DNA from: Candidatus Poribacteria bacterium
GTDB taxonomy: Bacteria; Poribacteria; WGA-4E; PCPOR2b
Direction: 5' to 3'
Assembly (NCBI GenBank): GCA_028819845.1
Contig: JAPPKS010000026.1
Coordinates: forward strand, 14,917 to 78,916
DNA length: 64,000 nt
Shown: positions 1-64,000 of the stretch, piece after piece
Position numbering within the stretch: the stretch's first letter is position 1
Layout: every line of letters begins with the position of its first letter
Position numbers and translations under genes: made by a program
The notes under the pieces: generated by a model
Told to the model about the DNA's origin: nothing
Databases searched by the model: none
Seen by the model: only the letters and a program-made list of their open reading frames with translations

Positions 1-112
1 TCAACTCCCAAATCCTTATACGCTCCCTTAATCACAGCCCATCATTTAATCACAAAAATCACAGTTCAGACAGTATCGAAAATCGCAATCCCTTCCATTC
101 CTTTCACCCGAC

Positions 113-1618
113 TCACTCCGGCCAAATCGCCGCCATCTGCCAGGCATCAACCGACGTTACTACAGCCTCCCCGCCCTGAGCAAAAACCTCAACACCGACG
201 CTGTCCTTTCCCGACGGATAAATTCGTTTCGTGAGGCACACCCGCTGGTTGGCGAAAACCTCAACAATAGAACGGTCTACGAAGATACGCAACTGCAGCA
301 GTTCGCCCGCATCCAACGCAAACGGCGCGCGCTGCGCGCCGCGGTTAACCGCGTCAGGATTTACGCTCGACTGCTCCGCATCCAAAATCAGGCGTTTCTC
401 TTTACGGTCATAAGCGATTATCGTCTGTTCGCCGCCGTCGGGTGCGCAGCGCACCTTGACGCCGATTGCCTCGGCGCCGCCCGGATCAAGCTCAACGTCG
501 AGTTCAAGGCAATCCCCTGAAATACCCTCAAGCCGCACCGAACTGCCGCCGCTGACGCGGAGGCCGGTTGTCCGGCGATGATTGCCGCGCAGCTTCTCTA
601 TTTCCGGCACCGGTTCGATGCGCAGCGTATCGTCGTCAAACGGCGACAACACACGCGGGATACACATCACCCCCGCCCAACCGGAGGCGCGCTGCGCCGC
701 TTCGCTGCGGCCCTCTGAAACCCAGCCGAAGAAGATGCGGCGGCCCTCGCCGTCTTTCAACGTGATGCTTGCGCACAAGTGCCCGCTGTTGCCGCCGAAT
801 TCGCCGAAATTCATCCTGCCGTGGCGCTCAGGATAAAACTTCTGATCTGCATATCTGCCGATATAGTATTGTACGCCGCGCTCGTGGCTGGCGAACAGCA
901 GCATGTGCTTGCCGCCGAGGGGAAAGAAATCGGGGACTGCACAATCCGATTCCGGTTCCTTGTCCAATTCACTGGCGTAAAACGGGTGCAGGTATTCCCA
1001 ATTTATCATGTCCGGCGACCGGAATAGAAACGCCGTGTCGCCAATATCGTCGAGCCGCCCGCCGGCGAGCGAGTACCAGGTGTCGCCTTCCCGCCACGCA
1101 CACGGATCAAACGCCCGCCACTCCGCGCCGGGCGCCGACTGCGGGATAACCGGATTTTCGGGCGGTTTTTGCCACGTGAGCAGATCGTCCGTACTGGTAG
1201 CAATGCAATTGCCGTCAGGATTGCCGAAGTAAATTAGCGTCGGAACGCCGTCATTAACGACGGCGCCGCCGCTATAGCAACCCTCCCGGTCAGCGCCGCC
1301 CGGCGTCGGCGACAGTGCGATTGGCAAATCCGTCCAATGCACCAAATCCTCGCTCACCGTGTGCCCCCAGTGAATAGTGCCGTGGAATGCGCCGTTGGGG
1401 TTGTATTGATAGAACAGATGGTATTTCCCTTTCCAATAGATTGCGCCGTTCGGGTCGTTCATCCAGTTCGCCGGCGGCAGGAAGTGGTATAGCGGGCGGT
1501 ATGGGTCGACAGCCATCTGCTGCCGCTTTAGATGCGCGTGATTGGATTCGTTGGTCATCGGAATAACCTCGCCTTGGCTCGATACCAGTATCGAACACAG
1601 AACTATCAAGAATATCAT
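113..1618 (-). CDS. Glycoside hydrolase family 32 (fructan/sucrose hydrolase type), exported
   Basis: 501 residues. The N-terminus is hydrophobic and looks like a signal peptide (about residues 1-16), so the enzyme is probably exported. The five-bladed GH32 propeller starts with WMNDPNG (Asp55 is the expected nucleophile), has a DP pair at 171-172 where the family RDP motif lies, and the acid/base motif region at 223-230. The C-terminal part matches the GH32 beta-sandwich (DRSIVEVFAN segment). Known family role: hydrolysis of beta-fructofuranosides such as sucrose, inulin or levan. Two motif deviations are visible: the usual Arg of RDP is Phe170, and the usual Glu-Cys acid/base motif reads Asp225-Cys226. 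Substrate cannot be told. It stands alone; the gene downstream of the window edge is unknown. An internal Met21 is an alternative start lacking the signal peptide. Confidence 0.9.
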   Translation of the reverse strand: MIFLIVLCSILVSSQGEVIPMTNESNHAHLKRQQMAVDPYRPLYHFLPPANWMNDPNGAIYWKGKYHLFYQYNPNGAFHGTIHWGHTVSEDLVHWTDLPIALSPTPGGADREGCYSGGAVVNDGVPTLIYFGNPDGNCIATSTDDLLTWQKPPENPVIPQSAPGAEWRAFDPCAWREGDTWYSLAGGRLDDIGDTAFLFRSPDMINWEYLHPFYASELDKEPESDCAVPDFFPLGGKHMLLFASHERGVQYYIGRYADQKFYPERHGRMNFGEFGGNSGHLCASITLKDGEGRRIFFGWVSEGRSEAAQRASGWAGVMCIPRVLSPFDDDTLRIEPVPEIEKLRGNHRRTTGLRVSGGSSVRLEGISGDCLELDVELDPGGAEAIGVKVRCAPDGGEQTIIAYDRKEKRLILDAEQSSVNPDAVNRGAQRAPFALDAGELLQLRIFVDRSIVEVFANQRVCLTKRIYPSGKDSVGVEVFAQGGEAVVTSVDAWQMAAIWPE

Positions 1619-1762
1619 GCTAATATTTTCGCATATCCCAGTGCAATCAATCTCGCCGAAACGTCTGTCCGCATCGTGGGTTGAGAGACTAGTGCGAATT
1701 GGAGTGAGAGATTGGGCATGGCGGCGCGCACGGCACGGCGACTACGTTCATCCAACGTTCAG

Positions 1763-3058
1763 CTACTTCGCCAACGCAGCGCACACCAGTTCCTCGTCAT
1801 TGCGGGCAAAAACATGTTTGTAGGCGTAAGCGGGATGCGACCAGCAAACGCCGCCGCGGCTGTTGAGTTGGTCGCGGGTCGGTTCGATGAGTTTGGCGCG
1901 GCTGATGATGTTAAGCCCCTCCGGCGACAGCGTGGTGACAAGCAACTCGCCGCGTTCGTTGAACATCCAGACCCTGTCGCCGTTGCGTACACAGTGAATC
2001 GTACCCCAGCGCGCTCTAGGAACCGCGGTGACATCTTCCCAGATTCGGTCGCCCGTGTCGGCATCAAGGCACCGCAGCTCGCCGTAGCTGTCAACGCCGT
2101 AAATGTAATCGCCGATAAGAAGCGGCGTCGACATGATAGCGTGCAGGCTGTCGGTATTTTTCTCATCAACGCCTTTTCGCCGCCAAATCTTCTCAATCGC
2201 CAATCGGTCTGGGTGAACCCTGAGCATGAGCGAACCTTCGAAAAAGTTGGAGACGAAAAGGCGTCCGCCGTGAAATACCGGTGTCGCAATGGATATAACC
2301 CCTTTGTCGGGTGCAAACGGGTGCTTCCAATGTAGTTCCCCGGTTTGCGGGTTAAGTCCGGCAAGGTTGTCGCCCGTCCAACAGACCAGCACCCGCTCGC
2401 CAGCCTGACTGATTAAAATAGGCGCCGCGTAGGAGGCGCGGTCATCAAGCGCTGTCCACCGCTCCTCGCCGTTTTTGCGGTCGAAGGCAACGAGGCATGC
2501 GCCGGGAGATCCGCCGATCTGGACGATGATTAAATCCTTATCGATAATCGGCGCGCTAGCAATCCCCCATGTCGGCATGCGGATGTTGTATTCGGTGTTG
2601 AGGTCTCTCTTCCACACGATATCGCCGTCCGCCGCGTTAAAGCAGTGCAGATGCCCCATGGCGCCCAGTGCGTACACCAGACCCTCGTGCACAGTCACGT
2701 TGGCGCGCGGCCCTGCGGTGTAACCGACGTTTCGGTATTCGCAGACGTAAGCATAAGTCCAGATCTCGTTTCCGGTTTCCCAATCGAAACAGTGGACGCG
2801 CTCCATCTGCTGCGGTTTCGTGATGCGGTCGGTCACGTACACGCGTCCCTCGGCGACAGTGGGACCACTGTATCCAGCGCCAATCTCTGTCCGCCACCGA
2901 ATCGAAAGTTCGTCGAATTTCTCGACAATGCCGGTTTCCAGCCATACGCCGTCGCGGTTAACGCCTCGCCACTGCGGCCAGTCGTCGGCAACGGCGTGTC
3001 CAAACAACACGGTGTTTATCACCGCCAACACAAAAATTCTCATCGCGCGATTCGTCAT
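1763..3058 (-). CDS. PQQ-like beta-propeller repeat protein, exported (BamB/quinoprotein-like)
   Basis: About 431 residues from the chosen start. The mature protein begins DWPQWRG soon after a signal peptide, the typical opening of secreted PQQ-binding-like propellers. Repeats with tryptophan-docking patterns (for example GEERWTALDD, GELHWKHPF, GDRIWEDV) recur along the whole length. Such proteins act as periplasmic quinoprotein-like or scaffold propellers; no enzymatic function can be assigned because the PQQ-site residues cannot be judged by eye. The frame stays open to 3127, but a GGGG run precedes the ATG at 3058 at good spacing and the signal peptide begins there, so I prefer 3058; 3067 and 3043 are alternatives. 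Confidence 0.85.
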   Translation of the reverse strand: MTNRAMRIFVLAVINTVLFGHAVADDWPQWRGVNRDGVWLETGIVEKFDELSIRWRTEIGAGYSGPTVAEGRVYVTDRITKPQQMERVHCFDWETGNEIWTYAYVCEYRNVGYTAGPRANVTVHEGLVYALGAMGHLHCFNAADGDIVWKRDLNTEYNIRMPTWGIASAPIIDKDLIIVQIGGSPGACLVAFDRKNGEERWTALDDRASYAAPILISQAGERVLVCWTGDNLAGLNPQTGELHWKHPFAPDKGVISIATPVFHGGRLFVSNFFEGSLMLRVHPDRLAIEKIWRRKGVDEKNTDSLHAIMSTPLLIGDYIYGVDSYGELRCLDADTGDRIWEDVTAVPRARWGTIHCVRNGDRVWMFNERGELLVTTLSPEGLNIISRAKLIEPTRDQLNSRGGVCWSHPAYAYKHVFARNDEELVCAALAK

Positions 3059-3256
3059 ATTTTCCATCCCCCGTACGCGTGCCATCTCACCGCGCCTCCG
3101 CAGTAGGCGCGGCGTCTCGCCGCCCATGACGGCACACTCCGCGTGCTGTCATATTCTGCAAAATCGTATTGCATCCACACCGCACTTTATAACCCCCATC
3201 CCCTATTTTGCCCATGATGTTAATGTTTTTCAACGCAAAAACCGTTCCAACGCTGC

Positions 3257-4042
3257 CTACCCCAAAATCTCTTTACGCAGCGCCTCCCCGTTTTCCTTCA
3301 TCCACTTGTGCAGCACCATAATGTCTGTGCCTATGGAAAAGTGGCGCACGCCTAAATCTAGGTAATACTTTGCGTCGTCCACGCTGTCAATTTCCGCTCG
3401 CGGCGGAACGTTCATCTTCAGGCCTGTTTCTATTACCGTCCGTTCGATGGATCTGATGTCCGCTTTGTACCGCTCTCCGGGGCGTCCAATACTCATAGAA
3501 AAGTCCGCCCCGCCCCACTGGAGCATGTCTACCCCATCCACCGACAGGATGTCCGGTAGGGCATCTATTGTAGGCTTTTTTTCTATCATAAACGCAATTA
3601 CAACGTCATTTAGTGCGTTTACATAGTCTTTTGTGCCTCCATATCCCATATATGTGGCGCGCCGCGTCGCGACGCCGTGATAGCCGCCGGCTTCAGGCGT
3701 TTCGGGGCGTACCGCTCGAACACACTCGTGTGCATCCTCGACCGTCCGGACATCCGCAAACAAAACACTCTGGAAGCCGGATCCGATGGCGCGTTGCGCC
3801 AGAAAGTTTCGAGGTTCCTGATCAATCTTAATCATGGCGGACATGTCAAATAGTTCAACTGCGCGGCAGAAGTTGTCGAGCGCGTACAGGTCGAACGGCG
3901 CATATTCGGCGACGAATTCGACGTAGTCGTACATGCCTGTATGCCCGATGGCTTCAACAACACTCGGCCAAGTGCTGTGCACGTGCGTGCTAACGCTCGG
4001 TTGGCCCGTGTTCAGTAATTCGCGCAATTTGTTGTGTCGCAT
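3257..4042 (-). CDS. HpcH/HpaI aldolase/citrate lyase family protein
   Basis: 261 residues. TIM-barrel class II pyruvate aldolase family (2-keto-3-deoxy-sugar or 4-hydroxy-2-oxoheptanedioate aldolase type), metal dependent, cytoplasmic. The segment ILSVDGVDMLQWGGADFSMS aligns with the family motif around the metal-binding Asp, although the usual GPxDL reads GGADF. Start chosen at 4042 because GGAGG lies 9 nt upstream; the frame extends 15 bases further. It is divergent from the CoA-transferase at 4231 and paralogous to the aldolase at 5503-6255, which has the same start arrangement. The true substrate is unknown. Confidence 0.85.
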   Translation of the reverse strand: MRHNKLRELLNTGQPSVSTHVHSTWPSVVEAIGHTGMYDYVEFVAEYAPFDLYALDNFCRAVELFDMSAMIKIDQEPRNFLAQRAIGSGFQSVLFADVRTVEDAHECVRAVRPETPEAGGYHGVATRRATYMGYGGTKDYVNALNDVVIAFMIEKKPTIDALPDILSVDGVDMLQWGGADFSMSIGRPGERYKADIRSIERTVIETGLKMNVPPRAEIDSVDDAKYYLDLGVRHFSIGTDIMVLHKWMKENGEALRKEILG

Positions 4043-4230
4043 AATCGCTGCCTCCAATGTTCGCGTCGTCTGGTTATCTGAATTTTCACACGCTATATTG
4101 TACAGGTGTTTGGTAGAAAATCAACAAAATTTTGCCGTCGCTCTCATGAAACCGCCGCATCGGTTTTCGATTCAACCAGGCACGTGAATCGTGCTAAAAT
4201 AGGAGTCACCACGGACAGAAAGGAAAACTC

Positions 4231-5418
4231 ATGCAAGGCCCATTAAAAGGGATACGAATCTTGGATCTCACCCGGATTTTAGCGGGACCCTACGCAGCCA
4301 TGATTTTGCGCGATCTCGGCGCCGAAGTCATTAAAATTGAGCAACCCGGTGTCGGAGACGAAGCCAGAGGCATCGGTCCATTCAAAAACGACTTCAGTTT
4401 GTATTTTATGAGCATAAACCGGGGCAAGAAAAGCTTGACACTGAACCTCAAATCCCAGCCTGGCAAGGACATCCTCGTGGAGTTGGTCAAGAAGTCGGAC
4501 GTACTCCTTGAAAATTTTCGTCCGGGGGCAATGAAAAAACTCGGCTTGGACTACGAAACGCTAAAGACGCACCACCCGCCCATGCTCTACGCAGCCTGTT
4601 CGGGATTTGGGCAGACCGGACCCTATGCCGGCCGCGGTGCGTACGACATGATAATTCAAGGGATGGGCGGCATGATTAGTATCACCGGCGAACCGAATCG
4701 TCCGCCCGTTCGCGTCGGCACGTCGATTAGCGACATCACCGCCGCACTGTTTACGGCGATCGGAATCCTCTCGGCGCTGCGGCACCGTGACAAGACAGGA
4801 GAGGGGCAGTTCATTGATGTCGCGATGTTGGACTGTCAAGTGGCAATCTTGGAAAACGCCATGGTGCGGTACCTCTCTACCGGCGACGTGCCGCAGCCGT
4901 TGGGTAGGCGCCATCCAACAATAACGCCGTTTGAGGCGTTTGAATCCGCGGACGGTTATGTGGTCATAGCCATGGGAAACAACGTGTTGTGGAAGAAGTT
5001 TTGCGAGCATGTCAAGCAGCCTGAGCTAATCGACGACAGTAGGTTCAGCACGAACGCGCTGCGCACCGAGAACCATGAAGAACTGTTCCCAATCCTTGCG
5101 GAGATTATGCGCCAACGTTCAACCGAGCAGTGGGTGACAGCGCTCGAGGAGATTGGTGTACCCTGCGGCCCCGTCAACACAGTGGACAAGGTAGCCAGCG
5201 ATCCGCAAGTCCGAGCGAGGGAGATGATTGTCGAAGTCGAACACCAAATGACGGGCGCCGTCGGAATTCCGGGTGTTCCGATTAAGCTATCGGAAACCCC
5301 CGGCAGTGTCGATGCGCCCGCGCCCAATCTCGGTGAGCATACCGGTGAGATTCTAACCGGTTTGTTGGGAATGGCGCCTGATGATGTCGACCGGTTAAAG
5401 CGTCAAGGTGTCGTGTAA
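4231..5418 (+). CDS. CaiB/BaiF family (class III) CoA-transferase
   Basis: 395 residues, full family length. It opens with GIRILDLTRILAGPYAAMILRDLGAEVIKIE, characteristic of formyl-CoA:oxalate and carnitine CoA-transferases, and continues with the R-P-G-A-M-K-K-L-G-L segment. The nucleophilic Asp is expected at residue 139 in the AYDMIIQ motif. The family transfers CoA between carboxylic acids through an enzyme-bound mixed anhydride. Start supported by AGAAAGGA upstream of ATG. It lies between two aldolases on the other strand, which suggests, but does not prove, catabolism of a branched or hydroxylated organic acid. Confidence 0.92.
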   Translation: MQGPLKGIRILDLTRILAGPYAAMILRDLGAEVIKIEQPGVGDEARGIGPFKNDFSLYFMSINRGKKSLTLNLKSQPGKDILVELVKKSDVLLENFRPGAMKKLGLDYETLKTHHPPMLYAACSGFGQTGPYAGRGAYDMIIQGMGGMISITGEPNRPPVRVGTSISDITAALFTAIGILSALRHRDKTGEGQFIDVAMLDCQVAILENAMVRYLSTGDVPQPLGRRHPTITPFEAFESADGYVVIAMGNNVLWKKFCEHVKQPELIDDSRFSTNALRTENHEELFPILAEIMRQRSTEQWVTALEEIGVPCGPVNTVDKVASDPQVRAREMIVEVEHQMTGAVGIPGVPIKLSETPGSVDAPAPNLGEHTGEILTGLLGMAPDDVDRLKRQGVV

Positions 5419-5502
5419 GATTTTGTAAAAAGGACTCCCAAACTGCAACCGTTAACTGGACTGTTTTGCGCCTCGCTCAATATCGGCGAATGCTCACCAG
5501 AG

Positions 5503-6255
5503 TCACCTCGCGTTCTGGGCGTTGGCAATGAATTCGGTTGCCCCAGCAGAAAGCCACGGTTTAACTTGCGTCAATAAGAATCGCACCCCCGCCTGAACGT
5601 ATTTGGCGACGTTTTGGTTATTGACAAGCGTGCCGGCTACCCGTCCCGCCGCCTGAATGCGCGCAAGTGCATCATCAATTGTGGCTTGAACTTCCCGGTG
5701 TTGGATATTCGCCAGATGCCCCATCGAAGCCGCCAAATCTGTCGGGGCGACCATGAACACGTCAATGCCGTCCACACTTAGAATTTCATCAAGATTCCCG
5801 ATAGCAACAATGTCCTCAATCAGTACGATTAGCAGTGTCTCATCGTTCGCAACATCGTAATAATCGGGCACTGCGTAACCCTGGCGGCTTGTGAACATGC
5901 CGCGGTGCCCCATCGGCGCGAACTTGCCGCCGTCGACGACGTTCTGTGCTTCTTCCTTGGTGTTCACGTGCGGGACGACGATGCCCTGCGCGCCGCGGTC
6001 AAGTGTGCGGTAAATGAGTGCCTGGTCGTTGCGGTTGACACGAACCACCGAAGTCAAATTCCAAATGTCGCACGCGCGGGTGAGGTTGCCGAGATCCGCA
6101 GCGTCCACCGCCCCGTGCTCGGCTTCCAGCCACACACCGTCAAATCCGTTCGGGCCGAATGCGTCAATGTCGTCCGCGTGGGTGATGCCGCTGATTGTGT
6201 ACGAAAGTTCCCCCGCTGCAAGTTTCTGCTTCACCCGGTTTGGCCTGATTTTCAT
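5503..6255 (-). CDS. HpcH/HpaI aldolase/citrate lyase family protein (second copy)
   Basis: 250 residues. Contains the classical family segments: GFDGVWLEAEHG near the N-terminus, GAQGIVVPHVNTKEEA in the middle, and SVDGIDVFMVAPTDLAASMGH carrying the metal-binding Asp. Expected role: retro-aldol cleavage of a 2-keto-3-deoxy acid to pyruvate and an aldehyde. Start at 6255 is set by GGAGG 8-9 nt upstream; that ribosome-binding site lies in the last codons and stop of dusB (ends 6260), so the two are probably co-transcribed and translationally linked. It is more typical of the family than the copy at 3257-4042. Confidence 0.88.
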   Translation of the reverse strand: MKIRPNRVKQKLAAGELSYTISGITHADDIDAFGPNGFDGVWLEAEHGAVDAADLGNLTRACDIWNLTSVVRVNRNDQALIYRTLDRGAQGIVVPHVNTKEEAQNVVDGGKFAPMGHRGMFTSRQGYAVPDYYDVANDETLLIVLIEDIVAIGNLDEILSVDGIDVFMVAPTDLAASMGHLANIQHREVQATIDDALARIQAAGRVAGTLVNNQNVAKYVQAGVRFLLTQVKPWLSAGATEFIANAQNAR

Positions 6256-6259
6256 AATC

Positions 6260-7273
6260 TTATCCTCCATGTTGTTCGATATGATCGTATCCGGTCAATC
6301 TAGTACGTTCTTGTAAATCGTCTATAACTTGGATAATTTCTCCATAACTATCGCTCGTCACTAGCTTTGAGCGGTAAGGTTTCATGTTCGGTATGCCCTT
6401 GAGATAGTTCTTATAATGCCGTCTCATCTCTAGTATGCCCAACCGCATCCCTTTCCATTTTATGGAGAGATTCAGATGCTGTTCCATGACGTGTAGGCTC
6501 TCTTTCAGAGTCGGCGGCGGCATTAATTGCCCCGTGGAAAGATAGTGTTTTATTTCGTTGAAAATCCACGGATAACCAATCGCAGCCCGCCCAATCATCA
6601 TGCCATCCACGCCGTACGTTTTACGCAATTCAAACGCCTTTTGGGGGCTGTCAACATCGCCGTTTCCAAAAACAGGAATTTTCATGCGAGGGTTATTTTT
6701 TATTTCCCCTATCAAAGTCCAGTCGGCGTCACCTTTGTACATCTGCACCCGCGTTCTGCCGTGAACAGTAATCGCCTGAATCCCTACATCCTGTAATCTC
6801 TCTGCGACATCCACAATGAATTTCGTCTTTTCGTCCCAACCGAGCCGGGTTTTGACCGTTACCGGCACTGCCGTGGACTTTACAATCTCGTCCGTCATTT
6901 TTATCATCTTCGGAAGATCCAGTAAAATTCCGGCGCCCGCCCCCTTGCAGGCAACCTTTTTCACAGGGCAGCCGTAGTTGATGTCAATCAGATCGGGATC
7001 GGCCTTCTCGGCAATTCCAACTGCCTCTCGCATTGATGAAATTTCGCTGCCGAAAATCTGAATGCCGATAGGGCGCTCATACTCGAAGATATCTAGCTTC
7101 GATACGCTCTTGGCAGCGTTCCTGATAAGTCCCTCCGAAGAGATGAATTCCGTAAACATCAGGTCCGCCCCGTTATCGTGGCAAACCTTCCGAAAAGGCG
7201 GATCGCTGACATCTTCCATGGGTGCCAACAGAATCGGAAAATCGCCTAATTCTATGTTATCAATCTTGACCAT
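6260..7273 (-). CDS. dusB: tRNA-dihydrouridine synthase (DusB type)
   Basis: 337 residues, usual length. FMN-dependent TIM-barrel enzyme reducing specific uridines of tRNA to dihydrouridine. The N-terminus LLAPMEDVSDPPFR and the motif NYGCPVKKVACKGAGAGILL with catalytic Cys102 are diagnostic; VKTRLGW and TVHGRTR are further FMN/tRNA-contact segments. The PMEDVSDPPFR variant is most like the Bacteroidetes-type DusB. The downstream aldolase starts 4 nt after the stop codon. Confidence 0.95.
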   Translation of the reverse strand: MVKIDNIELGDFPILLAPMEDVSDPPFRKVCHDNGADLMFTEFISSEGLIRNAAKSVSKLDIFEYERPIGIQIFGSEISSMREAVGIAEKADPDLIDINYGCPVKKVACKGAGAGILLDLPKMIKMTDEIVKSTAVPVTVKTRLGWDEKTKFIVDVAERLQDVGIQAITVHGRTRVQMYKGDADWTLIGEIKNNPRMKIPVFGNGDVDSPQKAFELRKTYGVDGMMIGRAAIGYPWIFNEIKHYLSTGQLMPPPTLKESLHVMEQHLNLSIKWKGMRLGILEMRRHYKNYLKGIPNMKPYRSKLVTSDSYGEIIQVIDDLQERTRLTGYDHIEQHGG

Positions 7274-7431
7274 CTGTACAGTCAGAACCCTTCAATTACT
7301 GCTTCTACCGACAAAATTCATAATACTTTTCAACGTGCAAACTAACACCGCTTCCGGCGCATTATAGCAAATCCCTATAGAATGCACGACTAAAAAAGCG
7401 GTTGATTCCTACGCTCGCCCTACCGTCAGCC

Positions 7432-7461
7432 AAAAAAAAGGCTCCCAAAAACTTGGGAGCC
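7432..7461 (-). terminator. Rho-independent terminator of the cold-shock gene
   Basis: Near-perfect hairpin: GGCTCCCAA pairs with TTGGGAGCC around a short loop, followed on the minus strand by eight T residues. It lies 59 nt downstream of the cold-shock gene stop and is oriented to end that transcript. Confidence 0.93.
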
Positions 7462-7519
7462 TTTCGGTAAATTAAAAAATCTGGATTAACGTGAAACAGG
7501 TTTTTGAGCCATTACAGCC

Positions 7520-7720
7520 TTAAACCTTCATCACTTCTTCTGCCTGAAAGCCCTTGGGGCCGCTTACAATTTTGAACTCGACCTCTTGCCCCTCTTGGAG
7601 AGACTTGAAACCGGATCCTTCAATGGCGGAATAATGCACGAACACATCTTCCCCCTCATCAGTGGTTATGAATCCATAACCTTTTTGGTCATTGAACCAT
7701 TTGACTTGACCTCTTGCCAT
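7520..7720 (-). CDS. Cold-shock domain protein (CspA family)
   Basis: 66 residues, one OB-fold cold-shock domain. Both nucleic-acid binding motifs are present: RNP1 KGYGFI and RNP2 VFVHYSAI. Binds single-stranded RNA/DNA, acting as an RNA chaperone in the cytoplasm. A strong GGAGGT ribosome-binding site precedes the ATG and a strong terminator follows, so it is a monocistronic, probably highly expressed gene. The 400-bp upstream region may include a long leader, as is common in this family, but I could not identify a cold-box. Confidence 0.96.
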
Positions 7721-8130
7721 CGTGTTGCACCTCCTTTCTTCTGTAAGATTCTATACTGCAAATGTCGCATGAAGCTGAAGAAGCATAGAGGTACAAAAAG
7801 ACAGCGAATCTGGGGAAGATGCTTCAGTTTTGCCCCTCATACTACTTACTTACTTACAATGCTAAGTTTAACCATTCAACAGTTAGCACGCACAGTATAC
7901 ACTATTTTCCCTGTGAATGCAAGAATAATTACGATTTCCGCACTGCAACGGTTTCCACAAAGACCTGCTGGGAAGCCTTAACGGGCCGTATTGAAAGATG
8001 GATTGCGCCCGTTGACAACTATTTTGAATCGTGGTAAAATCAGAATTGGGTTCGATTTTGCGGCGAGATAAATCTAGCAGGTTTAAAACCGGGAGCGGCT
8101 GGCCACACCGCAATCGGCAAAGGAGAATGC
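7721..8130. other. Divergent intergenic region
   Basis: About 410 bases between the cold-shock gene (minus) and the hypothetical gene at 8131 (plus). It must contain both promoters, but I find no convincing -35/-10 pair. Short ORFs here have no recognisable protein content. A small CTTA tandem run lies near 7850. Confidence 0.5.
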
Positions 8131-9051
8131 GTGCCTCACTACGATTCACTTTTCAGTACCGGCGATTGGATCGAAATCTATCGCACGACCGATGAGTGGG
8201 AATCCAATTTGGTCCAAACTACACTTAAGAATCAGCACATCCAATGCCGACCTACACGCGAGAGAGACGCGGACGGAAAACGCCAAATTATACTTTCCGT
8301 TTCTCGTGATGATCAAGTCGAAGCATTAGAAATTGTAAGTGACATCAACTTGGCAATCGCCAATGAGGAACACGCTGACCGTGCGACAGCGAAGGTTCCC
8401 GCACGTAACCACCTTAACACTCCGACTATGAACGAGCCGCCAAAAGCCGCACCAACCGTCTTTGAAGAGGTTACCATTGCGGAACGTGAAGGCATTGGCA
8501 GGATTATTCATTACCCGGGCAGAGGATACGAGTTGCGAGTCGGACCAGAACCCTATGGGGTAATAGAGGAGAGCCGTTGGAACGAGTTTATCGATCTCAG
8601 TGCACAACGTCAAGAATTCTCAATGCTACTCCGGCACGAATATTTCCAACTTTTTCAGTGGCTGAAAGCGCAAAAATTAATGGCTGAGTTCATCCGTTTG
8701 GTCGAATCAACCTATCGCGAAGTGCCTCCCCCTCGCCGCCGCAATCAACACCCGGACGCCGCGGCAGCATTGGATTCAAGCAGTTCCGGGAAGGCTGTAG
8801 TCCGAATAAGCTTTTTTGCCAAAGCCAGCCTAGGATTTGCGCTAATTTCTCTGTCGGCCGTCAACTTCCAACTCCAATGGAATGTCGGGTATGGGTTGTC
8901 TCTGCTCGCCATCGTCACCGGCATTGGGGCAAAATTCCATATTAATGCCCGCGGCGGCGCGTTGAAGGGAGGCCGCATCGCCATGTTTGCTGTTATCATA
9001 GCCTGCGTTGCGATAGTTTTGAGAACCATTTTTTCTTTTTTGGGCGGCTGA
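8131..9051 (+). CDS. Hypothetical membrane protein with DUF2007-like N-terminal domain
   Basis: 306 residues. Residues about 10-80 (IEIYRTTDEWESNLVQTTL then a Q-V-E-A-L-E-I-V ending) resemble the small DUF2007 'putative signal transducing' domain. The centre is hydrophilic, and the last about 85 residues contain two to three hydrophobic segments (ALISLSAVNF..., GLSLLAIVTGIGAKF, MFAVIIACVAIVLRTIF), so the protein is anchored by its C-terminus. GTG start, placed by AGGAG 5 nt upstream. The TTG-start gene at 9104 follows closely and may be co-transcribed. Function unknown. Confidence 0.7.
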   Translation: MPHYDSLFSTGDWIEIYRTTDEWESNLVQTTLKNQHIQCRPTRERDADGKRQIILSVSRDDQVEALEIVSDINLAIANEEHADRATAKVPARNHLNTPTMNEPPKAAPTVFEEVTIAEREGIGRIIHYPGRGYELRVGPEPYGVIEESRWNEFIDLSAQRQEFSMLLRHEYFQLFQWLKAQKLMAEFIRLVESTYREVPPPRRRNQHPDAAAALDSSSSGKAVVRISFFAKASLGFALISLSAVNFQLQWNVGYGLSLLAIVTGIGAKFHINARGGALKGGRIAMFAVIIACVAIVLRTIFSFLGG

Positions 9052-9103
9052 TTCTCTTCGTTGCACCCGCTAACATTTGAACCATCTCGCGTAGAGACGA
9101 ATT

Positions 9104-9817
9104 TTGGCAAATTGTATAATTGTCTTCGCCAAAAATCCAGTTCCCAACGAAGTAAAAACTCGTCTGATTCCCTTCCTACCGCCAGAACGAGCAGCATCAT
9201 TATACCGAGCGTTTCTTGTCGATTGGTGCCACACGCTTCACAGAATTCCTGCCGCTCAGCTTGTTATTGCCTACACTCCGCCTGACAGCCTGATTCCTAT
9301 GAAAAATCTGATTGGCTTAGAGGTAATTTATATCCCACAGGCTGGATCGAATCTAGGCGAACGCCTAATCTCCGCTGCTCAATGGGCGTCCAGTCAAAAT
9401 TATTCAAAATTGCTTTTGGTGGGTTCTGATAGTCCAACGCTGCCGCTCCCGTATGTAGAGCGCGCTTTCAAGCTGTTGGACTCTTGCGATGTGGCTATTG
9501 GACCGAGTATGGATGGTGGGTACTACCTGATAGGATTTTCCGCCCACGGAGCATCGTTGGCAATCCCCAAAGTCTTTCAGGATATTTCATGGAGTACGGA
9601 CATAGTTTTCCGCCAGACACTTGAAAAAACTAAAGCCGTCAATGCGCGCTTGCATTTGCTGCCGCCGTGGTATGACGTGGATAATCCAGAAGGGTTGCAA
9701 CGCTTATGCGACCACCTTTTTGCGATGCAACTCGCTGGAGAAGAGATTTCCGCTCCGCAGACTGTCATCGAACTATCCAAATTTGTGGAATTTTCGGGGC
9801 TGTTGAAGCGTGGGTGA
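9104..9817 (+). CDS. DUF2064 / TIGR04282 glycosyltransferase-like protein
   Basis: 237 residues. The N-terminus CIIVFAKNPVPNEVKTRL and the later GSDSPTLP and GPSMDGGYYLIG motifs are hallmarks of the DUF2064 family (GT-A fold, nucleotidyl/glycosyl-transferase like; one clade is annotated as arsenosugar biosynthesis glycosyltransferase). Cytoplasmic; the donor and acceptor are unknown. The family N-terminus begins right at a TTG codon at 9104, so this non-ATG start is likely. Arsenosugar genes (arsM, arsS) are not nearby, so that specific role is not supported. Confidence 0.85.
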   Translation: MANCIIVFAKNPVPNEVKTRLIPFLPPERAASLYRAFLVDWCHTLHRIPAAQLVIAYTPPDSLIPMKNLIGLEVIYIPQAGSNLGERLISAAQWASSQNYSKLLLVGSDSPTLPLPYVERAFKLLDSCDVAIGPSMDGGYYLIGFSAHGASLAIPKVFQDISWSTDIVFRQTLEKTKAVNARLHLLPPWYDVDNPEGLQRLCDHLFAMQLAGEEISAPQTVIELSKFVEFSGLLKRG

Positions 9818-9897
9818 ACCATGGCTTTACATGCCGCAATTTCGATATGTTCGCCTCGGTCAAATCGGCGCCCAAACCGATAAAGATTAAAAAGTAC

Positions 9898-10467
9898 TCA
9901 CGGTTCATCTTTAACTCGCTCTAACTGGGACCGCCAAATCGATTCAGGTATCCCGCCGCGGTGATTCACCACGCGGGCAAGCACGAACAAAAAATCTGAA
10001 AGCCGGTTCAAGTAACGCAAGATTTCTGGGTTAACGGATTCCGTTTTTGCAAGGCTGGCAACGCAGCGCTCGCCGCGCCGGCACACCGTTCGAGCGAGGT
10101 GCAGCCCGGCGCCGCCCTTGGCCCCGCCTGGCAAAATAAAATGCGTCATAGGCGGCAGTATTTCTTGAAATCTATCTATCATTTTCTCCAACGAAGCCGT
10201 CAAATCTGAAGTAATTCTCAGACCTTCCGCTCTTCGGTGTGCACCCGGCGTCGCGAGATCTGCGCCGAGATCGAAGAGCTCGCTCTGAATGCCAGCTAGG
10301 ATTGTGCCAATCTCTCCGTCTCCAATCTGCGATTCTGCAAATCCGATGCAAGCATTGAGTTCATCAATCGTACCGAACGCCTCTACACGCTTGGCGTCCT
10401 TGGAGATCCGCTGCCCGCCATAAAGTCCTGTATCGCCTGTGTCGCCCGTTTTTGTGTAGATTTTCAT
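9898..10467 (-). CDS. Corrinoid adenosyltransferase (PduO/MMAB-type ATR)
   Basis: 189 residues. Transfers adenosyl from ATP to cob(I)alamin, making adenosylcobalamin. N-terminal ATP-binding segment MKIYTKTGDTGDTGLYGG, the VEAFGTIDELNACIGF motif, and the LPGG...LHLARTVCRRGER motif with conserved Arg residues all match the PduO-type family. The frame is open to 10512, but homology begins at the Met at 10467, which I use. Implies B12-dependent enzymes elsewhere in the genome. Confidence 0.93.
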   Translation of the reverse strand: MKIYTKTGDTGDTGLYGGQRISKDAKRVEAFGTIDELNACIGFAESQIGDGEIGTILAGIQSELFDLGADLATPGAHRRAEGLRITSDLTASLEKMIDRFQEILPPMTHFILPGGAKGGAGLHLARTVCRRGERCVASLAKTESVNPEILRYLNRLSDFLFVLARVVNHRGGIPESIWRSQLERVKDEP

Positions 10468-10723
10468 TTTACTTTTTACCCATCTGTCCTTTTCTCGACG
10501 CACAGCGTTCAATCGGCAGAGAACGCCGAATGCTATGTCGATTTTCGATATTTTGGCACATCCAAATAGAAATTGTCAACGCTAAGCATCTCGGTCTTCG
10601 TTCCGGTCCGGTTGAGTCTTGACACGATTTTCTCCGTTTGCTATAATCAACTCGGATAATCAAATTTTAACGTCACGAAAATTACGAAACTTTCAAACAT
10701 TCTGGAGTCAAATCGGAGAAAAT

Positions 10724-11566
10724 ATGCGGCAAATCGAAAAAATTCGAATTGGTCACAGCCCAGATTCTGATGATGCCTTCATGTTTTATGCCCTCGCCGA
10801 AGGACTTATCCCTACCAATAATCTTGAGATTGTGCACGTTATTGAAGACATTGAGAGCTTAAACCGCCGTGCGCTCAATGCGGAATTGGAGGTTACAGCG
10901 ATTTCTGTTCACGCTTACGCTTATGTCGCGGAAAACTACGTTTTGACGCCCTGCGGCGCAAGCATCGGCGACCAATACGGGCCGCTAGTCGTCTCTAAAG
11001 AACCCATGTCGCGTGAAGAACTTGCCGGTAAAAAAATCGCAATTCCCGGTAATATGACCACGGCCTATCTGACGATGCGCCTTTTCCAACCGGACTTCCA
11101 ACCCGAAGTAGTCCGATTCGACCAAATTTTGCAATATGTTCAAGACGGCCGCGCCGATGCCGGATTAATTATTCACGAAGGCCAACTGACGTATTCACGC
11201 GAAGGATTGTGCAAAGTTGTCGATCTGGGGGAATGGTGGTTCGAGGAAACCCGGTTGCCGCTTCCGCTAGGCGCTAATGCAATCCGCCGAAATATCGGGG
11301 ACAAGGACATCCAGCAAATTACTTCCCTCCTCAAGCAGAGCATCCAATACGCGCTTGAACATCGTGAACAGGGACTGGCGTATGCAATGACCTATGCACG
11401 TGACATGGAGACTAATCTTACGGATCGATTTGTCGGTATGTATGTCAACGACTACACCCTTGACTACGGTGAAAAGGGCAGAGCCGGCGTCAAAGAACTG
11501 CTGCGTCGCGGCTACAAGTCTGGAATTATCAAAAATTCCGTGGAAGCCGAATTCGTAGAGATTTGA
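10724..11566 (+). CDS. mqnD: 1,4-dihydroxy-6-naphthoate synthase-like (MqnD), menaquinone futalosine pathway
   Basis: 280 residues. The opening RIGHSPDSDDAFMFYALAEG is the MqnD signature within the MqnA/MqnD (DUF178) periplasmic-binding-protein fold. MqnD converts cyclic dehypoxanthinyl futalosine to 1,4-dihydroxy-6-naphthoate. Start set at 10724 by CGGAGAA upstream; the frame opens earlier at a non-ATG codon. Other mqn genes are not in the window, so the pathway is inferred from this gene alone. Transcribed toward dapL. Confidence 0.85.
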   Translation: MRQIEKIRIGHSPDSDDAFMFYALAEGLIPTNNLEIVHVIEDIESLNRRALNAELEVTAISVHAYAYVAENYVLTPCGASIGDQYGPLVVSKEPMSREELAGKKIAIPGNMTTAYLTMRLFQPDFQPEVVRFDQILQYVQDGRADAGLIIHEGQLTYSREGLCKVVDLGEWWFEETRLPLPLGANAIRRNIGDKDIQQITSLLKQSIQYALEHREQGLAYAMTYARDMETNLTDRFVGMYVNDYTLDYGEKGRAGVKELLRRGYKSGIIKNSVEAEFVEI

Positions 11567-11743
11567 TTTCAACCTCGCAGGGGCAGATGCAAAAGAACGC
11601 ACGGCTTTTCCCTTAAAATACACTGCGGCATGTCGTGAAGTTTTATTTTGCAAAAAATCCGGCGTATTAATTGCCAAAATCAAGTAAAAACGGCAAATTG
11701 TCCATTTCCTAACACCAAATTCAACAGACTTGTGGGAGAAAAC

Positions 11744-12913
11744 ATGCAGATTGCGAACCGGTTAAAGAGGATTCCGCCCTATCTATTCATGGAATTGCGC
11801 AATAAAATCAACAAGGCAAAAGCCGAGGGAATTGATGTCATCAGCCTCGCGGTCGGGGATCCGGTTGAACCAACGCCCCAACCGGTAATTGACGCACTCA
11901 ATCGATCGGCTGCAGAAGCAGCTAACCACCGTTATCCAACAGACGAAGAAAAGGGAATGTTTGCTTTTCGGCGTGCCGTTGCAGATTGGTATTCGGCCAG
12001 ATACAACACTGATTTAGACCCGGAACGCGAAGTGTTGGGCTTAATCGGCTCTAAGGAGGGATGCCACCATTTTATCCTGGCGGTTGCCAATCCCGGTGAC
12101 ACAGTCTTGATGACGGATCCAGGTTATCCGGCGTACCGCGCCAGCATTCTGATGGCGGAAGCCGAACCGTATAATGTGCCTATTACGGTAGATAACGGGT
12201 TTCTTCCAAGGCTCGCGGATATCCCGTCAGACGTAGCTAAACGCTCGACGGCGATGTTCCTGAATTACCCGAACAATCCCACCGGCGCCATCGCGACTCC
12301 AGAATTCTTCGCCGAGGTCGTCGAATTTTCAAAAACACACGGCATCGCCATTTGCCACGATAATCCTTACAGTGAAATCGTGTTTGACGATACTGAGCCG
12401 TTGAGTTTTCTATCGACTCCGGGCGCAATAGATGTGGGGGTTGAACTCAATTCACTGTCGAAACCATTCAATATGACCGGCTGGCGAATCGGTATGGCGA
12501 CGGGCAACCAAGAACTCATTTCCGGAATAGCCCAGGTCAAAGAAAATACCGATTCTGGAGTGTTTAACGCTATTCAATATGCTGGCATTGCAGCGTTGTC
12601 TAAATGCCAGCATAACATCGGGCAAATGCTGCAAATATATACGCGCCGGCGTGAGAAAATCCTAAATACCTTCAAGGAGGTCGTCCCGGCAAGTTACGCG
12701 CCGCCAAAGGGGACATTTTACCTCTGGTTGCCGACTCCCAATGAGATGAATTCGATCGATTTTGCGACGTTTATCTTTGAGAGGGCGGCGGTTGTCATTA
12801 CGGCTGGTTCAGCTTACGGTGAGTTTGGTGAAGGCTATTTTCGGGTCGCGCTGACGGTTCCCGATGCACGATTAGAAGAGGCGCTTGATCGGATTCGCCA
12901 AGCACTGGGGTAA
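11744..12913 (+). CDS. dapL: PLP-dependent class I/II aminotransferase, probable LL-diaminopimelate aminotransferase
   Basis: 389 residues. Fold-type I aminotransferase with NYPNNPTGA, the DNPYSEIVF segment and SLSKPFNMTGWRIG, in which Lys240 is the PLP lysine. The N-terminus (RLKRIPPYLFMELRNKINKAKAEGIDVISLAVGDP) is the pattern of DapL-type LL-diaminopimelate aminotransferases, which convert tetrahydrodipicolinate directly to LL-DAP for lysine and peptidoglycan. Start fixed by GGGAG upstream. Related alanine/aspartate aminotransferases of the same clade cannot be excluded. Confidence 0.88.
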   Translation: MQIANRLKRIPPYLFMELRNKINKAKAEGIDVISLAVGDPVEPTPQPVIDALNRSAAEAANHRYPTDEEKGMFAFRRAVADWYSARYNTDLDPEREVLGLIGSKEGCHHFILAVANPGDTVLMTDPGYPAYRASILMAEAEPYNVPITVDNGFLPRLADIPSDVAKRSTAMFLNYPNNPTGAIATPEFFAEVVEFSKTHGIAICHDNPYSEIVFDDTEPLSFLSTPGAIDVGVELNSLSKPFNMTGWRIGMATGNQELISGIAQVKENTDSGVFNAIQYAGIAALSKCQHNIGQMLQIYTRRREKILNTFKEVVPASYAPPKGTFYLWLPTPNEMNSIDFATFIFERAAVVITAGSAYGEFGEGYFRVALTVPDARLEEALDRIRQALG

Positions 12914-12978
12914 GAGAATAATCCTTGTAAGATGCGAGTGTGGACGGTGTGATGTATAGTTTGCCGTTTTCACGTACG

Positions 12979-13614
12979 CTATGCATTGCCCACTTTGGAA
13001 ATCTTATAGCTGCACAGGTGATCGCCTGTAACCATGTGGCATTGCCGTTCAACCGGAACACTGAGTAACCTCTCAAAAAGAGAGAGTTCTTGCTGACAGA
13101 GCTGATTGTATTTTTCTACTACGGAACCGAGTGCACAATTATGCTCTTTCATGATGAAAGCCGTTGGCGTTTCTTCAACCTCAACCATATAGCCCTCCTC
13201 ATTCAAGAAATCAACGAGCATTTCGACCCTTCGCTCCAAACTCTTTTCCTCAATGTTTTTAAAGTGTGTTGAAATCTTTGCTTCCATGTCGTAAGCAAGT
13301 ATCTGGTCGACTTTCTCTGCACCATCCACCATAACTAATGCATCCAAGATGCCCATTGTGAATCGTGGATAGTTGCTCGGAAATAACCTTGCCGCCTCTT
13401 CTGCTAAGCGATATACATACGTCGGCCTACCCCGCCCGATTTTTTCTCGGTTGTATTGAATATAACCCTCGCGCTCCAGAACGGTTAGATGCTGACGAAC
13501 CGTCATTGAATGGAGGTCTAATTTCGTCGCGATTTCGCCCGCAGTCATGCCATCGCTCTTTTTCAAAAGAGAAACAATCTCTCCCCGTGTTTCCTTCGGC
13601 AGCGATTTCACCAT
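12979..13614 (-). CDS. SufR-like winged-helix regulator with Fe-S cysteine set
   Basis: 211 residues. N-terminal winged helix-turn-helix (about 8-70: MTAGEIATKLDLHSMTVRQHLTVLEREGYI, then RGRPTYVYRL), DeoR/ArsR-like. The C-terminal half has Cys160, Cys173, Cys192 and Cys201 in the arrangement of SufR-type regulators, which bind a [4Fe-4S] cluster and repress Fe-S assembly genes. AAGGAGG sits directly before the ATG. It is divergent from the sigma factor at 13802, which is followed by an Nfu-type Fe-S protein; autoregulation and control of that unit are plausible. No suf operon is visible here. Confidence 0.85.
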   Translation of the reverse strand: MVKSLPKETRGEIVSLLKKSDGMTAGEIATKLDLHSMTVRQHLTVLEREGYIQYNREKIGRGRPTYVYRLAEEAARLFPSNYPRFTMGILDALVMVDGAEKVDQILAYDMEAKISTHFKNIEEKSLERRVEMLVDFLNEEGYMVEVEETPTAFIMKEHNCALGSVVEKYNQLCQQELSLFERLLSVPVERQCHMVTGDHLCSYKISKVGNA

Positions 13615-13640
13615 TGCACCTCCTTCAACTCACACATTAG

Positions 13641-13669
13641 ATTATATCAACAAAATTCCAAATTTACAA
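13641..13669 (-). promoter_or_regulatory. Sigma-70 type promoter of the SufR-like gene
   Basis: On the minus strand TTGTAA (13669-13664), 17-bp spacer, TATAAT (13646-13641), about 27 nt before the start codon. A perfect -10 and 4/6 -35 at ideal spacing. Confidence 0.75.
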
Positions 13670-13696
13670 GTTAAAATGATTTTTTAAGTTATTTAC

Positions 13697-13725
13697 TTGA
13701 CTAAACTTAGATAAGATGATATTAT
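13697..13725 (+). promoter_or_regulatory. Sigma-70 type promoter of the sigma factor gene
   Basis: TTGACT (13697-13702), 17-bp spacer, TATTAT (13720-13725). Five of six matches in each box. The leader to the ATG at 13802 is about 70 nt. The two divergent -35 boxes are only 27 bp apart, so a regulator bound between them could act on both genes. Confidence 0.78.
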
Positions 13726-13801
13726 TCCCGTAGTTAGATGAGACGCCGATTATGGATAGTATTTAAATGGAGCGGTAAACGGACTATGGGGAACAAAGGA
13801 A

Positions 13802-14767
13802 ATGAATGAAAATGATGTCCGGGGAAAGACCTTGGTTGAGGGAACAGAAGAAGCGTATATTGAGGACGATGAGGGTTGGATAGCCGCGTTATCAGACGAT
13901 GAATCAAGCAGCACTCAAATCGATGCGCTAAGTAGTTGGTTGCGCGAAGCGTCGCACCATGAACTTTTATCCCGGGAAGAAGAAATAGAGCTTGCCAAAC
14001 GAATTGAAGCAGCCGATGAATCCGCTCGTAGTGAATTGATTGAGGCAAACCTGCGGTTAGTGATTTCCGTAGCGTTAAAATACCAAGGCAACAATGTTCC
14101 CTTGGAAGACCTTATTCAAGAAGGCAATATTGGATTAATGAAAGCAGTAAATAAATTCGACTACCGTAAAGGCTTTAAGTTTAGCACCTATGCCATTTGG
14201 TGGATTAGACAAGCCATAATGAGAACGCTAGATAACTGTTCTCGGTCAATTCGGTTGCCTTCATATATCGTTGCGAAAGTCAACAAAATTGACTCGACTT
14301 ATGCAAACTTGAGTCAGGATTTGCAACGGGAACCAACAGTTGAAGAATTATCCAAATCACTCGAATTTACCGATAAACAGATCGAAGAAATACTCGAATT
14401 CAACTCGGAAATCCTTTCGTTAGAGTTGCCTTTGACCGATGAAAGAGACGCGAATAGTTTGGGAGATTTGATTGAAGATTCGGAGGCAAACCCAGAGGTT
14501 GGGTTGATTTCAGAACTGATTGATCGAGATTTAGTGGATTCGCTGCTTGGCAAATTAAAGGCAAGAGAGCGAGCCGTTCTACGAATGAGGTTCGGCCTTG
14601 AAGATGGTGAGGAGAGGACCTTACTTGAAATCGGAGAGAAACTAAACGTTACAAGAGAGCGCATTCGCCAATTGGAAGCAGAAGCAATCGCCCGACTTCA
14701 GCGTTTGTATGACGAAAACGGCGAACTTCGTTTGCTCGCAAAACCCCTGTGTAGATCGGCAGCCTAG
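13802..14767 (+). CDS. RNA polymerase sigma factor, sigma-70 family (group 2-like)
   Basis: 321 residues. Region 1.2-like segment ([23 protein letters not shown]), region 2 ([13 protein letters not shown]..., [37 protein letters not shown]), region 3 and region 4.2 ([22 protein letters not shown]) are all present, with a short acidic N-terminus in place of region 1.1. Gives RNA polymerase promoter specificity. In region 2.4 the residue matching E. coli sigma70 Thr440 is Met, so -10 recognition may differ slightly. Divergent from the SufR-like regulator and followed by nfu. Its target genes are unknown. Confidence 0.92.
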
Positions 14768-14893
14768 CAATTCAGCCATCGAAAACCACTGATTTACCGG
14801 GAAGGAATTCGTTTTCTCGCCGCAGCATTTTTAAAATTTGACCTCCCATACTACGAAAGGAGAGAGCATTCTCTACGGAATGTTTCAAAGACA

Positions 14894-15526
14894 ATGAAAA
14901 ATCTGCTGAATAAGCTAAGGATGAAACAACCCGACGCAGGGGACGGGGATTTTTCCATTTCGGTTACCGACGCTGCAAGGCAAAAGGTAAATTCGATTAT
15001 TGATGGACAAGAGGCAAAAGTTGAAGGTCTCCGAATCTCCATTGAAGGACGTACAGCGTCTGCCTTCCAGTACGGGCTAGGGCTTGAAGAAGAGGCAGCT
15101 CCGGACGATGTCGTCGTTGACTGCGGCGACTTCAAGGTTTTAATTGATCCGGAGAGCGCTGAAAATCTGAAGGGCTCGACCATTGACTATGTGGAAACCC
15201 TGAATTCGAGCGGTTTTAATGTTGAGAATCCAAACACGCCAACTTGGGATAACCCCAAAGCTCAAAAGATTCAGGAACTCATTGACGAACAGATTAATCC
15301 CGCGGTAGCAGCACACGGCGGGCATATTGACCTTTTAGACGTCAAGGATGATTCAATCTACATACACATGGGAGGCGGATGTCAGGGTTGCGGCATGGCG
15401 AATGTCACATTGAAGCACGGGATTGAATCAATGATTAAGGATGTATTCCCGGAGATTACTCAAATCGTAGATACCACGGATCACGCCGCAGGTACAAATC
15501 CCTACTACCAACCGAGTAAAGGGTAA
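14894..15526 (+). CDS. Nfu-type Fe-S carrier protein with A-type-like N-terminal domain (NfuA-like)
   Basis: 210 residues. The first about 105 residues (FSISVTDAARQKVNSII...DGQEAKVEGLRISIEG) resemble a HesB/IscA-type fold that lacks its cysteines, as in NfuA. The C-terminal Nfu domain (from about 118) carries the cluster-ligand pair Cys163-x-x-Cys166 in GGGCQGCGMA. NfuA-type proteins receive and deliver [4Fe-4S] clusters to apo-enzymes; the lipoyl synthase at 22978 in this window is a typical client. Downstream of the sigma factor in the same direction, 126 nt apart. Confidence 0.92.
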   Translation: MKNLLNKLRMKQPDAGDGDFSISVTDAARQKVNSIIDGQEAKVEGLRISIEGRTASAFQYGLGLEEEAAPDDVVVDCGDFKVLIDPESAENLKGSTIDYVETLNSSGFNVENPNTPTWDNPKAQKIQELIDEQINPAVAAHGGHIDLLDVKDDSIYIHMGGGCQGCGMANVTLKHGIESMIKDVFPEITQIVDTTDHAAGTNPYYQPSKG

Positions 15527-15958
15527 ACCTGTTGAAGTGCAATTTTCACGACTAGGCAACACCCAATCATCGCTCCCAAAATTTCCCCATCGTTTAGATT
15601 TTTCGTCCAACCGGCCATCATCATCACAGTTGTCTTGAAATTGCTCCCGCAATGCCTTATTGAGGACTGATGTCGCTTCGAAATCACCAGCAAATGGCAA
15701 ACCGCTATCGCAGGTTAAGTCAAACCCCTTTGTGTCCTACACGTATTCAATCGCTCGCAGCCGCAATCAGACGTTTTCTTCGGCGGCTTTGTCTAAGTTG
15801 CCAAATCGCTAAAATCGCGTCCTCGCCAATTTCAGGTGTTATTAGATATACAGCATGCACCAGACGTTTTCTTGACATTCCAAAGAACCTATATTAATAT
15901 TCCAACAATATTTTGTTGAGATAACCGCTTCGGCGATCCAATATCAGGGAGGCTTGGC
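15527..15958. other. Intergenic region without recognisable gene
   Basis: About 430 bases. Small ORFs on both strands show no family pattern, and no clear terminator or RNA gene is seen. The last 40 bases hold the leader and GGGAGG ribosome-binding site of the lipoprotein gene at 15959. Confidence 0.5.
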
Positions 15959-16789
15959 ATGAAAAGCCTAAACGCTTTGGTTAAGATTTGGATTGTGTTT
16001 TTGGTATCTGTTGGGGGGATTGGCTGCCTCTCGCAAGTGATTCCGGAAGTTGCACGGGACAAAAAGCTACTCGACTATGCAACCGCACAAAACGGCGCCA
16101 CGGTTATTGCTTCAATGGGAACGCCCGGTCACAGGGTTCAATCCATGATCGATTCCACTCACGACGGCATCGAATACTCCATAACTTCAACCTCCACCCC
16201 AGGACATGACGCCGCAACGGCTATCAACGGTATCGCTTCCTCAGAAAATTGGGATAAGGGGGAAGGTTGGGAAGTTCAATTTGAACGCATTCACGGCTAC
16301 AACCCCTTCCTAAATCCGTTCGATGACAACATACCCGGGGAATCACAAGGTTGCGCTTGGATTGAAGTGCATTTTCCTGAACGAAAACGGGTCAATCGGA
16401 TTGTGATTCACACACTGGATTCTTCCGAGTATCCAGCTTCGAAATTTGGCATTTATTCGGGACTTCTCAGAGTTTGGCGCGAAAAACGGTGGGAAACTTT
16501 AGGTCGAATTAAAACCGGAAAGATTGAGTATAGGACTCAAGCATCCTATGGAAAACCGGCTGGCGGCAAAATTGAGTTCAGGTTTTCCCCAATGAAAATC
16601 ACCAAGGTTCAATTTGTCGTGTATCGCAGCAATGACCGAAAAGTAGTGGATCGCACGTTTGGTAGCGTGATAGAAAAGAGTACCGCCCGAATCGTCGAAA
16701 TTGAAGTAACCGGAAATGAATCGGCGGACACAATATCTCAACCACCGGAGTCTCCAGCATTGGACACAGAAGGATATCCGGATTTCTAA
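15959..16789 (+). CDS. Hypothetical lipoprotein with discoidin-like (F5/8 type C) fold
   Basis: 276 residues. N-terminal hydrophobic stretch ends in a lipobox-like VGGIGC (Cys about 23), suggesting a lipoprotein. A segment with ATAINGIASSENWDKGEGWEVQF followed by WIEVHFPERKRVNRIVIHTLDS is typical of F5/8 type C (discoidin/CBM32-like) domains, which bind glycans or surfaces. GGGAGG ribosome-binding site precedes the ATG. It converges on the selenoprotein-like gene at 16858. Ligand unknown. Confidence 0.75.
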   Translation: MKSLNALVKIWIVFLVSVGGIGCLSQVIPEVARDKKLLDYATAQNGATVIASMGTPGHRVQSMIDSTHDGIEYSITSTSTPGHDAATAINGIASSENWDKGEGWEVQFERIHGYNPFLNPFDDNIPGESQGCAWIEVHFPERKRVNRIVIHTLDSSEYPASKFGIYSGLLRVWREKRWETLGRIKTGKIEYRTQASYGKPAGGKIEFRFSPMKITKVQFVVYRSNDRKVVDRTFGSVIEKSTARIVEIEVTGNESADTISQPPESPALDTEGYPDF

Positions 16790-16857
16790 GGCGGTACTCT
16801 TTCATTCAATCTACAAATCCGTACGTTTGCGGATGAATTTTCTATCAAGGGACGTAG

Positions 16858-17451
16858 TTAAAGGAGTTCCTTTATCTTCTGCTCTATGGCTATCTCGCCA
16901 CCGGGTCCAAAGCCAACCTCACGGTAGCGCACAATGCCCTCTTTATCAATATAATAGGTGGATGGGACACCCTGCACACTGTATGCTTGAAATTGAGCGC
17001 GCCCGTTCAAAAGGATGGTATAAGCGATGGGTGTCCGTTGCACAAAACTTTTCACTCTAGAATCTGGTTCACTGCTCACACCAATGACCACTAGTCCTTG
17101 ATCTTTGTATTTCTGGTATAGCCTGTTCAAGTGTGGAACCTCCACACGGCATGGCCCTCACGACGTCGTCCAGAAGTTTAAAATGACTGGCTTGCCCTTG
17201 AAATCTGCCAGACTCACCTGATTACCGTTTAAATCCTGCAACGTGAAGGATGGCGCGGGTTGATTGGTGAGCGAAGCTGTTGCGCTTTGAACACTTGTCG
17301 GCGGATTCTGTTGGGTAAAGTTCGGATTAAGTCGTTTATTCCGCCGTTGCTGCGCCTGTTCCAGGGCGTCGCAGCCGATGAGTGAAAGTATAAACAAGAA
17401 CACAACAGATTCATAAATCCAATGCTTGCGCGGCCAGTTTCGCATTTCCAT
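16858..17451 (-). CDS. Probable selenocysteine-containing TlpA/thioredoxin-like lipoprotein (in-frame TGA at the catalytic site)
   Basis: If the TGA at 17158-17160 is read through, the product is 197 residues. It has a signal with lipobox LSLIGC, a proline-rich linker, then a complete TlpA-type fold: [62 protein letters not shown], cis-Pro segment [14 protein letters not shown]. The TGA occupies exactly the first Cys of the CGPC redox motif (residue 98); Cys101 is the partner. Both halves are in the same frame, so this is not a frameshift. A hairpin resembling a bacterial SECIS follows the TGA (17131-17147). Start at 17451 is set by AAGGAG. Expected role: membrane-anchored thiol-disulfide oxidoreductase in the periplasm. 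Alternatives: a nonsense mutation or sequencing error of TGC/TGT; the neighbouring TCG (Ser) where Trp is usual leaves that open. Confidence 0.75.
17131..17147 (-). promoter_or_regulatory. Candidate bacterial SECIS hairpin
   Basis: Minus strand: GUGUGG stem, AGGUU loop, CCACAC stem, six perfect pairs. It begins 10 nt after the TGA, so the loop starts 16 nt after it. E. coli fdhF has 11 nt followed by a 17-nt hairpin with loop AGGUCU, which is nearly the same geometry and loop sequence. The hairpin lies inside the coding frame, as bacterial SECIS elements do, so part of it is constrained by the conserved V-E-V-P-H residues. Confidence 0.7.
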
Positions 17452-17735
17452 TGTTTCATTCTCCTTATTCATTTTGGAAAACATGGTCAATAAATTAGCA
17501 TCATGTCAATTTGACGCTTTAGCTGAAAAATCGTTTAGAGTGGAATTATTTTATGGATAAGCAATGCTTAAACAGTTGACGATTTGTCTTTATAAACTGG
17601 TTGCACGTACTCCTCGCTACAATTCCTGTGCAAAATAGCCGAAGCAAACATTTTCAGAGTGGAAAGTATCTCACACGGTTAACATATTTTATCCGAAGAT
17701 TTCCGAATCAAATTTTTTGAAAGGAGGCCAACAGC

Positions 17736-19463
17736 ATGCATGCTTCATCAACCGCGCCCATCCCAGCGGGGGTTTACGAGCTTCGGGTTGTCCCCGACAC
17801 GCTCGATTTGGCTTACCGTGCTGAACTTGCGCTTAACGCGATTACGCGCAGCGTAAATCCAAGACGGGATTACGACACCTACTTTCGCGGAAATATCATC
17901 GTGAACCCGCCGCGAATCAGTCACACATGGGAATCAGCACAGGGGAAACTCTCTGAACCGCTCCTGCTTAACCGGCTGATGACGGGCAATCTCGCAAACA
18001 TGGATGTTGATGCGGCTTGGATCGAATGGCTTCATGCGCGGCGCAATGGTATTGAACATCTTCATCCAGTCTACATGGGACGCAGTCTATGTGCCATAGC
18101 CCTCCATTACCGGCTAACACGCGATCCAGCATGGTTGGAGACCGGACAGCGCGTGGTCGAACGCCTCGACACAATCTGTCCAAAGATAGACGATTTCGCT
18201 TATATCCCGGCGAAATATGATTTGAACTATCGTCCGGCGACGCAGTCGGGCAGACGACCGGACTACATGGGCGTCGAACATGCGAAAGGTTGGCCGGCGC
18301 GGCATAGCGTCTATCTGCTTCAGGGACTGTGTGCGTTCGTTCGCGAAACGGGCGACGCCGCCGCATCGGATCTTGCCGGAAAACTCGCCCGATTCATACG
18401 TTACCATGCGGAGTATTTCGGCGAAGACGGCCAATTTTTAGCACGCCACGAGGGCTATTTGGGGCCAAAATCTGCCATCCATTTCTACTGTCACGCTAAT
18501 GGACTTCTCGTGTTGACCGAATACACCCTCGTTTCGGGCGACCGGTCGTTCGCGGAGTTTGCCCGCAAGGGTTACGAATTTGCTAGGTCGCACGGCGCTC
18601 CAGAGATTGGTTTTTTCCCGGAGTATCTCGAGTGGCCCCAAGACCGTGGCGGCGTCATCAACTGCGAGGCGTGTGACACCGCTGCCATGACTGGAGCCGC
18701 GCTTAAGCTGACTGAAGCGGGAATCGGCGACTATTGGGAGCACGTAGATTGTTACGTGAGAAATATGTTGACCGAATGCCAGTTGACCAGTTCTCGGTGG
18801 ATTGAGGAATCACTCTCATCCGTACCAGAGACGCCAATTGATCCGGAGCTGGATGAGATACAGCAGGTGCCCGAACGGCTCGTCGGCAACTTTGCGGCTT
18901 GGGCAAGCCCCAACGAGTTCCGCGTATGGAATCCGGGCATCACACAGTGCTGCGTCGCGAATTCGTCACGAGCCCTCTACTTCGCTTGGTGCCGCATGCT
19001 AAACGAGGAACCGGAGCGTGTAACGGTCGAACTGCTGATGAATCGAGCGTCCAAATCTGCGGACGTAACCAGCGACCTACCGTATGCGGGCAGGGTGAGT
19101 ATCCACATGAAGAAGCAGGCGTGCCTACGGGTTCGTATGCCATCATGGCTAAACCCCAGATCACTAGCCATCACGTCCAGACCATCCGGAGAAACGGTAG
19201 CATTCAATCATGACGGGCCGTACGCGACAATATCGCAGCGTACGGTTGGAGAGGAACTTCTCTTGACCTTTGATTTACCGGAGCGAACGACGCGGATGCA
19301 GGTGGGGCACATTGAGGCAACCGTTACCTTGCGTGGAAACGAAGTCGTCGACTTCGACCCGCCCGGAAATATTGGGCCGATGTGGCAAGGCAAGCCGGTA
19401 CATAACGGCGTATCGGAAATCGGCCGGACTTATTTCATTCCCAATGAAGTTGTCCGCTGGTAG
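17736..19463 (+). CDS. GH127-like (DUF1680-type) glycoside hydrolase, beta-L-arabinofuranosidase-like
   Basis: 575 residues. All-alpha barrel features (repeated aromatic helices such as HPVYMGRSLCAIALHY and FYCHANGLLVLTEYTLVSGD) and a C-terminal beta region. Glu311-x-Cys313 (in NCEACD) and the adjacent Cys405-Cys406 (in TQCCVAN) match the Zn-thiolate catalytic site of GH127 enzymes, where one Cys of the pair is the nucleophile. No signal peptide, so cytoplasmic. AAAGGAGG precedes the ATG. Only 20 nt separates it from the Gfo/Idh oxidoreductase, implying an operon for processing a sugar. The exact GH family (127, 146 or a relative) needs a profile search. Confidence 0.78.
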   Translation: MHASSTAPIPAGVYELRVVPDTLDLAYRAELALNAITRSVNPRRDYDTYFRGNIIVNPPRISHTWESAQGKLSEPLLLNRLMTGNLANMDVDAAWIEWLHARRNGIEHLHPVYMGRSLCAIALHYRLTRDPAWLETGQRVVERLDTICPKIDDFAYIPAKYDLNYRPATQSGRRPDYMGVEHAKGWPARHSVYLLQGLCAFVRETGDAAASDLAGKLARFIRYHAEYFGEDGQFLARHEGYLGPKSAIHFYCHANGLLVLTEYTLVSGDRSFAEFARKGYEFARSHGAPEIGFFPEYLEWPQDRGGVINCEACDTAAMTGAALKLTEAGIGDYWEHVDCYVRNMLTECQLTSSRWIEESLSSVPETPIDPELDEIQQVPERLVGNFAAWASPNEFRVWNPGITQCCVANSSRALYFAWCRMLNEEPERVTVELLMNRASKSADVTSDLPYAGRVSIHMKKQACLRVRMPSWLNPRSLAITSRPSGETVAFNHDGPYATISQRTVGEELLLTFDLPERTTRMQVGHIEATVTLRGNEVVDFDPPGNIGPMWQGKPVHNGVSEIGRTYFIPNEVVRW

Positions 19464-19483
19464 ACTAGTTTTGTGGAGAATCT

Positions 19484-20599
19484 ATGTCAGACAAGCTCAG
19501 AGTCGGAATAATCGGAACAGGACTCGTCGGCAAACGCCACATTCAAAACTACCAATCAATGCGCCAGGAGGTTGAGATTACCGCGGTAGCCGATTTCAAT
19601 GTCGCTGACGCACAGCGTGTCGGCCATGAACACGGCATCGCACGCGTATTTTCCGATTATCGTGACCTGCTCAACATTGACGAGATTGACAGTGTCGATG
19701 TCTGTCTCCCCAATTTCTTGCATTCCCCGGTTACAATCGCAGCCTTGGAAGCTGGCAAGCATGTCTACTGTGAGAAACCAATGGCGACCACGTATGCAGA
19801 AGCGCGGGCGATGTATGACACCGCACAGCGGACGGGGAAAATACTGGCGGTGCAGATGAGAACGCTCTTTAGCAAAGAAACGCGAACAGCCAAATACTTA
19901 ATCCAAGAAGGCGCGCTCGGGCGAACCTACTATGCTAAGACGAGTCGCTATCTCCGCCGTGCACGGGTGTATGTGGATGGCTACGCGACGCCCCATTTTG
20001 TGCAGAAGCAGAAATCCGGCGGCGGTGCCCTGATAGACGTTGGGGTCTATCAGATGGCGAGAATGGTTTACCTGCTAAACAATCCGGAGGTTGAATCCGT
20101 AACCGCGTCAACTTTTCAGTCGCTGGAAATGGACGAAATCCGCCGTCGCGAGAGCGGCTACAACGTGGAAGAAATCGGCACCGGCTTTATTCGTTTCAAA
20201 GGCGGCATCACGATGTTTGTCGAAACGGCGTGGGCTGTAAATCTGGACGGCGGCGATGGAGATTGCATCATGGGATCTAAAGGCGGGCTGCGGCTAGAAC
20301 CGTTGGCGTTCCACGTCGATACAAAGTCGAATGAAACTACACAACAGCCGTTCACGCTTTATACGGATATGTACGGCATTGAGGCTGATGTCCACTTCAA
20401 TATCGACGCTTACGAAAGACGGATGCGATTGCTCGGATTGATGGCGGAAGGTTGCGACGACCCACAGCAGCACTTCGTTTGGGGGGCGTTAGGCCGGGTT
20501 AAAATGATTGATACCGCGGCTATCGGTTTGACCGTGACCCGTCTCATTGAGGAGATGTACCGCTCCGCAAAGCAGCGGAGCGAAATCAATTTGAGTTAA
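19484..20599 (+). CDS. Gfo/Idh/MocA family NAD(P)-dependent oxidoreductase
   Basis: 371 residues. N-terminal Rossmann motif GIIGTGLVG, later CLPNFLHSPVTIAALEAGKHVYCEKPMA with the EKP signature, and a C-terminal alpha/beta substrate domain (GGGALIDVGVYQM). Enzymes of this family oxidise or reduce sugars, inositols or related cyclic substrates with NAD(P). TGGAG lies before the ATG. Operon with the GH127-like gene upstream, so a monosaccharide released by it is a reasonable substrate guess. Confidence 0.92.
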   Translation: MSDKLRVGIIGTGLVGKRHIQNYQSMRQEVEITAVADFNVADAQRVGHEHGIARVFSDYRDLLNIDEIDSVDVCLPNFLHSPVTIAALEAGKHVYCEKPMATTYAEARAMYDTAQRTGKILAVQMRTLFSKETRTAKYLIQEGALGRTYYAKTSRYLRRARVYVDGYATPHFVQKQKSGGGALIDVGVYQMARMVYLLNNPEVESVTASTFQSLEMDEIRRRESGYNVEEIGTGFIRFKGGITMFVETAWAVNLDGGDGDCIMGSKGGLRLEPLAFHVDTKSNETTQQPFTLYTDMYGIEADVHFNIDAYERRMRLLGLMAEGCDDPQQHFVWGALGRVKMIDTAAIGLTVTRLIEEMYRSAKQRSEINLS

Positions 20600-20603
20600 G
20601 CCT

Positions 20604-21032
20604 TCACTTTTTGAGCTGCACGAACTCAATGAGGATTCCATCGGGGGCTTTAACACAAGCCACTACAGCTTCCGGCGCATCGACCGGCTCAGATACAAAC
20701 TCCACCCCTTTCTCCTTCAATTCATCCACGGTTTCGGCAATGTTTTCAATGAGAATAGTGAACCACCCCAATCCCGTGTCAAAGCCGTGATTAGCGGGCG
20801 GCGGCGGGGATTTAATATCCATCAATTTAATCAGCGTGTTTCCCGCCTTTAAGCGGATTTGATGAAACCCGCGGGGTGCGAGCCCAATCGCTTCTGCCAA
20901 TTCGTCTGAAGTGTCAACCGCCATCACTATCTCAAATCCCAAGAGTTCATGGTAGAATCGAAGCGATTCGTTGAAGTTGCTGCACGTAATTGCAATATCA
21001 ACGATAGGGCGCGTCATTTTCAGCATCGTCAT
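20604..21032 (-). CDS. VOC family protein (glyoxalase/bleomycin-resistance/dioxygenase fold)
   Basis: About 142 residues. PIVDIAITCSNFNESLRFYHELLGF at the N-terminus and APDGILIEFVQ at the C-terminus are classic VOC half-repeats; the terminal Glu is a metal-ligand position. The specific reaction cannot be inferred. There is no clear ribosome-binding site: Met codons at 21032, 21026 and 21017 are all possible. Its stop lies 4 nt from the stop of the convergent oxidoreductase gene. Confidence 0.85.
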   Translation of the reverse strand: MTMLKMTRPIVDIAITCSNFNESLRFYHELLGFEIVMAVDTSDELAEAIGLAPRGFHQIRLKAGNTLIKLMDIKSPPPPANHGFDTGLGWFTILIENIAETVDELKEKGVEFVSEPVDAPEAVVACVKAPDGILIEFVQLKK

Positions 21033-21189
21033 TATTGCCAATCTACACTTCGACCGTATTCAAGTATTGGCTTCCTCGATTTTCGTTTGATCGCCCGAGG
21101 GTTTTGCATTCTCTTCGCGGCGCGAAGAGTGATGTTAAAGACCACAATCTAGCAATTTTATTGCACCTTGGGGTTCATCCGAAACACTC

Positions 21190-21948
21190 TCACAGTTTGG
21201 TTTTCAGGCTTGCCCACTTTGTCGACAATTTGGCTTTCGGCGAAACAGCTAGAATTTGCTGTATTCCCTTTTCGGTGACTTCTTCAACTTCCTTGACTGA
21301 CAACGGGCGGGTCCAAAAAGCCACTTCGTCCAGAATACCGTCGAACCGCTGTTCCTTACCGAATTGCTGCCAAGGCATCCGGGTCCCAAAATACATGGGG
21401 CGGCCGGTTACCGGAACAGGCCCTTCTGGCCCGCCGCCGACTTTTTCGCCGTTTATGTACACCTGGCTGTCTCCCGGCTCGTGTGACCATGTTAGATACA
21501 TCCACTGCCTAACCTCACCAAGTCCGGGGGCGAACCCAAAGGAATTACCGATTCCCCAATGCAGGCGTGTGTCATCGAGCAAGAACCACTGAATCCTCGC
21601 GCCATCGTTCTCGGATTTATCCATCATCGCACCCCGTCCGCGCTGTTTTGCCCAATGCGATATCGTAAACCCGCTCGGCAATTCGTCGATGCCCTCTATG
21701 TGTTCGATAATTACAGATGAGTCTTTCTTCGGAGAAAAATCCAATGCTGTGCCTTCCATGGCATCATCTGTCCAAGTAGCGCCATCTATTTCTCCATGAT
21801 GTTCCCCGATGGAATCTCCAGCCTTATCACCTTCGCCTTCATCAAAGCTCCAGAAAGCCACAAGCCCATCTAGAATGTCAGCAGGAGCACTCAGATGAAA
21901 GACAAGTACACAAGTAGCAATTGCCGTAAAATAAAAAATCGTTCTCAT
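21190..21948 (-). CDS. Secreted LamG-domain protein (paralogue 1)
   Basis: 252 residues. Signal peptide followed by one LamG/concanavalin-like jelly-roll: LVAFWSFDEGEGDKAGDS, then SGFTISHWAK, WMYLTWSHEPGDSQVYINGEKVG, and FDGILDEVAFWTRPLS. The fold usually binds carbohydrates or surfaces. Start at 21948 is set by AAGGAGG. The C-terminus ends with a short motif (K-L-S-T-K-W-A-S-L-K) shared with the three other LamG proteins of this window. Downstream in the same operon as paralogue 2. Confidence 0.87.
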   Translation of the reverse strand: MRTIFYFTAIATCVLVFHLSAPADILDGLVAFWSFDEGEGDKAGDSIGEHHGEIDGATWTDDAMEGTALDFSPKKDSSVIIEHIEGIDELPSGFTISHWAKQRGRGAMMDKSENDGARIQWFLLDDTRLHWGIGNSFGFAPGLGEVRQWMYLTWSHEPGDSQVYINGEKVGGGPEGPVPVTGRPMYFGTRMPWQQFGKEQRFDGILDEVAFWTRPLSVKEVEEVTEKGIQQILAVSPKAKLSTKWASLKTKL

Positions 21949-21986
21949 CGTGAATAACCTCCTTCTCAAATTAGACGTTCGGCAGA

Positions 21987-22823
21987 CTAACGATGGTGTG
22001 CCTTTAGTGCGCCCCACGTAACGGCGAGCTTGCTCTTCGGTTCAACCGCTACAAGTTCGCCCCGCATAACCTGATTGACCTCATCTTCTGAGAGTGCACG
22101 GTCCCACAGCATCACCTCATCCACGAATCCGTCAAGATAAGTTTTCGTGTCTAGGTTGTTATTTAAACCTTGGCTCATTCCCATACGAATCGGCTGATCT
22201 GGAAAGAGCGCATATGGTGCGGAGAGCGGCTGTGGAACTTTACCGACTCCGGCCGCCCCAAGCCAAGTTTCGCCTGCGTGGGGCACTTCCACAAGTTCGC
22301 CGTTAAAGTAAGAACGGAGTTCTTTGCCGTCCGCGATTTGCGCCACGTGAAACCAAGTTTGCAGATGCGGGTGTAGAGAATGATACCAACCCTCGGTATC
22401 CGCAGTACAAGCACCCCATCCCATCAATTCTGGGTTCCTGTTTGCTAGACTTACAATTTCAAACGTGAAGCCGGCTGCCCAGCCAACTTGTCTTCCTTTC
22501 CAAACTATGCCAACAAAATTGCCGTGCTCCCGGAAGAATGCCCATGCAGTGACGCTGAATGCATTCTCGAGGCCGTTCATGGATTTGCTGTGAGGAACTT
22601 CTACAAAAGCATCGACCCCGTTAAGATCAACCGCCTTGCCGCTCTGGCCGTCCGAGAACGCCGCACCGCCCCTAAGTATGCCGTCATTGCGGCCAAGTGC
22701 GTCACTTGCGGTTTCATCGTCAAAGTTCCAGACTGATATTAAGCCATCGGTCAGCGCACCTGAAGCGAGGCTCGGCATGGCGAGAATGGAAATTATCATT
22801 AGAAGTGAGAAAGTACGAAACAT
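21987..22823 (-). CDS. Secreted LamG-domain protein (paralogue 2)
   Basis: 278 residues. Signal peptide ending near ASGA, then LISVWNFDDETASDALGRNDG, AFSVTAWAFF, TWFHVAQIADGKELRSYFNGELV and YLDGFVDEVMLWDRALSEDEV, all LamG-type strands. The tail V-A-V-E-P-K-S-K-L-A-V-T-W-G-A-L-K carries the shared C-terminal motif. ATG at 22823 follows AAAGGAGGG. Thirty-eight bases separate it from paralogue 1. Probably secreted to the cell surface; ligand unknown. Confidence 0.87.
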   Translation of the reverse strand: MFRTFSLLMIISILAMPSLASGALTDGLISVWNFDDETASDALGRNDGILRGGAAFSDGQSGKAVDLNGVDAFVEVPHSKSMNGLENAFSVTAWAFFREHGNFVGIVWKGRQVGWAAGFTFEIVSLANRNPELMGWGACTADTEGWYHSLHPHLQTWFHVAQIADGKELRSYFNGELVEVPHAGETWLGAAGVGKVPQPLSAPYALFPDQPIRMGMSQGLNNNLDTKTYLDGFVDEVMLWDRALSEDEVNQVMRGELVAVEPKSKLAVTWGALKAHHR

Positions 22824-22977
22824 CAAAACCCTCCTTTATTGACAACTAGATTCAACCACAATTAAAACCGAATTCTAAACCCCGTTGAGAATCCCATAAA
22901 TAGGGTACCGTGGCATCAACTTCAATCTTAGCGAAATTAGAATTTCATGTCAAGCAATCTTTACTGAGTTCTTTTGT

Positions 22978-23919
22978 TCAACGGCTAATTGACAATGCAG
23001 CTTGTTCTCCCGCATGGTAGGAACTCCGCACCAGCGGTCCCGACTCCACATGGCGGTATCCCATGTCCATGCCCGCGGCTTTCAACGCTTTGAATTCCTC
23101 TGGAGTGTAATACTTTTGAATTGGAAGGTGTCGTGAGGTTGGCGCGAGGTACTGCCCAATTGTCAGAATGTCACAGTAGGAATGGCGAATATCCTGCATA
23201 GTCTGCAACAACTCGGAATCTGTTTCACCTAAGCCAACCATCAATCCCGATTTGGTCAGGATTGTACCGTCAACCTCCTTGCTAATGCGCAAGAGGTCTA
23301 AAGAGCGGTGATAGTCGGCCTGGGGACGGGCTCGCCGATAAAGCCGCGGTACCGTTTCAGTGTTATGATTGAGCACATCCGGTTTCGCGTGTAGGATTAC
23401 TGCCAATGCGTCCCAATTTCCATCAAGGTCCGGGATAAGCACTTCAACGGTGCAATCGGGGTTATTGGCGCGCGATTCTTGGATACATGCGGCAAAAATA
23501 CTAGCGCCGCCGTCAGCCTGATCATCACGGTTGACCGAGGTAATGACGACATGTTTGAGTTTCAGATAGGCTACTGCCTCCCCAATCCGCCGGGGTTCAT
23601 CACGGTCTACACCTGTCGGTTTCCCTTTGGTGACTGCGCAAAACATGCAGCGGCGCGTGCACACATCCCCCAAAATCATAAAGGTCGCCGTTCGATTTTC
23701 CCAACACTCACCGATATTGGGGCAGCGTGCCTCCTCGCAGACTGAATGGAGCTCTAAGTCACGCATCATTGCCTTGAGATCTGCATAGTTTGGTCCTGCT
23801 GGAATTCGAGCTCGAATCCAGGGCGGATGGCGCCGCCCGGACGAATACCGGGCGGATTCTTTGCCCGCAGCGCATGCAGATCCTTTGTCGGTTTCATATA
23901 GTGGAAGGGAACGAATCAT
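22978..23919 (-). CDS. lipA: Lipoyl synthase
   Basis: 313 residues. Radical-SAM enzyme inserting two sulfurs into octanoyl groups on lipoate-dependent enzymes. All cluster ligands are visible: auxiliary cluster Cys61, Cys66, Cys72 (CEEARCPNIGEC) and radical-SAM cluster Cys87-x3-Cys91-x2-Cys94 (CTRRCMFC). The C-terminal GPLVRSSYHA contains the conserved serine that ligates the auxiliary cluster. No lipB adjacent. Depends on Fe-S carriers such as the NfuA-like protein at 14894. Confidence 0.97.
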   Translation of the reverse strand: MIRSLPLYETDKGSACAAGKESARYSSGRRHPPWIRARIPAGPNYADLKAMMRDLELHSVCEEARCPNIGECWENRTATFMILGDVCTRRCMFCAVTKGKPTGVDRDEPRRIGEAVAYLKLKHVVITSVNRDDQADGGASIFAACIQESRANNPDCTVEVLIPDLDGNWDALAVILHAKPDVLNHNTETVPRLYRRARPQADYHRSLDLLRISKEVDGTILTKSGLMVGLGETDSELLQTMQDIRHSYCDILTIGQYLAPTSRHLPIQKYYTPEEFKALKAAGMDMGYRHVESGPLVRSSYHAGEQAALSISR

Positions 23920-24106
23920 ACTTCATCACCCTCAATTGTCAGTCGTGATACGTAATCTTAAGACAACAAATGGACGCAACGAAAATTTGGGGCACGCCCC
24001 TCCAAGACGCACCCGGACAATCTCCTTTTCAACACTGAAGATTTTGCCGCTCCGGTCAGTGGAATTAAAGGACGAAGCGCCGTTTATTCTAGTTGCTACA
24101 CAAACA

Positions 24107-25075
24107 TTATCGACGATTCAGAATGCCGCTTTTTTTCAGATATCGGTAAAGATCGCTATCCGTCGATAAAATTAGCTTCGTGTTTTCAGTCGTTGTTGCC
24201 CGGTAAGTCTGTAAGGTCTGAAGAAAGGCGTAAAATTCCGAATCTCTGCCGTGCGCCTGCGCATAAATTTTTATCGCTTCGGCATCCGCATTTCCTCTAA
24301 TCTGCTCTGCCTGTTTATAGGCTTCAGACTGAATGCGCTCCAGTTCTTTCTGTTTTTGCCCTTTAATATCCGCGGCTTCGCCTTCGCCCTCCGATCGGTA
24401 TTTTGCCGCGATTCGCTGCCGTTCGGAAATCATGCGGGCAAACACTTTCTGTTGGACTTCTTTTACATAGTTAATGCGCTTAATCCGCACATCGATGAGT
24501 TCGATTCCGAATTTTTCGGGCAAACTCTGCTGTGCTTTCTCAAGGATCATTTGCGCAACTTGCCCTCTTCCGACATTAATCCGTTCCAACGGTTCAGCGC
24601 TGCCGCCCCCTTCTTCTGCTTCCAGTCCTTCGAGGTTCAGGTCGATGATACGATTTGAATCGCGCACCACCTCGACCAAAAGCTGTCCCGTCACCAAATC
24701 ACGGGCAGCCGAGTCGATTATGTCGTCCAGACGTGATTGAGCGTCGGTCTCCGTACCGAGGGCTTGGTAGAATTTAAGCGCGTCCTTAATACGCCACCGC
24801 GCGCTCGTATCCAACCAGATGAAACGTTTGTCCTTCGTCGTGATCTGATTTGGTGAGGCGTCCCATTCGAGAATTCGCTTCTCAAATCGGTGAACTTTCT
24901 GAATAAATGGGGTTTTAATCTTTAAACCGGCACTGTCAATTGGTTCACCAATCGGTCGGCCAAATTCGGTAATCACCGCCTGCTCGCCTTCGCGGACAAT
25001 ATAGAGCATTGAAGGACCAATCACTATGGCGATTACAACGATTATGATTAACGGTATCAAAATTTTTGCGTTCAA
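24107..25075 (-). CDS. hflC: HflC, FtsH protease modulator (SPFH/band 7)
   Basis: 322 residues. N-terminal transmembrane segment (LIPLIIIVVIAIVIGPSMLYIV) then a band-7 domain (VREGEQAVITEFGRPI, DKRFIWLDTSARWRI) and a long charged helix ending AYKQAEQIRGNADAEAIKIYAQAHGRDSEFYAFLQTLQTY, diagnostic for HflC. Forms the HflKC periplasm-facing complex around FtsH. The start is TTG, with AAGGAG upstream. Downstream partner of hflK, 12 nt apart. Confidence 0.95.
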   Translation of the reverse strand: MNAKILIPLIIIVVIAIVIGPSMLYIVREGEQAVITEFGRPIGEPIDSAGLKIKTPFIQKVHRFEKRILEWDASPNQITTKDKRFIWLDTSARWRIKDALKFYQALGTETDAQSRLDDIIDSAARDLVTGQLLVEVVRDSNRIIDLNLEGLEAEEGGGSAEPLERINVGRGQVAQMILEKAQQSLPEKFGIELIDVRIKRINYVKEVQQKVFARMISERQRIAAKYRSEGEGEAADIKGQKQKELERIQSEAYKQAEQIRGNADAEAIKIYAQAHGRDSEFYAFLQTLQTYRATTTENTKLILSTDSDLYRYLKKSGILNRR

Positions 25076-25087
25076 TGCGAATCTCCT

Positions 25088-26053
25088 TTATTGTCCGAGT
25101 TGCAAAATTGGAATGGGGCTGTTCGATTCATCGTCAATAATATAAATCTCTTTGACTTTCGGTAGAATCTCACTCATCGTTTCAAGGTAAAGCCTGCGCC
25201 GGGTTACATCCTTGGCGCCTTGGTATTCTTTCCGAATCGAGTTGAATCGATCGGCATCCCCCGTTGCCTCGTTCACGCGTTTCAGGGCGTAACCCTCCGC
25301 CTCGGAAATCTGTTGCAACGCGAGCCCTTTTGCTTTCGGAACGGACTCGTTGTAATCACGCAAGGCTTCGTTAATCAACCGCTCCTTCTCTTGCTTCGCT
25401 TCATTTACTTCATTAAAAGCCGACTTCACGGCCTCCGGCGGATTAATATCTTGCAACGTAACGTTCTCAATGTGTAAACCCGCATTGTACAAATCTAACA
25501 ACTGTTGCAGCGCTTGTTTGACGTCCATGGCAATCTCTTCGCGCCCGACGGTAAGCACCTCTGTGACCGTGCGGTCACCGACAACAATGCTCATAACGGC
25601 TTCGGAGAGATCCCGCAAGGCTTGATTCGCACTGCGGATTTCAAACAGAAATTTTCGGGGTTCGTCAATGCGGTATTGTACAACCCACTCCACATCGGCA
25701 ATGTTGAGATCACCCGATAACAGAAGTGATTCCTCCGGATAATCTCGAGCATCGTATTGAGTACGGACGCCAGCCCGAAGCGTGCGAAAACCGAATTCCT
25801 CTTTCGAAACTTTTCGGACCGCGACGCCCGTTGCTTGTTCAATTCCGAACGGCGCCTTGAAGTGCAGCCCCGGCGGGACAGATCTGACGTATTCTCCAAA
25901 CCGGAGCACGACGCCCTCCTCATCGGCTTCAACGGTGTAGAAACTCGTTGCGGCTGCTGCCACGCCTATTACAATGAGTATCAGCCAAACTACACGTTTT
26001 GCGGTGATGAACCGAATATACGGCTGTAAATCATCCCACGATTGCTGTTGCAT
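25088..26053 (-). CDS. hflK: HflK, FtsH protease modulator (SPFH/band 7)
   Basis: 321 residues. Single N-terminal membrane segment (VVWLILIVIGVAAAATSFYTV), SPFH domain (EEGVVLRFGEYVRSVPPGLHFKAPFGIE), the NIADVEWVVQYRI segment and the INPPEAVKSAFNEVNEAKQEKERLINEA helix are typical of HflK. It lacks the long glycine-rich N-terminus of the E. coli protein. GGAG ribosome-binding site. Operon hflK-hflC. ftsH itself is not in the window. Confidence 0.95.
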   Translation of the reverse strand: MQQQSWDDLQPYIRFITAKRVVWLILIVIGVAAAATSFYTVEADEEGVVLRFGEYVRSVPPGLHFKAPFGIEQATGVAVRKVSKEEFGFRTLRAGVRTQYDARDYPEESLLLSGDLNIADVEWVVQYRIDEPRKFLFEIRSANQALRDLSEAVMSIVVGDRTVTEVLTVGREEIAMDVKQALQQLLDLYNAGLHIENVTLQDINPPEAVKSAFNEVNEAKQEKERLINEALRDYNESVPKAKGLALQQISEAEGYALKRVNEATGDADRFNSIRKEYQGAKDVTRRRLYLETMSEILPKVKEIYIIDDESNSPIPILQLGQ

Positions 26054-26114
26054 TGAACTTACTCCTTTCAGTGAACCGAATATTATCCTCGGTTTAACTA
26101 AGGGTTAATTGAGG

Positions 26115-28442
26115 CTATAATAAAAACAACGAAATCCCGATATTTGTGCGTTTTTCTGCGCCGCCGATGGGTTCAATAAAGCTTTGAATGATATAGTCGG
26201 AAGCAATCAAAAGCCCCATCTTCTGACCGAAGACATCGCCCTGTAACACCAGCTCTAAGAAGCCGACCGTGCGGTTGAAATTATTCTGAGAATCGTTAAA
26301 GTCACGCCACGTGAGAAACTGCCCGCCGGCGCTCAATTGCAATTGTGCCGCAACTTGATGCGTCAAGGTCAAGATGTAGGCATTTCGGATGAAATCAACT
26401 GACATCAGTTTATCTAACGGGACGATATAACCGATTGTACGGTCGCTCCTAAAAGCGGGCGCGACCGTGAGATCATCGCGCACTCTATAGTCATATCGAA
26501 TCTGGTTAATCAACGCAGTATCAATAACGTGCTGGCGGCTGTGAAACAGCGCATCACGCTGATATTTGAATTTGCTGACGATAGTGAGGTTCTCAATATT
26601 GTCGTAATCGACAATCATCGTGAAGATATTGCTCAGATAGTTTTGAAGCGCCAAATTGTCCTCAATCTGTTCCCCAGTGCTGCGAATAACAACGTCATCA
26701 GGGATAATGTCGCGCGAACGGCGAAGGGTATGGCGGAATTTAACCGTTCCAAAGTGAAGAATCCGATTCGGCGCGTATGCAAATATATTATACCATCCTC
26801 TTGCACTTTTATGTTCAAGAATCAAGTGTTTCGAATAATATCCGGGTATAACCGAAAGTCCTGCGGTGAATGGTAAATCCAGCTTAAAATAGGTGTGATG
26901 GCCGTAAGAACCTCTGTCGTAATCGTATCGGTAGTTGGGTTTGTCATCATCTTCAAGATTATCCGGCTCGCCATTGTTGTTAAAATCAATTGATTCGCGA
27001 TTGAGTCCCAAGCGAAATCTCGGCGGGTCTGCAAAGAAAAGTAGAAAATCGTCATCCCAATCTTTAATGCGGTCGCCATCCAGATCGTCCTTTGTGTTTC
27101 CAGAAATCAAAATCTCTGGTTCACGCGAATCTGCGTATGGATCGTCATCATCGTTGTCGTCCACGAAGTTGTCCGCCGTATAAAAGGGATCGATTCGCGT
27201 ATATTCGCTGCGCCAGGTAAGGGGGCCAAAATTTCGATTCACATCAACGAACCATGCGCCGGTGGTTCGCTGTGTGCTTCGCCCGTTCAGAATAGGATAC
27301 TGCCTCGTCTGTGAATACCATGCACGTTCCGCCTCAATCGAAAAACCGAACAGCGTCGTATGGAAATCGAGACCCATTGTGGTTTCATCTGTCAATTCGC
27401 CGTAGTAAAATCTGTGTACCTGGCGGTTCGACTCGTCTTTGACGTTGCCTGCGGCGCTGAGTTCCAATTGAAAGTCCCGATTGTTCGGCGACAATTCAAC
27501 CCGATAATCATTGGCAATATCGACTTCAAACCGCACGCTTCTGATTTCCTGTGGGTTGAAAAGAAGAAATCGATACGTGAACGACCCTTCGCCATCCACC
27601 CAGCGTGACTGATGATCCCGTCGGCTCTGGTGCGGGAGGAGCAGGACGCCCGGCGGCTCTTTCCCGCCGAATATCTCGTATTCAAGGGCGCCGTCAACGA
27701 AAACGCGCACACGGAAAACTTTCCCGCCGCGGGGGTTTTCCGGTGAAGCGTCACTGAAGCGGAGAAATAGTTCAGGCGGCGGATTGGCGACGGTGACCCC
27801 TCGAAATGGATTCGTTGTACGAGTTAGGTCGTAGTTTGTAAAAAAACGATTCACATAGTTGATGCCGAGCCGAGGCAATGGCAACGTTAGATCTGGTAAC
27901 GTCCCCAGCCGGATATCGTGAGCGCCAAGATTTGCCTCCGCTCGGAACCCGACCATGAACCAATCGGCGGTACTCGTAATATCAACGTTTTCGATGGGGG
28001 TAGCACGCTCTCCTAAAATGTCAAACGTATTGTTGGTCACCCGCCCGACAAACGCCGATATTCCTCCACGCGCTTTCGGAATCGAAATATTCCAGCGTGC
28101 TGCATCAAACAGCTCCTTGTTTAACGTAAAGCTGGAAAATTTTGTCGGAAAATTGCCGACAGTCAACTGGTGGCGCACGCTTTCGCTGGGGATGTTGAAC
28201 GTGAAAAAGTTTCGATTACTAGTCTTTTTCCGAAATTCCTCATCACGGCGCAACGTCGAATCGCCTCCTAACACGCCAAACGTTGCCTGAATCCTATAGA
28301 GTTCTTTGCCGCTCTTATCAAATACAGGATTTCCCAGTGGGTCCACACGCTGTGCGTGCGCCGAACCCAAAAATTGGGCGCAGACTAACAACCCTATCAT
28401 CAGGTGCAATGCGGTACGGATTATGTGTGAGGCGCGACGCAT
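26115..28442 (-). CDS. Large outer-membrane beta-barrel-like protein with Asp-rich calcium-type repeats
   Basis: 775 residues. Signal peptide (ends GSAHA). The sequence is rich in alternating amphipathic strands and ends in a hydrophobic/aromatic strand with a terminal Leu, as in outer-membrane barrels. Two acidic loops around residues 420-520 (DDLDGDRIKDWDDD; DFNNNGEPDNLEDDD) resemble thrombospondin-type-3 or EF-hand-like Ca-binding repeats. I do not recognise a named family. Start at 28442 follows TAGGAG; the frame is open 18 bases further. It is last in a three-gene outer-membrane cluster with the PorV-like gene and the surface protein upstream. Confidence 0.7.
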   Translation of the reverse strand: MRRASHIIRTALHLMIGLLVCAQFLGSAHAQRVDPLGNPVFDKSGKELYRIQATFGVLGGDSTLRRDEEFRKKTSNRNFFTFNIPSESVRHQLTVGNFPTKFSSFTLNKELFDAARWNISIPKARGGISAFVGRVTNNTFDILGERATPIENVDITSTADWFMVGFRAEANLGAHDIRLGTLPDLTLPLPRLGINYVNRFFTNYDLTRTTNPFRGVTVANPPPELFLRFSDASPENPRGGKVFRVRVFVDGALEYEIFGGKEPPGVLLLPHQSRRDHQSRWVDGEGSFTYRFLLFNPQEIRSVRFEVDIANDYRVELSPNNRDFQLELSAAGNVKDESNRQVHRFYYGELTDETTMGLDFHTTLFGFSIEAERAWYSQTRQYPILNGRSTQRTTGAWFVDVNRNFGPLTWRSEYTRIDPFYTADNFVDDNDDDDPYADSREPEILISGNTKDDLDGDRIKDWDDDFLLFFADPPRFRLGLNRESIDFNNNGEPDNLEDDDKPNYRYDYDRGSYGHHTYFKLDLPFTAGLSVIPGYYSKHLILEHKSARGWYNIFAYAPNRILHFGTVKFRHTLRRSRDIIPDDVVIRSTGEQIEDNLALQNYLSNIFTMIVDYDNIENLTIVSKFKYQRDALFHSRQHVIDTALINQIRYDYRVRDDLTVAPAFRSDRTIGYIVPLDKLMSVDFIRNAYILTLTHQVAAQLQLSAGGQFLTWRDFNDSQNNFNRTVGFLELVLQGDVFGQKMGLLIASDYIIQSFIEPIGGAEKRTNIGISLFLL

Positions 28443-28522
28443 GATTGCTCCTATACTCATATTCCGTGCTTCTTAGACTGTTCCAATCACGCATTCCACT
28501 CGTCTACCGCTGCTCGATTGCA

Positions 28523-29536
28523 TCATAAAATATATACAAGGCTAACTCGATGGCTGCCGTACGTGTCTACAATGCCACCAATCGGAAAAGCCGAGCCGTA
28601 ATCCATTCGAACACTACTGTTCAAGTGATACCCTCCCCCGAGCGTCAGATTTGCGCCCCAAGCGAGGTTTTCCAACCGAAATCCGCCGCGCAGCAACACC
28701 CTTCCATCATAGAATTGTTGCTCAATCCCAATCTTGACATCAGTCTGGCTGCGGTTGAATACCAAATCCATCCCCCATGTAGACCGCCGCCCCAATATTC
28801 CGATGCCAAGCGTCACCTGCGCCGGCAAATCCTCCATAATCTTCGACGACTTCGAAGCAATGTTGGGCGTATTGATGTTCTGAACCGACAACGCAAGCGG
28901 AATATTCTCGGACGGGCGAAAAACCACGCCTGCGTCTAAGCTAAACCGGCTTGAGCCCGGCAAATCCTCTACAATATTACCGCTTGTCCCAATTGTAGGC
29001 GCCGTGTCCCAATGTAACAGCTTTAACGCCGCTCCAATTGACAGACGGCGTTCTTCATTCGTTCCAAACGCTAAACCCTTGCTCAATCCCATGACTAAAT
29101 AATTCTCCGAATAAAGTGCGCTGACGTTCAACCGCTTCCAAAGCAACCCGATTGAACTTCTGAGAGGAGCTGGATTGGTATAGCTGATCAAGCTTTGCGA
29201 GATTGAAGTCTCGTCGGTCAAGCCGACATGGAGTCTAGCCATTGTCGCAGACAACTGCCGCGGCACGGAATGATTCGAGATTGACGCCGGATTTACGAGT
29301 AGACCGTCCGATTCATTCGCTGTCGCCGCGAACGCGCCTCCCATCGCATATGCACGCGCCCCCACGAATTGATCGTCGAACGCGGCATGTGTCCAATTAG
29401 ATAGACCGGCTATACCCATGAAAATTAAGAAAATTAGGAGTGCCAATCGATGGGTTGGCGGGCAATTTATGCGATGATACGGTAAGAAAAAGGGATTATT
29501 ACAATTCGATGGTCTCTCACTTTTCCATTTTGACAC
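28523..29536 (-). CDS. PorV/PorQ-like (UPF0164/FadL-type) outer-membrane protein
   Basis: 337 residues. Hydrophobic export signal around residues 30-50, then FVGARAYAMGGAFAATANESDGLLVNPAS, the conserved opening of PorV/PorQ and UPF0164 beta-barrels. The rest is barrel-like with glycine-rich strands, ending VSLVYIL. In Bacteroidetes PorV shuttles type IX cargo to its processing machinery; in other phyla these proteins are of unknown function. Start GTG at 29536 has an upstream AGGGGG. Lies between the surface protein and the large barrel. Confidence 0.78.
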   Translation of the reverse strand: MSKWKSERPSNCNNPFFLPYHRINCPPTHRLALLIFLIFMGIAGLSNWTHAAFDDQFVGARAYAMGGAFAATANESDGLLVNPASISNHSVPRQLSATMARLHVGLTDETSISQSLISYTNPAPLRSSIGLLWKRLNVSALYSENYLVMGLSKGLAFGTNEERRLSIGAALKLLHWDTAPTIGTSGNIVEDLPGSSRFSLDAGVVFRPSENIPLALSVQNINTPNIASKSSKIMEDLPAQVTLGIGILGRRSTWGMDLVFNRSQTDVKIGIEQQFYDGRVLLRGGFRLENLAWGANLTLGGGYHLNSSVRMDYGSAFPIGGIVDTYGSHRVSLVYIL

Positions 29537-29639
29537 CGTCGGTTAAACCCCCTTTCGCTGCCTCCTTCCGCTATGACGGTTACACGTCTCCAACGAGTTC
29601 AATAATAATCGACCGGCATATCTCTGCAGCGGTTAGTCT

Positions 29640-31607
29640 TCATTTTCCCACAACAATAACGCCGTTTCGGACGTCTTTCTGCGTATCAGATTGAATCTGA
29701 ATCTGATAGATATACGGCCCAATATTTACAATTCGCCCGGTTCCATCCCGACCGTCCCATTCGACACTCATTGCGTTTGAATGCATGACAGTTCGATTTA
29801 CCAACGTGCGCACGAGTCTGTTGTTGAGATCAAAGATTTCAACGATAAGTTCGCTCTGTTGGAACGGCGAGGTGTCCGCGTTAATGATTGTTAGCCGTGT
29901 TACATCTGCGATTCCGTTTCCGTCAGGCGAAAACGGGTTCAAACTCCACGCCGTCTGTATTTTCGAAATGACAGCTTGGAACAACGCAAATTCGGAAATA
30001 TAGTTGAGTTCTAAACTGACCGTCTGACGATCCAGGTCAATTTCCCCTCCAACGAATTGCCATTCCTTGCCAAGGTCGTCCCATGCAAAAATTCTAAGGT
30101 CCGATTCTCGGCTGATATTCGCCGCAAGCAAATCGGACGCGGTATAACTCAATGCTAGATGCGCCGGACGTTGGAGCAAAATCCGATCAACCGCTACAAG
30201 CGGAACAAGTTTGGAGTCGGACACGTCAAATAATTCGACCTCGTTAATTTGAACATTATTTGCCTGTTTGCTCTCCGTGATTTTGAGTCGGACATACCGA
30301 GCCGACGGGTGAGATGGCAACTCAATTGCTGTCGTACGATCATCAAACCCCGAATACTCAAATAACTCTGTGAAGTTTACATTATCATTGGAGGTGAATA
30401 TTATTGCGTTTTGCGGTCCAAAAGAACCGTTCTCGGTAACGTTCGCGTGCACGACAATTCGGCTGATTGCACGCACCTCACCCAAATCGGCAGTAAGCGA
30501 GATAGGCAACGGCACTAACCCTGCGACCCATGTCGAAGGGAAATCTAATATGCCGTCAAACGCGAGCGTCGGTGGTTGATCGCGTAAGGAATTCGACGCC
30601 TCTGCAGCGAACACGCCCTGCTTCAGCGCTTCAAATCGGTACACCACGGCGGGAGCCGTCCCTTCAACAATTTGTTCGTTTTCCGAATAGGACAAAGAAT
30701 CAAACTGCTCGCGTGGAACGGAATAGAACTGTAATTTTTTGATTTTCTCATCAAAAGCATCAACTGCCAATACAATCTGCGCCCGATGGCCATCGCTCAA
30801 CGTGTAATATCCCGCATCGGCGGCATCTGGCCGCAATTCAGAAAGATAAAACGGCGTAATTGTCACCCAATCGGCGGTTTCAATCTGATTGGCGCCTGGC
30901 AATACGAGTGTGCGGGCGAACAACGTAAGTCGGTTCTCTCCCGCCTTGAGCAAAACCTGAACGGAAAATGGCGCCCGATTCTCCACTGATAGATCTAGCA
31001 AGATAGAAATGGACTGGATACCGGCCTGTATAATCTGATTGTTTGGATCTAGAAATTCAACGGATTCGATGGCAATTCTCTCCCGGTGCCAGCCTTCGAG
31101 CATCACAATCTGGACGAACCGCGCAGAAACGATACCCGGAAAGTCAACCACGGCCTTGTTGAAAGACGTACCTATGCTGGAGGGTACGTTCAAGCGATGA
31201 CCTTCGGGAAAATTTGTGTCGTCTTGCGCAAATGCCATCTGTACCATTCTTGGTCCGAACGAGAAATCTAGGTCAGCAACGGGACGTATTAAAGCTGCCT
31301 TAAGCTGACGTGAACTTCCAAGGTCGAGAACAATTGCGTGGAGAGAATGTGCCAACTGCTCCAAATCCGGAACTCCGGCCGGTGTGTTGGCCGTGACAAC
31401 AACTTTTGTCGGAATTGAGGATTCAACAATTCCTTCAATCGACAACGCCTGGTTGTTTGTGGTAAAGTCTGTCTTAGGATGCACAATCGACAGGTCAATT
31501 ACAGCGAACAACCCCATTGGACTTAATACGAAAAACGTGATGGCGAGCGGTATTGCGATACGGAACATCATGAATCGCCGCAGGGCAAGTTTGGCAAAGC
31601 GGTACAT
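29640..31607 (-). CDS. Secreted protein with F5/8 type C-like domains and a C-terminal FlgD-like Ig domain
   Basis: About 655 residues from the Met at 31607; the frame opens at 31742. A signal peptide (IAIPLAITFFVLSPMGLFAV) is followed by beta-rich domains. A discoidin-like domain is recognisable mid-protein (TLAFDGILDFPSTWVAG, ISRIVVHANVTENG, ARYVRLKITES). The last about 90 residues (WSLNPFSPDGNGIADVTRL, IFDLNNRLVRTL, VEWDGRDGTGRIVNIGPYIYQIQI) form a FlgD/CHU_C-type Ig domain like those at the ends of type IX-type cargo. First gene of the outer-membrane cluster. No good ribosome-binding site identifies the start. Confidence 0.78.
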   Translation of the reverse strand: MYRFAKLALRRFMMFRIAIPLAITFFVLSPMGLFAVIDLSIVHPKTDFTTNNQALSIEGIVESSIPTKVVVTANTPAGVPDLEQLAHSLHAIVLDLGSSRQLKAALIRPVADLDFSFGPRMVQMAFAQDDTNFPEGHRLNVPSSIGTSFNKAVVDFPGIVSARFVQIVMLEGWHRERIAIESVEFLDPNNQIIQAGIQSISILLDLSVENRAPFSVQVLLKAGENRLTLFARTLVLPGANQIETADWVTITPFYLSELRPDAADAGYYTLSDGHRAQIVLAVDAFDEKIKKLQFYSVPREQFDSLSYSENEQIVEGTAPAVVYRFEALKQGVFAAEASNSLRDQPPTLAFDGILDFPSTWVAGLVPLPISLTADLGEVRAISRIVVHANVTENGSFGPQNAIIFTSNDNVNFTELFEYSGFDDRTTAIELPSHPSARYVRLKITESKQANNVQINEVELFDVSDSKLVPLVAVDRILLQRPAHLALSYTASDLLAANISRESDLRIFAWDDLGKEWQFVGGEIDLDRQTVSLELNYISEFALFQAVISKIQTAWSLNPFSPDGNGIADVTRLTIINADTSPFQQSELIVEIFDLNNRLVRTLVNRTVMHSNAMSVEWDGRDGTGRIVNIGPYIYQIQIQSDTQKDVRNGVIVVGK

Positions 31608-31751
31608 CGTTACTAGATGGGAAAGTTTAGCACACGTGCGCATGAGGCTGCAAGCGAATCCAGCGCTAGTCCCCTGGCATTGACCGGTTTGATTCACGCT
31701 GCACCGAGATGGAATCCATGGGTAGTAGGTTGGGAAAGGCATTCAAACTGA

Positions 31752-32141
31752 TTAGTCGTGACTCGTGCGCACTACAGTCTTCAGTCCGCCGCGAATGTTA
31801 AAATCCCCTTCTACCTGAACACGGCGTGGTTTGCACGCAGCCGCAAAATCGTCCATGACCTTGTTGACAAGATGCTCGTGAAAGATTCCTACCTCGCGAA
31901 AAGACAAGAAATACTCTTTTAAGGACTTGAGCTCAACACAGTACCTGTCCGGAACATAGGTAATTCGGATGGACGCAAAATCGGGATGGCCGGTCTTGGG
32001 GCAGATTGTCGTAAATTCTAGGTTGGTAATTTCGATAGTGTAATCTCTGTCGTCATACTCGTTCTTCCAAGTTTCGATTGCCGGCGTTTCCATCTGCCGG
32101 ATATGATTCTGCAATCCATCATATGCGGAGCCGTTGCTCAT
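31752..32141 (-). CDS. queF: NADPH-dependent 7-cyano-7-deazaguanine reductase
   Basis: 129 residues, the length of the unimodular QueF. Reduces preQ0 to preQ1 in queuosine biosynthesis. The catalytic Cys47 (TTICPKTGHPDF), Asp54 and the NADPH-binding motif E-L-K-S-L-K (70-75) are all present, as is FHEH for the substrate glutamate/histidine. Tunnel-fold cytoplasmic enzyme. It stands without other que genes; the dus enzyme at 6260 is an unrelated tRNA modifier. Confidence 0.95.
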   Translation of the reverse strand: MSNGSAYDGLQNHIRQMETPAIETWKNEYDDRDYTIEITNLEFTTICPKTGHPDFASIRITYVPDRYCVELKSLKEYFLSFREVGIFHEHLVNKVMDDFAAACKPRRVQVEGDFNIRGGLKTVVRTSHD

Positions 32142-32285
32142 GTTGAAATCCTTCCGAAAGGTTTAAAAAGCGGTTCCAAATGGGTGAGCGGCGCGCATTT
32201 TCTCCTGCATGGCTACTTTGGACGAAGTTTTGAGTCGTGAGGAAGCCCAATTTCTCTCATTGAATTTCTGTGGATACCGCATCAC

Positions 32286-33563
32286 TTAAAGCAGTTCTTT
32301 GAGGGATTTTGAATAGATTGGATGGCGGAATTTTCGTAGGACCTCCTCCTGAATCTGGCGAACGCGCTCACGGCTAATTCCCAACTCTCGTCCAATTTCT
32401 GCCAAAGTATATTCTGTGCCGTCAGTCAAGCCGAATCGCAGCTGCATTACAACCTTTTCACGCCACGTTAGCGTGTTAAGCGCCTTGTCTAACGACTCCT
32501 TCCTTGACCGCGTAAGCACTTCCTTATCGGGAGCAAGGCTGGATTCGTCCTCCAGTGTGTCAGAAACGGTCGTGTCGTTTGAGTCGAACAGCGGCGAATC
32601 GAGTGAAATGGTGCCTTGTCCGCTTTGAAGTATTTCGACGACACGATTCTCATCCATACCCATTGCCTTCGCAACCTCTCTGTAAGTAGGTTCGCGGTTT
32701 AGTTCATTGGTTAGTCGGGTCTGAGTGTCGAAAATCGATTGTCGCAACGTTCCAATGTAGCAGGGCAACCGAACAGTGCGGCTATGCTGTGCTAGAGCTC
32801 GTTGAACTGCTTGCATAATCCACCAATAGGCGTAAGTGCTAAACTTGCACCCTTTTCGAAGATCGAACTTTTCGACGGCTTTCATCAAACCGATATTCCC
32901 CTCTTGCATCAAATCTTGCAACGTCATTGATGCTGAATAAGCGCGATACTGCATCACGACGCTGGCAACGAGTAACAAGTTTGCGCGTATAATCTTCTCT
33001 CGTACGGCCGTCATCTCGTCGACTGCAATACTTATCTTTTCCCGGAGTGTTTCCATGGCATTTTTCTGGTATGGATTATCCTCGGTTTGCCCGTTTTGAT
33101 ACGCCCCAATCTCGGCAGAAATTAAATCTATTATTCCGCCAACCTCCATCGGCGACCACCAACGGCGTTCGGACTTCCGCTTTGCCTTTCTACTGCGGCG
33201 CAGGTTAGACTGCACAGACTCCAGCATCGAAGGCGGGAGTTGCTTGAATAATTCGTCAATCCGCTGTATCTTGGCTGAAAACTGTTCGAAGAGTTGGGTC
33301 TCTTCGATAGGTGTTAGCAGCGGTGTTTTCGAAATCTGCTGAAGGTAAGGAACCATACCATCCTCAAAATTGAATACCGCATCGCTACTCGCATTTGAGG
33401 CGGGGATGAGTTCATCAAGGTCTGAAACCGGCAACTGCTCTCCTCTGTCATCGGTTAGATTCTTACTGGGCGGCATTTTCAAACCTTCTTTTTCCGGCAC
33501 TTCAAAGTCACCTGCAAATTCCGTATCGACCAAGTGATTTAGCATTTGAGATCCATTCCTCAC
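32286..33563 (-). CDS. RNA polymerase sigma factor, sigma-70 family (divergent group 2/3)
   Basis: 425 residues. Region 1.2 (DGMVPYLQQISKTPLLTPIEETQLF), a non-conserved insert with a long helix (105-180), region 2 ([53 protein letters not shown]), region 3 (NELNREPTYREVAKAMGMDENRVVEILQ) and region 4 (LAEIGRELGISRERVRQIQEEV). Region 2.4 differs from the housekeeping pattern: RQAIT becomes MQAVQ, at positions that contact the -10 element. Start could be GTG 33563 (TTGAGG upstream) or ATG 33545. A second alternative sigma factor in the window; its regulon is unknown. Confidence 0.93.
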   Translation of the reverse strand: MRNGSQMLNHLVDTEFAGDFEVPEKEGLKMPPSKNLTDDRGEQLPVSDLDELIPASNASSDAVFNFEDGMVPYLQQISKTPLLTPIEETQLFEQFSAKIQRIDELFKQLPPSMLESVQSNLRRSRKAKRKSERRWWSPMEVGGIIDLISAEIGAYQNGQTEDNPYQKNAMETLREKISIAVDEMTAVREKIIRANLLLVASVVMQYRAYSASMTLQDLMQEGNIGLMKAVEKFDLRKGCKFSTYAYWWIMQAVQRALAQHSRTVRLPCYIGTLRQSIFDTQTRLTNELNREPTYREVAKAMGMDENRVVEILQSGQGTISLDSPLFDSNDTTVSDTLEDESSLAPDKEVLTRSRKESLDKALNTLTWREKVVMQLRFGLTDGTEYTLAEIGRELGISRERVRQIQEEVLRKFRHPIYSKSLKELL

Positions 33564-33675
33564 GGCTTTGATTACCTCAATTCTTAGCGATGAAGTAAAT
33601 CACATAGGAGTTTGTGGCGGACGAGAAAATTTTCCTCTCGGCGCTTTTATTCAATAACTAACCTACCTGAATCAT

Positions 33676-33712
33676 AAAAAAGCACCGATTCATCACACGG
33701 AACCGGTGCTTG
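33676..33712 (-). terminator. Rho-independent terminator of the RRM gene
   Basis: AAGCACCG pairs with CGGTGCTT across a loop, followed by a run of T on the minus strand. It sits 32 nt beyond the RRM stop codon and separates that gene from the sigma factor downstream. Confidence 0.85.
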
Positions 33713-33743
33713 CGATGATATCCCATGGTATAAGCCGAACGCG

Positions 33744-34037
33744 CTACCATCTGTCAGATCCGCCCCCTCGGTAATCTCTTGATTGATTTCGTCTAGACTT
33801 TGGGCGCGCCTCGTTCACTTTCAAATTTCGTCCCATAAACTCGCTGCCATCTAACGCTTCTATGGCTGATTTCGCTTCTGCATCTTCTGGCATTTCGACA
33901 AACCCGAATCCTCTAGATCGACCGTCATATGAATCTCGAATTACATTCACCGTTTCCACTTTTCCAAATTCTTGAAAAGCTTCAAGCACGTCATCATCGG
34001 TGGCACTAAAGGACAAATTCCCGACGTAGATATTCAT
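33744..34037 (-). CDS. RRM-domain RNA-binding protein
   Basis: 97 residues. One RNA recognition motif: RNP2 IYVGNL at 3-8 and RNP1 RGFGFVEM near 42-49, with the usual aromatic residues. A short basic, Gly/Ser-rich tail (RPKSRRNQSRDYRGGGSDRW) follows, like the cyanobacterial Rbp family. Probably binds RNA as a chaperone, often induced by cold. GGAGGAG ribosome-binding site and a dedicated terminator mark it as monocistronic. Confidence 0.95.
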   Translation of the reverse strand: MNIYVGNLSFSATDDDVLEAFQEFGKVETVNVIRDSYDGRSRGFGFVEMPEDAEAKSAIEALDGSEFMGRNLKVNEARPKSRRNQSRDYRGGGSDRW

Positions 34038-34969
34038 TAAAATCTCCTCCTATAAATGAACCGTTTCACATATCGCAGCCTAAGTTGTTCTAGCGTATGG
34101 CAGTAGAACCATTCTTGCGCCTCCAATGCGTCGAATGGTCGTCTCCCGACAACCCTCTGCGGAACCGGTACATGCTGCACACCTTGAATCCAACCAACAC
34201 ATGCGACCGGTTTAACGCAATTGTTCGACGCATACACCTTTTCATAATATAATACCATAAATCCGCAGATTCTGCCACATTCGACCGTAAAATCAGCGAG
34301 GGACGCCGATTCTTTCTGCGAAAATGGAGAATCCATTATGACCATTTGTTAAGAGAGAACCGCCGCGGTCTCAACCCTGAAAGTCACGCGCAACTTGGTG
34401 TGGCAAAATCAGATCAAACATTTCGTATTGACGCACCGATATGATATAATTCCCGTGATTGACCGGTAACTTTTTTAGTCATTTTGATTAGCATTACACG
34501 ACATGGACATCCCTCAATGCGCCTCATCACGGTGCCACTAGAATTCGCCTTTTCCTTCGTCTTGGGGTTATCCGCCTCTTGATAATCTCGCGGCTGTGGT
34601 TGTTGAGCTACCGTTTTCGGTATATTGTGTTCGGTGCGGCACCGCTTCCGCTCAATCTGAACAGAATCGACTCGCAGAATACCTATCGTGGGAGAATACG
34701 CTAAATTTGTCGCCGCAAGCGGTGATGGTTCAGCACTCGGCACGGTCACAATCCAGATTAATCATGGCGTCCCAGAACGTTTGAAGCTCGGTGAGAACAG
34801 AAAAATTCACACTATCAGGACACCGGATACATCAGCCCGCCGCCATGGCGCAATCACAATTGCGCCTGCGGCACGGATAGATTGTTGTAGAAACAATCTC
34901 CCTGCAAAGCGTTCGTGTCCTTCGTTGATAAAACCCCGTCGGAGTTTCAGCTCTCTACCGAATAATTGA
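34038..34969. other. Intergenic region with no supported gene
   Basis: About 930 bases. ORFs of 60-110 codons exist on both strands but none shows a recognisable domain, conserved composition or good ribosome-binding site. Given the decayed peptidase that follows, part of this stretch may be the eroded 5' part of that gene, but I cannot align it. Confidence 0.5.
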
Positions 34970-35398
34970 GCGCTCAACAAGTTAAAACGCTCGGGATTTT
35001 CGCCCGATTTAATGAGCACCTGGCCGAAACAAACGGCAAGATTTTCGATTCAAATTGTTCCATTCTATCCGATTAGATGGAAAAACGTGCACCGAGGTTT
35101 AATTGGAGTGAGCGATACGCGGCAAGCCAAGACCTGTCCGCTCTTGTTGCAGGACAAAGATTCGGTTGGGCATAGTGTCTTGGCAAGCTATAAGCATCTC
35201 AACGAAATCGGCGTAAACGTTGGCGACGCGGTAGAAAACGGGTGGCGAATCGGTTTGATGGTTGTAACGGGTCTGGGGGCCGGCTCGCATCTTCACTGGG
35301 GTATGGTTGTACACGGGGTTACAGTGGATCCAGAGAAGTGGATGGCATGGATTCTCTCCGCTACAAAGGGAGGCGGAAATCCAAGACTATCACTGTGA
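34970..35398 (+). pseudogene. Remnant of an M23-family (LytM-like) metallopeptidase
   Basis: The open frame encodes about 142 residues. The last 70 (HLNEIGVNVGDAVENGWRIG, then TGLGAGSHLHWGMVVHGVTVDPEKW) are the end of an M23 peptidase including the HLHW zinc/catalytic motif. The preceding segment (IQIVPFYPIRWKNVHRGLIGV) looks like the Ig-like region that normally precedes the peptidase domain. The first half of the peptidase, with the HxxxD zinc ligands, is missing between them, so an internal deletion is likely. A Met at 35012 is the only ATG start. Its stop TGA overlaps the GTG start of the next gene. Catalytic activity is not expected. Confidence 0.6.
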
Positions 35399-37353
35399 GA
35401 AGATTTGTGAATGAAAAGACCGAAGTCCAGAACCGGATTCGAGGCGGTATTCGCATCAGAGTCGTTGTCATCGGCCTAATATTGATGGCGCTCAATGCAT
35501 ATTGGGTCGCAATCAATGACATTATCGTCGGTCCTTTGCACAACTATATGTCGTTGTTCAGCAACGCAGTCTTCACCCTGTTTGCGCTCATTCTACTGAA
35601 TCTGCTTCTCAAAAGACTGCTGCCGCGGTTTATGCTCAGCAGATCCGACCTATTCGTTATCTACGTTATGGTTGTCACCGTGACAACGGTATCTGGCCAT
35701 CCGAGCATGAGCCATGTGATCGGAATTCTCGCTCACCCATACTGGTTTGCCACGCCGGAAAATGATTGGCGCAATCTGTTCTGGCAGTATATTCCCGACT
35801 GGTTCACCACCCGTGACACACATGCCCTCAGTAGCTTTTTTCACGGGGGGACATCCTTCTTTGACCGAAAATACGTCGAACCGTGGCTGGCCCCGTTGCT
35901 CTATTGGTCAGCTTTCATGTTTGTCCTCTACTTTGTACTTATCTGCATCAACGTGATTCTGCGAAAGCAATTCACCGAGCATGAACGGCTCACCTATCCG
36001 ATTACTTGGATGCCCCTAGAGATGGGGAGAGATATCTCGGGGTTTCTGAGGAACAAGTTAATGTGGCTAGGCTTTGGAATCGCGGCGGGAATCAGTCTGC
36101 TAAACGGCTTGCACACCTTATTCCCATTCGTTCCCGCTGTGCCCGTTTGGTGGCAACGGGTTAGTTTCGCGGAAAAACCGTGGAGTTACGCCGGTGGAGT
36201 GCTGGTCTCTTTCCAGCCATTCGTGATTGGGCTTTCGTATTTCATGCCGTTGGATCTCGCGTTTTCCGCGTGGTTTTTCTTCATCCTACAGCTTCTGATT
36301 CGAGTGTTGTTGGGCGCGGCGATGGGTATACGAAACCCGTACTTCGATGAACAAGCACAGGGTGGTTGGATTGGATTGGGCATTCTGGCGTTATGGGTCG
36401 GGCGCAGACACCTCAAACGCGCCTTCTTCCAGACGTTCAGCGGCAATAACCGGTTCGATGACTCGAACGAGCCGATGCGGTATCGCACCGCTGTATTGGG
36501 CATAATTGCAGGGTTCCTGTTTCTAATTGCATTTGCGTACAAAGCGGGGCTGTCGGCATGGGTAATGCTCATGTTTTTGGTTTTGTACTGTTCCATCGCC
36601 ATCGGAGTAGCAAAACTCAGGGCGAGTTTGGGGGTGTCGATTCATCACATCATCTGGGTAGATCCGCAGCGCACGATGGTGACCGCGTTTGGGACACGCA
36701 CATTCGGGGCGCGGAACTTGACGGTGCTGACCTTCCTTTTCTGGCTGAACCGAGAGCTGGTCGCGCATCCGATGCCGAATCAACTCGAAGCATTCCGCAT
36801 CGCGGAGCAGACGGGCACGAATTATCGAAGAGTGTTATGGGCAATGCTTATTACTCTCATCATCGGTATACCCGCGACTTTCGTTATATACCTCGGTCTC
36901 ACATACCACCACGGGGCGGGAAATTCCGCATCACACATTGTTGGGATGGGTACAGACTATTTTACGAGACGGCTTCAGCCGTGGTTAAGCGTTCCCCTCG
37001 AACCGGACTACCTAACCATGAGCATGATTAGCCTCGGTTTTGGCATAACAACCGTTCTGCTAGTCATGAAGATGCGGTTTCTGTGGTGGCCATTTCATCC
37101 GGTGGGATATGTCATGGGGGTAAGCCCGTCGGAAATGAGTTACATCTGGTGTCCGATGCTGGTTAGTTGGTTTCTTAAATTCACCATTCTACGTTACGGC
37201 GGCTTGAAGGGGTATCGCCGCGCCATCCCGTTTTTCGCGGGATTGGTCCTCGGCGATTACACGATGGGTTGCATTTGGAGCATTATCAGCGCATCCTTGA
37301 ATATCGTCACGTATAACATGGCATGGCACGGACGCCCAAGTATGATTCCATAA
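35395..37353 (+). CDS. Large polytopic membrane protein, DUF6785/DUF6784-like
   Basis: About 652 residues from the GTG at 35395; the frame opens at 35242. At least twelve hydrophobic segments are visible, from VVVIGLILMALNAYWVAI to the C-terminal FFAGLVLGDYTMGCIWSIISASL, with WxxxNRELVAHPMPNQLEAFRIAEQTG in a large loop. The pattern agrees with the DUF6785 family common in Poribacteria, Planctomycetes and Armatimonadetes, of unknown (perhaps transporter-like) function. The GTG overlaps the TGA of the M23 remnant in GTGA, a translational-coupling arrangement, which is why I choose this start; ATG 35347 is an alternative. Confidence 0.75.
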   Translation: MRRFVNEKTEVQNRIRGGIRIRVVVIGLILMALNAYWVAINDIIVGPLHNYMSLFSNAVFTLFALILLNLLLKRLLPRFMLSRSDLFVIYVMVVTVTTVSGHPSMSHVIGILAHPYWFATPENDWRNLFWQYIPDWFTTRDTHALSSFFHGGTSFFDRKYVEPWLAPLLYWSAFMFVLYFVLICINVILRKQFTEHERLTYPITWMPLEMGRDISGFLRNKLMWLGFGIAAGISLLNGLHTLFPFVPAVPVWWQRVSFAEKPWSYAGGVLVSFQPFVIGLSYFMPLDLAFSAWFFFILQLLIRVLLGAAMGIRNPYFDEQAQGGWIGLGILALWVGRRHLKRAFFQTFSGNNRFDDSNEPMRYRTAVLGIIAGFLFLIAFAYKAGLSAWVMLMFLVLYCSIAIGVAKLRASLGVSIHHIIWVDPQRTMVTAFGTRTFGARNLTVLTFLFWLNRELVAHPMPNQLEAFRIAEQTGTNYRRVLWAMLITLIIGIPATFVIYLGLTYHHGAGNSASHIVGMGTDYFTRRLQPWLSVPLEPDYLTMSMISLGFGITTVLLVMKMRFLWWPFHPVGYVMGVSPSEMSYIWCPMLVSWFLKFTILRYGGLKGYRRAIPFFAGLVLGDYTMGCIWSIISASLNIVTYNMAWHGRPSMIP

Positions 37354-37411
37354 CCCTTCCACACCCTGAACGAAGCAACCCCGGGACACAAATGGCGAGA
37401 CGTGAAAACGC

Positions 37412-37440
37412 TTGATTCGACAGTATAGATATGTTATGCT
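37412..37440 (+). promoter_or_regulatory. Candidate sigma-70 promoter
   Basis: TTGATT, 17-bp spacer, TATGCT (four of six in each box). It would give a leader of about 350 nt before the GT2 gene at 37797, so the assignment is tentative. Confidence 0.35.
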
Positions 37441-37473
37441 ATCTTCTCTGTTAGGAGGCAATCGTAGCAGTCT

Positions 37474-37726
37474 TAGGTTGGGTTGAGGCCGCGCGATCGA
37501 ACAACACCAACCGGAGGAATATTTTGGGCGAAAGAGATTTTAGGCGGCAGTCTTCTCTGTAACCCAGCGCCTTTTGGCTATTGAGAGTCATCTCGTTGAA
37601 CGGAGTCGGTACTGTCTAACGAACCGCGCTGAATTTCGCTTCGCGGATTGTGTTATCAACCTCGTTTTTGCCCGCCGCGTTTTTTCTTCTAAAAGTATGA
37701 GTCTGCCAAATCCGTTCAACCCAACC
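37474..37726. repeat. Element bounded by inverted repeat GGTTGGGTTGA / TCAACCCAACC
   Basis: Exact 11-bp inverted copies at 37476-37486 and 37716-37726, 230 bp apart. The left end, TAGGTTGGGTTGAGG, matches 14 of 15 bases of the reverse complement of 40517-40531. Such TAGGTTGGGTT sequences recall short dispersed non-coding repeats (MITE-like) seen in some bacterial genomes. Confidence 0.45.
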
Positions 37727-37796
37727 AACGGCGTGTTAGGTGTTTATGTGTTAAATTACAAAGTAACATCTGCTTTCGTCCGTCAGGTGGTCGGCA

Positions 37797-38495
37797 ATGC
37801 AGCATAAGCTCTCCATTGTAATTCCCGTTTATAATGAGGTCGGCACATTGGAGGAAGTGCTCCGGCAGGTACAAGCGGTCGACATCGGGATTGAAAAAGA
37901 GATTGTTTTGGTGGACGATTGCTCAACCGATGGGGCGCGTGAACTTCTCCGGGAGATTGAATCGTCTAGCGACTCACCCATCCGCGCCTTTTACCACGAT
38001 GTAAATTATGGCAAGGGCGCAGCCTTGCGCACCGGATTCCAGCACGTTGAGGGTGACATAACTCTCATTCAGGACGCCGATTTGGAGTATAATCCACAAG
38101 ACTACCCGGAACTAATCCAGCCGATTTTGGACGGTGTTGCGGACGCGGTCTACGGTTCGCGTTTCCAAACGGGACGCGGACATGCGCTGTTATCGAGTTA
38201 TGCCGCGAATAGATTTTTGACTGCGTTCTCCAATCTGTGCACCGGATTTAAGCTGACGGATATGGAAACCTGCTACAAGGCAATAAAATCCTCAATTTTG
38301 TTGGATATTCCGCTGCGGTCGGATCGATTCGGATTTGAACCGGAGATTACCGCAAAACTCGCAAAACGCAAATGCCGAATCTGTGAGGTGCCGGTAACCT
38401 ATCGTGGACGCGACTATCACGAGGGGAAAAAAGTGAGTTGGAAGGATGGGATTGCAGCAATGTATCATATTATCCGTTTTCGATTCAAGGACTAA
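37797..38495 (+). CDS. Family 2 glycosyltransferase (DPM1/DPG synthase-like)
   Basis: 232 residues. GT-A fold: SIVIPVYNEVGTLEEVL, VLVDDCSTDGARELL, NYGKGAALRTGF, and DADLEY as the DxD nucleotide-sugar/metal motif, followed by GSRF and the CYKA segment. This arrangement is that of dolichol/undecaprenyl-phosphate mannose or glucose synthases. It has no C-terminal membrane segments, so it is a soluble or peripheral enzyme. Acceptor likely a polyprenyl phosphate (inference). AGGTGG upstream of ATG. Confidence 0.93.
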   Translation: MQHKLSIVIPVYNEVGTLEEVLRQVQAVDIGIEKEIVLVDDCSTDGARELLREIESSSDSPIRAFYHDVNYGKGAALRTGFQHVEGDITLIQDADLEYNPQDYPELIQPILDGVADAVYGSRFQTGRGHALLSSYAANRFLTAFSNLCTGFKLTDMETCYKAIKSSILLDIPLRSDRFGFEPEITAKLAKRKCRICEVPVTYRGRDYHEGKKVSWKDGIAAMYHIIRFRFKD

Positions 38496-38575
38496 TCCGA
38501 GATTGAACATCGGCGTCATTTGGGCACTTGGGGCGGATCGACTGGTATTAAATTGCAATTCACCCGGATCGTCAC

Positions 38576-40357
38576 ATGAAGAATTTACAGAATCTACTTG
38601 AAAATATCGATCAACTCATCGACCTACAGCCTTCCTCGGAGCCGCCGGCACTGCCTGTCAATACTTCAGACGAGTTACTTGCTGCGCTCAAACACTATTT
38701 CGGACTTTCCGCGTTCCGAGGCGGGCAGCGCGAAATAATTGAAGCAATCCTGAACGGCGGCAATGTCCTCGCTGCGTTTCCGACCGGTTACGGCAAATCA
38801 CTATGTTATCAGTTGCCTGCGCTCATTCAGCCCGGCGTCGCCATCATCGTTTCGCCGTTAATCTCCTTGATGAAAGATCAGGTGGACGCATTGCGTGGGC
38901 GTGGTATCCATTCGGTCGGGCTAATCAACAGCAGCCTAAATTTGGAGGAGTATCAGGCTGAGTTGGCCCGTTTGAAACGCGGTGAAATAAAATTGCTCTA
39001 TGCCGCACCGGAACGTTTTCGGAGCCGTCGGTTTTTGGCGCGTCTTGACGCGTTCCCTATCTCGCTGTTCGTCATAGACGAAGCGCACTGCATATCCCAG
39101 TGGGGGCACGACTTCCGACCCGCGTATCTGGCGTTGCGCGACGCCATCCGGGTACTGCACCCGCGCTCGATTGCCCTTTTCACAGCGACCGCGACCCCGG
39201 AAGTGCGTGCGGACGTCTTGCGTGAGTTGGACGTTGATCGCTGCGAAACCTTTTTGCGAAGTATTGTGCGCCGCAATCTGAAATTTAGCGTCTGTGCCCT
39301 CTCCAGCGAGACCGAAAAATACGCGATGCTGCATGCCTGCCTGGAAAAACTCGAAGGCAAAGGAATTATTTACGCGGGGCGCCGACGCGACACGGAGGAA
39401 ATTGCGGCCGTTTTGGGATCGTACGGACGGCGTGTGGATTATTACCATGCCGGGCGCGATGCGTCAGAGCGAAAACGGGTGCAGGATGGATTCTTTGAAG
39501 ATGGACCTGACGGCATAGACCTCATCGCGGCGACCAACGCATTCGGAATGGGGATTGACAAATCTGACATCCGATACATCATCCATTGGGCGATGACGGG
39601 GACACTGGAGGAATATTATCAGGAATCAGGGCGTGCTGGCCGGGATGGGGGAGACTCCAACTGTGTGCTCTTTTATTGTCCCGACGATCGGAGGTTGCGC
39701 GAATGGTTTATCAAGGAAGACGCGCCAAACAAGCGCAATCTGCTTAAACTTCTCAAGTTAATTGAAACATTTCCCGCCCTGCACCAATTCCGCATGATTC
39801 CTGCAGAAGAACTGGAGTGGTTGAGCGGCTTTAGCGCCGGAAAAATCAGGGTCGGCATCAGCTACCTGCAGAAACTCGGGTTCCTGCGAAGGATGTATGA
39901 CATCCCTTCAAGACTGTCAATCCGGACGCCGTTCGTCCCAAATTACAGGATAGAAGATCACGACCAACGTGCGCTGCTAGAGCAACTGCGGACACAATCC
40001 GAATTGAACACGATGGAATTTTGCAGGGACTTAGATATCCGTCCGGACGATTTGATGGAACAACTAATTGACTTGCAGAACGATGGGTATCTGCGGTATT
40101 GGGGAACAGAGGATTCGATGCTCATTGAGCTGCTGCGTGAGAGCCACCTCTTCGGTTCGATTTCTGAGGATCAGATGGGATTTGAGGATTTCATTCTAGG
40201 CAAGCGGCGGCAGCTGGATCAGGTAGTACATTATGCGCTCGCAGACCATTGCCGTGGGCGCGCCGCACGGAGGTATTTCGGCGAATCGGTTCCAGAGGAT
40301 TACAGATGCGGTAATTGCGATTTGTGCAATCCGGATTACAGGGTCGTAAGGGATTGA
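38576..40357 (+). CDS. RecQ family ATP-dependent DNA helicase
   Basis: 593 residues. Superfamily 2 3'-5' helicase: N-terminal extension of about 30 residues, FRGGQREIIEAIL (motif 0), Walker A TGYGKS (70-75), DEAH at 168-171 with CISQWGHDFRPAY, motif III LFTATAT, motif V AFGMGIDK and motif VI QESGRAGRDG. The C-terminal CRGRAARRYFGE...CGNCDLC cysteines form the RecQ zinc-binding region, and a winged-helix-like segment precedes it. No HRDC domain is evident. It repairs and restarts stalled replication in the cytoplasm. The ribosome-binding site is weak. Confidence 0.95.
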   Translation: MKNLQNLLENIDQLIDLQPSSEPPALPVNTSDELLAALKHYFGLSAFRGGQREIIEAILNGGNVLAAFPTGYGKSLCYQLPALIQPGVAIIVSPLISLMKDQVDALRGRGIHSVGLINSSLNLEEYQAELARLKRGEIKLLYAAPERFRSRRFLARLDAFPISLFVIDEAHCISQWGHDFRPAYLALRDAIRVLHPRSIALFTATATPEVRADVLRELDVDRCETFLRSIVRRNLKFSVCALSSETEKYAMLHACLEKLEGKGIIYAGRRRDTEEIAAVLGSYGRRVDYYHAGRDASERKRVQDGFFEDGPDGIDLIAATNAFGMGIDKSDIRYIIHWAMTGTLEEYYQESGRAGRDGGDSNCVLFYCPDDRRLREWFIKEDAPNKRNLLKLLKLIETFPALHQFRMIPAEELEWLSGFSAGKIRVGISYLQKLGFLRRMYDIPSRLSIRTPFVPNYRIEDHDQRALLEQLRTQSELNTMEFCRDLDIRPDDLMEQLIDLQNDGYLRYWGTEDSMLIELLRESHLFGSISEDQMGFEDFILGKRRQLDQVVHYALADHCRGRAARRYFGESVPEDYRCGNCDLCNPDYRVVRD

Positions 40358-40363
40358 AATAGC

Positions 40364-40531
40364 GTAACCCAACGTTTTTTGGTTGCACAATGCGATTGGT
40401 ATATTTGAGGCTATGCAAAACCCTAAATGCGTTAGGTTATATTCCGGGTATATGCCAATGTCGCCAATTCAAGTTCGCGGCGTAGTTTCGCTTGGCTATG
40501 TATTTGGTAAAACCCACCTTAACCCAACCTA
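40364..40531. repeat. Repeat-containing intergenic segment with AACCCAAC motifs
   Basis: GTAACCCAACG at 40364-40374 and CCTTAACCCAACCTA at 40517-40531 flank about 140 non-coding bases. The right end is the reverse complement (14 of 15) of 37474-37488, so the two intergenic regions share a dispersed repeat. Confidence 0.45.
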
Positions 40532-40585
40532 CAGGAGACATGGAAACTAAAATCATTGCACTGAAATTGGAGGAAGGAAACTCAA

Positions 40586-41302
40586 ATGTCAAAGACAGCG
40601 GTAATCGCCGGTGTCGGCGCCGGATTGGGAGCGTCCTTAGCAAAAAAATTTGCGCGCGAAGGATGCCGCGTAGCGCTGCTCGCACGTTCTTCGGGTTACA
40701 TTGATGCGCTGGCTGCGGAACTTCGGGAAGCGGGGACGATTTGCCTCGCGTTGCCGACGGACATTACAGACCCACTTCAAATTGCGGGCAGCTTTTCGGC
40801 GGTGCGAGAAACGTTGGGCCCCGTCGATATTTTGGTCAACCACGCCGGAAATGCCGCGTGGGGCAATTTTTCTGAGTTGACGCCCGATGCATTTGAGCAT
40901 TCTTGGCGTGTGTGCGCGCTGGGGGCGTTTTTGTGCGCACAAGAAGCCGTGCCCGATATGGTGGAGCGGGGCGGTGGGGCCATCCTCTTTACCGGCGCAA
41001 CTTCAGCCATTCGCGGACGACCGGGGGCAATAGCGTTTAGCAGCGCAAAATTTGCCGTGCGCGGTCTAGCCTGGGCGTTGGCGCGCGAGATTGGGCATCA
41101 AGGGATTCATGTTGCTCACATTATCGTGGACGGAATCATCAATACCCCTGACGTGCGTAGCCGATACCAACTAGACGATGATGAACCGACGCTAGATCCG
41201 GACGAGATTGCCGAGACATATTGGAGCCTTGCCCAGCAGCCGCGGAGTTCATGGACCTTTGAGCTGGATCTGCGCCCGTATAACGAGGAATTCTTCACCT
41301 AG
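40586..41302 (+). CDS. Short-chain dehydrogenase/reductase, atypical (Tyr replaced by Phe)
   Basis: 238 residues. Rossmann motif reads GVGAGLGASLA rather than TGxxxGxG, NHAG is at 85-88 (for NNAG), the active-site Ser is near 140, and the YxxxK motif is Phe151-S-S-A-Lys155. Phe at this position occurs in an SDR subfamily close to human DHRS-like proteins, so activity is uncertain. GGAGG lies upstream. Substrate unknown. It stands alone after recQ. Confidence 0.9.
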   Translation: MSKTAVIAGVGAGLGASLAKKFAREGCRVALLARSSGYIDALAAELREAGTICLALPTDITDPLQIAGSFSAVRETLGPVDILVNHAGNAAWGNFSELTPDAFEHSWRVCALGAFLCAQEAVPDMVERGGGAILFTGATSAIRGRPGAIAFSSAKFAVRGLAWALAREIGHQGIHVAHIIVDGIINTPDVRSRYQLDDDEPTLDPDEIAETYWSLAQQPRSSWTFELDLRPYNEEFFT

Positions 41303-41471
41303 TCACTTGCGTTGAGTAGAGTGGTACGATGAAAAAGGTGAATTGTTGCGTCTGGTGTTTTCACAAGCGCTTGGGTTAATCTGGCAATCTCACCGTTCGG
41401 CGTAAGGCACGGCATTTGCCGCAAGAACAGGTTTGGAAAAATCCGATCTACTCAAACTGCGTGTGCTTCGC

Positions 41472-41981
41472 TCAGAGGCGCCCAAACGGGAATGTACCGG
41501 GCATTGCGTCTAAGCCGCGGAAGTGATTGGGTTTAATCATCGTCGGTAGTTTCAGGTCCGGCATCTTGAGTTCGTCAAACCGAGTTAGTTGTTCGGGCGT
41601 GAGTGCGGCTTTAATTTCGTTTAGGAGCCCGCCAATCTCCTTGAGGTACGCATTGCGTTGAACTATGAACTCCCGAATCTTGGCTCTCAACGCGTGTCGT
41701 GCCCTCACCGACTGCCGATACATTCTCCGGTCGCCTTCGTACGGGCTCAATCGATCCATCCGTGCTTCGCTGCGATAGCCGTGGTAGTGCGACTCTAACA
41801 CGTCTTTTTCAAATTTGTAGTCTTCGACAATGTCCCTAATGACTGAAATTTTGGGCGAAATGACATTTAGCTGTTCCGATGACAGGTTCAGCGCGGATGA
41901 GGATTTTGAGATGTCGATTAACTTCACCCCGCCGCAAGCTGAGGTGAATACGATGCAGATGAGGATAATGAATCGTTTCAT
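41472..41981 (-). CDS. Hypothetical lipoprotein with Spy/CpxP-like (LTxxQ) features
   Basis: 169 residues. N-terminal hydrophobic stretch with lipobox FTSAC (Cys about 16). The mature part is helical and charged, with LTPEQLTRFDELK near residue 125, which resembles the LTxxQ repeat of periplasmic Spy/CpxP-like chaperones. Start at the ATG 41981; a TTG two codons earlier is possible. Lies 26 nt after a LamG gene, so probably in that operon. Function inferred only weakly. Confidence 0.7.
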   Translation of the reverse strand: MKRFIILICIVFTSACGGVKLIDISKSSSALNLSSEQLNVISPKISVIRDIVEDYKFEKDVLESHYHGYRSEARMDRLSPYEGDRRMYRQSVRARHALRAKIREFIVQRNAYLKEIGGLLNEIKAALTPEQLTRFDELKMPDLKLPTMIKPNHFRGLDAMPGTFPFGRL

Positions 41982-42007
41982 TTTCAAGCTTATCTACCCA
42001 ACCAACA

Positions 42008-42817
42008 TCAATTTGATGCGCCTGCCTTCAGGTTACCCCATGTGGTGCTAATCTTTCCGTGCGGGTGAACGGCGAGAAATCCTTTCAATCCGCCATCGAA
42101 GTGCGTTTCAACCTCGTCTGCGCTCAAGGCGCGTTTAACGATTAAGACTTCGTCGAGCATACCGTTGAAAAAGAACGGGCCTTCCGACCAGCCGATATTT
42201 AGCGCGTGGTCAATCTCTTCGGGGATTGCCACGTTGTCATCCACTCTTCCGAACGGCTTTCCATCTAAATAATAAGTGTATTTCCTCCCCTCCTTGGTGA
42301 GCACCATCTGATACCACTGCTTTAGCTTGGGGTCCCACGGCTCGGAATCGACCCAAGCGACGCCCGCGCCGCCGGCGGTATTGATGTGGAAGTCGATTCC
42401 GTTTCCGGAATACCACCAAATCCACTTGTTTGTGGAACCGCCCCCCTCGTCATGTCCGAGCAGCGTAAAGCCCGCAGAACCCCGGTTCCCTTTCGGCGGA
42501 TCTTCCTCAAAATAGAGCCATACCCCAATGGTGAAATCGGATTTGTGTAGACTGAGGCTGTCGTCGTTCTCAACCTCGACTTGGTTCGTACCGTCCAGCC
42601 GTATCGCCTGTCCAAACTTTCCCTTTTCCCGTTTCGCCTTCTTTTGCAACGTGCCGTCGTTGCCGTGTGGCGACAGGTCTTTGGCGACATCACCCTTTCC
42701 TTCGTCAAACGTGATAGCGAGGACTACATCCTTGTCAACTTCGAGCGCCGCCGAGTCTTCAAGTTGGAACGCGAGAGTCAAACAGAGGATTAATGCAATA
42801 AAAATCGTGTGTTTCAC
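42008..42817 (-). CDS. Secreted LamG-domain protein (paralogue 3)
   Basis: 269 residues. GTG start with AAGGAG upstream. Signal peptide (ends near DSAALE), then VVLAITFDEGKGDVAKDLSPHGNDG, FTIGVWLYFEEDP, WYQMVLTKEGRKYTYYLDGKPFG and FFNGMLDEVLIVKRALSADEV, all LamG strands. The tail L-A-V-H-P-H-G-K-I-S-T-T-W-G-N-L-K carries the shared motif. Possibly co-transcribed with the lipoprotein at 41472. Surface or extracellular carbohydrate binding is inferred from the fold. Confidence 0.87.
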   Translation of the reverse strand: MKHTIFIALILCLTLAFQLEDSAALEVDKDVVLAITFDEGKGDVAKDLSPHGNDGTLQKKAKREKGKFGQAIRLDGTNQVEVENDDSLSLHKSDFTIGVWLYFEEDPPKGNRGSAGFTLLGHDEGGGSTNKWIWWYSGNGIDFHINTAGGAGVAWVDSEPWDPKLKQWYQMVLTKEGRKYTYYLDGKPFGRVDDNVAIPEEIDHALNIGWSEGPFFFNGMLDEVLIVKRALSADEVETHFDGGLKGFLAVHPHGKISTTWGNLKAGASN

Positions 42818-43095
42818 TTTTTTTCTCCTTTTTGGGTTTTAGGTTTGTTCCGCATTATTATATACGATAATACAATGGTTTGGAAAGAGCGAAAATAATC
42901 GTGTCTTCTTAACACACACCAAAAAACTCCGCATTCCTTAATACTCTGATTTTTGCGTATTTTCTCTACGGAATGTAAGCCTGAGTTTGACCACTGCAAC
43001 ACCAATGTCCGCAGGCAGAGATCGCCGTTCGTTTCTACCCCATAGAATCGGGAGCTATAGAAACTCATCTTCCGCCGTTATATATTGATAGGAAA

Positions 43096-43914
43096 TTAAT
43101 TTTGCGAATTCTTCATCGCGCCCCAAGTGACAGCCGGCTTCCCCGCGGCATCAACCGCCAGTGCATTGTTTCTGTACTCAAAATTTTGCTGTATCTCTTC
43201 CTGCGATAATGCGCGATTATAGATGCGGACTTCATCAAGGATACCGGGAAAGTACCTACCCTTGAGTTCGCTTCCGATTCTGAGGCGGGTGAGGTTGATT
43301 GGCGGCGTTTCAACGTCTGGAAACTCCCTCACGCCGTGAATTCCACCGTTCCCGACTCTACCGTTAACGTACACCGCGAGCCGTTCCTCACCGGGTTCAA
43401 TCAAATTGGAAGTATAGGCGAGGTGATACCACGTGTACGGCTTCACTGTACCCCCTTGGTATGATATGTAGCCGTCCCGGTCCTTTAGGTTGAGGTCAAT
43501 TCGATTGAATCTAACACTGAAGGTTACAACACTTCCCGGCATCTGTTCCGGGATAACGGACGAAGAAACCAACCCATTAACCCGGAAAGCCTGATCGCCT
43601 CTCGCCCAGACCTCTACCGTCACTTCGGATTCATGCCCTAAATCCGGCAGGGCAATAAAATCATCAACCCCGTCAAAATCGAGAGCTTCCCCAATTATTC
43701 CGCGGGCGGTCTGGGGATTTCCGATAATTACTCCATGATTGTTATTTCCCGAAATATCATTGACGATTTGCCCATCGATATTTGCCTTGTCCATCGTCCA
43801 ATAGCCGATGAGGTCCCTAGTCACGTATTCCTGAGCTTCTACTTCACTGACAGGGTAAACCGCCAATGCGATAACCGTTAAAACGAAAGCGGTGACAACA
43901 GTCTTTGAGAACAT
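43096..43914 (-). CDS. Secreted LamG-domain protein (paralogue 4)
   Basis: 272 residues. Signal peptide (ends VEA), then LIGYWTMDKANIDGQIVNDISGNNNHG, VTVEVWARGD, WYHLAYTSNLIEPGEERLAVYVNGRVG and YFPGILDEVRIYNRALSQEEI. The C-terminus A-V-D-A-A-G-K-P-A-V-T-W-G-A-M-K belongs to the same motif as the other three LamG proteins. TAAGGAGG precedes ATG. 278 bp separate it from paralogue 3, with no convincing gene between. Confidence 0.87.
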   Translation of the reverse strand: MFSKTVVTAFVLTVIALAVYPVSEVEAQEYVTRDLIGYWTMDKANIDGQIVNDISGNNNHGVIIGNPQTARGIIGEALDFDGVDDFIALPDLGHESEVTVEVWARGDQAFRVNGLVSSSVIPEQMPGSVVTFSVRFNRIDLNLKDRDGYISYQGGTVKPYTWYHLAYTSNLIEPGEERLAVYVNGRVGNGGIHGVREFPDVETPPINLTRLRIGSELKGRYFPGILDEVRIYNRALSQEEIQQNFEYRNNALAVDAAGKPAVTWGAMKNSQN

Positions 43915-44477
43915 TTTGATCCTCCTTAGTCTCTGTAAAGATGCTCTTTAGTAATCTAGCATTTGGACCGTTTCCTCTCAAACTGCCATATGCTAACGCA
44001 ATTAATGTGCCAATACTCTTTATTTTTATACACGGAGTTTTGGCGCGCTTTCGCTCATGGCTGTTATCAGGTGCTGACGTTTGTTTTGTCCTTTTTGTAG
44101 CGGTGCGGAGTAATGTTTTTCTCTCAAATTCAAAAAGCGCGGCTGCACAATTTGGTGCAAGATGTCAAGAGACCTGAACCGTTTAGGGCAAAAAGAATGC
44201 TTCTCAGAATGTCACAAGTTTGCAGATTTGGTTTAACCAATTCCGCCCACTATCGTCGTCTAACTTAACATCTGCGCGTTTGACATGCGCGGAATGGACT
44301 CCGACAATTCAATTGTCACGCGCATCCTGTATGATTTGATTGCCATCTCTTGTCCTCATTATAATAGGCAGAGACTACGGATTCATCTCGCTGAAAAGCC
44401 TTGTATGCGATACCTACCCATGAAGTATATTTTGATTTGCCAATTGCACGGGAAACAACTTGAAACCCATCGGCATG
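43915..44477. other. Intergenic region
   Basis: About 560 bases. The ribosome-binding site of the LamG gene lies at the left edge. Short ORFs on both strands have no recognisable content, and I see no RNA gene or repeat. Confidence 0.5.
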
Positions 44478-44765
44478 TTAGAATGAGCCATAAAAGAACG
44501 TCACGACAACCGCTAGGAGAAGAACCTCCAGGATTACATGCAAAGGAAACGGTGTCAAATTTGTGCGCACAGTAGACGTGCGGAAATGTTCGTTCATCGC
44601 ATCGACAATTTCTCTCAGCTCGGGTTCGTGCCAGTCCTCTGTGACCGTAAAATGGACAGTTCCAATTAACGTGGACACCAACAGGTAACCGCCAAAAGAT
44701 TTCAGTTTTATTGCCCGCGCGCGGCCTAAAGCGTTTCCGGCAGACTCCCATAAATTTGTGTGCAT
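44478..44765 (-). CDS. Hypothetical small protein with C-terminal membrane segment
   Basis: 95 residues from the Met at 44765, which has CGGAG four bases upstream; the frame opens at 44825. It has a mid hydrophobic stretch (SFGGYLLVSTLIGTVHF) and a strongly hydrophobic C-terminus (PFPLHVILEVLLLAVVVTFFYGSF), so it may span the membrane twice. No family recognised. It may be a real small gene, but evidence is only the ribosome-binding site and hydrophobic pattern. Confidence 0.4.
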   Translation of the reverse strand: MHTNLWESAGNALGRARAIKLKSFGGYLLVSTLIGTVHFTVTEDWHEPELREIVDAMNEHFRTSTVRTNLTPFPLHVILEVLLLAVVVTFFYGSF

Positions 44766-44958
44766 GTCACTCCGAAATCCATGAGACCTTTCATCACGTA
44801 ATATGACACAAACTGCTGCACGCACTAGTACAAAGTGCGACCAATACTAGATCGGAAGGTGTTCTGCAAGCAAAAATATGACAGTAAGCAAGAGCAGCGA
44901 AATGCACAAAATTGTCATGGTAAATTTTTAGCATGTCACAGCCAGCAGTTAGCACGTA

Positions 44959-45399
44959 CTACTTGTTAATAACCTGCACAAACTCCAACCTTGCGCCCCT
45001 CGTTTTGTCTTTTGGCAGAAAAAAGTACCGATTTCCAAACTTTGATTCGATATACTTGCCTTCTATGGAATCCCCCGCAAGGCCTTGTGGTCTAATGTTT
45101 CCAGCGTCCATCTGGTCGTGAAAGCCCGCTAAATCATCCACCTGAAAACCGACTTCAAATAACGTTCCTTCCCCGCCGCGCTCTAATTCCGCCACGCCCG
45201 GCCCCTCCGACGGCTCAATGAGCTGAAGATACGTATCTCCGGTCGGTCCGATTGGGAGCATTGCGGACTTCAGCTTTACGCCGGGGCGGTCCACCTCTGC
45301 AATTCTTGGAGACTGGCCGCCAAGCAGATTCGTATAAAATTGGATGGCTTCTTCAATGTTTGACGTGAGGATAGCAACATGGTGCAAATTGGTTATCAT
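44959..45399 (-). CDS. VOC family protein, methylmalonyl-CoA epimerase-like
   Basis: 146 residues. Begins NLHHVAILTSNIEEAIQFYTNLLGG, includes YLQLIEP and ends RLEFVQVI, the metal-ligand pattern (His, Gln, Glu) of methylmalonyl-CoA epimerase-type VOC proteins. The window's corrinoid adenosyltransferase would fit a B12-dependent methylmalonyl-CoA pathway, but this is only suggestive. GGAG ribosome-binding site. Confidence 0.85.
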   Translation of the reverse strand: MITNLHHVAILTSNIEEAIQFYTNLLGGQSPRIAEVDRPGVKLKSAMLPIGPTGDTYLQLIEPSEGPGVAELERGGEGTLFEVGFQVDDLAGFHDQMDAGNIRPQGLAGDSIEGKYIESKFGNRYFFLPKDKTRGARLEFVQVINK

Positions 45400-45576
45400 C
45401 TAAAAGTCTCCTTACCGAAAAAAGGCACTAACCTGACTCCTTAGTTCTTTAGTCGATTACAGGATTTGCCCAACATGCGCACGATTGCATAATCTGCTCC
45501 GAGGACAAATGCTATGCTAAAAAACCCTCTGCCTTTGCCAATCTGGGCGGAACCTGCCGCTGTTAAAGAACCGATG

Positions 45577-46683
45577 TCAGCGTTTCAATACCGTCGCGCT
45601 GTCGGTCCTCCAACTCAGGTAGACTGTATTACCGACTCGGATGCGGTCTCCATTCGTCAACCCCGCATTTTGTTGATTTACTACAACCAGAATCTGATGG
45701 GAAACGAGCACTGTATATTGGATGGTGGTGCCCATGTAATTCTCATCTTGTAAAACTCCTTCCATCTGATTTTCATTGTTCCGGATGGGCTGATGCGCCA
45801 TATCAATCCGTTCAGGGCGCACAACCACTGTGACAGCATCCCCCTGAACGAGGTTACCGTTGGGTCGTCCGACGCATCGAGCCTGCGAGTCTATGTCTAA
45901 TTTGACCTCGGCCCGCTCATTTGCAATTCCCGATAATGTGCCGTCAAAGCAATTCGACATTCCGATAAATTCCGCCACAAAACGGTTATTCGGTAAATCA
46001 TATATTTCAGCAGGTTTGCCGACCTGAAGAATTTTCCCCCGATTCATTACAGCGATTCGGTCAGACAATGCCAACGCTTCGCCCTGATCATGAGTGACAT
46101 AGACAAACGTGATTCCTATCTCGCTCTTTAGCGATTTGAGTTCGGATTGCATCTGTTTCCGCAGCTGGAGATCTAACGCTGCCAAAGGTTCATCAAGCAA
46201 CAGTATCGACGGACGGTTGATGAGTGCACGCGCCAAAGCCACGCGTTGTTTTTCCCCGCCGGAAAGTTCGTCGGGTTTGCGGCTCCCATGCTCCGGCAGC
46301 CGCACCATCTTCAAAAATTGATTTACTTGCTCTATAATCTCCCGCTTAGCAAATCCCTTCATCTGAATACCGAATGCGATGTTTTGGGCAACCGATTTAT
46401 GGGGGAACAAGGCATAATTTTGGAACACCGTATTGACATCCCGCTGAAATGGCGGCGTCTGTTCCATTAACTGATTGTTAATGAAAATACCGCCTGCATT
46501 TGGATGTTCAAACCCGCCAATCATGCGGAGCGTCGTCGTCTTTCCACAGCCGCTTGGCCCTAGCAGCGAGAAAAATTCGCCGCTTTGGATGTCGAGCGAC
46601 ACGTTGTCAACGGCGAGGGTATTGCCAAAATACTTCGTTACATTTTTGAGGGAAATATCCCCTTTAGCCATTTCCTTGTTCAA
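45577..46683 (-). CDS. ABC transporter ATP-binding protein, PotA/spermidine-putrescine-like
   Basis: 368 residues. Walker A GPSGCGKTT (42-50), signature LSGGEKQRVALARAL (LSGGE instead of LSGGQ), Walker B LLLDEPLAALD, H-loop THDQGEALAL, then a C-terminal TOBE domain (RVGNTVYLSWR). Belongs to the CUT1/MOI importer ATPases for polyamines, thiamine, iron or sugars; I cannot decide which. Permease and binding-protein genes are absent, so it acts with partners encoded elsewhere. Frame opens at a TTG (46683); the first ATG is 46671. Confidence 0.9.
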   Translation of the reverse strand: MNKEMAKGDISLKNVTKYFGNTLAVDNVSLDIQSGEFFSLLGPSGCGKTTTLRMIGGFEHPNAGGIFINNQLMEQTPPFQRDVNTVFQNYALFPHKSVAQNIAFGIQMKGFAKREIIEQVNQFLKMVRLPEHGSRKPDELSGGEKQRVALARALINRPSILLLDEPLAALDLQLRKQMQSELKSLKSEIGITFVYVTHDQGEALALSDRIAVMNRGKILQVGKPAEIYDLPNNRFVAEFIGMSNCFDGTLSGIANERAEVKLDIDSQARCVGRPNGNLVQGDAVTVVVRPERIDMAHQPIRNNENQMEGVLQDENYMGTTIQYTVLVSHQILVVVNQQNAGLTNGDRIRVGNTVYLSWRTDSATVLKR

Positions 46684-46737
46684 ACGGAATACATTGCGTT
46701 GTATTCGAGTTCAGTTTAGTCTAATCACACCGCTTGC

Positions 46738-48366
46738 TTAAATTCCAATGGCGTATCCATCGCGGCGCGGATCGGCTCCGCCCATGAATGTACCCTCATC
46801 CAAGTCAATTACAATGCCTTGCGCTCCCCCGACGAGCGCCGTCCAGTCCGGCAACAAACGGACATCGTGGCCGCGCCCTGAAAGGTCGTTCCTGACTTCA
46901 GACGGAATTCGGCTTTCTATACCGACATCCGTACCCGGGTGTTCAAGGCGGACACGCGGCGCTTCGATAGCGGCTTGGATGTTCATACCGTGCTCAAGAA
47001 GGTTGAGGTTGACTTGAGCTGTCGTTTGCAAAATCCCGTGACTTCCCGGCGTCCCGAGCACTGCGAACACCTTACCGTCTTTCCAGATTTGGCAGGGGGA
47101 CATGCACATCTCAATCCTTTTGTGCGGCGCGATGACATTTGGGCTCTCCGGCAGAAAATCGAACCAGTTGATGAAATTATTTAGGAACATCCCGGTTTCG
47201 CCGAGAATCGTTCCAGAGCCGAAGGGGTGTCCGATGCTCTGCGTCACCGCAACCGCGTTGCCCATGCTGTCAACCACATCGAAGTGCGTTGTGCATTCAC
47301 GCATCCATTCACTGGGGTCGCCTGCTATCACCTCTCCGGGTAATTTCTCTTTCGTATAACGCTCGCCGCCGCTTACTGATGCCCGGCTGCCAATCCGTTC
47401 CCGCTGTGCGGCAGCATAACCTTTGGAGAGCAGTCCGGTAATTGGCGAATCGGGCAAACAGGCGTACTCCGCTCGGTCCGCGCTCGCAAGCCGAATGGCT
47501 TCAATTAGCAGATGGAGAGACTCCGCTGAATTGTGCCCCAAATCTTTGAGTTCGTCGTTCTCCAGAATATTGAGTGTCTCTAAATATTGGAATCCTGAAC
47601 ACGGCGGCGGCGGGCAGTATATCTCATATCCCTTGTAGAAAGCCGAAATCGGTTCCTGCCACTCGACGCGGAAATCCGCTAAATCCTGCTCGGTAATTAA
47701 CCCGTCGTTTTCGCGGCAAAATTGAGCAATCTGCTGGGCGATTTCGCCGCGGTAAAAAACTTCTTCACCGCCCTCAACGACCTTTCGGAAGGTTCGGGCG
47801 AGGTCTTTTTGTACCAGAATCTCACCGGGCAAAGGCGTCCGTCCGCGTGCCATGATGACCTTCTCGGCGGTGGGCGATAAACGCGGCGCTACTTCCGCCA
47901 TAAAATGGGCATTTTTGACGGTGACTGCGTAGCCATTTTCCGCGAGTTCAATCGCCGGCGCAAAGATTTCTTCCCGGCTCATACTTCCATATCGATCGAG
48001 TGCCGCCATCCAACCGCCGCATGCCCCGGGAACCATCCCTGACCGTATGCCGACGTCCATAACCTCCGGAGTTCTAAAGGCGTCGCGCGATGCACCGTAC
48101 GGACTTGTCCCCACGTAGTCCAGCACTCGGATAGTCCGCTCTTCGGCACTATAGAGCAGCATGTACCCGTTTCCCGCGATGCCAGACATGTATGGCTCGA
48201 CAACGTTTAGCGTCGATGCGACAGTTATCGCCGCATCAAAAGCGTTGCCGCCCTGTAGCAGAATACGCGCGCCCGCCAAACTCGCGAGGGGGTGTGCACT
48301 CGCAATCATGCCGCGCGTGCCGGTCACGGTTGAACGATGGGTGTTACCGTATGATGGAAATGCCAT
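46738..48366 (-). CDS. Gamma-glutamyltransferase (Ntn hydrolase family)
   Basis: 542 residues. The pro-enzyme is cleaved before Thr359 in E-C-T-T-H-F-D-V-V-D, the Ntn-hydrolase motif, giving a small subunit whose N-terminal Thr is the nucleophile. N-terminal NAFDAAITVA and the glycine-rich GSHGI segment are also typical. Hydrolyses or transfers gamma-glutamyl groups of glutathione and related amides. No signal peptide, unlike periplasmic enterobacterial enzymes, so cytoplasmic. GAGGTG upstream. Confidence 0.93.
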   Translation of the reverse strand: MAFPSYGNTHRSTVTGTRGMIASAHPLASLAGARILLQGGNAFDAAITVASTLNVVEPYMSGIAGNGYMLLYSAEERTIRVLDYVGTSPYGASRDAFRTPEVMDVGIRSGMVPGACGGWMAALDRYGSMSREEIFAPAIELAENGYAVTVKNAHFMAEVAPRLSPTAEKVIMARGRTPLPGEILVQKDLARTFRKVVEGGEEVFYRGEIAQQIAQFCRENDGLITEQDLADFRVEWQEPISAFYKGYEIYCPPPPCSGFQYLETLNILENDELKDLGHNSAESLHLLIEAIRLASADRAEYACLPDSPITGLLSKGYAAAQRERIGSRASVSGGERYTKEKLPGEVIAGDPSEWMRECTTHFDVVDSMGNAVAVTQSIGHPFGSGTILGETGMFLNNFINWFDFLPESPNVIAPHKRIEMCMSPCQIWKDGKVFAVLGTPGSHGILQTTAQVNLNLLEHGMNIQAAIEAPRVRLEHPGTDVGIESRIPSEVRNDLSGRGHDVRLLPDWTALVGGAQGIVIDLDEGTFMGGADPRRDGYAIGI

Positions 48367-48579
48367 AAATTTTCACCTCACTGTTATCTGCCGCACGTCA
48401 TCTTCGGTATCCTTGCAATACGGCGTTTGATAATGCTTCGTTATGCGTCGTACATATTCTGTAAGATGCGATTCTCTGAGTTGCAACCCTCCGTAATTTG
48501 GCAAGGTAGATTGACTCTGGAGCCATTCCGGGAGCTTAAGTTATTTCTCGCACTGTATTGCATCTTTTCATTCGATGGT

Positions 48580-49569
48580 TCATGCCGCCCTTAACGTTTC
48601 GATAGCACTGAACACCCGCTCAACGGTTATAGCCTCAATGACTTCGCAACTATGTTTCCCGCAACTACCGGGGTGTTTACCGGGGTGGCACGGATTACAA
48701 CCCAGTTTAAGTCCGCTTTGCACAACTGTATGTTCCTTTCCATAAGGCCCGCTGCGGCGGTAATTTGTTGATCCGAAAATGGCGATAACACGAATCCCAA
48801 CAGCGGCGGCGATGTGCATCGGCCCCGTATCGTTTCCGATATAAAGGTTGCACGCTTCTATCAAAGCCGCAACTCGGCGCAAATCTTGAGTTTTTACGAC
48901 GATTGGCTGGTAGTTCATTGTGGAAACCACATCCGATAGCAATGGCTGTTCGTCCGGTCCCGCGAACAACAGAATCTGAGCGTTCCATCTTTCATGCAGC
49001 GCGTCCGACATCCGCGCATAATTCTTCGGTGTCCACAATTTGTAAACCCAATTTCCGCCGGGATGAACCCCAATCAGCAAACGATTACGCTCAACTCCGC
49101 ATTCCTCCAGAAACTCGTCCCGTTTCGAAAGCTCCAAATCGGTGAATTCTAGTTTTGGCTGCGCCCCAGCGGTGTCTACTCCACGCCGATGCAGTACGTC
49201 GAGATAGCGCGTCACAGCGTGCATATCCGCACCTCTCAGTTTTATGCCCCAACGCTTTTTGCCAACGAACCTCGACCAGATGCTATCCCGAAGATCTATC
49301 ACTAAATCAAATTTCTCGCGGCGCAGCATTTCGATGAGACGAACTTTCCCGCGCCAGCCGGAATGATTGCCGTGATTATCGTAAACAAACACCTGATCAA
49401 TCTGTGGGGCGCCCAAAAATAGATTTGCCGCACGCACACCGACAAGGAATGCAATCTGCGCATCGGGAAAGCGCCGGCGTAGTGGATGGATTACTGCCGT
49501 TGATAGAACCGCATCGCCGATAAAGCTGAAGCTAAAGACCAAGACCTTTTGAATTCGAGTGCCGGTCAT
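48580..49569 (-). CDS. Glycosyltransferase family 9 (heptosyltransferase-like)
   Basis: 329 residues. GT-B fold of ADP-heptose:LPS heptosyltransferase type: KVLVFSFSFIGDAVLSTAVIHPLRRRFP, VDLRDSIWSR, GVHPGGNWVYKLW, and the donor-site IGNDTGPMHIAAAVG followed by ALFG-like IAIFGSTNYRR and the CNPC cysteines near the end. Attaches a heptose-like sugar to a lipid-linked core. GGAG six bases before ATG 49569. Downstream of the broken GT1 gene and another GT9 on the same strand, a cell-envelope glycan cluster. Confidence 0.92.
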   Translation of the reverse strand: MTGTRIQKVLVFSFSFIGDAVLSTAVIHPLRRRFPDAQIAFLVGVRAANLFLGAPQIDQVFVYDNHGNHSGWRGKVRLIEMLRREKFDLVIDLRDSIWSRFVGKKRWGIKLRGADMHAVTRYLDVLHRRGVDTAGAQPKLEFTDLELSKRDEFLEECGVERNRLLIGVHPGGNWVYKLWTPKNYARMSDALHERWNAQILLFAGPDEQPLLSDVVSTMNYQPIVVKTQDLRRVAALIEACNLYIGNDTGPMHIAAAVGIRVIAIFGSTNYRRSGPYGKEHTVVQSGLKLGCNPCHPGKHPGSCGKHSCEVIEAITVERVFSAIETLRAA

Positions 49570-49672
49570 GAAGGACTCCAATCTTTGGTGAGCCTCATCT
49601 CGACACAGCGCAAGAGGCAGCCGTTAGATGCTGCTGCTTCTCACTCTGTTTCTACGAAAAATTTAACTTACC

Positions 49673-50938
49673 CTAATGGACGGCTAAATTCCGATTTGCA
49701 GCAAATTCCTCAATCAACCCTACCGCAGTCGTCAATCCGTCTTCAACCTGAATTTTCCTTCCTAGTGTTTTTGCTCTATCCGCCATAAAATTTGAAGACT
49801 TCACCGCCTCAATTCGTTTCGCCAACCGTTTAGCGGTCATGCCGCAACGATGCAGCGGCCTGGGGGCAACCCCTAACTTGTACAACGACAATCCCCAATA
49901 GGACTGATCCGTCGCGAGATGCGGAACAATAATTGAAGGCACGCCGGCTCGGCAGGCTGATGCTGTCGTGCCTGCCCCGCCATGATGAATAACACAGCAC
50001 CCTCGGTGAAATAGCACGGCGTGCGGCACAAATCCGACAAAATAGATTGTTTCCGGCGCTTTATCGAGTCCAAGGTTTCCCCACCCAGCTTGGATGATGG
50101 CGCGTTCGCCGGCACGCTGAACGGCTTCTACGAGTAGCTTCGTAGTTTCGACACTTTTAGTTCCGCCCATGGAACCGAAGGTAATTATAACGGGCGGCGA
50201 GCCTCGATCCAAAAAATTCAACAGGTCCGGAGGTAGTTCATAATCCGGCTCATCAAGAAACCACGGCCCCGTGAATTTATGCTTTATCGGAAAATCGCGA
50301 GGCGGGCTGCTGATATGCGGCGACGCAGCGATGAGATTCAGCTCTGGCGAATACATACCGTCCAAACCGAATAGTCGGCGCGGTTTTCCGCCTATCGACG
50401 TAACAAATTCATTGAATAGCGGATCGACCTGCTTTCGCATCAGCCATTCAACTAATCTCCAAGCCAGCGTATTGAATGGTTTGCCAAGATTTGGCACTGG
50501 GTGCGGCGCATTCTCGGCCGTCTTGACAAATCCGGGGCAGTAGCTGACACTAATCCACGGCAAGTTTCGTTTAATCGCCGCTTCCTGGCCTGCGATATCG
50601 GCAGAATGGCAGATTGCTAAATCTTGCCCTGCCATTGCTTCGAGACAGCCTTGGTACCACTTTTCCGCTTTGTACAGGATACCTTCTTTTACAAGTAAGA
50701 TTGACGACCTGAGCGGGTCTTTAATTTTTACGACTTTATCCATTGCGCGGTGCATACGATAGAAGTCGAATGGAACGCCAACCGCGTAGAAGCCAACCGA
50801 GTGCACCATAAAGCGTTCACGGAATATCTCTGAAGTACAAACTCGAATTTCATGGCCCGCATTGAGCAGCTTCCGCGCTAGCGCCAAAAATGGCTGAACA
50901 TCGCCGGTTGAACCCTAGGTCGTCAACACAATTCTCAC
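49673..50938 (-). pseudogene. GT1/UGT-family glycosyltransferase interrupted by in-frame TAG at codon 8
   Basis: About 421 codons. The GTG at 50938, with TTGAGG upstream, starts R-I-V-L-T-T, then TAG (50915-50917), then GSTGDVQPFLALARKL, the glycine-loop N-terminus of macrolide/sterol-type UGT glycosyltransferases. The rest is intact, including VIITFGSMGG, VGFVPHAVLFHRGCCVIHHGGAGTTASACRAGVPSIIVPH with the HHGGAGTT sugar-donor motif. Translation from later codons would lose the glycine loop. It follows a GT9 gene by 8 nt, so it belongs to that operon. A nonsense mutation, sequencing error, or less likely readthrough explains the TAG. Acceptor unknown. Confidence 0.85.
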
Positions 50939-50946
50939 TGTTTACC

Positions 50947-52011
50947 TCAAGGATTCCGCAGCGGGGAGTGGAATGATTTGGTGGGTCCCCTGACCATTTC
51001 CAACACCATATCAACGGGCAGTTTCTTTGTGCATTCCCATCCGATTTTGCACTTGTGCGCGCTGCATGGCCAACACGGCATGTCACGCCTAACAATCGCG
51101 GCGTTTTTGGATTGCGGCTTCCAAACAACGTGATCTGTGGGACCAAAAACCGCAACCGTCGGCACATCCAGCGCCGCAGCGATATGCATGGGACCAGAGT
51201 CATTACACACAACTAGATTACAGCATCGAATCAGCGCACCAAGCTCGCGAATTGATTGGGGAGCATAGGCGATAGATTCGACCTGCATAGCTTTTTGGAT
51301 ATTCCGCGCCAATTCGGTTTCTTCAGGTCCCCGGAGAATCAAAATCTTCGCCGCACGTTCACGTACAAGCGTGTCTGCTATCTCGGCATAATTCTCTTCT
51401 GGCCAACGTTTATCGAACGAACTTGCGCCAGGGTGAATGCCAAGTACATAATCGTTGGGAGTGACCCCCCAACTTGCTAATTTTCTCTTCGCGCGGGCAA
51501 TCTCCTCATCCAGAACCTTCAGGACAAGCCGCCGATCGCCCGTACCCTTGCAAATTAGCCCAACCAGATCAAAATTGCGATCGATTTCGTGGACATGCCC
51601 TTTCTGGTATTGCGCACGCCATACGTGCGTCAACGTGCTTTTGAACCGTTTCTGATGCCGTCCCAGCCGATACTTTGCTCCCGATAGAAACGCCACAAAA
51701 TTGGACCACGACGCTGTCCGCATTGCTACAACGAGATTGTATTTAGTTTGCCGCAGACCGAGATAGAACTTCAGGCGATTTACCAACCGTTGATGGGCGC
51801 GCCGTCGATCGTATATCAGAACGCGGTCCACATCAGTATTTCCAACTAACATTGGGGCGGTCGTCGATTGGGCAAGTACGGTAATTTCCGCGCGCGGATA
51901 GTTTTGGCGCAAAAGTGAGATTGCGGGCGTAGAATTTAGTAGATCCCCAATGCCATCGTTACGAATGATTAAGATTTTGCGGATGCCGGGAAGACGGCAA
52001 TCAGGCTCCAT
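50947..52011 (-). CDS. Glycosyltransferase family 9 (heptosyltransferase-like)
   Basis: 354 residues. Opens IRKILIIRNDGIGDLLNSTPAISLLRQNYP, with VVAMRTASWSNFVAFLSG, LGIHPGASSFDKRWPEENYAEIA and the donor motif NLVVCNDSGPMHIAAALDVPTVAVFG. The C-terminal CWPC...C cysteine-rich end is often seen in the family. Acts in lipopolysaccharide or other glycolipid assembly. GGAG eight bases before ATG 52011. First gene of the minus-strand glycosyltransferase group. Confidence 0.92.
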   Translation of the reverse strand: MEPDCRLPGIRKILIIRNDGIGDLLNSTPAISLLRQNYPRAEITVLAQSTTAPMLVGNTDVDRVLIYDRRRAHQRLVNRLKFYLGLRQTKYNLVVAMRTASWSNFVAFLSGAKYRLGRHQKRFKSTLTHVWRAQYQKGHVHEIDRNFDLVGLICKGTGDRRLVLKVLDEEIARAKRKLASWGVTPNDYVLGIHPGASSFDKRWPEENYAEIADTLVRERAAKILILRGPEETELARNIQKAMQVESIAYAPQSIRELGALIRCCNLVVCNDSGPMHIAAALDVPTVAVFGPTDHVVWKPQSKNAAIVRRDMPCWPCSAHKCKIGWECTKKLPVDMVLEMVRGPTKSFHSPLRNP

Positions 52012-52124
52012 TTTGCTAACTCCAATAATCAATTGAACACAGTTTAATCATAGCACAATCCAATCTTAGCAATCTAGCAAAAAGCAAAAACTAACGCGCC
52101 GCTTTTAGGGACTCAATGTTTGTA

Positions 52125-52153
52125 TTGATGCTCCTTGCCATTTCTGGTAAAAT
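52125..52153 (+). promoter_or_regulatory. Candidate sigma-70 promoter of the NtrC-type regulator
   Basis: TTGATG, 17-bp spacer, TAAAAT (four and five matches of six). Its start point near 52160 would leave a leader of about 30 nt before the TTG at 52190. Confidence 0.55.
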
Positions 52154-52189
52154 TAACATCCGTTCTTTAACGAAACGCGGGCTGGTTCT

Positions 52190-53620
52190 TTGCTTGGAAA
52201 TGAAACAATATTCGTGGATTTTAGGGTGAGAGTACGAGAGAGAATTCTCATAGTCGATGATGAACCCGATACCATAATGATCTTACAAGATCGGCTTGAG
52301 ATGGACAACTTTACTGTCGCAACCGCGTCAGATGGTTATGAAGCCCTCGCTTTAATTGATCAGGAACTGCCGGATCTGGTGTTGTTGGACATCCAAATGC
52401 CGGGAATTAATGGCACAGAAACCCTAAAACAGATTCGTAAAGCGTATCCGGGTTTACTCGTAATTATGTTGACAGCTCATGGAACTATTCAACGCGCCGT
52501 AGAAACCATCAAACATGGCGCACACGATTTTTTGGAAAAACCCTTCCTACCGGAACACATACAGCAAAAGGTCAATCAAGCCTTGGACCATCATCGCGCG
52601 ACGGAGCACAGCGTCAGAGACGAACTCATCGGCAGCTACGAAGAAATTCTCGGTGAAAGCCCCCAGATTATCGAAGTATTGAAGATTATTGAGAAGGTTG
52701 CGGATACAAACTCTACGGTGTTCATTCAGGGCGAGAGCGGCACTGGGAAAGAATTGGTTGCGCGCGCAATTCACGAAAATAGTTCACGCACCGATAAAGA
52801 CATGGTCGTCGTAAATTGTACCGCAATCCCAGAGAATCTTCTCGAAAGCGAACTCTTTGGCCATGAGCGCGGTGCATTTACTGACGCAACTTACCAAAAA
52901 ATTGGAAAATTTGAACGTGCACATGGAAGCACGCTTTTTCTAGACGAAGTCGGAGATACTCCGATTTCACTGCAAGCAAAGCTGTTACGTTCCATACAAG
53001 AAGGCGAAATCGAGCGTCTCGGCGGAGAAAAAGTCATTAGCGTTGATGTCCGCATCATTGCCGCGACCAATAAAGATTTGCGCCTGGCCGTTGAAAAAGC
53101 GGCATTTCGTCAAGATCTCTATTATCGGCTGAATGTCATTCCCATTTACCTGCCTCCTTTAAGGGAGCGCCGTGACGATATTTTGGTTTTAGCTGAATAC
53201 TTCTTAAAGAAACACAGCAATTCACACAACCAACCCATACGGTGGATTAGTCAAAAGGCAAGGGATTGTCTATCAAAGTATGATTGGCCCGGAAACGTGC
53301 GGGAATTAGAATATTCAATTTTGAGAACCGTTCTATTCGCCGAAGGCGACGTAATTCTCCCCAAACATCTTCCCGAAGAAATTCAATCGCCCACAAATTT
53401 TGAAGGTACGACGGATGATAAACTGAATTTCCCTTCAGTCAACGTGACGATGAAGGAGATGGAGAAGGAATTGATCCTCAAAACACTTGAAAGAATGGGA
53501 AACAACCGTACCTTAACTGCGCAGTCGTTGGGAATCAGCCTGCGCTCCCTACAATATAAACTCAAGCGTTACGTCGAAGAGCCGTCCGGTAAAACGAAAA
53601 AAGAGCAAAACCTTGATTGA
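52190..53620 (+). CDS. Sigma-54-dependent response regulator (NtrC family)
   Basis: 476 residues. Receiver domain (RILIVDDEPD, phosphoacceptor Asp67 in LVLLDIQMPG, Lys in EKPF), AAA+ domain (Walker A GESGTGKE at 181-188, sigma-54 contact motif GAFTDA at 228-233, Walker B LFLDEV) and a C-terminal Fis-type helix-turn-helix (NRTLTAQSLGISLRSLQYKLKRY). Activates sigma-54 promoters after phosphorylation. GAFTDA is a variant of GAFTGA also found in family members. No histidine kinase is adjacent, so it is an orphan. Start TTG 52190 is given; GTG 52226 is equally plausible. Confidence 0.93.
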   Translation: MLGNETIFVDFRVRVRERILIVDDEPDTIMILQDRLEMDNFTVATASDGYEALALIDQELPDLVLLDIQMPGINGTETLKQIRKAYPGLLVIMLTAHGTIQRAVETIKHGAHDFLEKPFLPEHIQQKVNQALDHHRATEHSVRDELIGSYEEILGESPQIIEVLKIIEKVADTNSTVFIQGESGTGKELVARAIHENSSRTDKDMVVVNCTAIPENLLESELFGHERGAFTDATYQKIGKFERAHGSTLFLDEVGDTPISLQAKLLRSIQEGEIERLGGEKVISVDVRIIAATNKDLRLAVEKAAFRQDLYYRLNVIPIYLPPLRERRDDILVLAEYFLKKHSNSHNQPIRWISQKARDCLSKYDWPGNVRELEYSILRTVLFAEGDVILPKHLPEEIQSPTNFEGTTDDKLNFPSVNVTMKEMEKELILKTLERMGNNRTLTAQSLGISLRSLQYKLKRYVEEPSGKTKKEQNLD

Positions 53621-53696
53621 CACGCACGGTTTTTGTTTTGCCGGTCGGTGGGTAGGGATATACACGGGTAATGCCCATTTTTAGGTCTCGAATAAC

Positions 53697-56600
53697 ATGA
53701 ATGCTGACCTTGCTATTGCCCAAATTTTGGTAGGATTGGCCATTGGCCTGAGCACGCTAACCGCAGGTGTATTTGTGTACAGGCGAGCCAGGCGTATACA
53801 GAATCCGGGATTGCTGATAAAAGCCTACGGCACCTGGTTAGCGGGTTTGTTGCTGACGGTTGTGCTGCTTTGGCCGGCGCTGGCATACCTATACATAGAA
53901 CATCTCTGGTTTGTGAGCGTCGGTTACGCCAATATTTTTTGGGGCGTTCTGCAAGCGCGATGGGGACTTTTCGCTAAATTTGCTATTGCAGCGATAGGGT
54001 TTTTGGGACTGAATCTCTTCATTGGGGATAAGCTGTGTCCTATTGCGAGCGACGGCACACGTTGGCCTCGCGAACAAACAAGGCGCTTCTACTGGACCAT
54101 GCTAATCTCGATTGTCTTGGTCGCTTGTTTTCTGGCGATACCGATGATGTTTTTCTGGGACGACTTCATCCGTTACGAAAACCGTGGATTGACTGATGTA
54201 ATCACCTTTGTCTCTCATAATGCGCTCCAAAAAGAACTCGGTTTTTATCTGTTTAATTTTCCCGTCTATCGCTGGGTCAGCCTATGGCTAAAAATTTTGC
54301 TGTGGGTTACGATAGTGATTGTGGCAATCTTGTATAATTTCTACCGCCGGCGGGACGTGAGGGCAACCGTTCGTGTTGAACGGCGGTTTGCCGTGCACGT
54401 TTCTACCCTCTGGCTGGCGTTACTCGGTGTCTCTTTATGCCGGAGCCAGGTTAGCATCTGGAATGTACTATACACCCGTCGAACACCTTGGGGACTCGGC
54501 CGGGTCGACGGGATGGGTTACGTTGACGAGGCGTTGATTGGCACGACTCAAATTTATATGGTCTGCATCGCCGGGATTGGCGTCCTTGTCCTGATTAACA
54601 TGTTTTGGCGGAAACGACTCGTCTGGTATTCCGCCCTAGCAATGTGGGGCTTGAGCTATCTGGTGTTGATACAAGTCTGCCCAATCTTTGTTCATTGGAC
54701 GGAAGTTCGCCCGAATCGAGCGTCGGCGGAAGTGTCCTATCTAAAAAGCCATATTGAATCGACTCGGCAGGCATTTCGGCTAGATCGGATTGTGGAGAGC
54801 AGCCACGTCCAAGGCGCCGCAACGGTAGAGATGATTCAGCGCAACCCTGAAATCAGAGAGAACATCCAGTTGTGGGATCGGCGTGTCCTCTACGAAGTAT
54901 TAAGAGACAAACAAAACATTAAACCGTATTACGAATTCCACCCATACACAGATGTCGATCGGTATTGGATAAATGGAAAGTATCGGCAGGTATTGATTGC
55001 CGCTAGAGAAATCGATATTGATCCAGAAGAACTGCCCGAAGCCCAATATTGGGATAGTCGGAAGATGGTCTATACCCACGGCTACGGAGTTTGTGTTGTT
55101 CCGGTAAATGAATTCAAAATTGAGGGTGGCGATCCAAACTTCTGGGTGCATGGAATTCCTTTGGACTACCCTGAGCAAATCGGTAACCAGCTCCGCGTGA
55201 CAAAACCTCAAATCTACTTTGGCGAATTGGCTAACGACTATATTATCGTCAATACGAAGAGACAGTTGCTTTTTGGAATTGAGTCGGAGATACTAAAAAC
55301 TCTTGACAATGGCAGTTTCTCACAAGACCTGAGACAAGAGTTTGAAGCGCGTGAAATGCCGCTGTCTGAAAATGTCACGATTTCGATTAAAGCAACAGGG
55401 CGCAAATGGTTGATAACGGATAAAGCTGATGAACAGGAATACATTGTCAGTAAGGAAGAAGGGGAACTGAGAATTTATGAACAGGAGCCGTGGTCACTGC
55501 TTAACTTCAAGCGCGAGCAGTGGTTGCGATTTAGCATCGAGTTAAGCTCGCAAATCGAATTGAAGTATCAAGTTGACTTAGACAATGGGTTCCTCTCTAA
55601 CGACCTGCGGCAAAGGTTTGAAACACAACAAACTACGCTGTCCGAGGACGTCGCTGTTTCAATAAAGGAAGAAGGTAGACAATGGCTAATTGTTGATAAG
55701 GACAATGAGCGGGGATACATCGCCAGTAAGGAGGATGGGGAACTAAAGATTTACAAGCAGAAGGAGATAGATCCGGAAGGTGAGGGATTCAGCGGAGAGA
55801 GCGGCGTCGAAATTGGCGGTTGGTTCAGGCGGCTCTGTTTTGCAACACGTTTCGACTTCTGGCGAATAATGTTGTCCAGAAGCCTTACCCCCGAAAGCAG
55901 AATGCTTTTTTGGCGAAAAATTGGAACGCATGACCCTGTCACTGCCGCGACGATTACAGATCGCCTCTCACACATTGCTCCATTTCTGAAATTTGACCCA
56001 GACCCCTATATCGTGATTGGGGATGACGGTAAACTCTGGTGGATGGTCGACATCTACGTCACGAGTCGGAATTACCCGAACGCTAAAGTTTATGTCGATA
56101 CGACAGAACTCGTTGAAAATCCGCCGCTCTATTCTGAACCCGCCTTTGACCGCTTCAACTACATTCGAAACCCCGCCGTTGCGATTGTCAATGCGTATAG
56201 CGGGGAGGTTAATTTTTATCTAACCAAAGCTGAAGAGCCCATTACGGCTGCTTATCAGAGCGCTTTCCCGAATCTTTTCCAACCCAAACATCTGATCCCG
56301 GCGGGTTTGCAGAGCCACCTTCGATACCCGGACTATCTCACCCGCACCCAGGCAGAAGTGTATACCGACTATCATGTAGAGGACGCCCACACATTTTTCC
56401 ACGGTTCTGACCGGTGGAATATCCCCGACGAAACATACTATACGGAAAAGCAAAGGATGGTGCCGTATTATGCGACGTTTAAGTTGCCGGGCGAAATGAA
56501 ATCGGAGTTCGTGAACATGGTGCCCTTTACGCCACCGAAACGGGTCAAGCTCATGAACGCATGGCTTGTCGCACGCAGTGATGGCGCGGCATACGGTCAA

Positions 56601-57107
56601 TTGGTAATCTATCGGCTGCCGACGGAGGCAACTGTCGACGGACCTAGGCAGGTCGAAGAAGACATTGAAAATGCGCTCGCTAACGAGGTTTGGTTCAGAC
56701 AATCAGATGAAAAAGGCGCTCAGGTAATTCGCGGCAATTTGCTTGTGATTCCCGTAGAAAATACCCTGTTTTATGTAGAGCCCATTTATCTCAAGCCCGA
56801 AGACAGCAATCGCGCGCAATTAAAGACGGTTGTTGTAAAAGCTGGCGATCAGTTTGCATACGCGGACAGATTCGATAAAGCCCTGCAGGAAATCTTCGGT
56901 ATTGGTATCGGAGTTGAGCCCGCGGCGAACACTGCGGAGGGGACGTTAGGAGAGTTGCCGACGTTGGCAGACGTGATTCGGTTAGCCAACGAAAAGTTCG
57001 ATCAGTACCTGAAGTTAACCGGCGAGGGAAAACTCACGGAAGCCGCTCAAGAATTTAAAGAGCTTGAGAGGCTGTTGAGGGCATTGCAGGCACAGCAGTA
57101 TCAGTAG
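53697..57107 (+). CDS. UPF0182 family membrane protein with duplicated insert
   Basis: 1136 residues, longer than the typical 900-1000. Seven or so N-terminal transmembrane segments (for example IAQILVGLAIGLSTLTAGVFV, AIAAIGFLGLNLFIG, VCIAGIGVLVLINMFW), then a large hydrophilic domain with UPF0182 motifs: VHGIPLDYPEQ, YFGELANDYIIVNTK, LTPESRMLFWRKI, IAPFLKFDPDPYIVI, FNYIRNPAVAIVNAYSGEV, PGEMKSEFVNMVPFTPPKR, RGNLLVIPVENTLFYVEPIYL. Residues about 520-700 replace a short family linker and contain two 61-residue repeats (536-596 and 628-688). Function unknown in the literature I know. Convergent with the 767-residue gene. Confidence 0.93.
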   Translation: MNADLAIAQILVGLAIGLSTLTAGVFVYRRARRIQNPGLLIKAYGTWLAGLLLTVVLLWPALAYLYIEHLWFVSVGYANIFWGVLQARWGLFAKFAIAAIGFLGLNLFIGDKLCPIASDGTRWPREQTRRFYWTMLISIVLVACFLAIPMMFFWDDFIRYENRGLTDVITFVSHNALQKELGFYLFNFPVYRWVSLWLKILLWVTIVIVAILYNFYRRRDVRATVRVERRFAVHVSTLWLALLGVSLCRSQVSIWNVLYTRRTPWGLGRVDGMGYVDEALIGTTQIYMVCIAGIGVLVLINMFWRKRLVWYSALAMWGLSYLVLIQVCPIFVHWTEVRPNRASAEVSYLKSHIESTRQAFRLDRIVESSHVQGAATVEMIQRNPEIRENIQLWDRRVLYEVLRDKQNIKPYYEFHPYTDVDRYWINGKYRQVLIAAREIDIDPEELPEAQYWDSRKMVYTHGYGVCVVPVNEFKIEGGDPNFWVHGIPLDYPEQIGNQLRVTKPQIYFGELANDYIIVNTKRQLLFGIESEILKTLDNGSFSQDLRQEFEAREMPLSENVTISIKATGRKWLITDKADEQEYIVSKEEGELRIYEQEPWSLLNFKREQWLRFSIELSSQIELKYQVDLDNGFLSNDLRQRFETQQTTLSEDVAVSIKEEGRQWLIVDKDNERGYIASKEDGELKIYKQKEIDPEGEGFSGESGVEIGGWFRRLCFATRFDFWRIMLSRSLTPESRMLFWRKIGTHDPVTAATITDRLSHIAPFLKFDPDPYIVIGDDGKLWWMVDIYVTSRNYPNAKVYVDTTELVENPPLYSEPAFDRFNYIRNPAVAIVNAYSGEVNFYLTKAEEPITAAYQSAFPNLFQPKHLIPAGLQSHLRYPDYLTRTQAEVYTDYHVEDAHTFFHGSDRWNIPDETYYTEKQRMVPYYATFKLPGEMKSEFVNMVPFTPPKRVKLMNAWLVARSDGAAYGQLVIYRLPTEATVDGPRQVEEDIENALANEVWFRQSDEKGAQVIRGNLLVIPVENTLFYVEPIYLKPEDSNRAQLKTVVVKAGDQFAYADRFDKALQEIFGIGIGVEPAANTAEGTLGELPTLADVIRLANEKFDQYLKLTGEGKLTEAAQEFKELERLLRALQAQQYQ
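55302..55484 (+). repeat. Internal repeat unit 1 in the UPF0182 protein
   Basis: Encodes residues 536-596, starting LDNGSFSQDLRQEF and ending GELRIYEQ. It is 37 of 61 residues identical to unit 2 by my count. Confidence 0.8.
55578..55760 (+). repeat. Internal repeat unit 2 in the UPF0182 protein
   Basis: Encodes residues 628-688, starting LDNGFLSNDLRQRF and ending GELKIYKQ. A 31-residue linker separates it from unit 1. Confidence 0.8.
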
Positions 57108-57137
57108 GAAATCGAGAAAAATCCAGAAATTTGCGGT

Positions 57138-59441
57138 TCATGCGCCTTGAGCCACATAATACAGGTGAGAATGCTTCTGTTTCTCAATAAACCTCACGGA
57201 GAAATGCAGCAGATTCGCCATCATGGCATGATTAATCTGCACGTCCGTTTCGGTTTCGTTTTTTAAGCTGGTTACGATGTACATTCCCGACTGAAAGGGT
57301 AGAAGAAGTATAGCATCTTCATCGCCGCCATTCGCTTTCGCAAGGGAAGTGTATTTACTTAGTTGGTCTATCCACATGTCGTCCAATTTTATCTCACCGG
57401 ACTTGATCTTATAGGGATGGTGGAAGATTTTCCCCCGTTTGCCGGCGCGCGTCGGCGTAAATTCCTGTGTTTCGTCGAATTCAACACCAATCAACGGCTC
57501 CGGCACCCAACCGACGCTTTGCCTACGGCGCTGCATATTGCTTATGTCCTGACCGGATACTATGGCAATGCCGCCTCTGCCGACAAAATTTTTTATTCGG
57601 TGTTCGGCATCAATACTGAGACGGTAACCCTCTTTGTAGATTTCCCCATGTCCAATCCAAAGAATATGCGCTTTTGCCATGTAGGCGGTACGCAGGTCGC
57701 TCACCGGTTCATAGATTATATGATGTTTGTTGACATGCTCAAGCTGCTGTAGAGCGGGGAATTCCGCTTGTGTGACGTTGCCGGTCAATGCCATCACTTT
57801 TAAGGGAAGTTCGGGCTTTGTATACCGTTTCCTACGGGACGCAACGGGCGTAAAAAGAAAGGGGGACAGAATTTCGCGCCTGCCTCTGCTCTCGCCCAAT
57901 TCCTCGACAAGCAGCGACTGTGCTGCCATTCGTGAGCGGTAGGGCGGAAAAATTCTGACATGAGGAGGCCCCACCTTCCTCAACTTATCATCAAACCGCC
58001 CAAACGCGCTTTCCACGGACCAACGCCTGTCGTAACACTGATCGATTTCTTTGACATCGATTCTATCTTCGTTGATATTCGTGATATAGCCGTGAATAAC
58101 GTTTAAGCCGTGGATGGATTCGCCCGATTCATCCGTAATCGCAACATCCTCCACCTTCTCGGATGCAAGCAGCGCTGTTGTCAATCCAACAAGGTCAAGC
58201 GACTCACGCTCATACTTCTCCGCGCTTTCAGTTATTTTGCATGCTCGCGTAAAGACGATATCCGCATCTCGAAACGATCTGAACGTAAGTTTGAGCAGAT
58301 GAAAGTACCTGTATGTTCGCGGTTCTTGAACCACAACTCGTTGAAACGGACCTACATTATGATGCTTCGGATTCGGCTTCAGATGGATTCGCTGCACGCT
58401 GAATGGCGGAATGGCATAGCCCCATTTCCAATCGTGCACATCCGATTCTTGAGAATCGGGTTTTTCATATTTAAGTCCCCAAAGCTGAATTTCATACGGT
58501 GCATTATTCTCCAAAACCAGGTCGTCGCCCTCAATCTTACTGCGCAGGCCGCGCTCGTCTCTTAAATTAATCTTACCATGCTTGATGTCCAATGTAGTTT
58601 CCCATTCATCCTTGTATCCCTTTTGGTCATTAGGCGGCGTCGCACATTTGACATCCATTAGGTAGATGTGTTTTTCGGTATATTCTTTCAAAACAGCCGT
58701 GTAATCTTCTCCCTTACCAGTTTTCACCTTGACGCGTGTCCCGACGAGCCGTTCGATGAGCCGCTCGTAGCGCTCCTCCATTGCATATTCCCAAAGTTCT
58801 TTTCGTATCTCCTCGATGTCGCCTTCTGCACTCACTCCTCCCTGTTGCGGCGCTTGCGTAACGGGCTTGAAAGCTGTCGTTTTCTTAATCTGTCCCCAAA
58901 TCATCTCCACTGTTTTGTTAATGGAGGACCTAAGGGCGACGCCGAGGTTTCGGATTTTTCGCTGGAGGCGTGTTGTAAAGCGTGGGTGGTAAATTCGATC
59001 GAAATCCCAATCCCGCTCTAGTAGTTCCCGCCCGTTCATCGAATCGAGATAGCGAATATACGCGACAATCCCATCTCTCTCCGGACCACGGAAAATGTAG
59101 CTTGGCGCATGTCCGCGCTGTCGGGATTCTTCCGATATGATTTCAATCCCGTTTTGTTCGAGACGCATCGTTCCACGATAACGCTTTCCGTCATTCATCT
59201 CAAAAACGACGTACTTTTTCAGCAACTTTTTTAAGATTTTGTCCTTTCTGAATAGGTCAAAAGCGTAGTTAATCGTGGCAAAAAAGAATAGCAACGCAAT
59301 CGGGAGGACAAATGTGCTCCATCTCTCCCAAAACGGTTTCTCTTCGCTACCCTGCGCGTACGCATGCGGCAGGGCAATCACAACCATGAGTTGCAATATC
59401 AAAATCGCACTGAAAATTGTTCGTGTCGTTCTCTGCACCAT
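57138..59441 (-). CDS. Hypothetical large membrane-anchored protein with Sm-like segments and GATase1/ThuA-like C-terminal domain
   Basis: 767 residues. A signal or anchor (SAILILQLMVVIALPHAYA) and a second transmembrane segment (FVLPIALLFFFATINYAF), then KDKILKKLLKKYVVFEMNDGKRYRGTMRL, an Sm-like barrel pattern repeated around residue 230 (RLVGTRVKVKTGKGEDYTAVLKEY). The last about 220 residues (VMALTGNVTQAEFPALQQLEHVNKHHIIYE, AHILWIGHGEIYKEGYRLS, FVGRGGIAIVSGQD) resemble DUF4159/GATase1-like folds without a visible catalytic Cys. I do not recognise the full protein. It is 60 nt downstream of the rhomboid gene on the same strand, so possibly co-transcribed. Confidence 0.7.
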   Translation of the reverse strand: MVQRTTRTIFSAILILQLMVVIALPHAYAQGSEEKPFWERWSTFVLPIALLFFFATINYAFDLFRKDKILKKLLKKYVVFEMNDGKRYRGTMRLEQNGIEIISEESRQRGHAPSYIFRGPERDGIVAYIRYLDSMNGRELLERDWDFDRIYHPRFTTRLQRKIRNLGVALRSSINKTVEMIWGQIKKTTAFKPVTQAPQQGGVSAEGDIEEIRKELWEYAMEERYERLIERLVGTRVKVKTGKGEDYTAVLKEYTEKHIYLMDVKCATPPNDQKGYKDEWETTLDIKHGKINLRDERGLRSKIEGDDLVLENNAPYEIQLWGLKYEKPDSQESDVHDWKWGYAIPPFSVQRIHLKPNPKHHNVGPFQRVVVQEPRTYRYFHLLKLTFRSFRDADIVFTRACKITESAEKYERESLDLVGLTTALLASEKVEDVAITDESGESIHGLNVIHGYITNINEDRIDVKEIDQCYDRRWSVESAFGRFDDKLRKVGPPHVRIFPPYRSRMAAQSLLVEELGESRGRREILSPFLFTPVASRRKRYTKPELPLKVMALTGNVTQAEFPALQQLEHVNKHHIIYEPVSDLRTAYMAKAHILWIGHGEIYKEGYRLSIDAEHRIKNFVGRGGIAIVSGQDISNMQRRRQSVGWVPEPLIGVEFDETQEFTPTRAGKRGKIFHHPYKIKSGEIKLDDMWIDQLSKYTSLAKANGGDEDAILLLPFQSGMYIVTSLKNETETDVQINHAMMANLLHFSVRFIEKQKHSHLYYVAQGA

Positions 59442-59501
59442 CTTAATTCCCGCGGAAGAAACATAAAAATTAGTTAAACCGCGTTCCTGTTTCCAGCCTT
59501 T

Positions 59502-61343
59502 TCAGCTTTCTATCTGATGGGTTTGGAATAGATTGAATACCGCTTCAAGTTTTGCTTGAGCATCCGGTTCAGCGCCAAGTTGGCGCGACAGACGTTTATG
59601 AAAATTCAGGAATAATCGATTGAATTCTTGCGATTTTTCAGATTTTATTTCTGATTGAACTAGGTCCGTTAAACCCTTCCAGCTACTTTCTTGGGCATGC
59701 TGGTCATCTTCGGTTTCTGGTGCGATTGAGAAAACCTGTTCGAACGTCTTTAACGCTCTATCGTGCTCCGAGTTCCGCAAATATGCCCAGGCTAAGGTAT
59801 CCAGAAATACGGTGTTTTTCGGGGCTTGCATTACAGCTTGCCGCGCGAATTCAACAGCGCTTTGCGCCATCATCTGTCGTTCAACGTAAAGCCACGCTAG
59901 GTTATTATTCCACATAGCATTTTCAGGATCTTTCCTAATGGCTTTGTCATAGATGCTCTCGAGCTTGCGATTCCAATTAGAAGACTTATCTTCAGGCACT
60001 AAGTGCCTAGCGCGCATGTAGAAATACTCCAGATTCTCATACAGTCTTAAATGATACCCATGCCGCCTGGCAACTTTTTCACACAACTCGATATATCCTT
60101 CAAGCTCATCCATCTCATTATTGTCTTCAAGATTTGTCTTTTCATAAAATGCACGGAGATTCCTATTCCACTCAGTTTTATTGGGATCGGCAAGAAGCGC
60201 CTGTTCGTAGAATAACATGAGCTTATTTGTCCATGACGTATCTTCGGGCGAATTCTCATGCGCCCACCAATACAATTCTTCGAGAATTTTGTATTCTTCA
60301 GGACTGTAACGCTTTTGGCGAATCACCTTCTCATAGTGTCGGATATAATCGGGAAGGCTCTCTACGGTCAACCGTGGGAAAGCGGTATTCATCCGCCTTT
60401 CAATCGTCTGTTCAGAATCGGCAAAAAAGTGCCAGATTGCTAACGCGCTGCATGCGAGGGCCATGCCTGTCAACCCGGACGCAAGCGCTTGAATCGCCTT
60501 TGGATTACGCTCGCGATTGGTGTTGATTCCGGGCGTTAATATTAAGCCCGCTGTGAATCCGACCGCCAATCCCCCGATGTGAGCGGCGTTGTTGATGTGC
60601 GGAATGACAAATCCCAGAAAAATATCGAATGCAATAAACGGAAGAAGTCCCAAGGCGAAGACCTGATTTCGCCGGCGCGGCAATTGGTTTTTATGCCTCA
60701 GCCCAAGTGCAACCAGAGCACCCATCAGTCCAAAGATTGCGCCCGAAGCGCCCACGCTGGGAGCATCCCTGACAAAATACAACGTTGCGAGACTGCCGCC
60801 AATCGCCGAAATCAGATAGAGAATTAAAAATCGCGAGCCGCCATACAGCCTTTCAAGCAAACTGCCAACTATGAAGAGCACACCCATGTTTAGGAGAAGA
60901 TGGAGGCTGCCGCCATGCAAAAAGGTATGCGTAATAAGACGCCAATATTCACCGTCGTAAACAACCAAGCGGTGAGAATATGCGCCAAACTGAATCAGGG
61001 TCAATGCATTCCTTGAACCTCTAATCCCTTCCCAATCTAACAACAGGAAAACGATGGTGTTTACAGCAATTAGGACAAAGGTAACGGTCGCACGATGCCG
61101 CCGAGAGGCGAAAAATCCCTTCTCCGCGGGCGAATCCATTTCAGGCGCTTCGCCCTGCGCGCCCGTAGTGTCCGGTTGATTTTCAGCCGCGTCTGGCTGC
61201 TGATAACCTTTCAATTCGCCGACCACCAGCCACTGATTGTTGACAAGAATGGACGCATCCGGGGGGATACGTCTTGACTCCAACCATTCTGAAAATGTGT
61301 TTTCGTCTATGTCAAAGATTTGATTTTCAATACGGATTTTCAT
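59502..61343 (-). CDS. Rhomboid-family intramembrane serine protease with C-terminal TPR-like repeats
   Basis: 613 residues. An N-terminal 48-residue domain (IRIENQIFDIDENTFSEWLESRRIP, W-L-V-V-G-E-L) looks like a small GYF/sensor-type module. Residues about 85-270 are the rhomboid core: HGGSLHLLLNMG with His143/Asn152, catalytic Ser200 in GASGAIFG and His255 in NAAHIGG. The C-terminal about 300 residues are alpha-helical repeats rich in W-N-x-x-L and DPxN signatures, probably TPR-type. Rhomboids cleave membrane proteins within the bilayer; the repeats probably recruit partners. The 767-residue membrane protein is a candidate neighbour-linked partner. Confidence 0.9.
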   Translation of the reverse strand: MKIRIENQIFDIDENTFSEWLESRRIPPDASILVNNQWLVVGELKGYQQPDAAENQPDTTGAQGEAPEMDSPAEKGFFASRRHRATVTFVLIAVNTIVFLLLDWEGIRGSRNALTLIQFGAYSHRLVVYDGEYWRLITHTFLHGGSLHLLLNMGVLFIVGSLLERLYGGSRFLILYLISAIGGSLATLYFVRDAPSVGASGAIFGLMGALVALGLRHKNQLPRRRNQVFALGLLPFIAFDIFLGFVIPHINNAAHIGGLAVGFTAGLILTPGINTNRERNPKAIQALASGLTGMALACSALAIWHFFADSEQTIERRMNTAFPRLTVESLPDYIRHYEKVIRQKRYSPEEYKILEELYWWAHENSPEDTSWTNKLMLFYEQALLADPNKTEWNRNLRAFYEKTNLEDNNEMDELEGYIELCEKVARRHGYHLRLYENLEYFYMRARHLVPEDKSSNWNRKLESIYDKAIRKDPENAMWNNNLAWLYVERQMMAQSAVEFARQAVMQAPKNTVFLDTLAWAYLRNSEHDRALKTFEQVFSIAPETEDDQHAQESSWKGLTDLVQSEIKSEKSQEFNRLFLNFHKRLSRQLGAEPDAQAKLEAVFNLFQTHQIES

Positions 61344-61470
61344 GGTTTTCGTGAATTCGATCTAGTGTAGGATTCGACGGAAATTTATCATGAATGCCGG
61401 GGAATGTCAAAGAAAAAGCCCCGAAGAGCGTATAACTTGGGAGTAATGCGGGAGTTTTCCGGATGGCGCT

Positions 61471-63171
61471 CTATCGGGTAATTATCTTCTTCAATGACGC
61501 CAACGGATAAGTGTTAATCACATCTTTCTTTTCTAGCCAACCCCGCCGTGCAACGTTGACGCCGAACCCGATGTGTTCGATTTGTTTGGTTGAATGCGCA
61601 TCCGTGTTAATCGCTAGTAACACCCCATTTCTCCGCGCACGCCGGGCAATACACGGCTCCAAATCCAACCGGCTGGGCGATGCGTTAATTTCTAGCACGA
61701 CATCATTCGCCGCGGCTGCACTGATTACTTCATCGAGGTCAATCGCATATCCCGGGCGTTGACCCAGTAACCGCCCTGTTGGGTGGCCGATAATTGAAAC
61801 ATACGGATTTTCTATGGCACGTACCACGCGCTTCGTCATCGCTGATTTGCTCATCGTAAAGCCAGAATGAACGCTTGCGATAACGATGTCGAGTTGTTCC
61901 AGGATATTATCGGAAAAATCAAGCCTTCCATTCATTCGGATGTCGACCTCGGAACCGGCTAACACTTCAATGCCGCCGATCGCCGCATTCGCCTCGCGGA
62001 TGTGTTTAATCTGTTCGAGCAGCCGTTCAGGAGTCAATCCGTTTGCCACTCGCGAGGATTCCGAGTGATCGGTAATGGCGATGTATTCATGTCCAAACGC
62101 TTTGGCGGCTTCTATCATTTCCTTAATTGAATGCCGCCCATCGCTCCAGTCGGTGTGGGCATGGAGATCGCAACGCAAATCTTCGATCTCAATTAGAGTC
62201 GGCAACTCACCTGCCAAGGCGGAATCTACTGCATCTGCACTCCGCCGTAATTCAGGGACGATGAAAGGTAATCCAAGCTTATCATAGATGCCAGCTTCAG
62301 TCGTATTTTTGCTCCGGACTGGTGACGGCGTGCATAACTCGTCCAGGTTTCGAGTTTTAGCAATCTGATTGAGTTTAGCTATGTGCTCACGCGTACCTGT
62401 CGTCAACAACAATCCTTCCGCATACGCCTCGGGCTGGTAACAGTGAATTCGCAATGGAAACCCAGCATCTACAGATGCAGCGATTAAAACACCATTCTCA
62501 ATTTCCGGTGATTCAACGCCTTTTATCCCTGACAAGATTTCAGCAATCGCAACCGGGTTTTCGCATTCAGCTATCAGCTCAAGGCTTTGCAACACTTCTT
62601 CGCACCTACGGAGGTCTCCGGTGAAATCAGCTCTTCCAATTTTATCGCAACGCTCTAACGCATCTAGAACGGTATGCGCAATCGGTAAAATCTGCCAGAG
62701 CGGACGCGATTGCCTCTGTGATTCAAAATATTTCAAACCCTGATTGATCGCCGCGATTGTCTTGGCACCCATCCGATCCATCTCTTTGAGTTTACCGCTA
62801 TCAATTGCTTCCCGGAGATTGCTGGCACTCTTCACGCCTAACTCGTGATAAAAGCGGCTGGCTGTTTTCGCCCCAATCCCCCGCACGCGCAGCAATTCCA
62901 ACACCTCCGAGCCCATCTCCTGAATTAAGTTCTCATAAAAACGACATCGCCCGGTCTCTAGCATTTCGATAATTTTCTGCTCTATTGCTTTACCGATACC
63001 GGGTATGGAGCGAAGCCGCCCTTCTTCAACTAACTCATGCGGGTCTACGGTGAGCGACTCAATCGACTCCGCCGCTCTCTCATAAATCCTGGCGCGAAAG
63101 GAGTCTTCACCTTTAATCTGAAGGAGATTGCCGATGTTTCTAAAAACATCGCTAATTTCGTCATTTGTCAT
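61471..63171 (-). CDS. DNA polymerase X-family/PHP protein with degenerate polymerase site
   Basis: 566 residues, normal PolX length. Helix-hairpin-helix segments (RSIPGIGKAIEQKII; RVRGIGAKTASRFY), a PolX domain, then a C-terminal PHP domain with DLHAHTDWSDG (335-345), ITDHSE, and GHP/NTDAHS metal-ligand motifs. PolX with PHP normally performs base-excision gap filling plus 3'-5' exonuclease activity. Here the three catalytic aspartates of polymerase motif are replaced: the GSLRRG...DID region reads GDLRRC...SLELI (185-200), and VDLR reads FPLR. Polymerase activity is therefore unlikely while the PHP nuclease looks intact. Confidence 0.92.
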   Translation of the reverse strand: MTNDEISDVFRNIGNLLQIKGEDSFRARIYERAAESIESLTVDPHELVEEGRLRSIPGIGKAIEQKIIEMLETGRCRFYENLIQEMGSEVLELLRVRGIGAKTASRFYHELGVKSASNLREAIDSGKLKEMDRMGAKTIAAINQGLKYFESQRQSRPLWQILPIAHTVLDALERCDKIGRADFTGDLRRCEEVLQSLELIAECENPVAIAEILSGIKGVESPEIENGVLIAASVDAGFPLRIHCYQPEAYAEGLLLTTGTREHIAKLNQIAKTRNLDELCTPSPVRSKNTTEAGIYDKLGLPFIVPELRRSADAVDSALAGELPTLIEIEDLRCDLHAHTDWSDGRHSIKEMIEAAKAFGHEYIAITDHSESSRVANGLTPERLLEQIKHIREANAAIGGIEVLAGSEVDIRMNGRLDFSDNILEQLDIVIASVHSGFTMSKSAMTKRVVRAIENPYVSIIGHPTGRLLGQRPGYAIDLDEVISAAAANDVVLEINASPSRLDLEPCIARRARRNGVLLAINTDAHSTKQIEHIGFGVNVARRGWLEKKDVINTYPLASLKKIITR

Positions 63172-63722
63172 CTGGTAGTTCCTTCCAACGGCCCACCGAC
63201 TTACAGGCTGGCGTAATTAGTGGTAGTGCCAGTAAATTTGCATGACTACAGGGAGTAGCGCGGAAACCATAAAGTAAGTAAAAACACCTGGCAAAACCAT
63301 TTTTTGCGAACGATATCAAACGTGCATCCTAGGATAGGACATTATATTCAAAAAGCCCACGACCAATCCGGTTGGCAGCCCCGGATTCAGACATGGGCTT
63401 TTCTTCGATAGATGTTTAACGTCCCTGATCGAGACAAGTAAAGTCTATTGAGCTTTTTGCCGCTACATCGTTACATCATTCCGCTATGTCTTCTAACGCT
63501 TGTGATTTTAGGAGATTGACCTGACACGTAAATAGTTGAATGAGATTCTCGGATTGCCGGGGCGAATTCTTTACACTGCTATGCTCGCCTTCTACACGAT
63601 TGGAAATCCGATCCCGCTCAGATTGTGAAAATATACCATATACCAGCCGTCAAGGTCAACGTTCATTACGGCCGTAAGCAGTCAATTCAAGGACGTACAG
63701 GCTCTATTATTTTTTGGAAGCG
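63172..63722. other. Intergenic region
   Basis: About 550 bases between polX and the acetamidase gene. It holds the hairpin at 63350-63402; short ORFs here are not supported. Confidence 0.5.
63350..63402. terminator. Composite hairpin, possible terminator
   Basis: Outer stem AAAAGCCCA / TGGGCTTTT (9 bp) and inner stem AATCCGG / CCGGATT (7 bp) separated by internal loops, with T-runs on both strands. It is 320 bp beyond the acetamidase stop, rather far for its terminator, so a structured RNA is also possible. Confidence 0.5.
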
Positions 63723-64000
63723 TCAATCGATTTTGGGAAATACGACACGAATTGTGGAGGGAAATTGGTTCGGCTGGCAGGATTGGCTAATCCGAACGTC
63801 GCCGATGGCGCTCATCAACAGATAGGCGTCGTCGAATGAAACGGAGAGCTTCTGCTGGAGGAGATTTGCCATTTCTTCGCAGGCAATTGTGATGGCATCG
63901 GCAAGTTTGGGCGCGTCGCCGGTAGTAATCCATGAAGCATCCGTCTCGATCCACGGACGGGTGATTGATTCACCCTTGATGAGATTCACTAGGACGGTGA
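63723..64000 (-). CDS. Acetamidase/formamidase family protein, C-terminal part (runs off the window)
   Basis: The frame is open to the window edge; 91 residues up to the stop are seen. T-V-L-V-N-L-I-K-G-E-S, R-P-W-I-E-T, W-I-T-T-G and FDDAYLLMSAIGDVRISQ are the C-terminal signatures of FmdA/AmdA-type amidases, which hydrolyse formamide or acetamide to ammonia and the acid. The 5' part lies beyond position 64000. Cytoplasmic. Confidence 0.85.
   Translation of the reverse strand, partial: TVLVNLIKGESITRPWIETDASWITTGDAPKLADAITIACEEMANLLQQKLSVSFDDAYLLMSAIGDVRISQSCQPNQFPSTIRVVFPKID

Follow-up and report, generated by a model that had tools for sequence, protein, structure and literature searches.

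A translated, probably mobile DNA element of about 213 bp in unrelated protein genes of Poribacteria

Here we describe a repeat of about 213 bp in Candidatus Poribacteria bacterium that, with a probability we put at roughly 0.83, is a non-autonomous mobile DNA element translated as part of any gene it enters. Its spread has reached a wide range of unrelated Poribacteria genes, essential ones included, by insertion that is precise and accompanied by a 9-bp duplication. The repeat was met in the window, by which we mean the whole analysed stretch of 64,000 nucleotides of contig JAPPKS010000026.1, where two copies lie in one gene for a UPF0182 family membrane protein. A first-pass annotation, made from the letters alone, had suspected an in-frame mobile coding module that also occurs in unrelated genes, and a profile search of the genome and its relatives, set beforehand as the check on this idea, turned out as predicted: the genome itself yielded 21 copies, distributed over about 18 unrelated ORFs. 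The searches ruled out the contrary outcome, namely a module found in UPF0182 proteins only and conserved in all of their orthologues.

The host gene (53697..57107, forward strand) encodes 1136 aa and matches the PF03699 profile with 623.9 bits (E=5e-187), which places it in the UPF0182 family; orthologues are present in 40/40 relatives searched. Element boundaries were set by the target-site duplications and by the other copies. Unit 1 (55266..55478, forward strand; 105.5 bits in the profile search) comprises 71 codons, LLFGIESE...ELRIY, and is preceded by a candidate target-site duplication, AAGAGACAG (55257..55265, forward strand), placed in the register of the pooled sites described below. 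A 15-codon linker lacking from orthologues, EQEPWSLLNFKREQW (55479..55523, forward strand), leads to unit 2 (55524..55754, forward strand; 97.9 bits), which an 18-bp tandem duplication inside it (IELSSQ/IELKYQ) extends to 77 codons. The last 9 nt of the linker, GAGCAGTGG (55515-55523, forward strand), form the upstream duplication of unit 2, and AAGCAGAAG (55755..55763, forward strand; register from the pooled sites) the downstream one, with 6/9 bases identical. For unit 1 the agreement of AAGAGACAG with GAACAGGAG is weak (3/9), and that of AAGAGACAG with the 9 nt after unit 2 is 5/9.

The duplicated unit reported earlier was confirmed as two copies, with some revision: the 61-residue module is real, but its boundaries were too narrow, the true start lying about 11 residues earlier at the LLFSID.. 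motif, and the identity is about 36/61 by BLAST rather than 37/61. In that search of the genome with unit 1, the best match was unit 2 (E = 6e-19, 59% over 61 residues). An ungapped DNA repeat search did not detect the UPF0182 pair; their likeness is at the protein level, and they are therefore not recent copies.

Both modules and the linker are located between VNT and QKEIDPEG. In the orthologues (29 loci from relatives) no module occupies this position, in line with the earlier suggestion; the most similar empty sites are those of genome G003, YAIVNT-TQKEIDPEG, and genome G014, YAIVNT-RQKEIDHTT. Because orthologues join VNT directly to (T/R)QKEID, the whole stretch of about 164 residues is an insertion. 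Simple duplication of a domain within UPF0182, or a linker of the usual kind peculiar to the lineage, would suit two adjoining copies in a loop that varies in length among relatives, yet this explanation is refuted by the 19 other places in the genome, and we give it practically no credence. It is further contradicted by the orthologues of G003 and G014, which carry one module each at two other positions of the gene, between FWLKGLN and VVTQPQIYY in the former and between VFQK and KDLSFFLFEFPV in the latter, both sites being empty in the other genomes. UPF0182 has been hit in three genomes, each time independently and at a different site, and the pair in the window fits both two separate insertions into the variable loop and one insertion followed by local duplication.

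Within the 4.6-Mb genome, 20 places were recovered with unit 1 as query and 21 with profile A1, which was built from them, all in the sense frame and free of stops. The hosts, whose names were assigned by reading of the sequences, include RpoN (sigma-54), aspartyl-tRNA synthetase (AspRS), an RseP-like site-2 protease, the CtaA/COX15 heme A synthase, an O-antigen ligase, an M23 peptidase, a sensor histidine kinase, a DUF255 thioredoxin-domain protein, a cytochrome, and HEAT and TPR proteins; in AspRS the copy occupies the N-terminal domain, between RERIE and GTINLNLPTGEIEV. The consensus of the module (about 71 residues) reads LLFSID-x-x-x-Q-x-DLDNGxISxxLRQAFENNGIxLSQNVTVSIxxxGSxWLITDxxNxxTYxVRKExxxLNIY. 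Comparison of the unit with Pfam and NCBIfam gave chance matches only, and the best PDB sequence match of profile A1, chlorite dismutase (E=0.14), was likewise set aside as chance. Random insertion with equal survival would put nearly half of the copies between genes; in a six-frame profile search reading through stops, by which decayed non-coding copies could be missed, every copy found in this genome was coding.

The junctions of the element were examined at 68 non-redundant sites with distinct flanks, drawn from 110 units, by matching the 9 bases that precede LLF against the 9 that follow NIY. Identity between the flanks was 41.5%, and the expectation from swapped pairs was 27.8% (z = 8.5). 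This excess is greatest at lag 9, does not extend beyond positions -9 to -1, on either side of which identity is at background, and is also present at third codon positions. This third-position signal, together with a parallel lag-9 register unlike that of edge-strand pairing, makes a protein-level cause unlikely, and the 9-bp target-site duplication is a mark of transposition. The clearest case is a copy in the own genome (L009), where GATCGTGCG precedes and GATCATGCG follows the element with 8/9 bases kept; its protein context is ..VEFQDRA[LLFSV..LEIY]DHAQIPGRV.., and the site is empty, with uninterrupted VEIKESAQVLGKV-type sequence, in genomes G001, G002, G003, G005 and G009. In CtaA the duplication, GTCAGCGGC before and GTTCACGGC after the element, corresponds to V-S-G/V-H-G in the own genome and in G005, and the empty ctaA of G003 reads V-G-G at the site. 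Orthologues of UPF0182, the DUF255 protein, AspRS, CtaA, the cytochrome and others all provide empty sites. Any terminal inverted repeats are no more than weak: the consensus of the 5' end, TTACTGTTTAGC, and the complement of that of the 3' end, GTAAATGTTGAG, show a slight similarity, and this only with a one-base offset. A search of five genomes for an autonomous partner, using a 20-mer of the 5' end, returned element copies, one chance site and no transposon, and no mobilising transposase was identified. Target duplications of 9 bp occur in IS families such as the IS4, IS903 and IS1 types, which the element resembles in duplication length and from which it differs in having neither a transposase nor an identified partner.

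The length of the element, 207-246 bp with a mode of 213, is always a multiple of 3, and since the 9-bp duplication is one as well, insertion keeps the reading frame. The sense frame was open in 110/110 units and the other five in 4, 0, 2, 6 and 0 of 110; with one of six frames open, only sense, in-phase insertions survive. AlphaFold2 was run on unit 1 from an input of just four sequences, the structure prediction drawing on the window and two related loci. It gave a pLDDT of 91.2 and a pTM of 0.77 and predicted an autonomously folding module of one strand, two helices and four strands (beta-alpha-alpha-beta4), in which the element ends form the outermost strands, first and last; in such a fold the termini would lie side by side. 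Foldseek comparison of the model with PDB and BFVD yielded nothing at E<=0.001 (best PDB 0.55, RnlA, TMq 0.50), so that no known fold could be assigned. At host positions flanking the insert, 75% of residues are polar, compared with 53-59% further out, a bias that would arise if insertions were tolerated in loops alone.

We also considered an intein, intron or translational-bypass element, that is, an insert removed after or during expression, which would likewise sit in frame in essential genes at clean sites. Known intein splicing domains are longer than 71 codons, and the ends of the unit in the alignment, L..Y, carry neither a Cys/Ser/Thr nucleophile nor His-Asn; intein models of Pfam and NCBIfam gave no match, with splicing motifs and minimal length both lacking. 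The RNA structure of the element is no better than that of shuffled sequences (z +1.20 and +0.66), and protein-level purifying selection, described below, together with the predicted stable fold, fits a retained peptide. Removal of the insert is thus exceedingly improbable.

All 40 relatives searched carry the module, with 5-41 copies each, and across the phylum Poribacteria it was found in 78/85 genomes (about 860 copies in all, median 10); family group f5 and the majority of f7 lack it. Among the copies listed, a single one (L109; G003:C283:2557-2739) contains a stop codon, reflecting either a truncated host or an assembly error. Two other copies of the same genome are unusual: one (L207; G003:C351) is inserted just behind the Walker A region in a LolD-like ABC ATPase, a surprisingly delicate place for an insert, and the other (L123; G003:C258:14000-17400) is an odd length variant with an internal tandem duplication, WLITRWLITDKTKITDKTK. 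Of 297 Bacteroidota genomes taken as a control, 2 (G361 and G365) gave one weak match each, in a YD-repeat-like protein and a sigma/acetyltransferase-like ORF (L220 and L219; names by reading of the sequences). These two matches are apparently real distant relatives and seemingly in-frame inserts, assembly contamination being possible; two other Bacteroidota matches from the consensus search, in LOG-type proteins (GPGIMEAANRGAFENNGIS), were rejected as chance.

Distant relatives of the domain also occur on the Xenorhabdus bovienii megaplasmid NZ_FO818638.1 (164579-167050; 168976-173424; L215/L221), with two copies in a pentapeptide-repeat protein adjoining a type I polyketide synthase and further fragments in a second large ORF nearby. 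The Xenorhabdus copies may represent an outside source or a wider role of the domain; no pentapeptide-repeat family was found in the own genome, which therefore holds no resident source of the Xenorhabdus type. A search of viral contigs and phages detected no module. Given distant relatives outside the phylum, the domain is older or wider than Poribacteria, and wide dispersal among genes has so far been seen in Poribacteria only.

Four groups of orthologous copies gave dN/dS values of 0.08-0.11, compared with 0.03-0.17 in flanking host codons, and a fifth group, in which two sites are mixed, gave 0.15. The inserts are therefore constrained, with roughly 1-3 times the amino-acid replacement rate of the host; maintenance of the fold explains this constraint most simply, and the insert may instead serve a function in its host. 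Units group by insertion site in a tree (0/200 shuffles as clustered), with AspRS units from three families forming one group (SH-aLRT 80), indicating that sites are inherited. At the RpoN site, families f1 and f2 carry the module and f4, f5 and f7 do not. The CtaA site is filled in f1, f2 and f4 and empty in G003 (L179, G003:C121), and the AspRS site is occupied in the own genome and in f2 and f3 but empty in other f1 genera (aspS L156 of G003, L158 of G005 and L159 of G001). These empty ctaA and aspS sites have filled relatives to either side of them in the family tree; the simplest reading is precise loss, with gene replacement or repeated insertion as alternatives. Nested copies, with one module in frame inside another, were found in rpoN of G003 (L104) and at G002:C191:30400-33600 (L119). 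All copies are diverged, which limits the evidence to past insertion.

Constraint near host levels, an autonomous predicted fold and distant relatives such as the Xenorhabdus pentapeptide-repeat protein beside a polyketide synthase are also compatible with functional domain shuffling, in which a useful binding or regulatory mini-domain was spread by recombination and kept for a job in each host. We nevertheless consider such shuffling unlikely, because ordinary recombination does not make 9-bp junction duplications, because the hosts (sigma-54, AspRS, CtaA, the LolD-like ATPase, HEAT and TPR proteins) share no theme, and because orthologous hosts exist without the module, which even in AspRS and CtaA is scattered unevenly among relatives.

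For the mobile element that we favour, a DDE-type transposase acting in trans may produce the 9-bp staggered cut, after which the inserted peptide would fold by itself and bulge from a surface loop, leaving the host protein working. Purifying selection would then keep the insert foldable or useful, and copies would be passed on vertically, apparently be lost precisely at times, and serve as targets for more insertion; the variable loop of UPF0182 would have received its units by two insertions, or by one with local duplication. Against the mobile element stand the failure to find an autonomous partner or transposase, inverted repeats that are weak at most, the divergence of all copies and the 3/9 duplication of unit 1 in the window. 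Purifying selection of about 0.1 is also stronger than a pure passenger obviously needs, which leaves open a functional role. We tentatively raise a broader possibility: a transposon with a self-folding domain as its cargo and survival strategy, persisting only as translated in-frame loop inserts under selection for the fold or for a shared function, may have shaped essential proteins of the phylum since near its origin, with low-copy relatives in other phyla.

A literature search, whose scope excluded subscription papers and preprints, returned no description of such insertions, on which two main Poribacteria genome papers are silent. Evidence for mobile DNA making protein parts in place has so far come largely from cases of the Rickettsia palindromic element (RPE) type in Rickettsiales, and the Poribacteria element adds to them, from another phylum, a second system that is independent and apparently older. 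It offers filled and empty orthologous sites, a target duplication that has been measured, a fold prediction and a selection regime open to measurement; how an enzyme survives a 74-residue insertion, and when an insert becomes useful, are directly testable in AspRS, sigma-54 or CtaA. For annotation, a module without a Pfam or NCBIfam model is apt to create false domain links among Poribacteria proteins that are unrelated.

Among known systems, bacterial MITEs with open frames (the 107-bp Correia element, ERIC and QMITE of Coxiella) are short, lack a transposase, show target-site duplication and include some in-frame fusions (PMC2229807, PMC5896051). The Poribacteria element has in common with them a target-site duplication of fixed length, 9 bp, but those MITEs are mainly intergenic and have clear terminal inverted repeats, whereas here inverted repeats are at most putative and the own-genome copies found are all coding. 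Palindromic amphipathic repeat coding sequences are described as palindromic and as forming tandem intragenic repeats (PMC2996958); like the present element they are coding units spread among genes, and there is no palindrome here.

The closest parallel is the RPE, to which the first-pass annotation had likened the module. RPEs and their Wolbachia counterparts are, like this element, small, non-autonomous, mobile repeats inserted in frame into many unrelated, often conserved protein genes, and as with RPEs, orthologues of the hosts have empty sites; the gmk product stays active as an RPE host (PMC2229807). The likeness therefore holds for how the element works and not for what it is. RPEs measure 105-146 bp, are palindromic with 12-bp inverted repeats, have a target duplication listed as unknown, and in Rickettsia are found in intergenic regions and RNA genes as well (PMC2229807). 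The Poribacteria element, by contrast, is longer (207-246 bp, typically about 213 bp), has no palindrome or stable stem-loop (RNA fold z +1.2 and +0.7 against shuffles), makes a 9-bp duplication, lies within a gene in every copy that the six-frame profile search found in the own genome, and encodes a predicted globular domain under purifying selection. That it is an RPE or a homologue of one is accordingly very unlikely, and with palindrome and size, two defining features, both failing, we do not file it as an RPE but set it beside the RPE as an element of similar behaviour.
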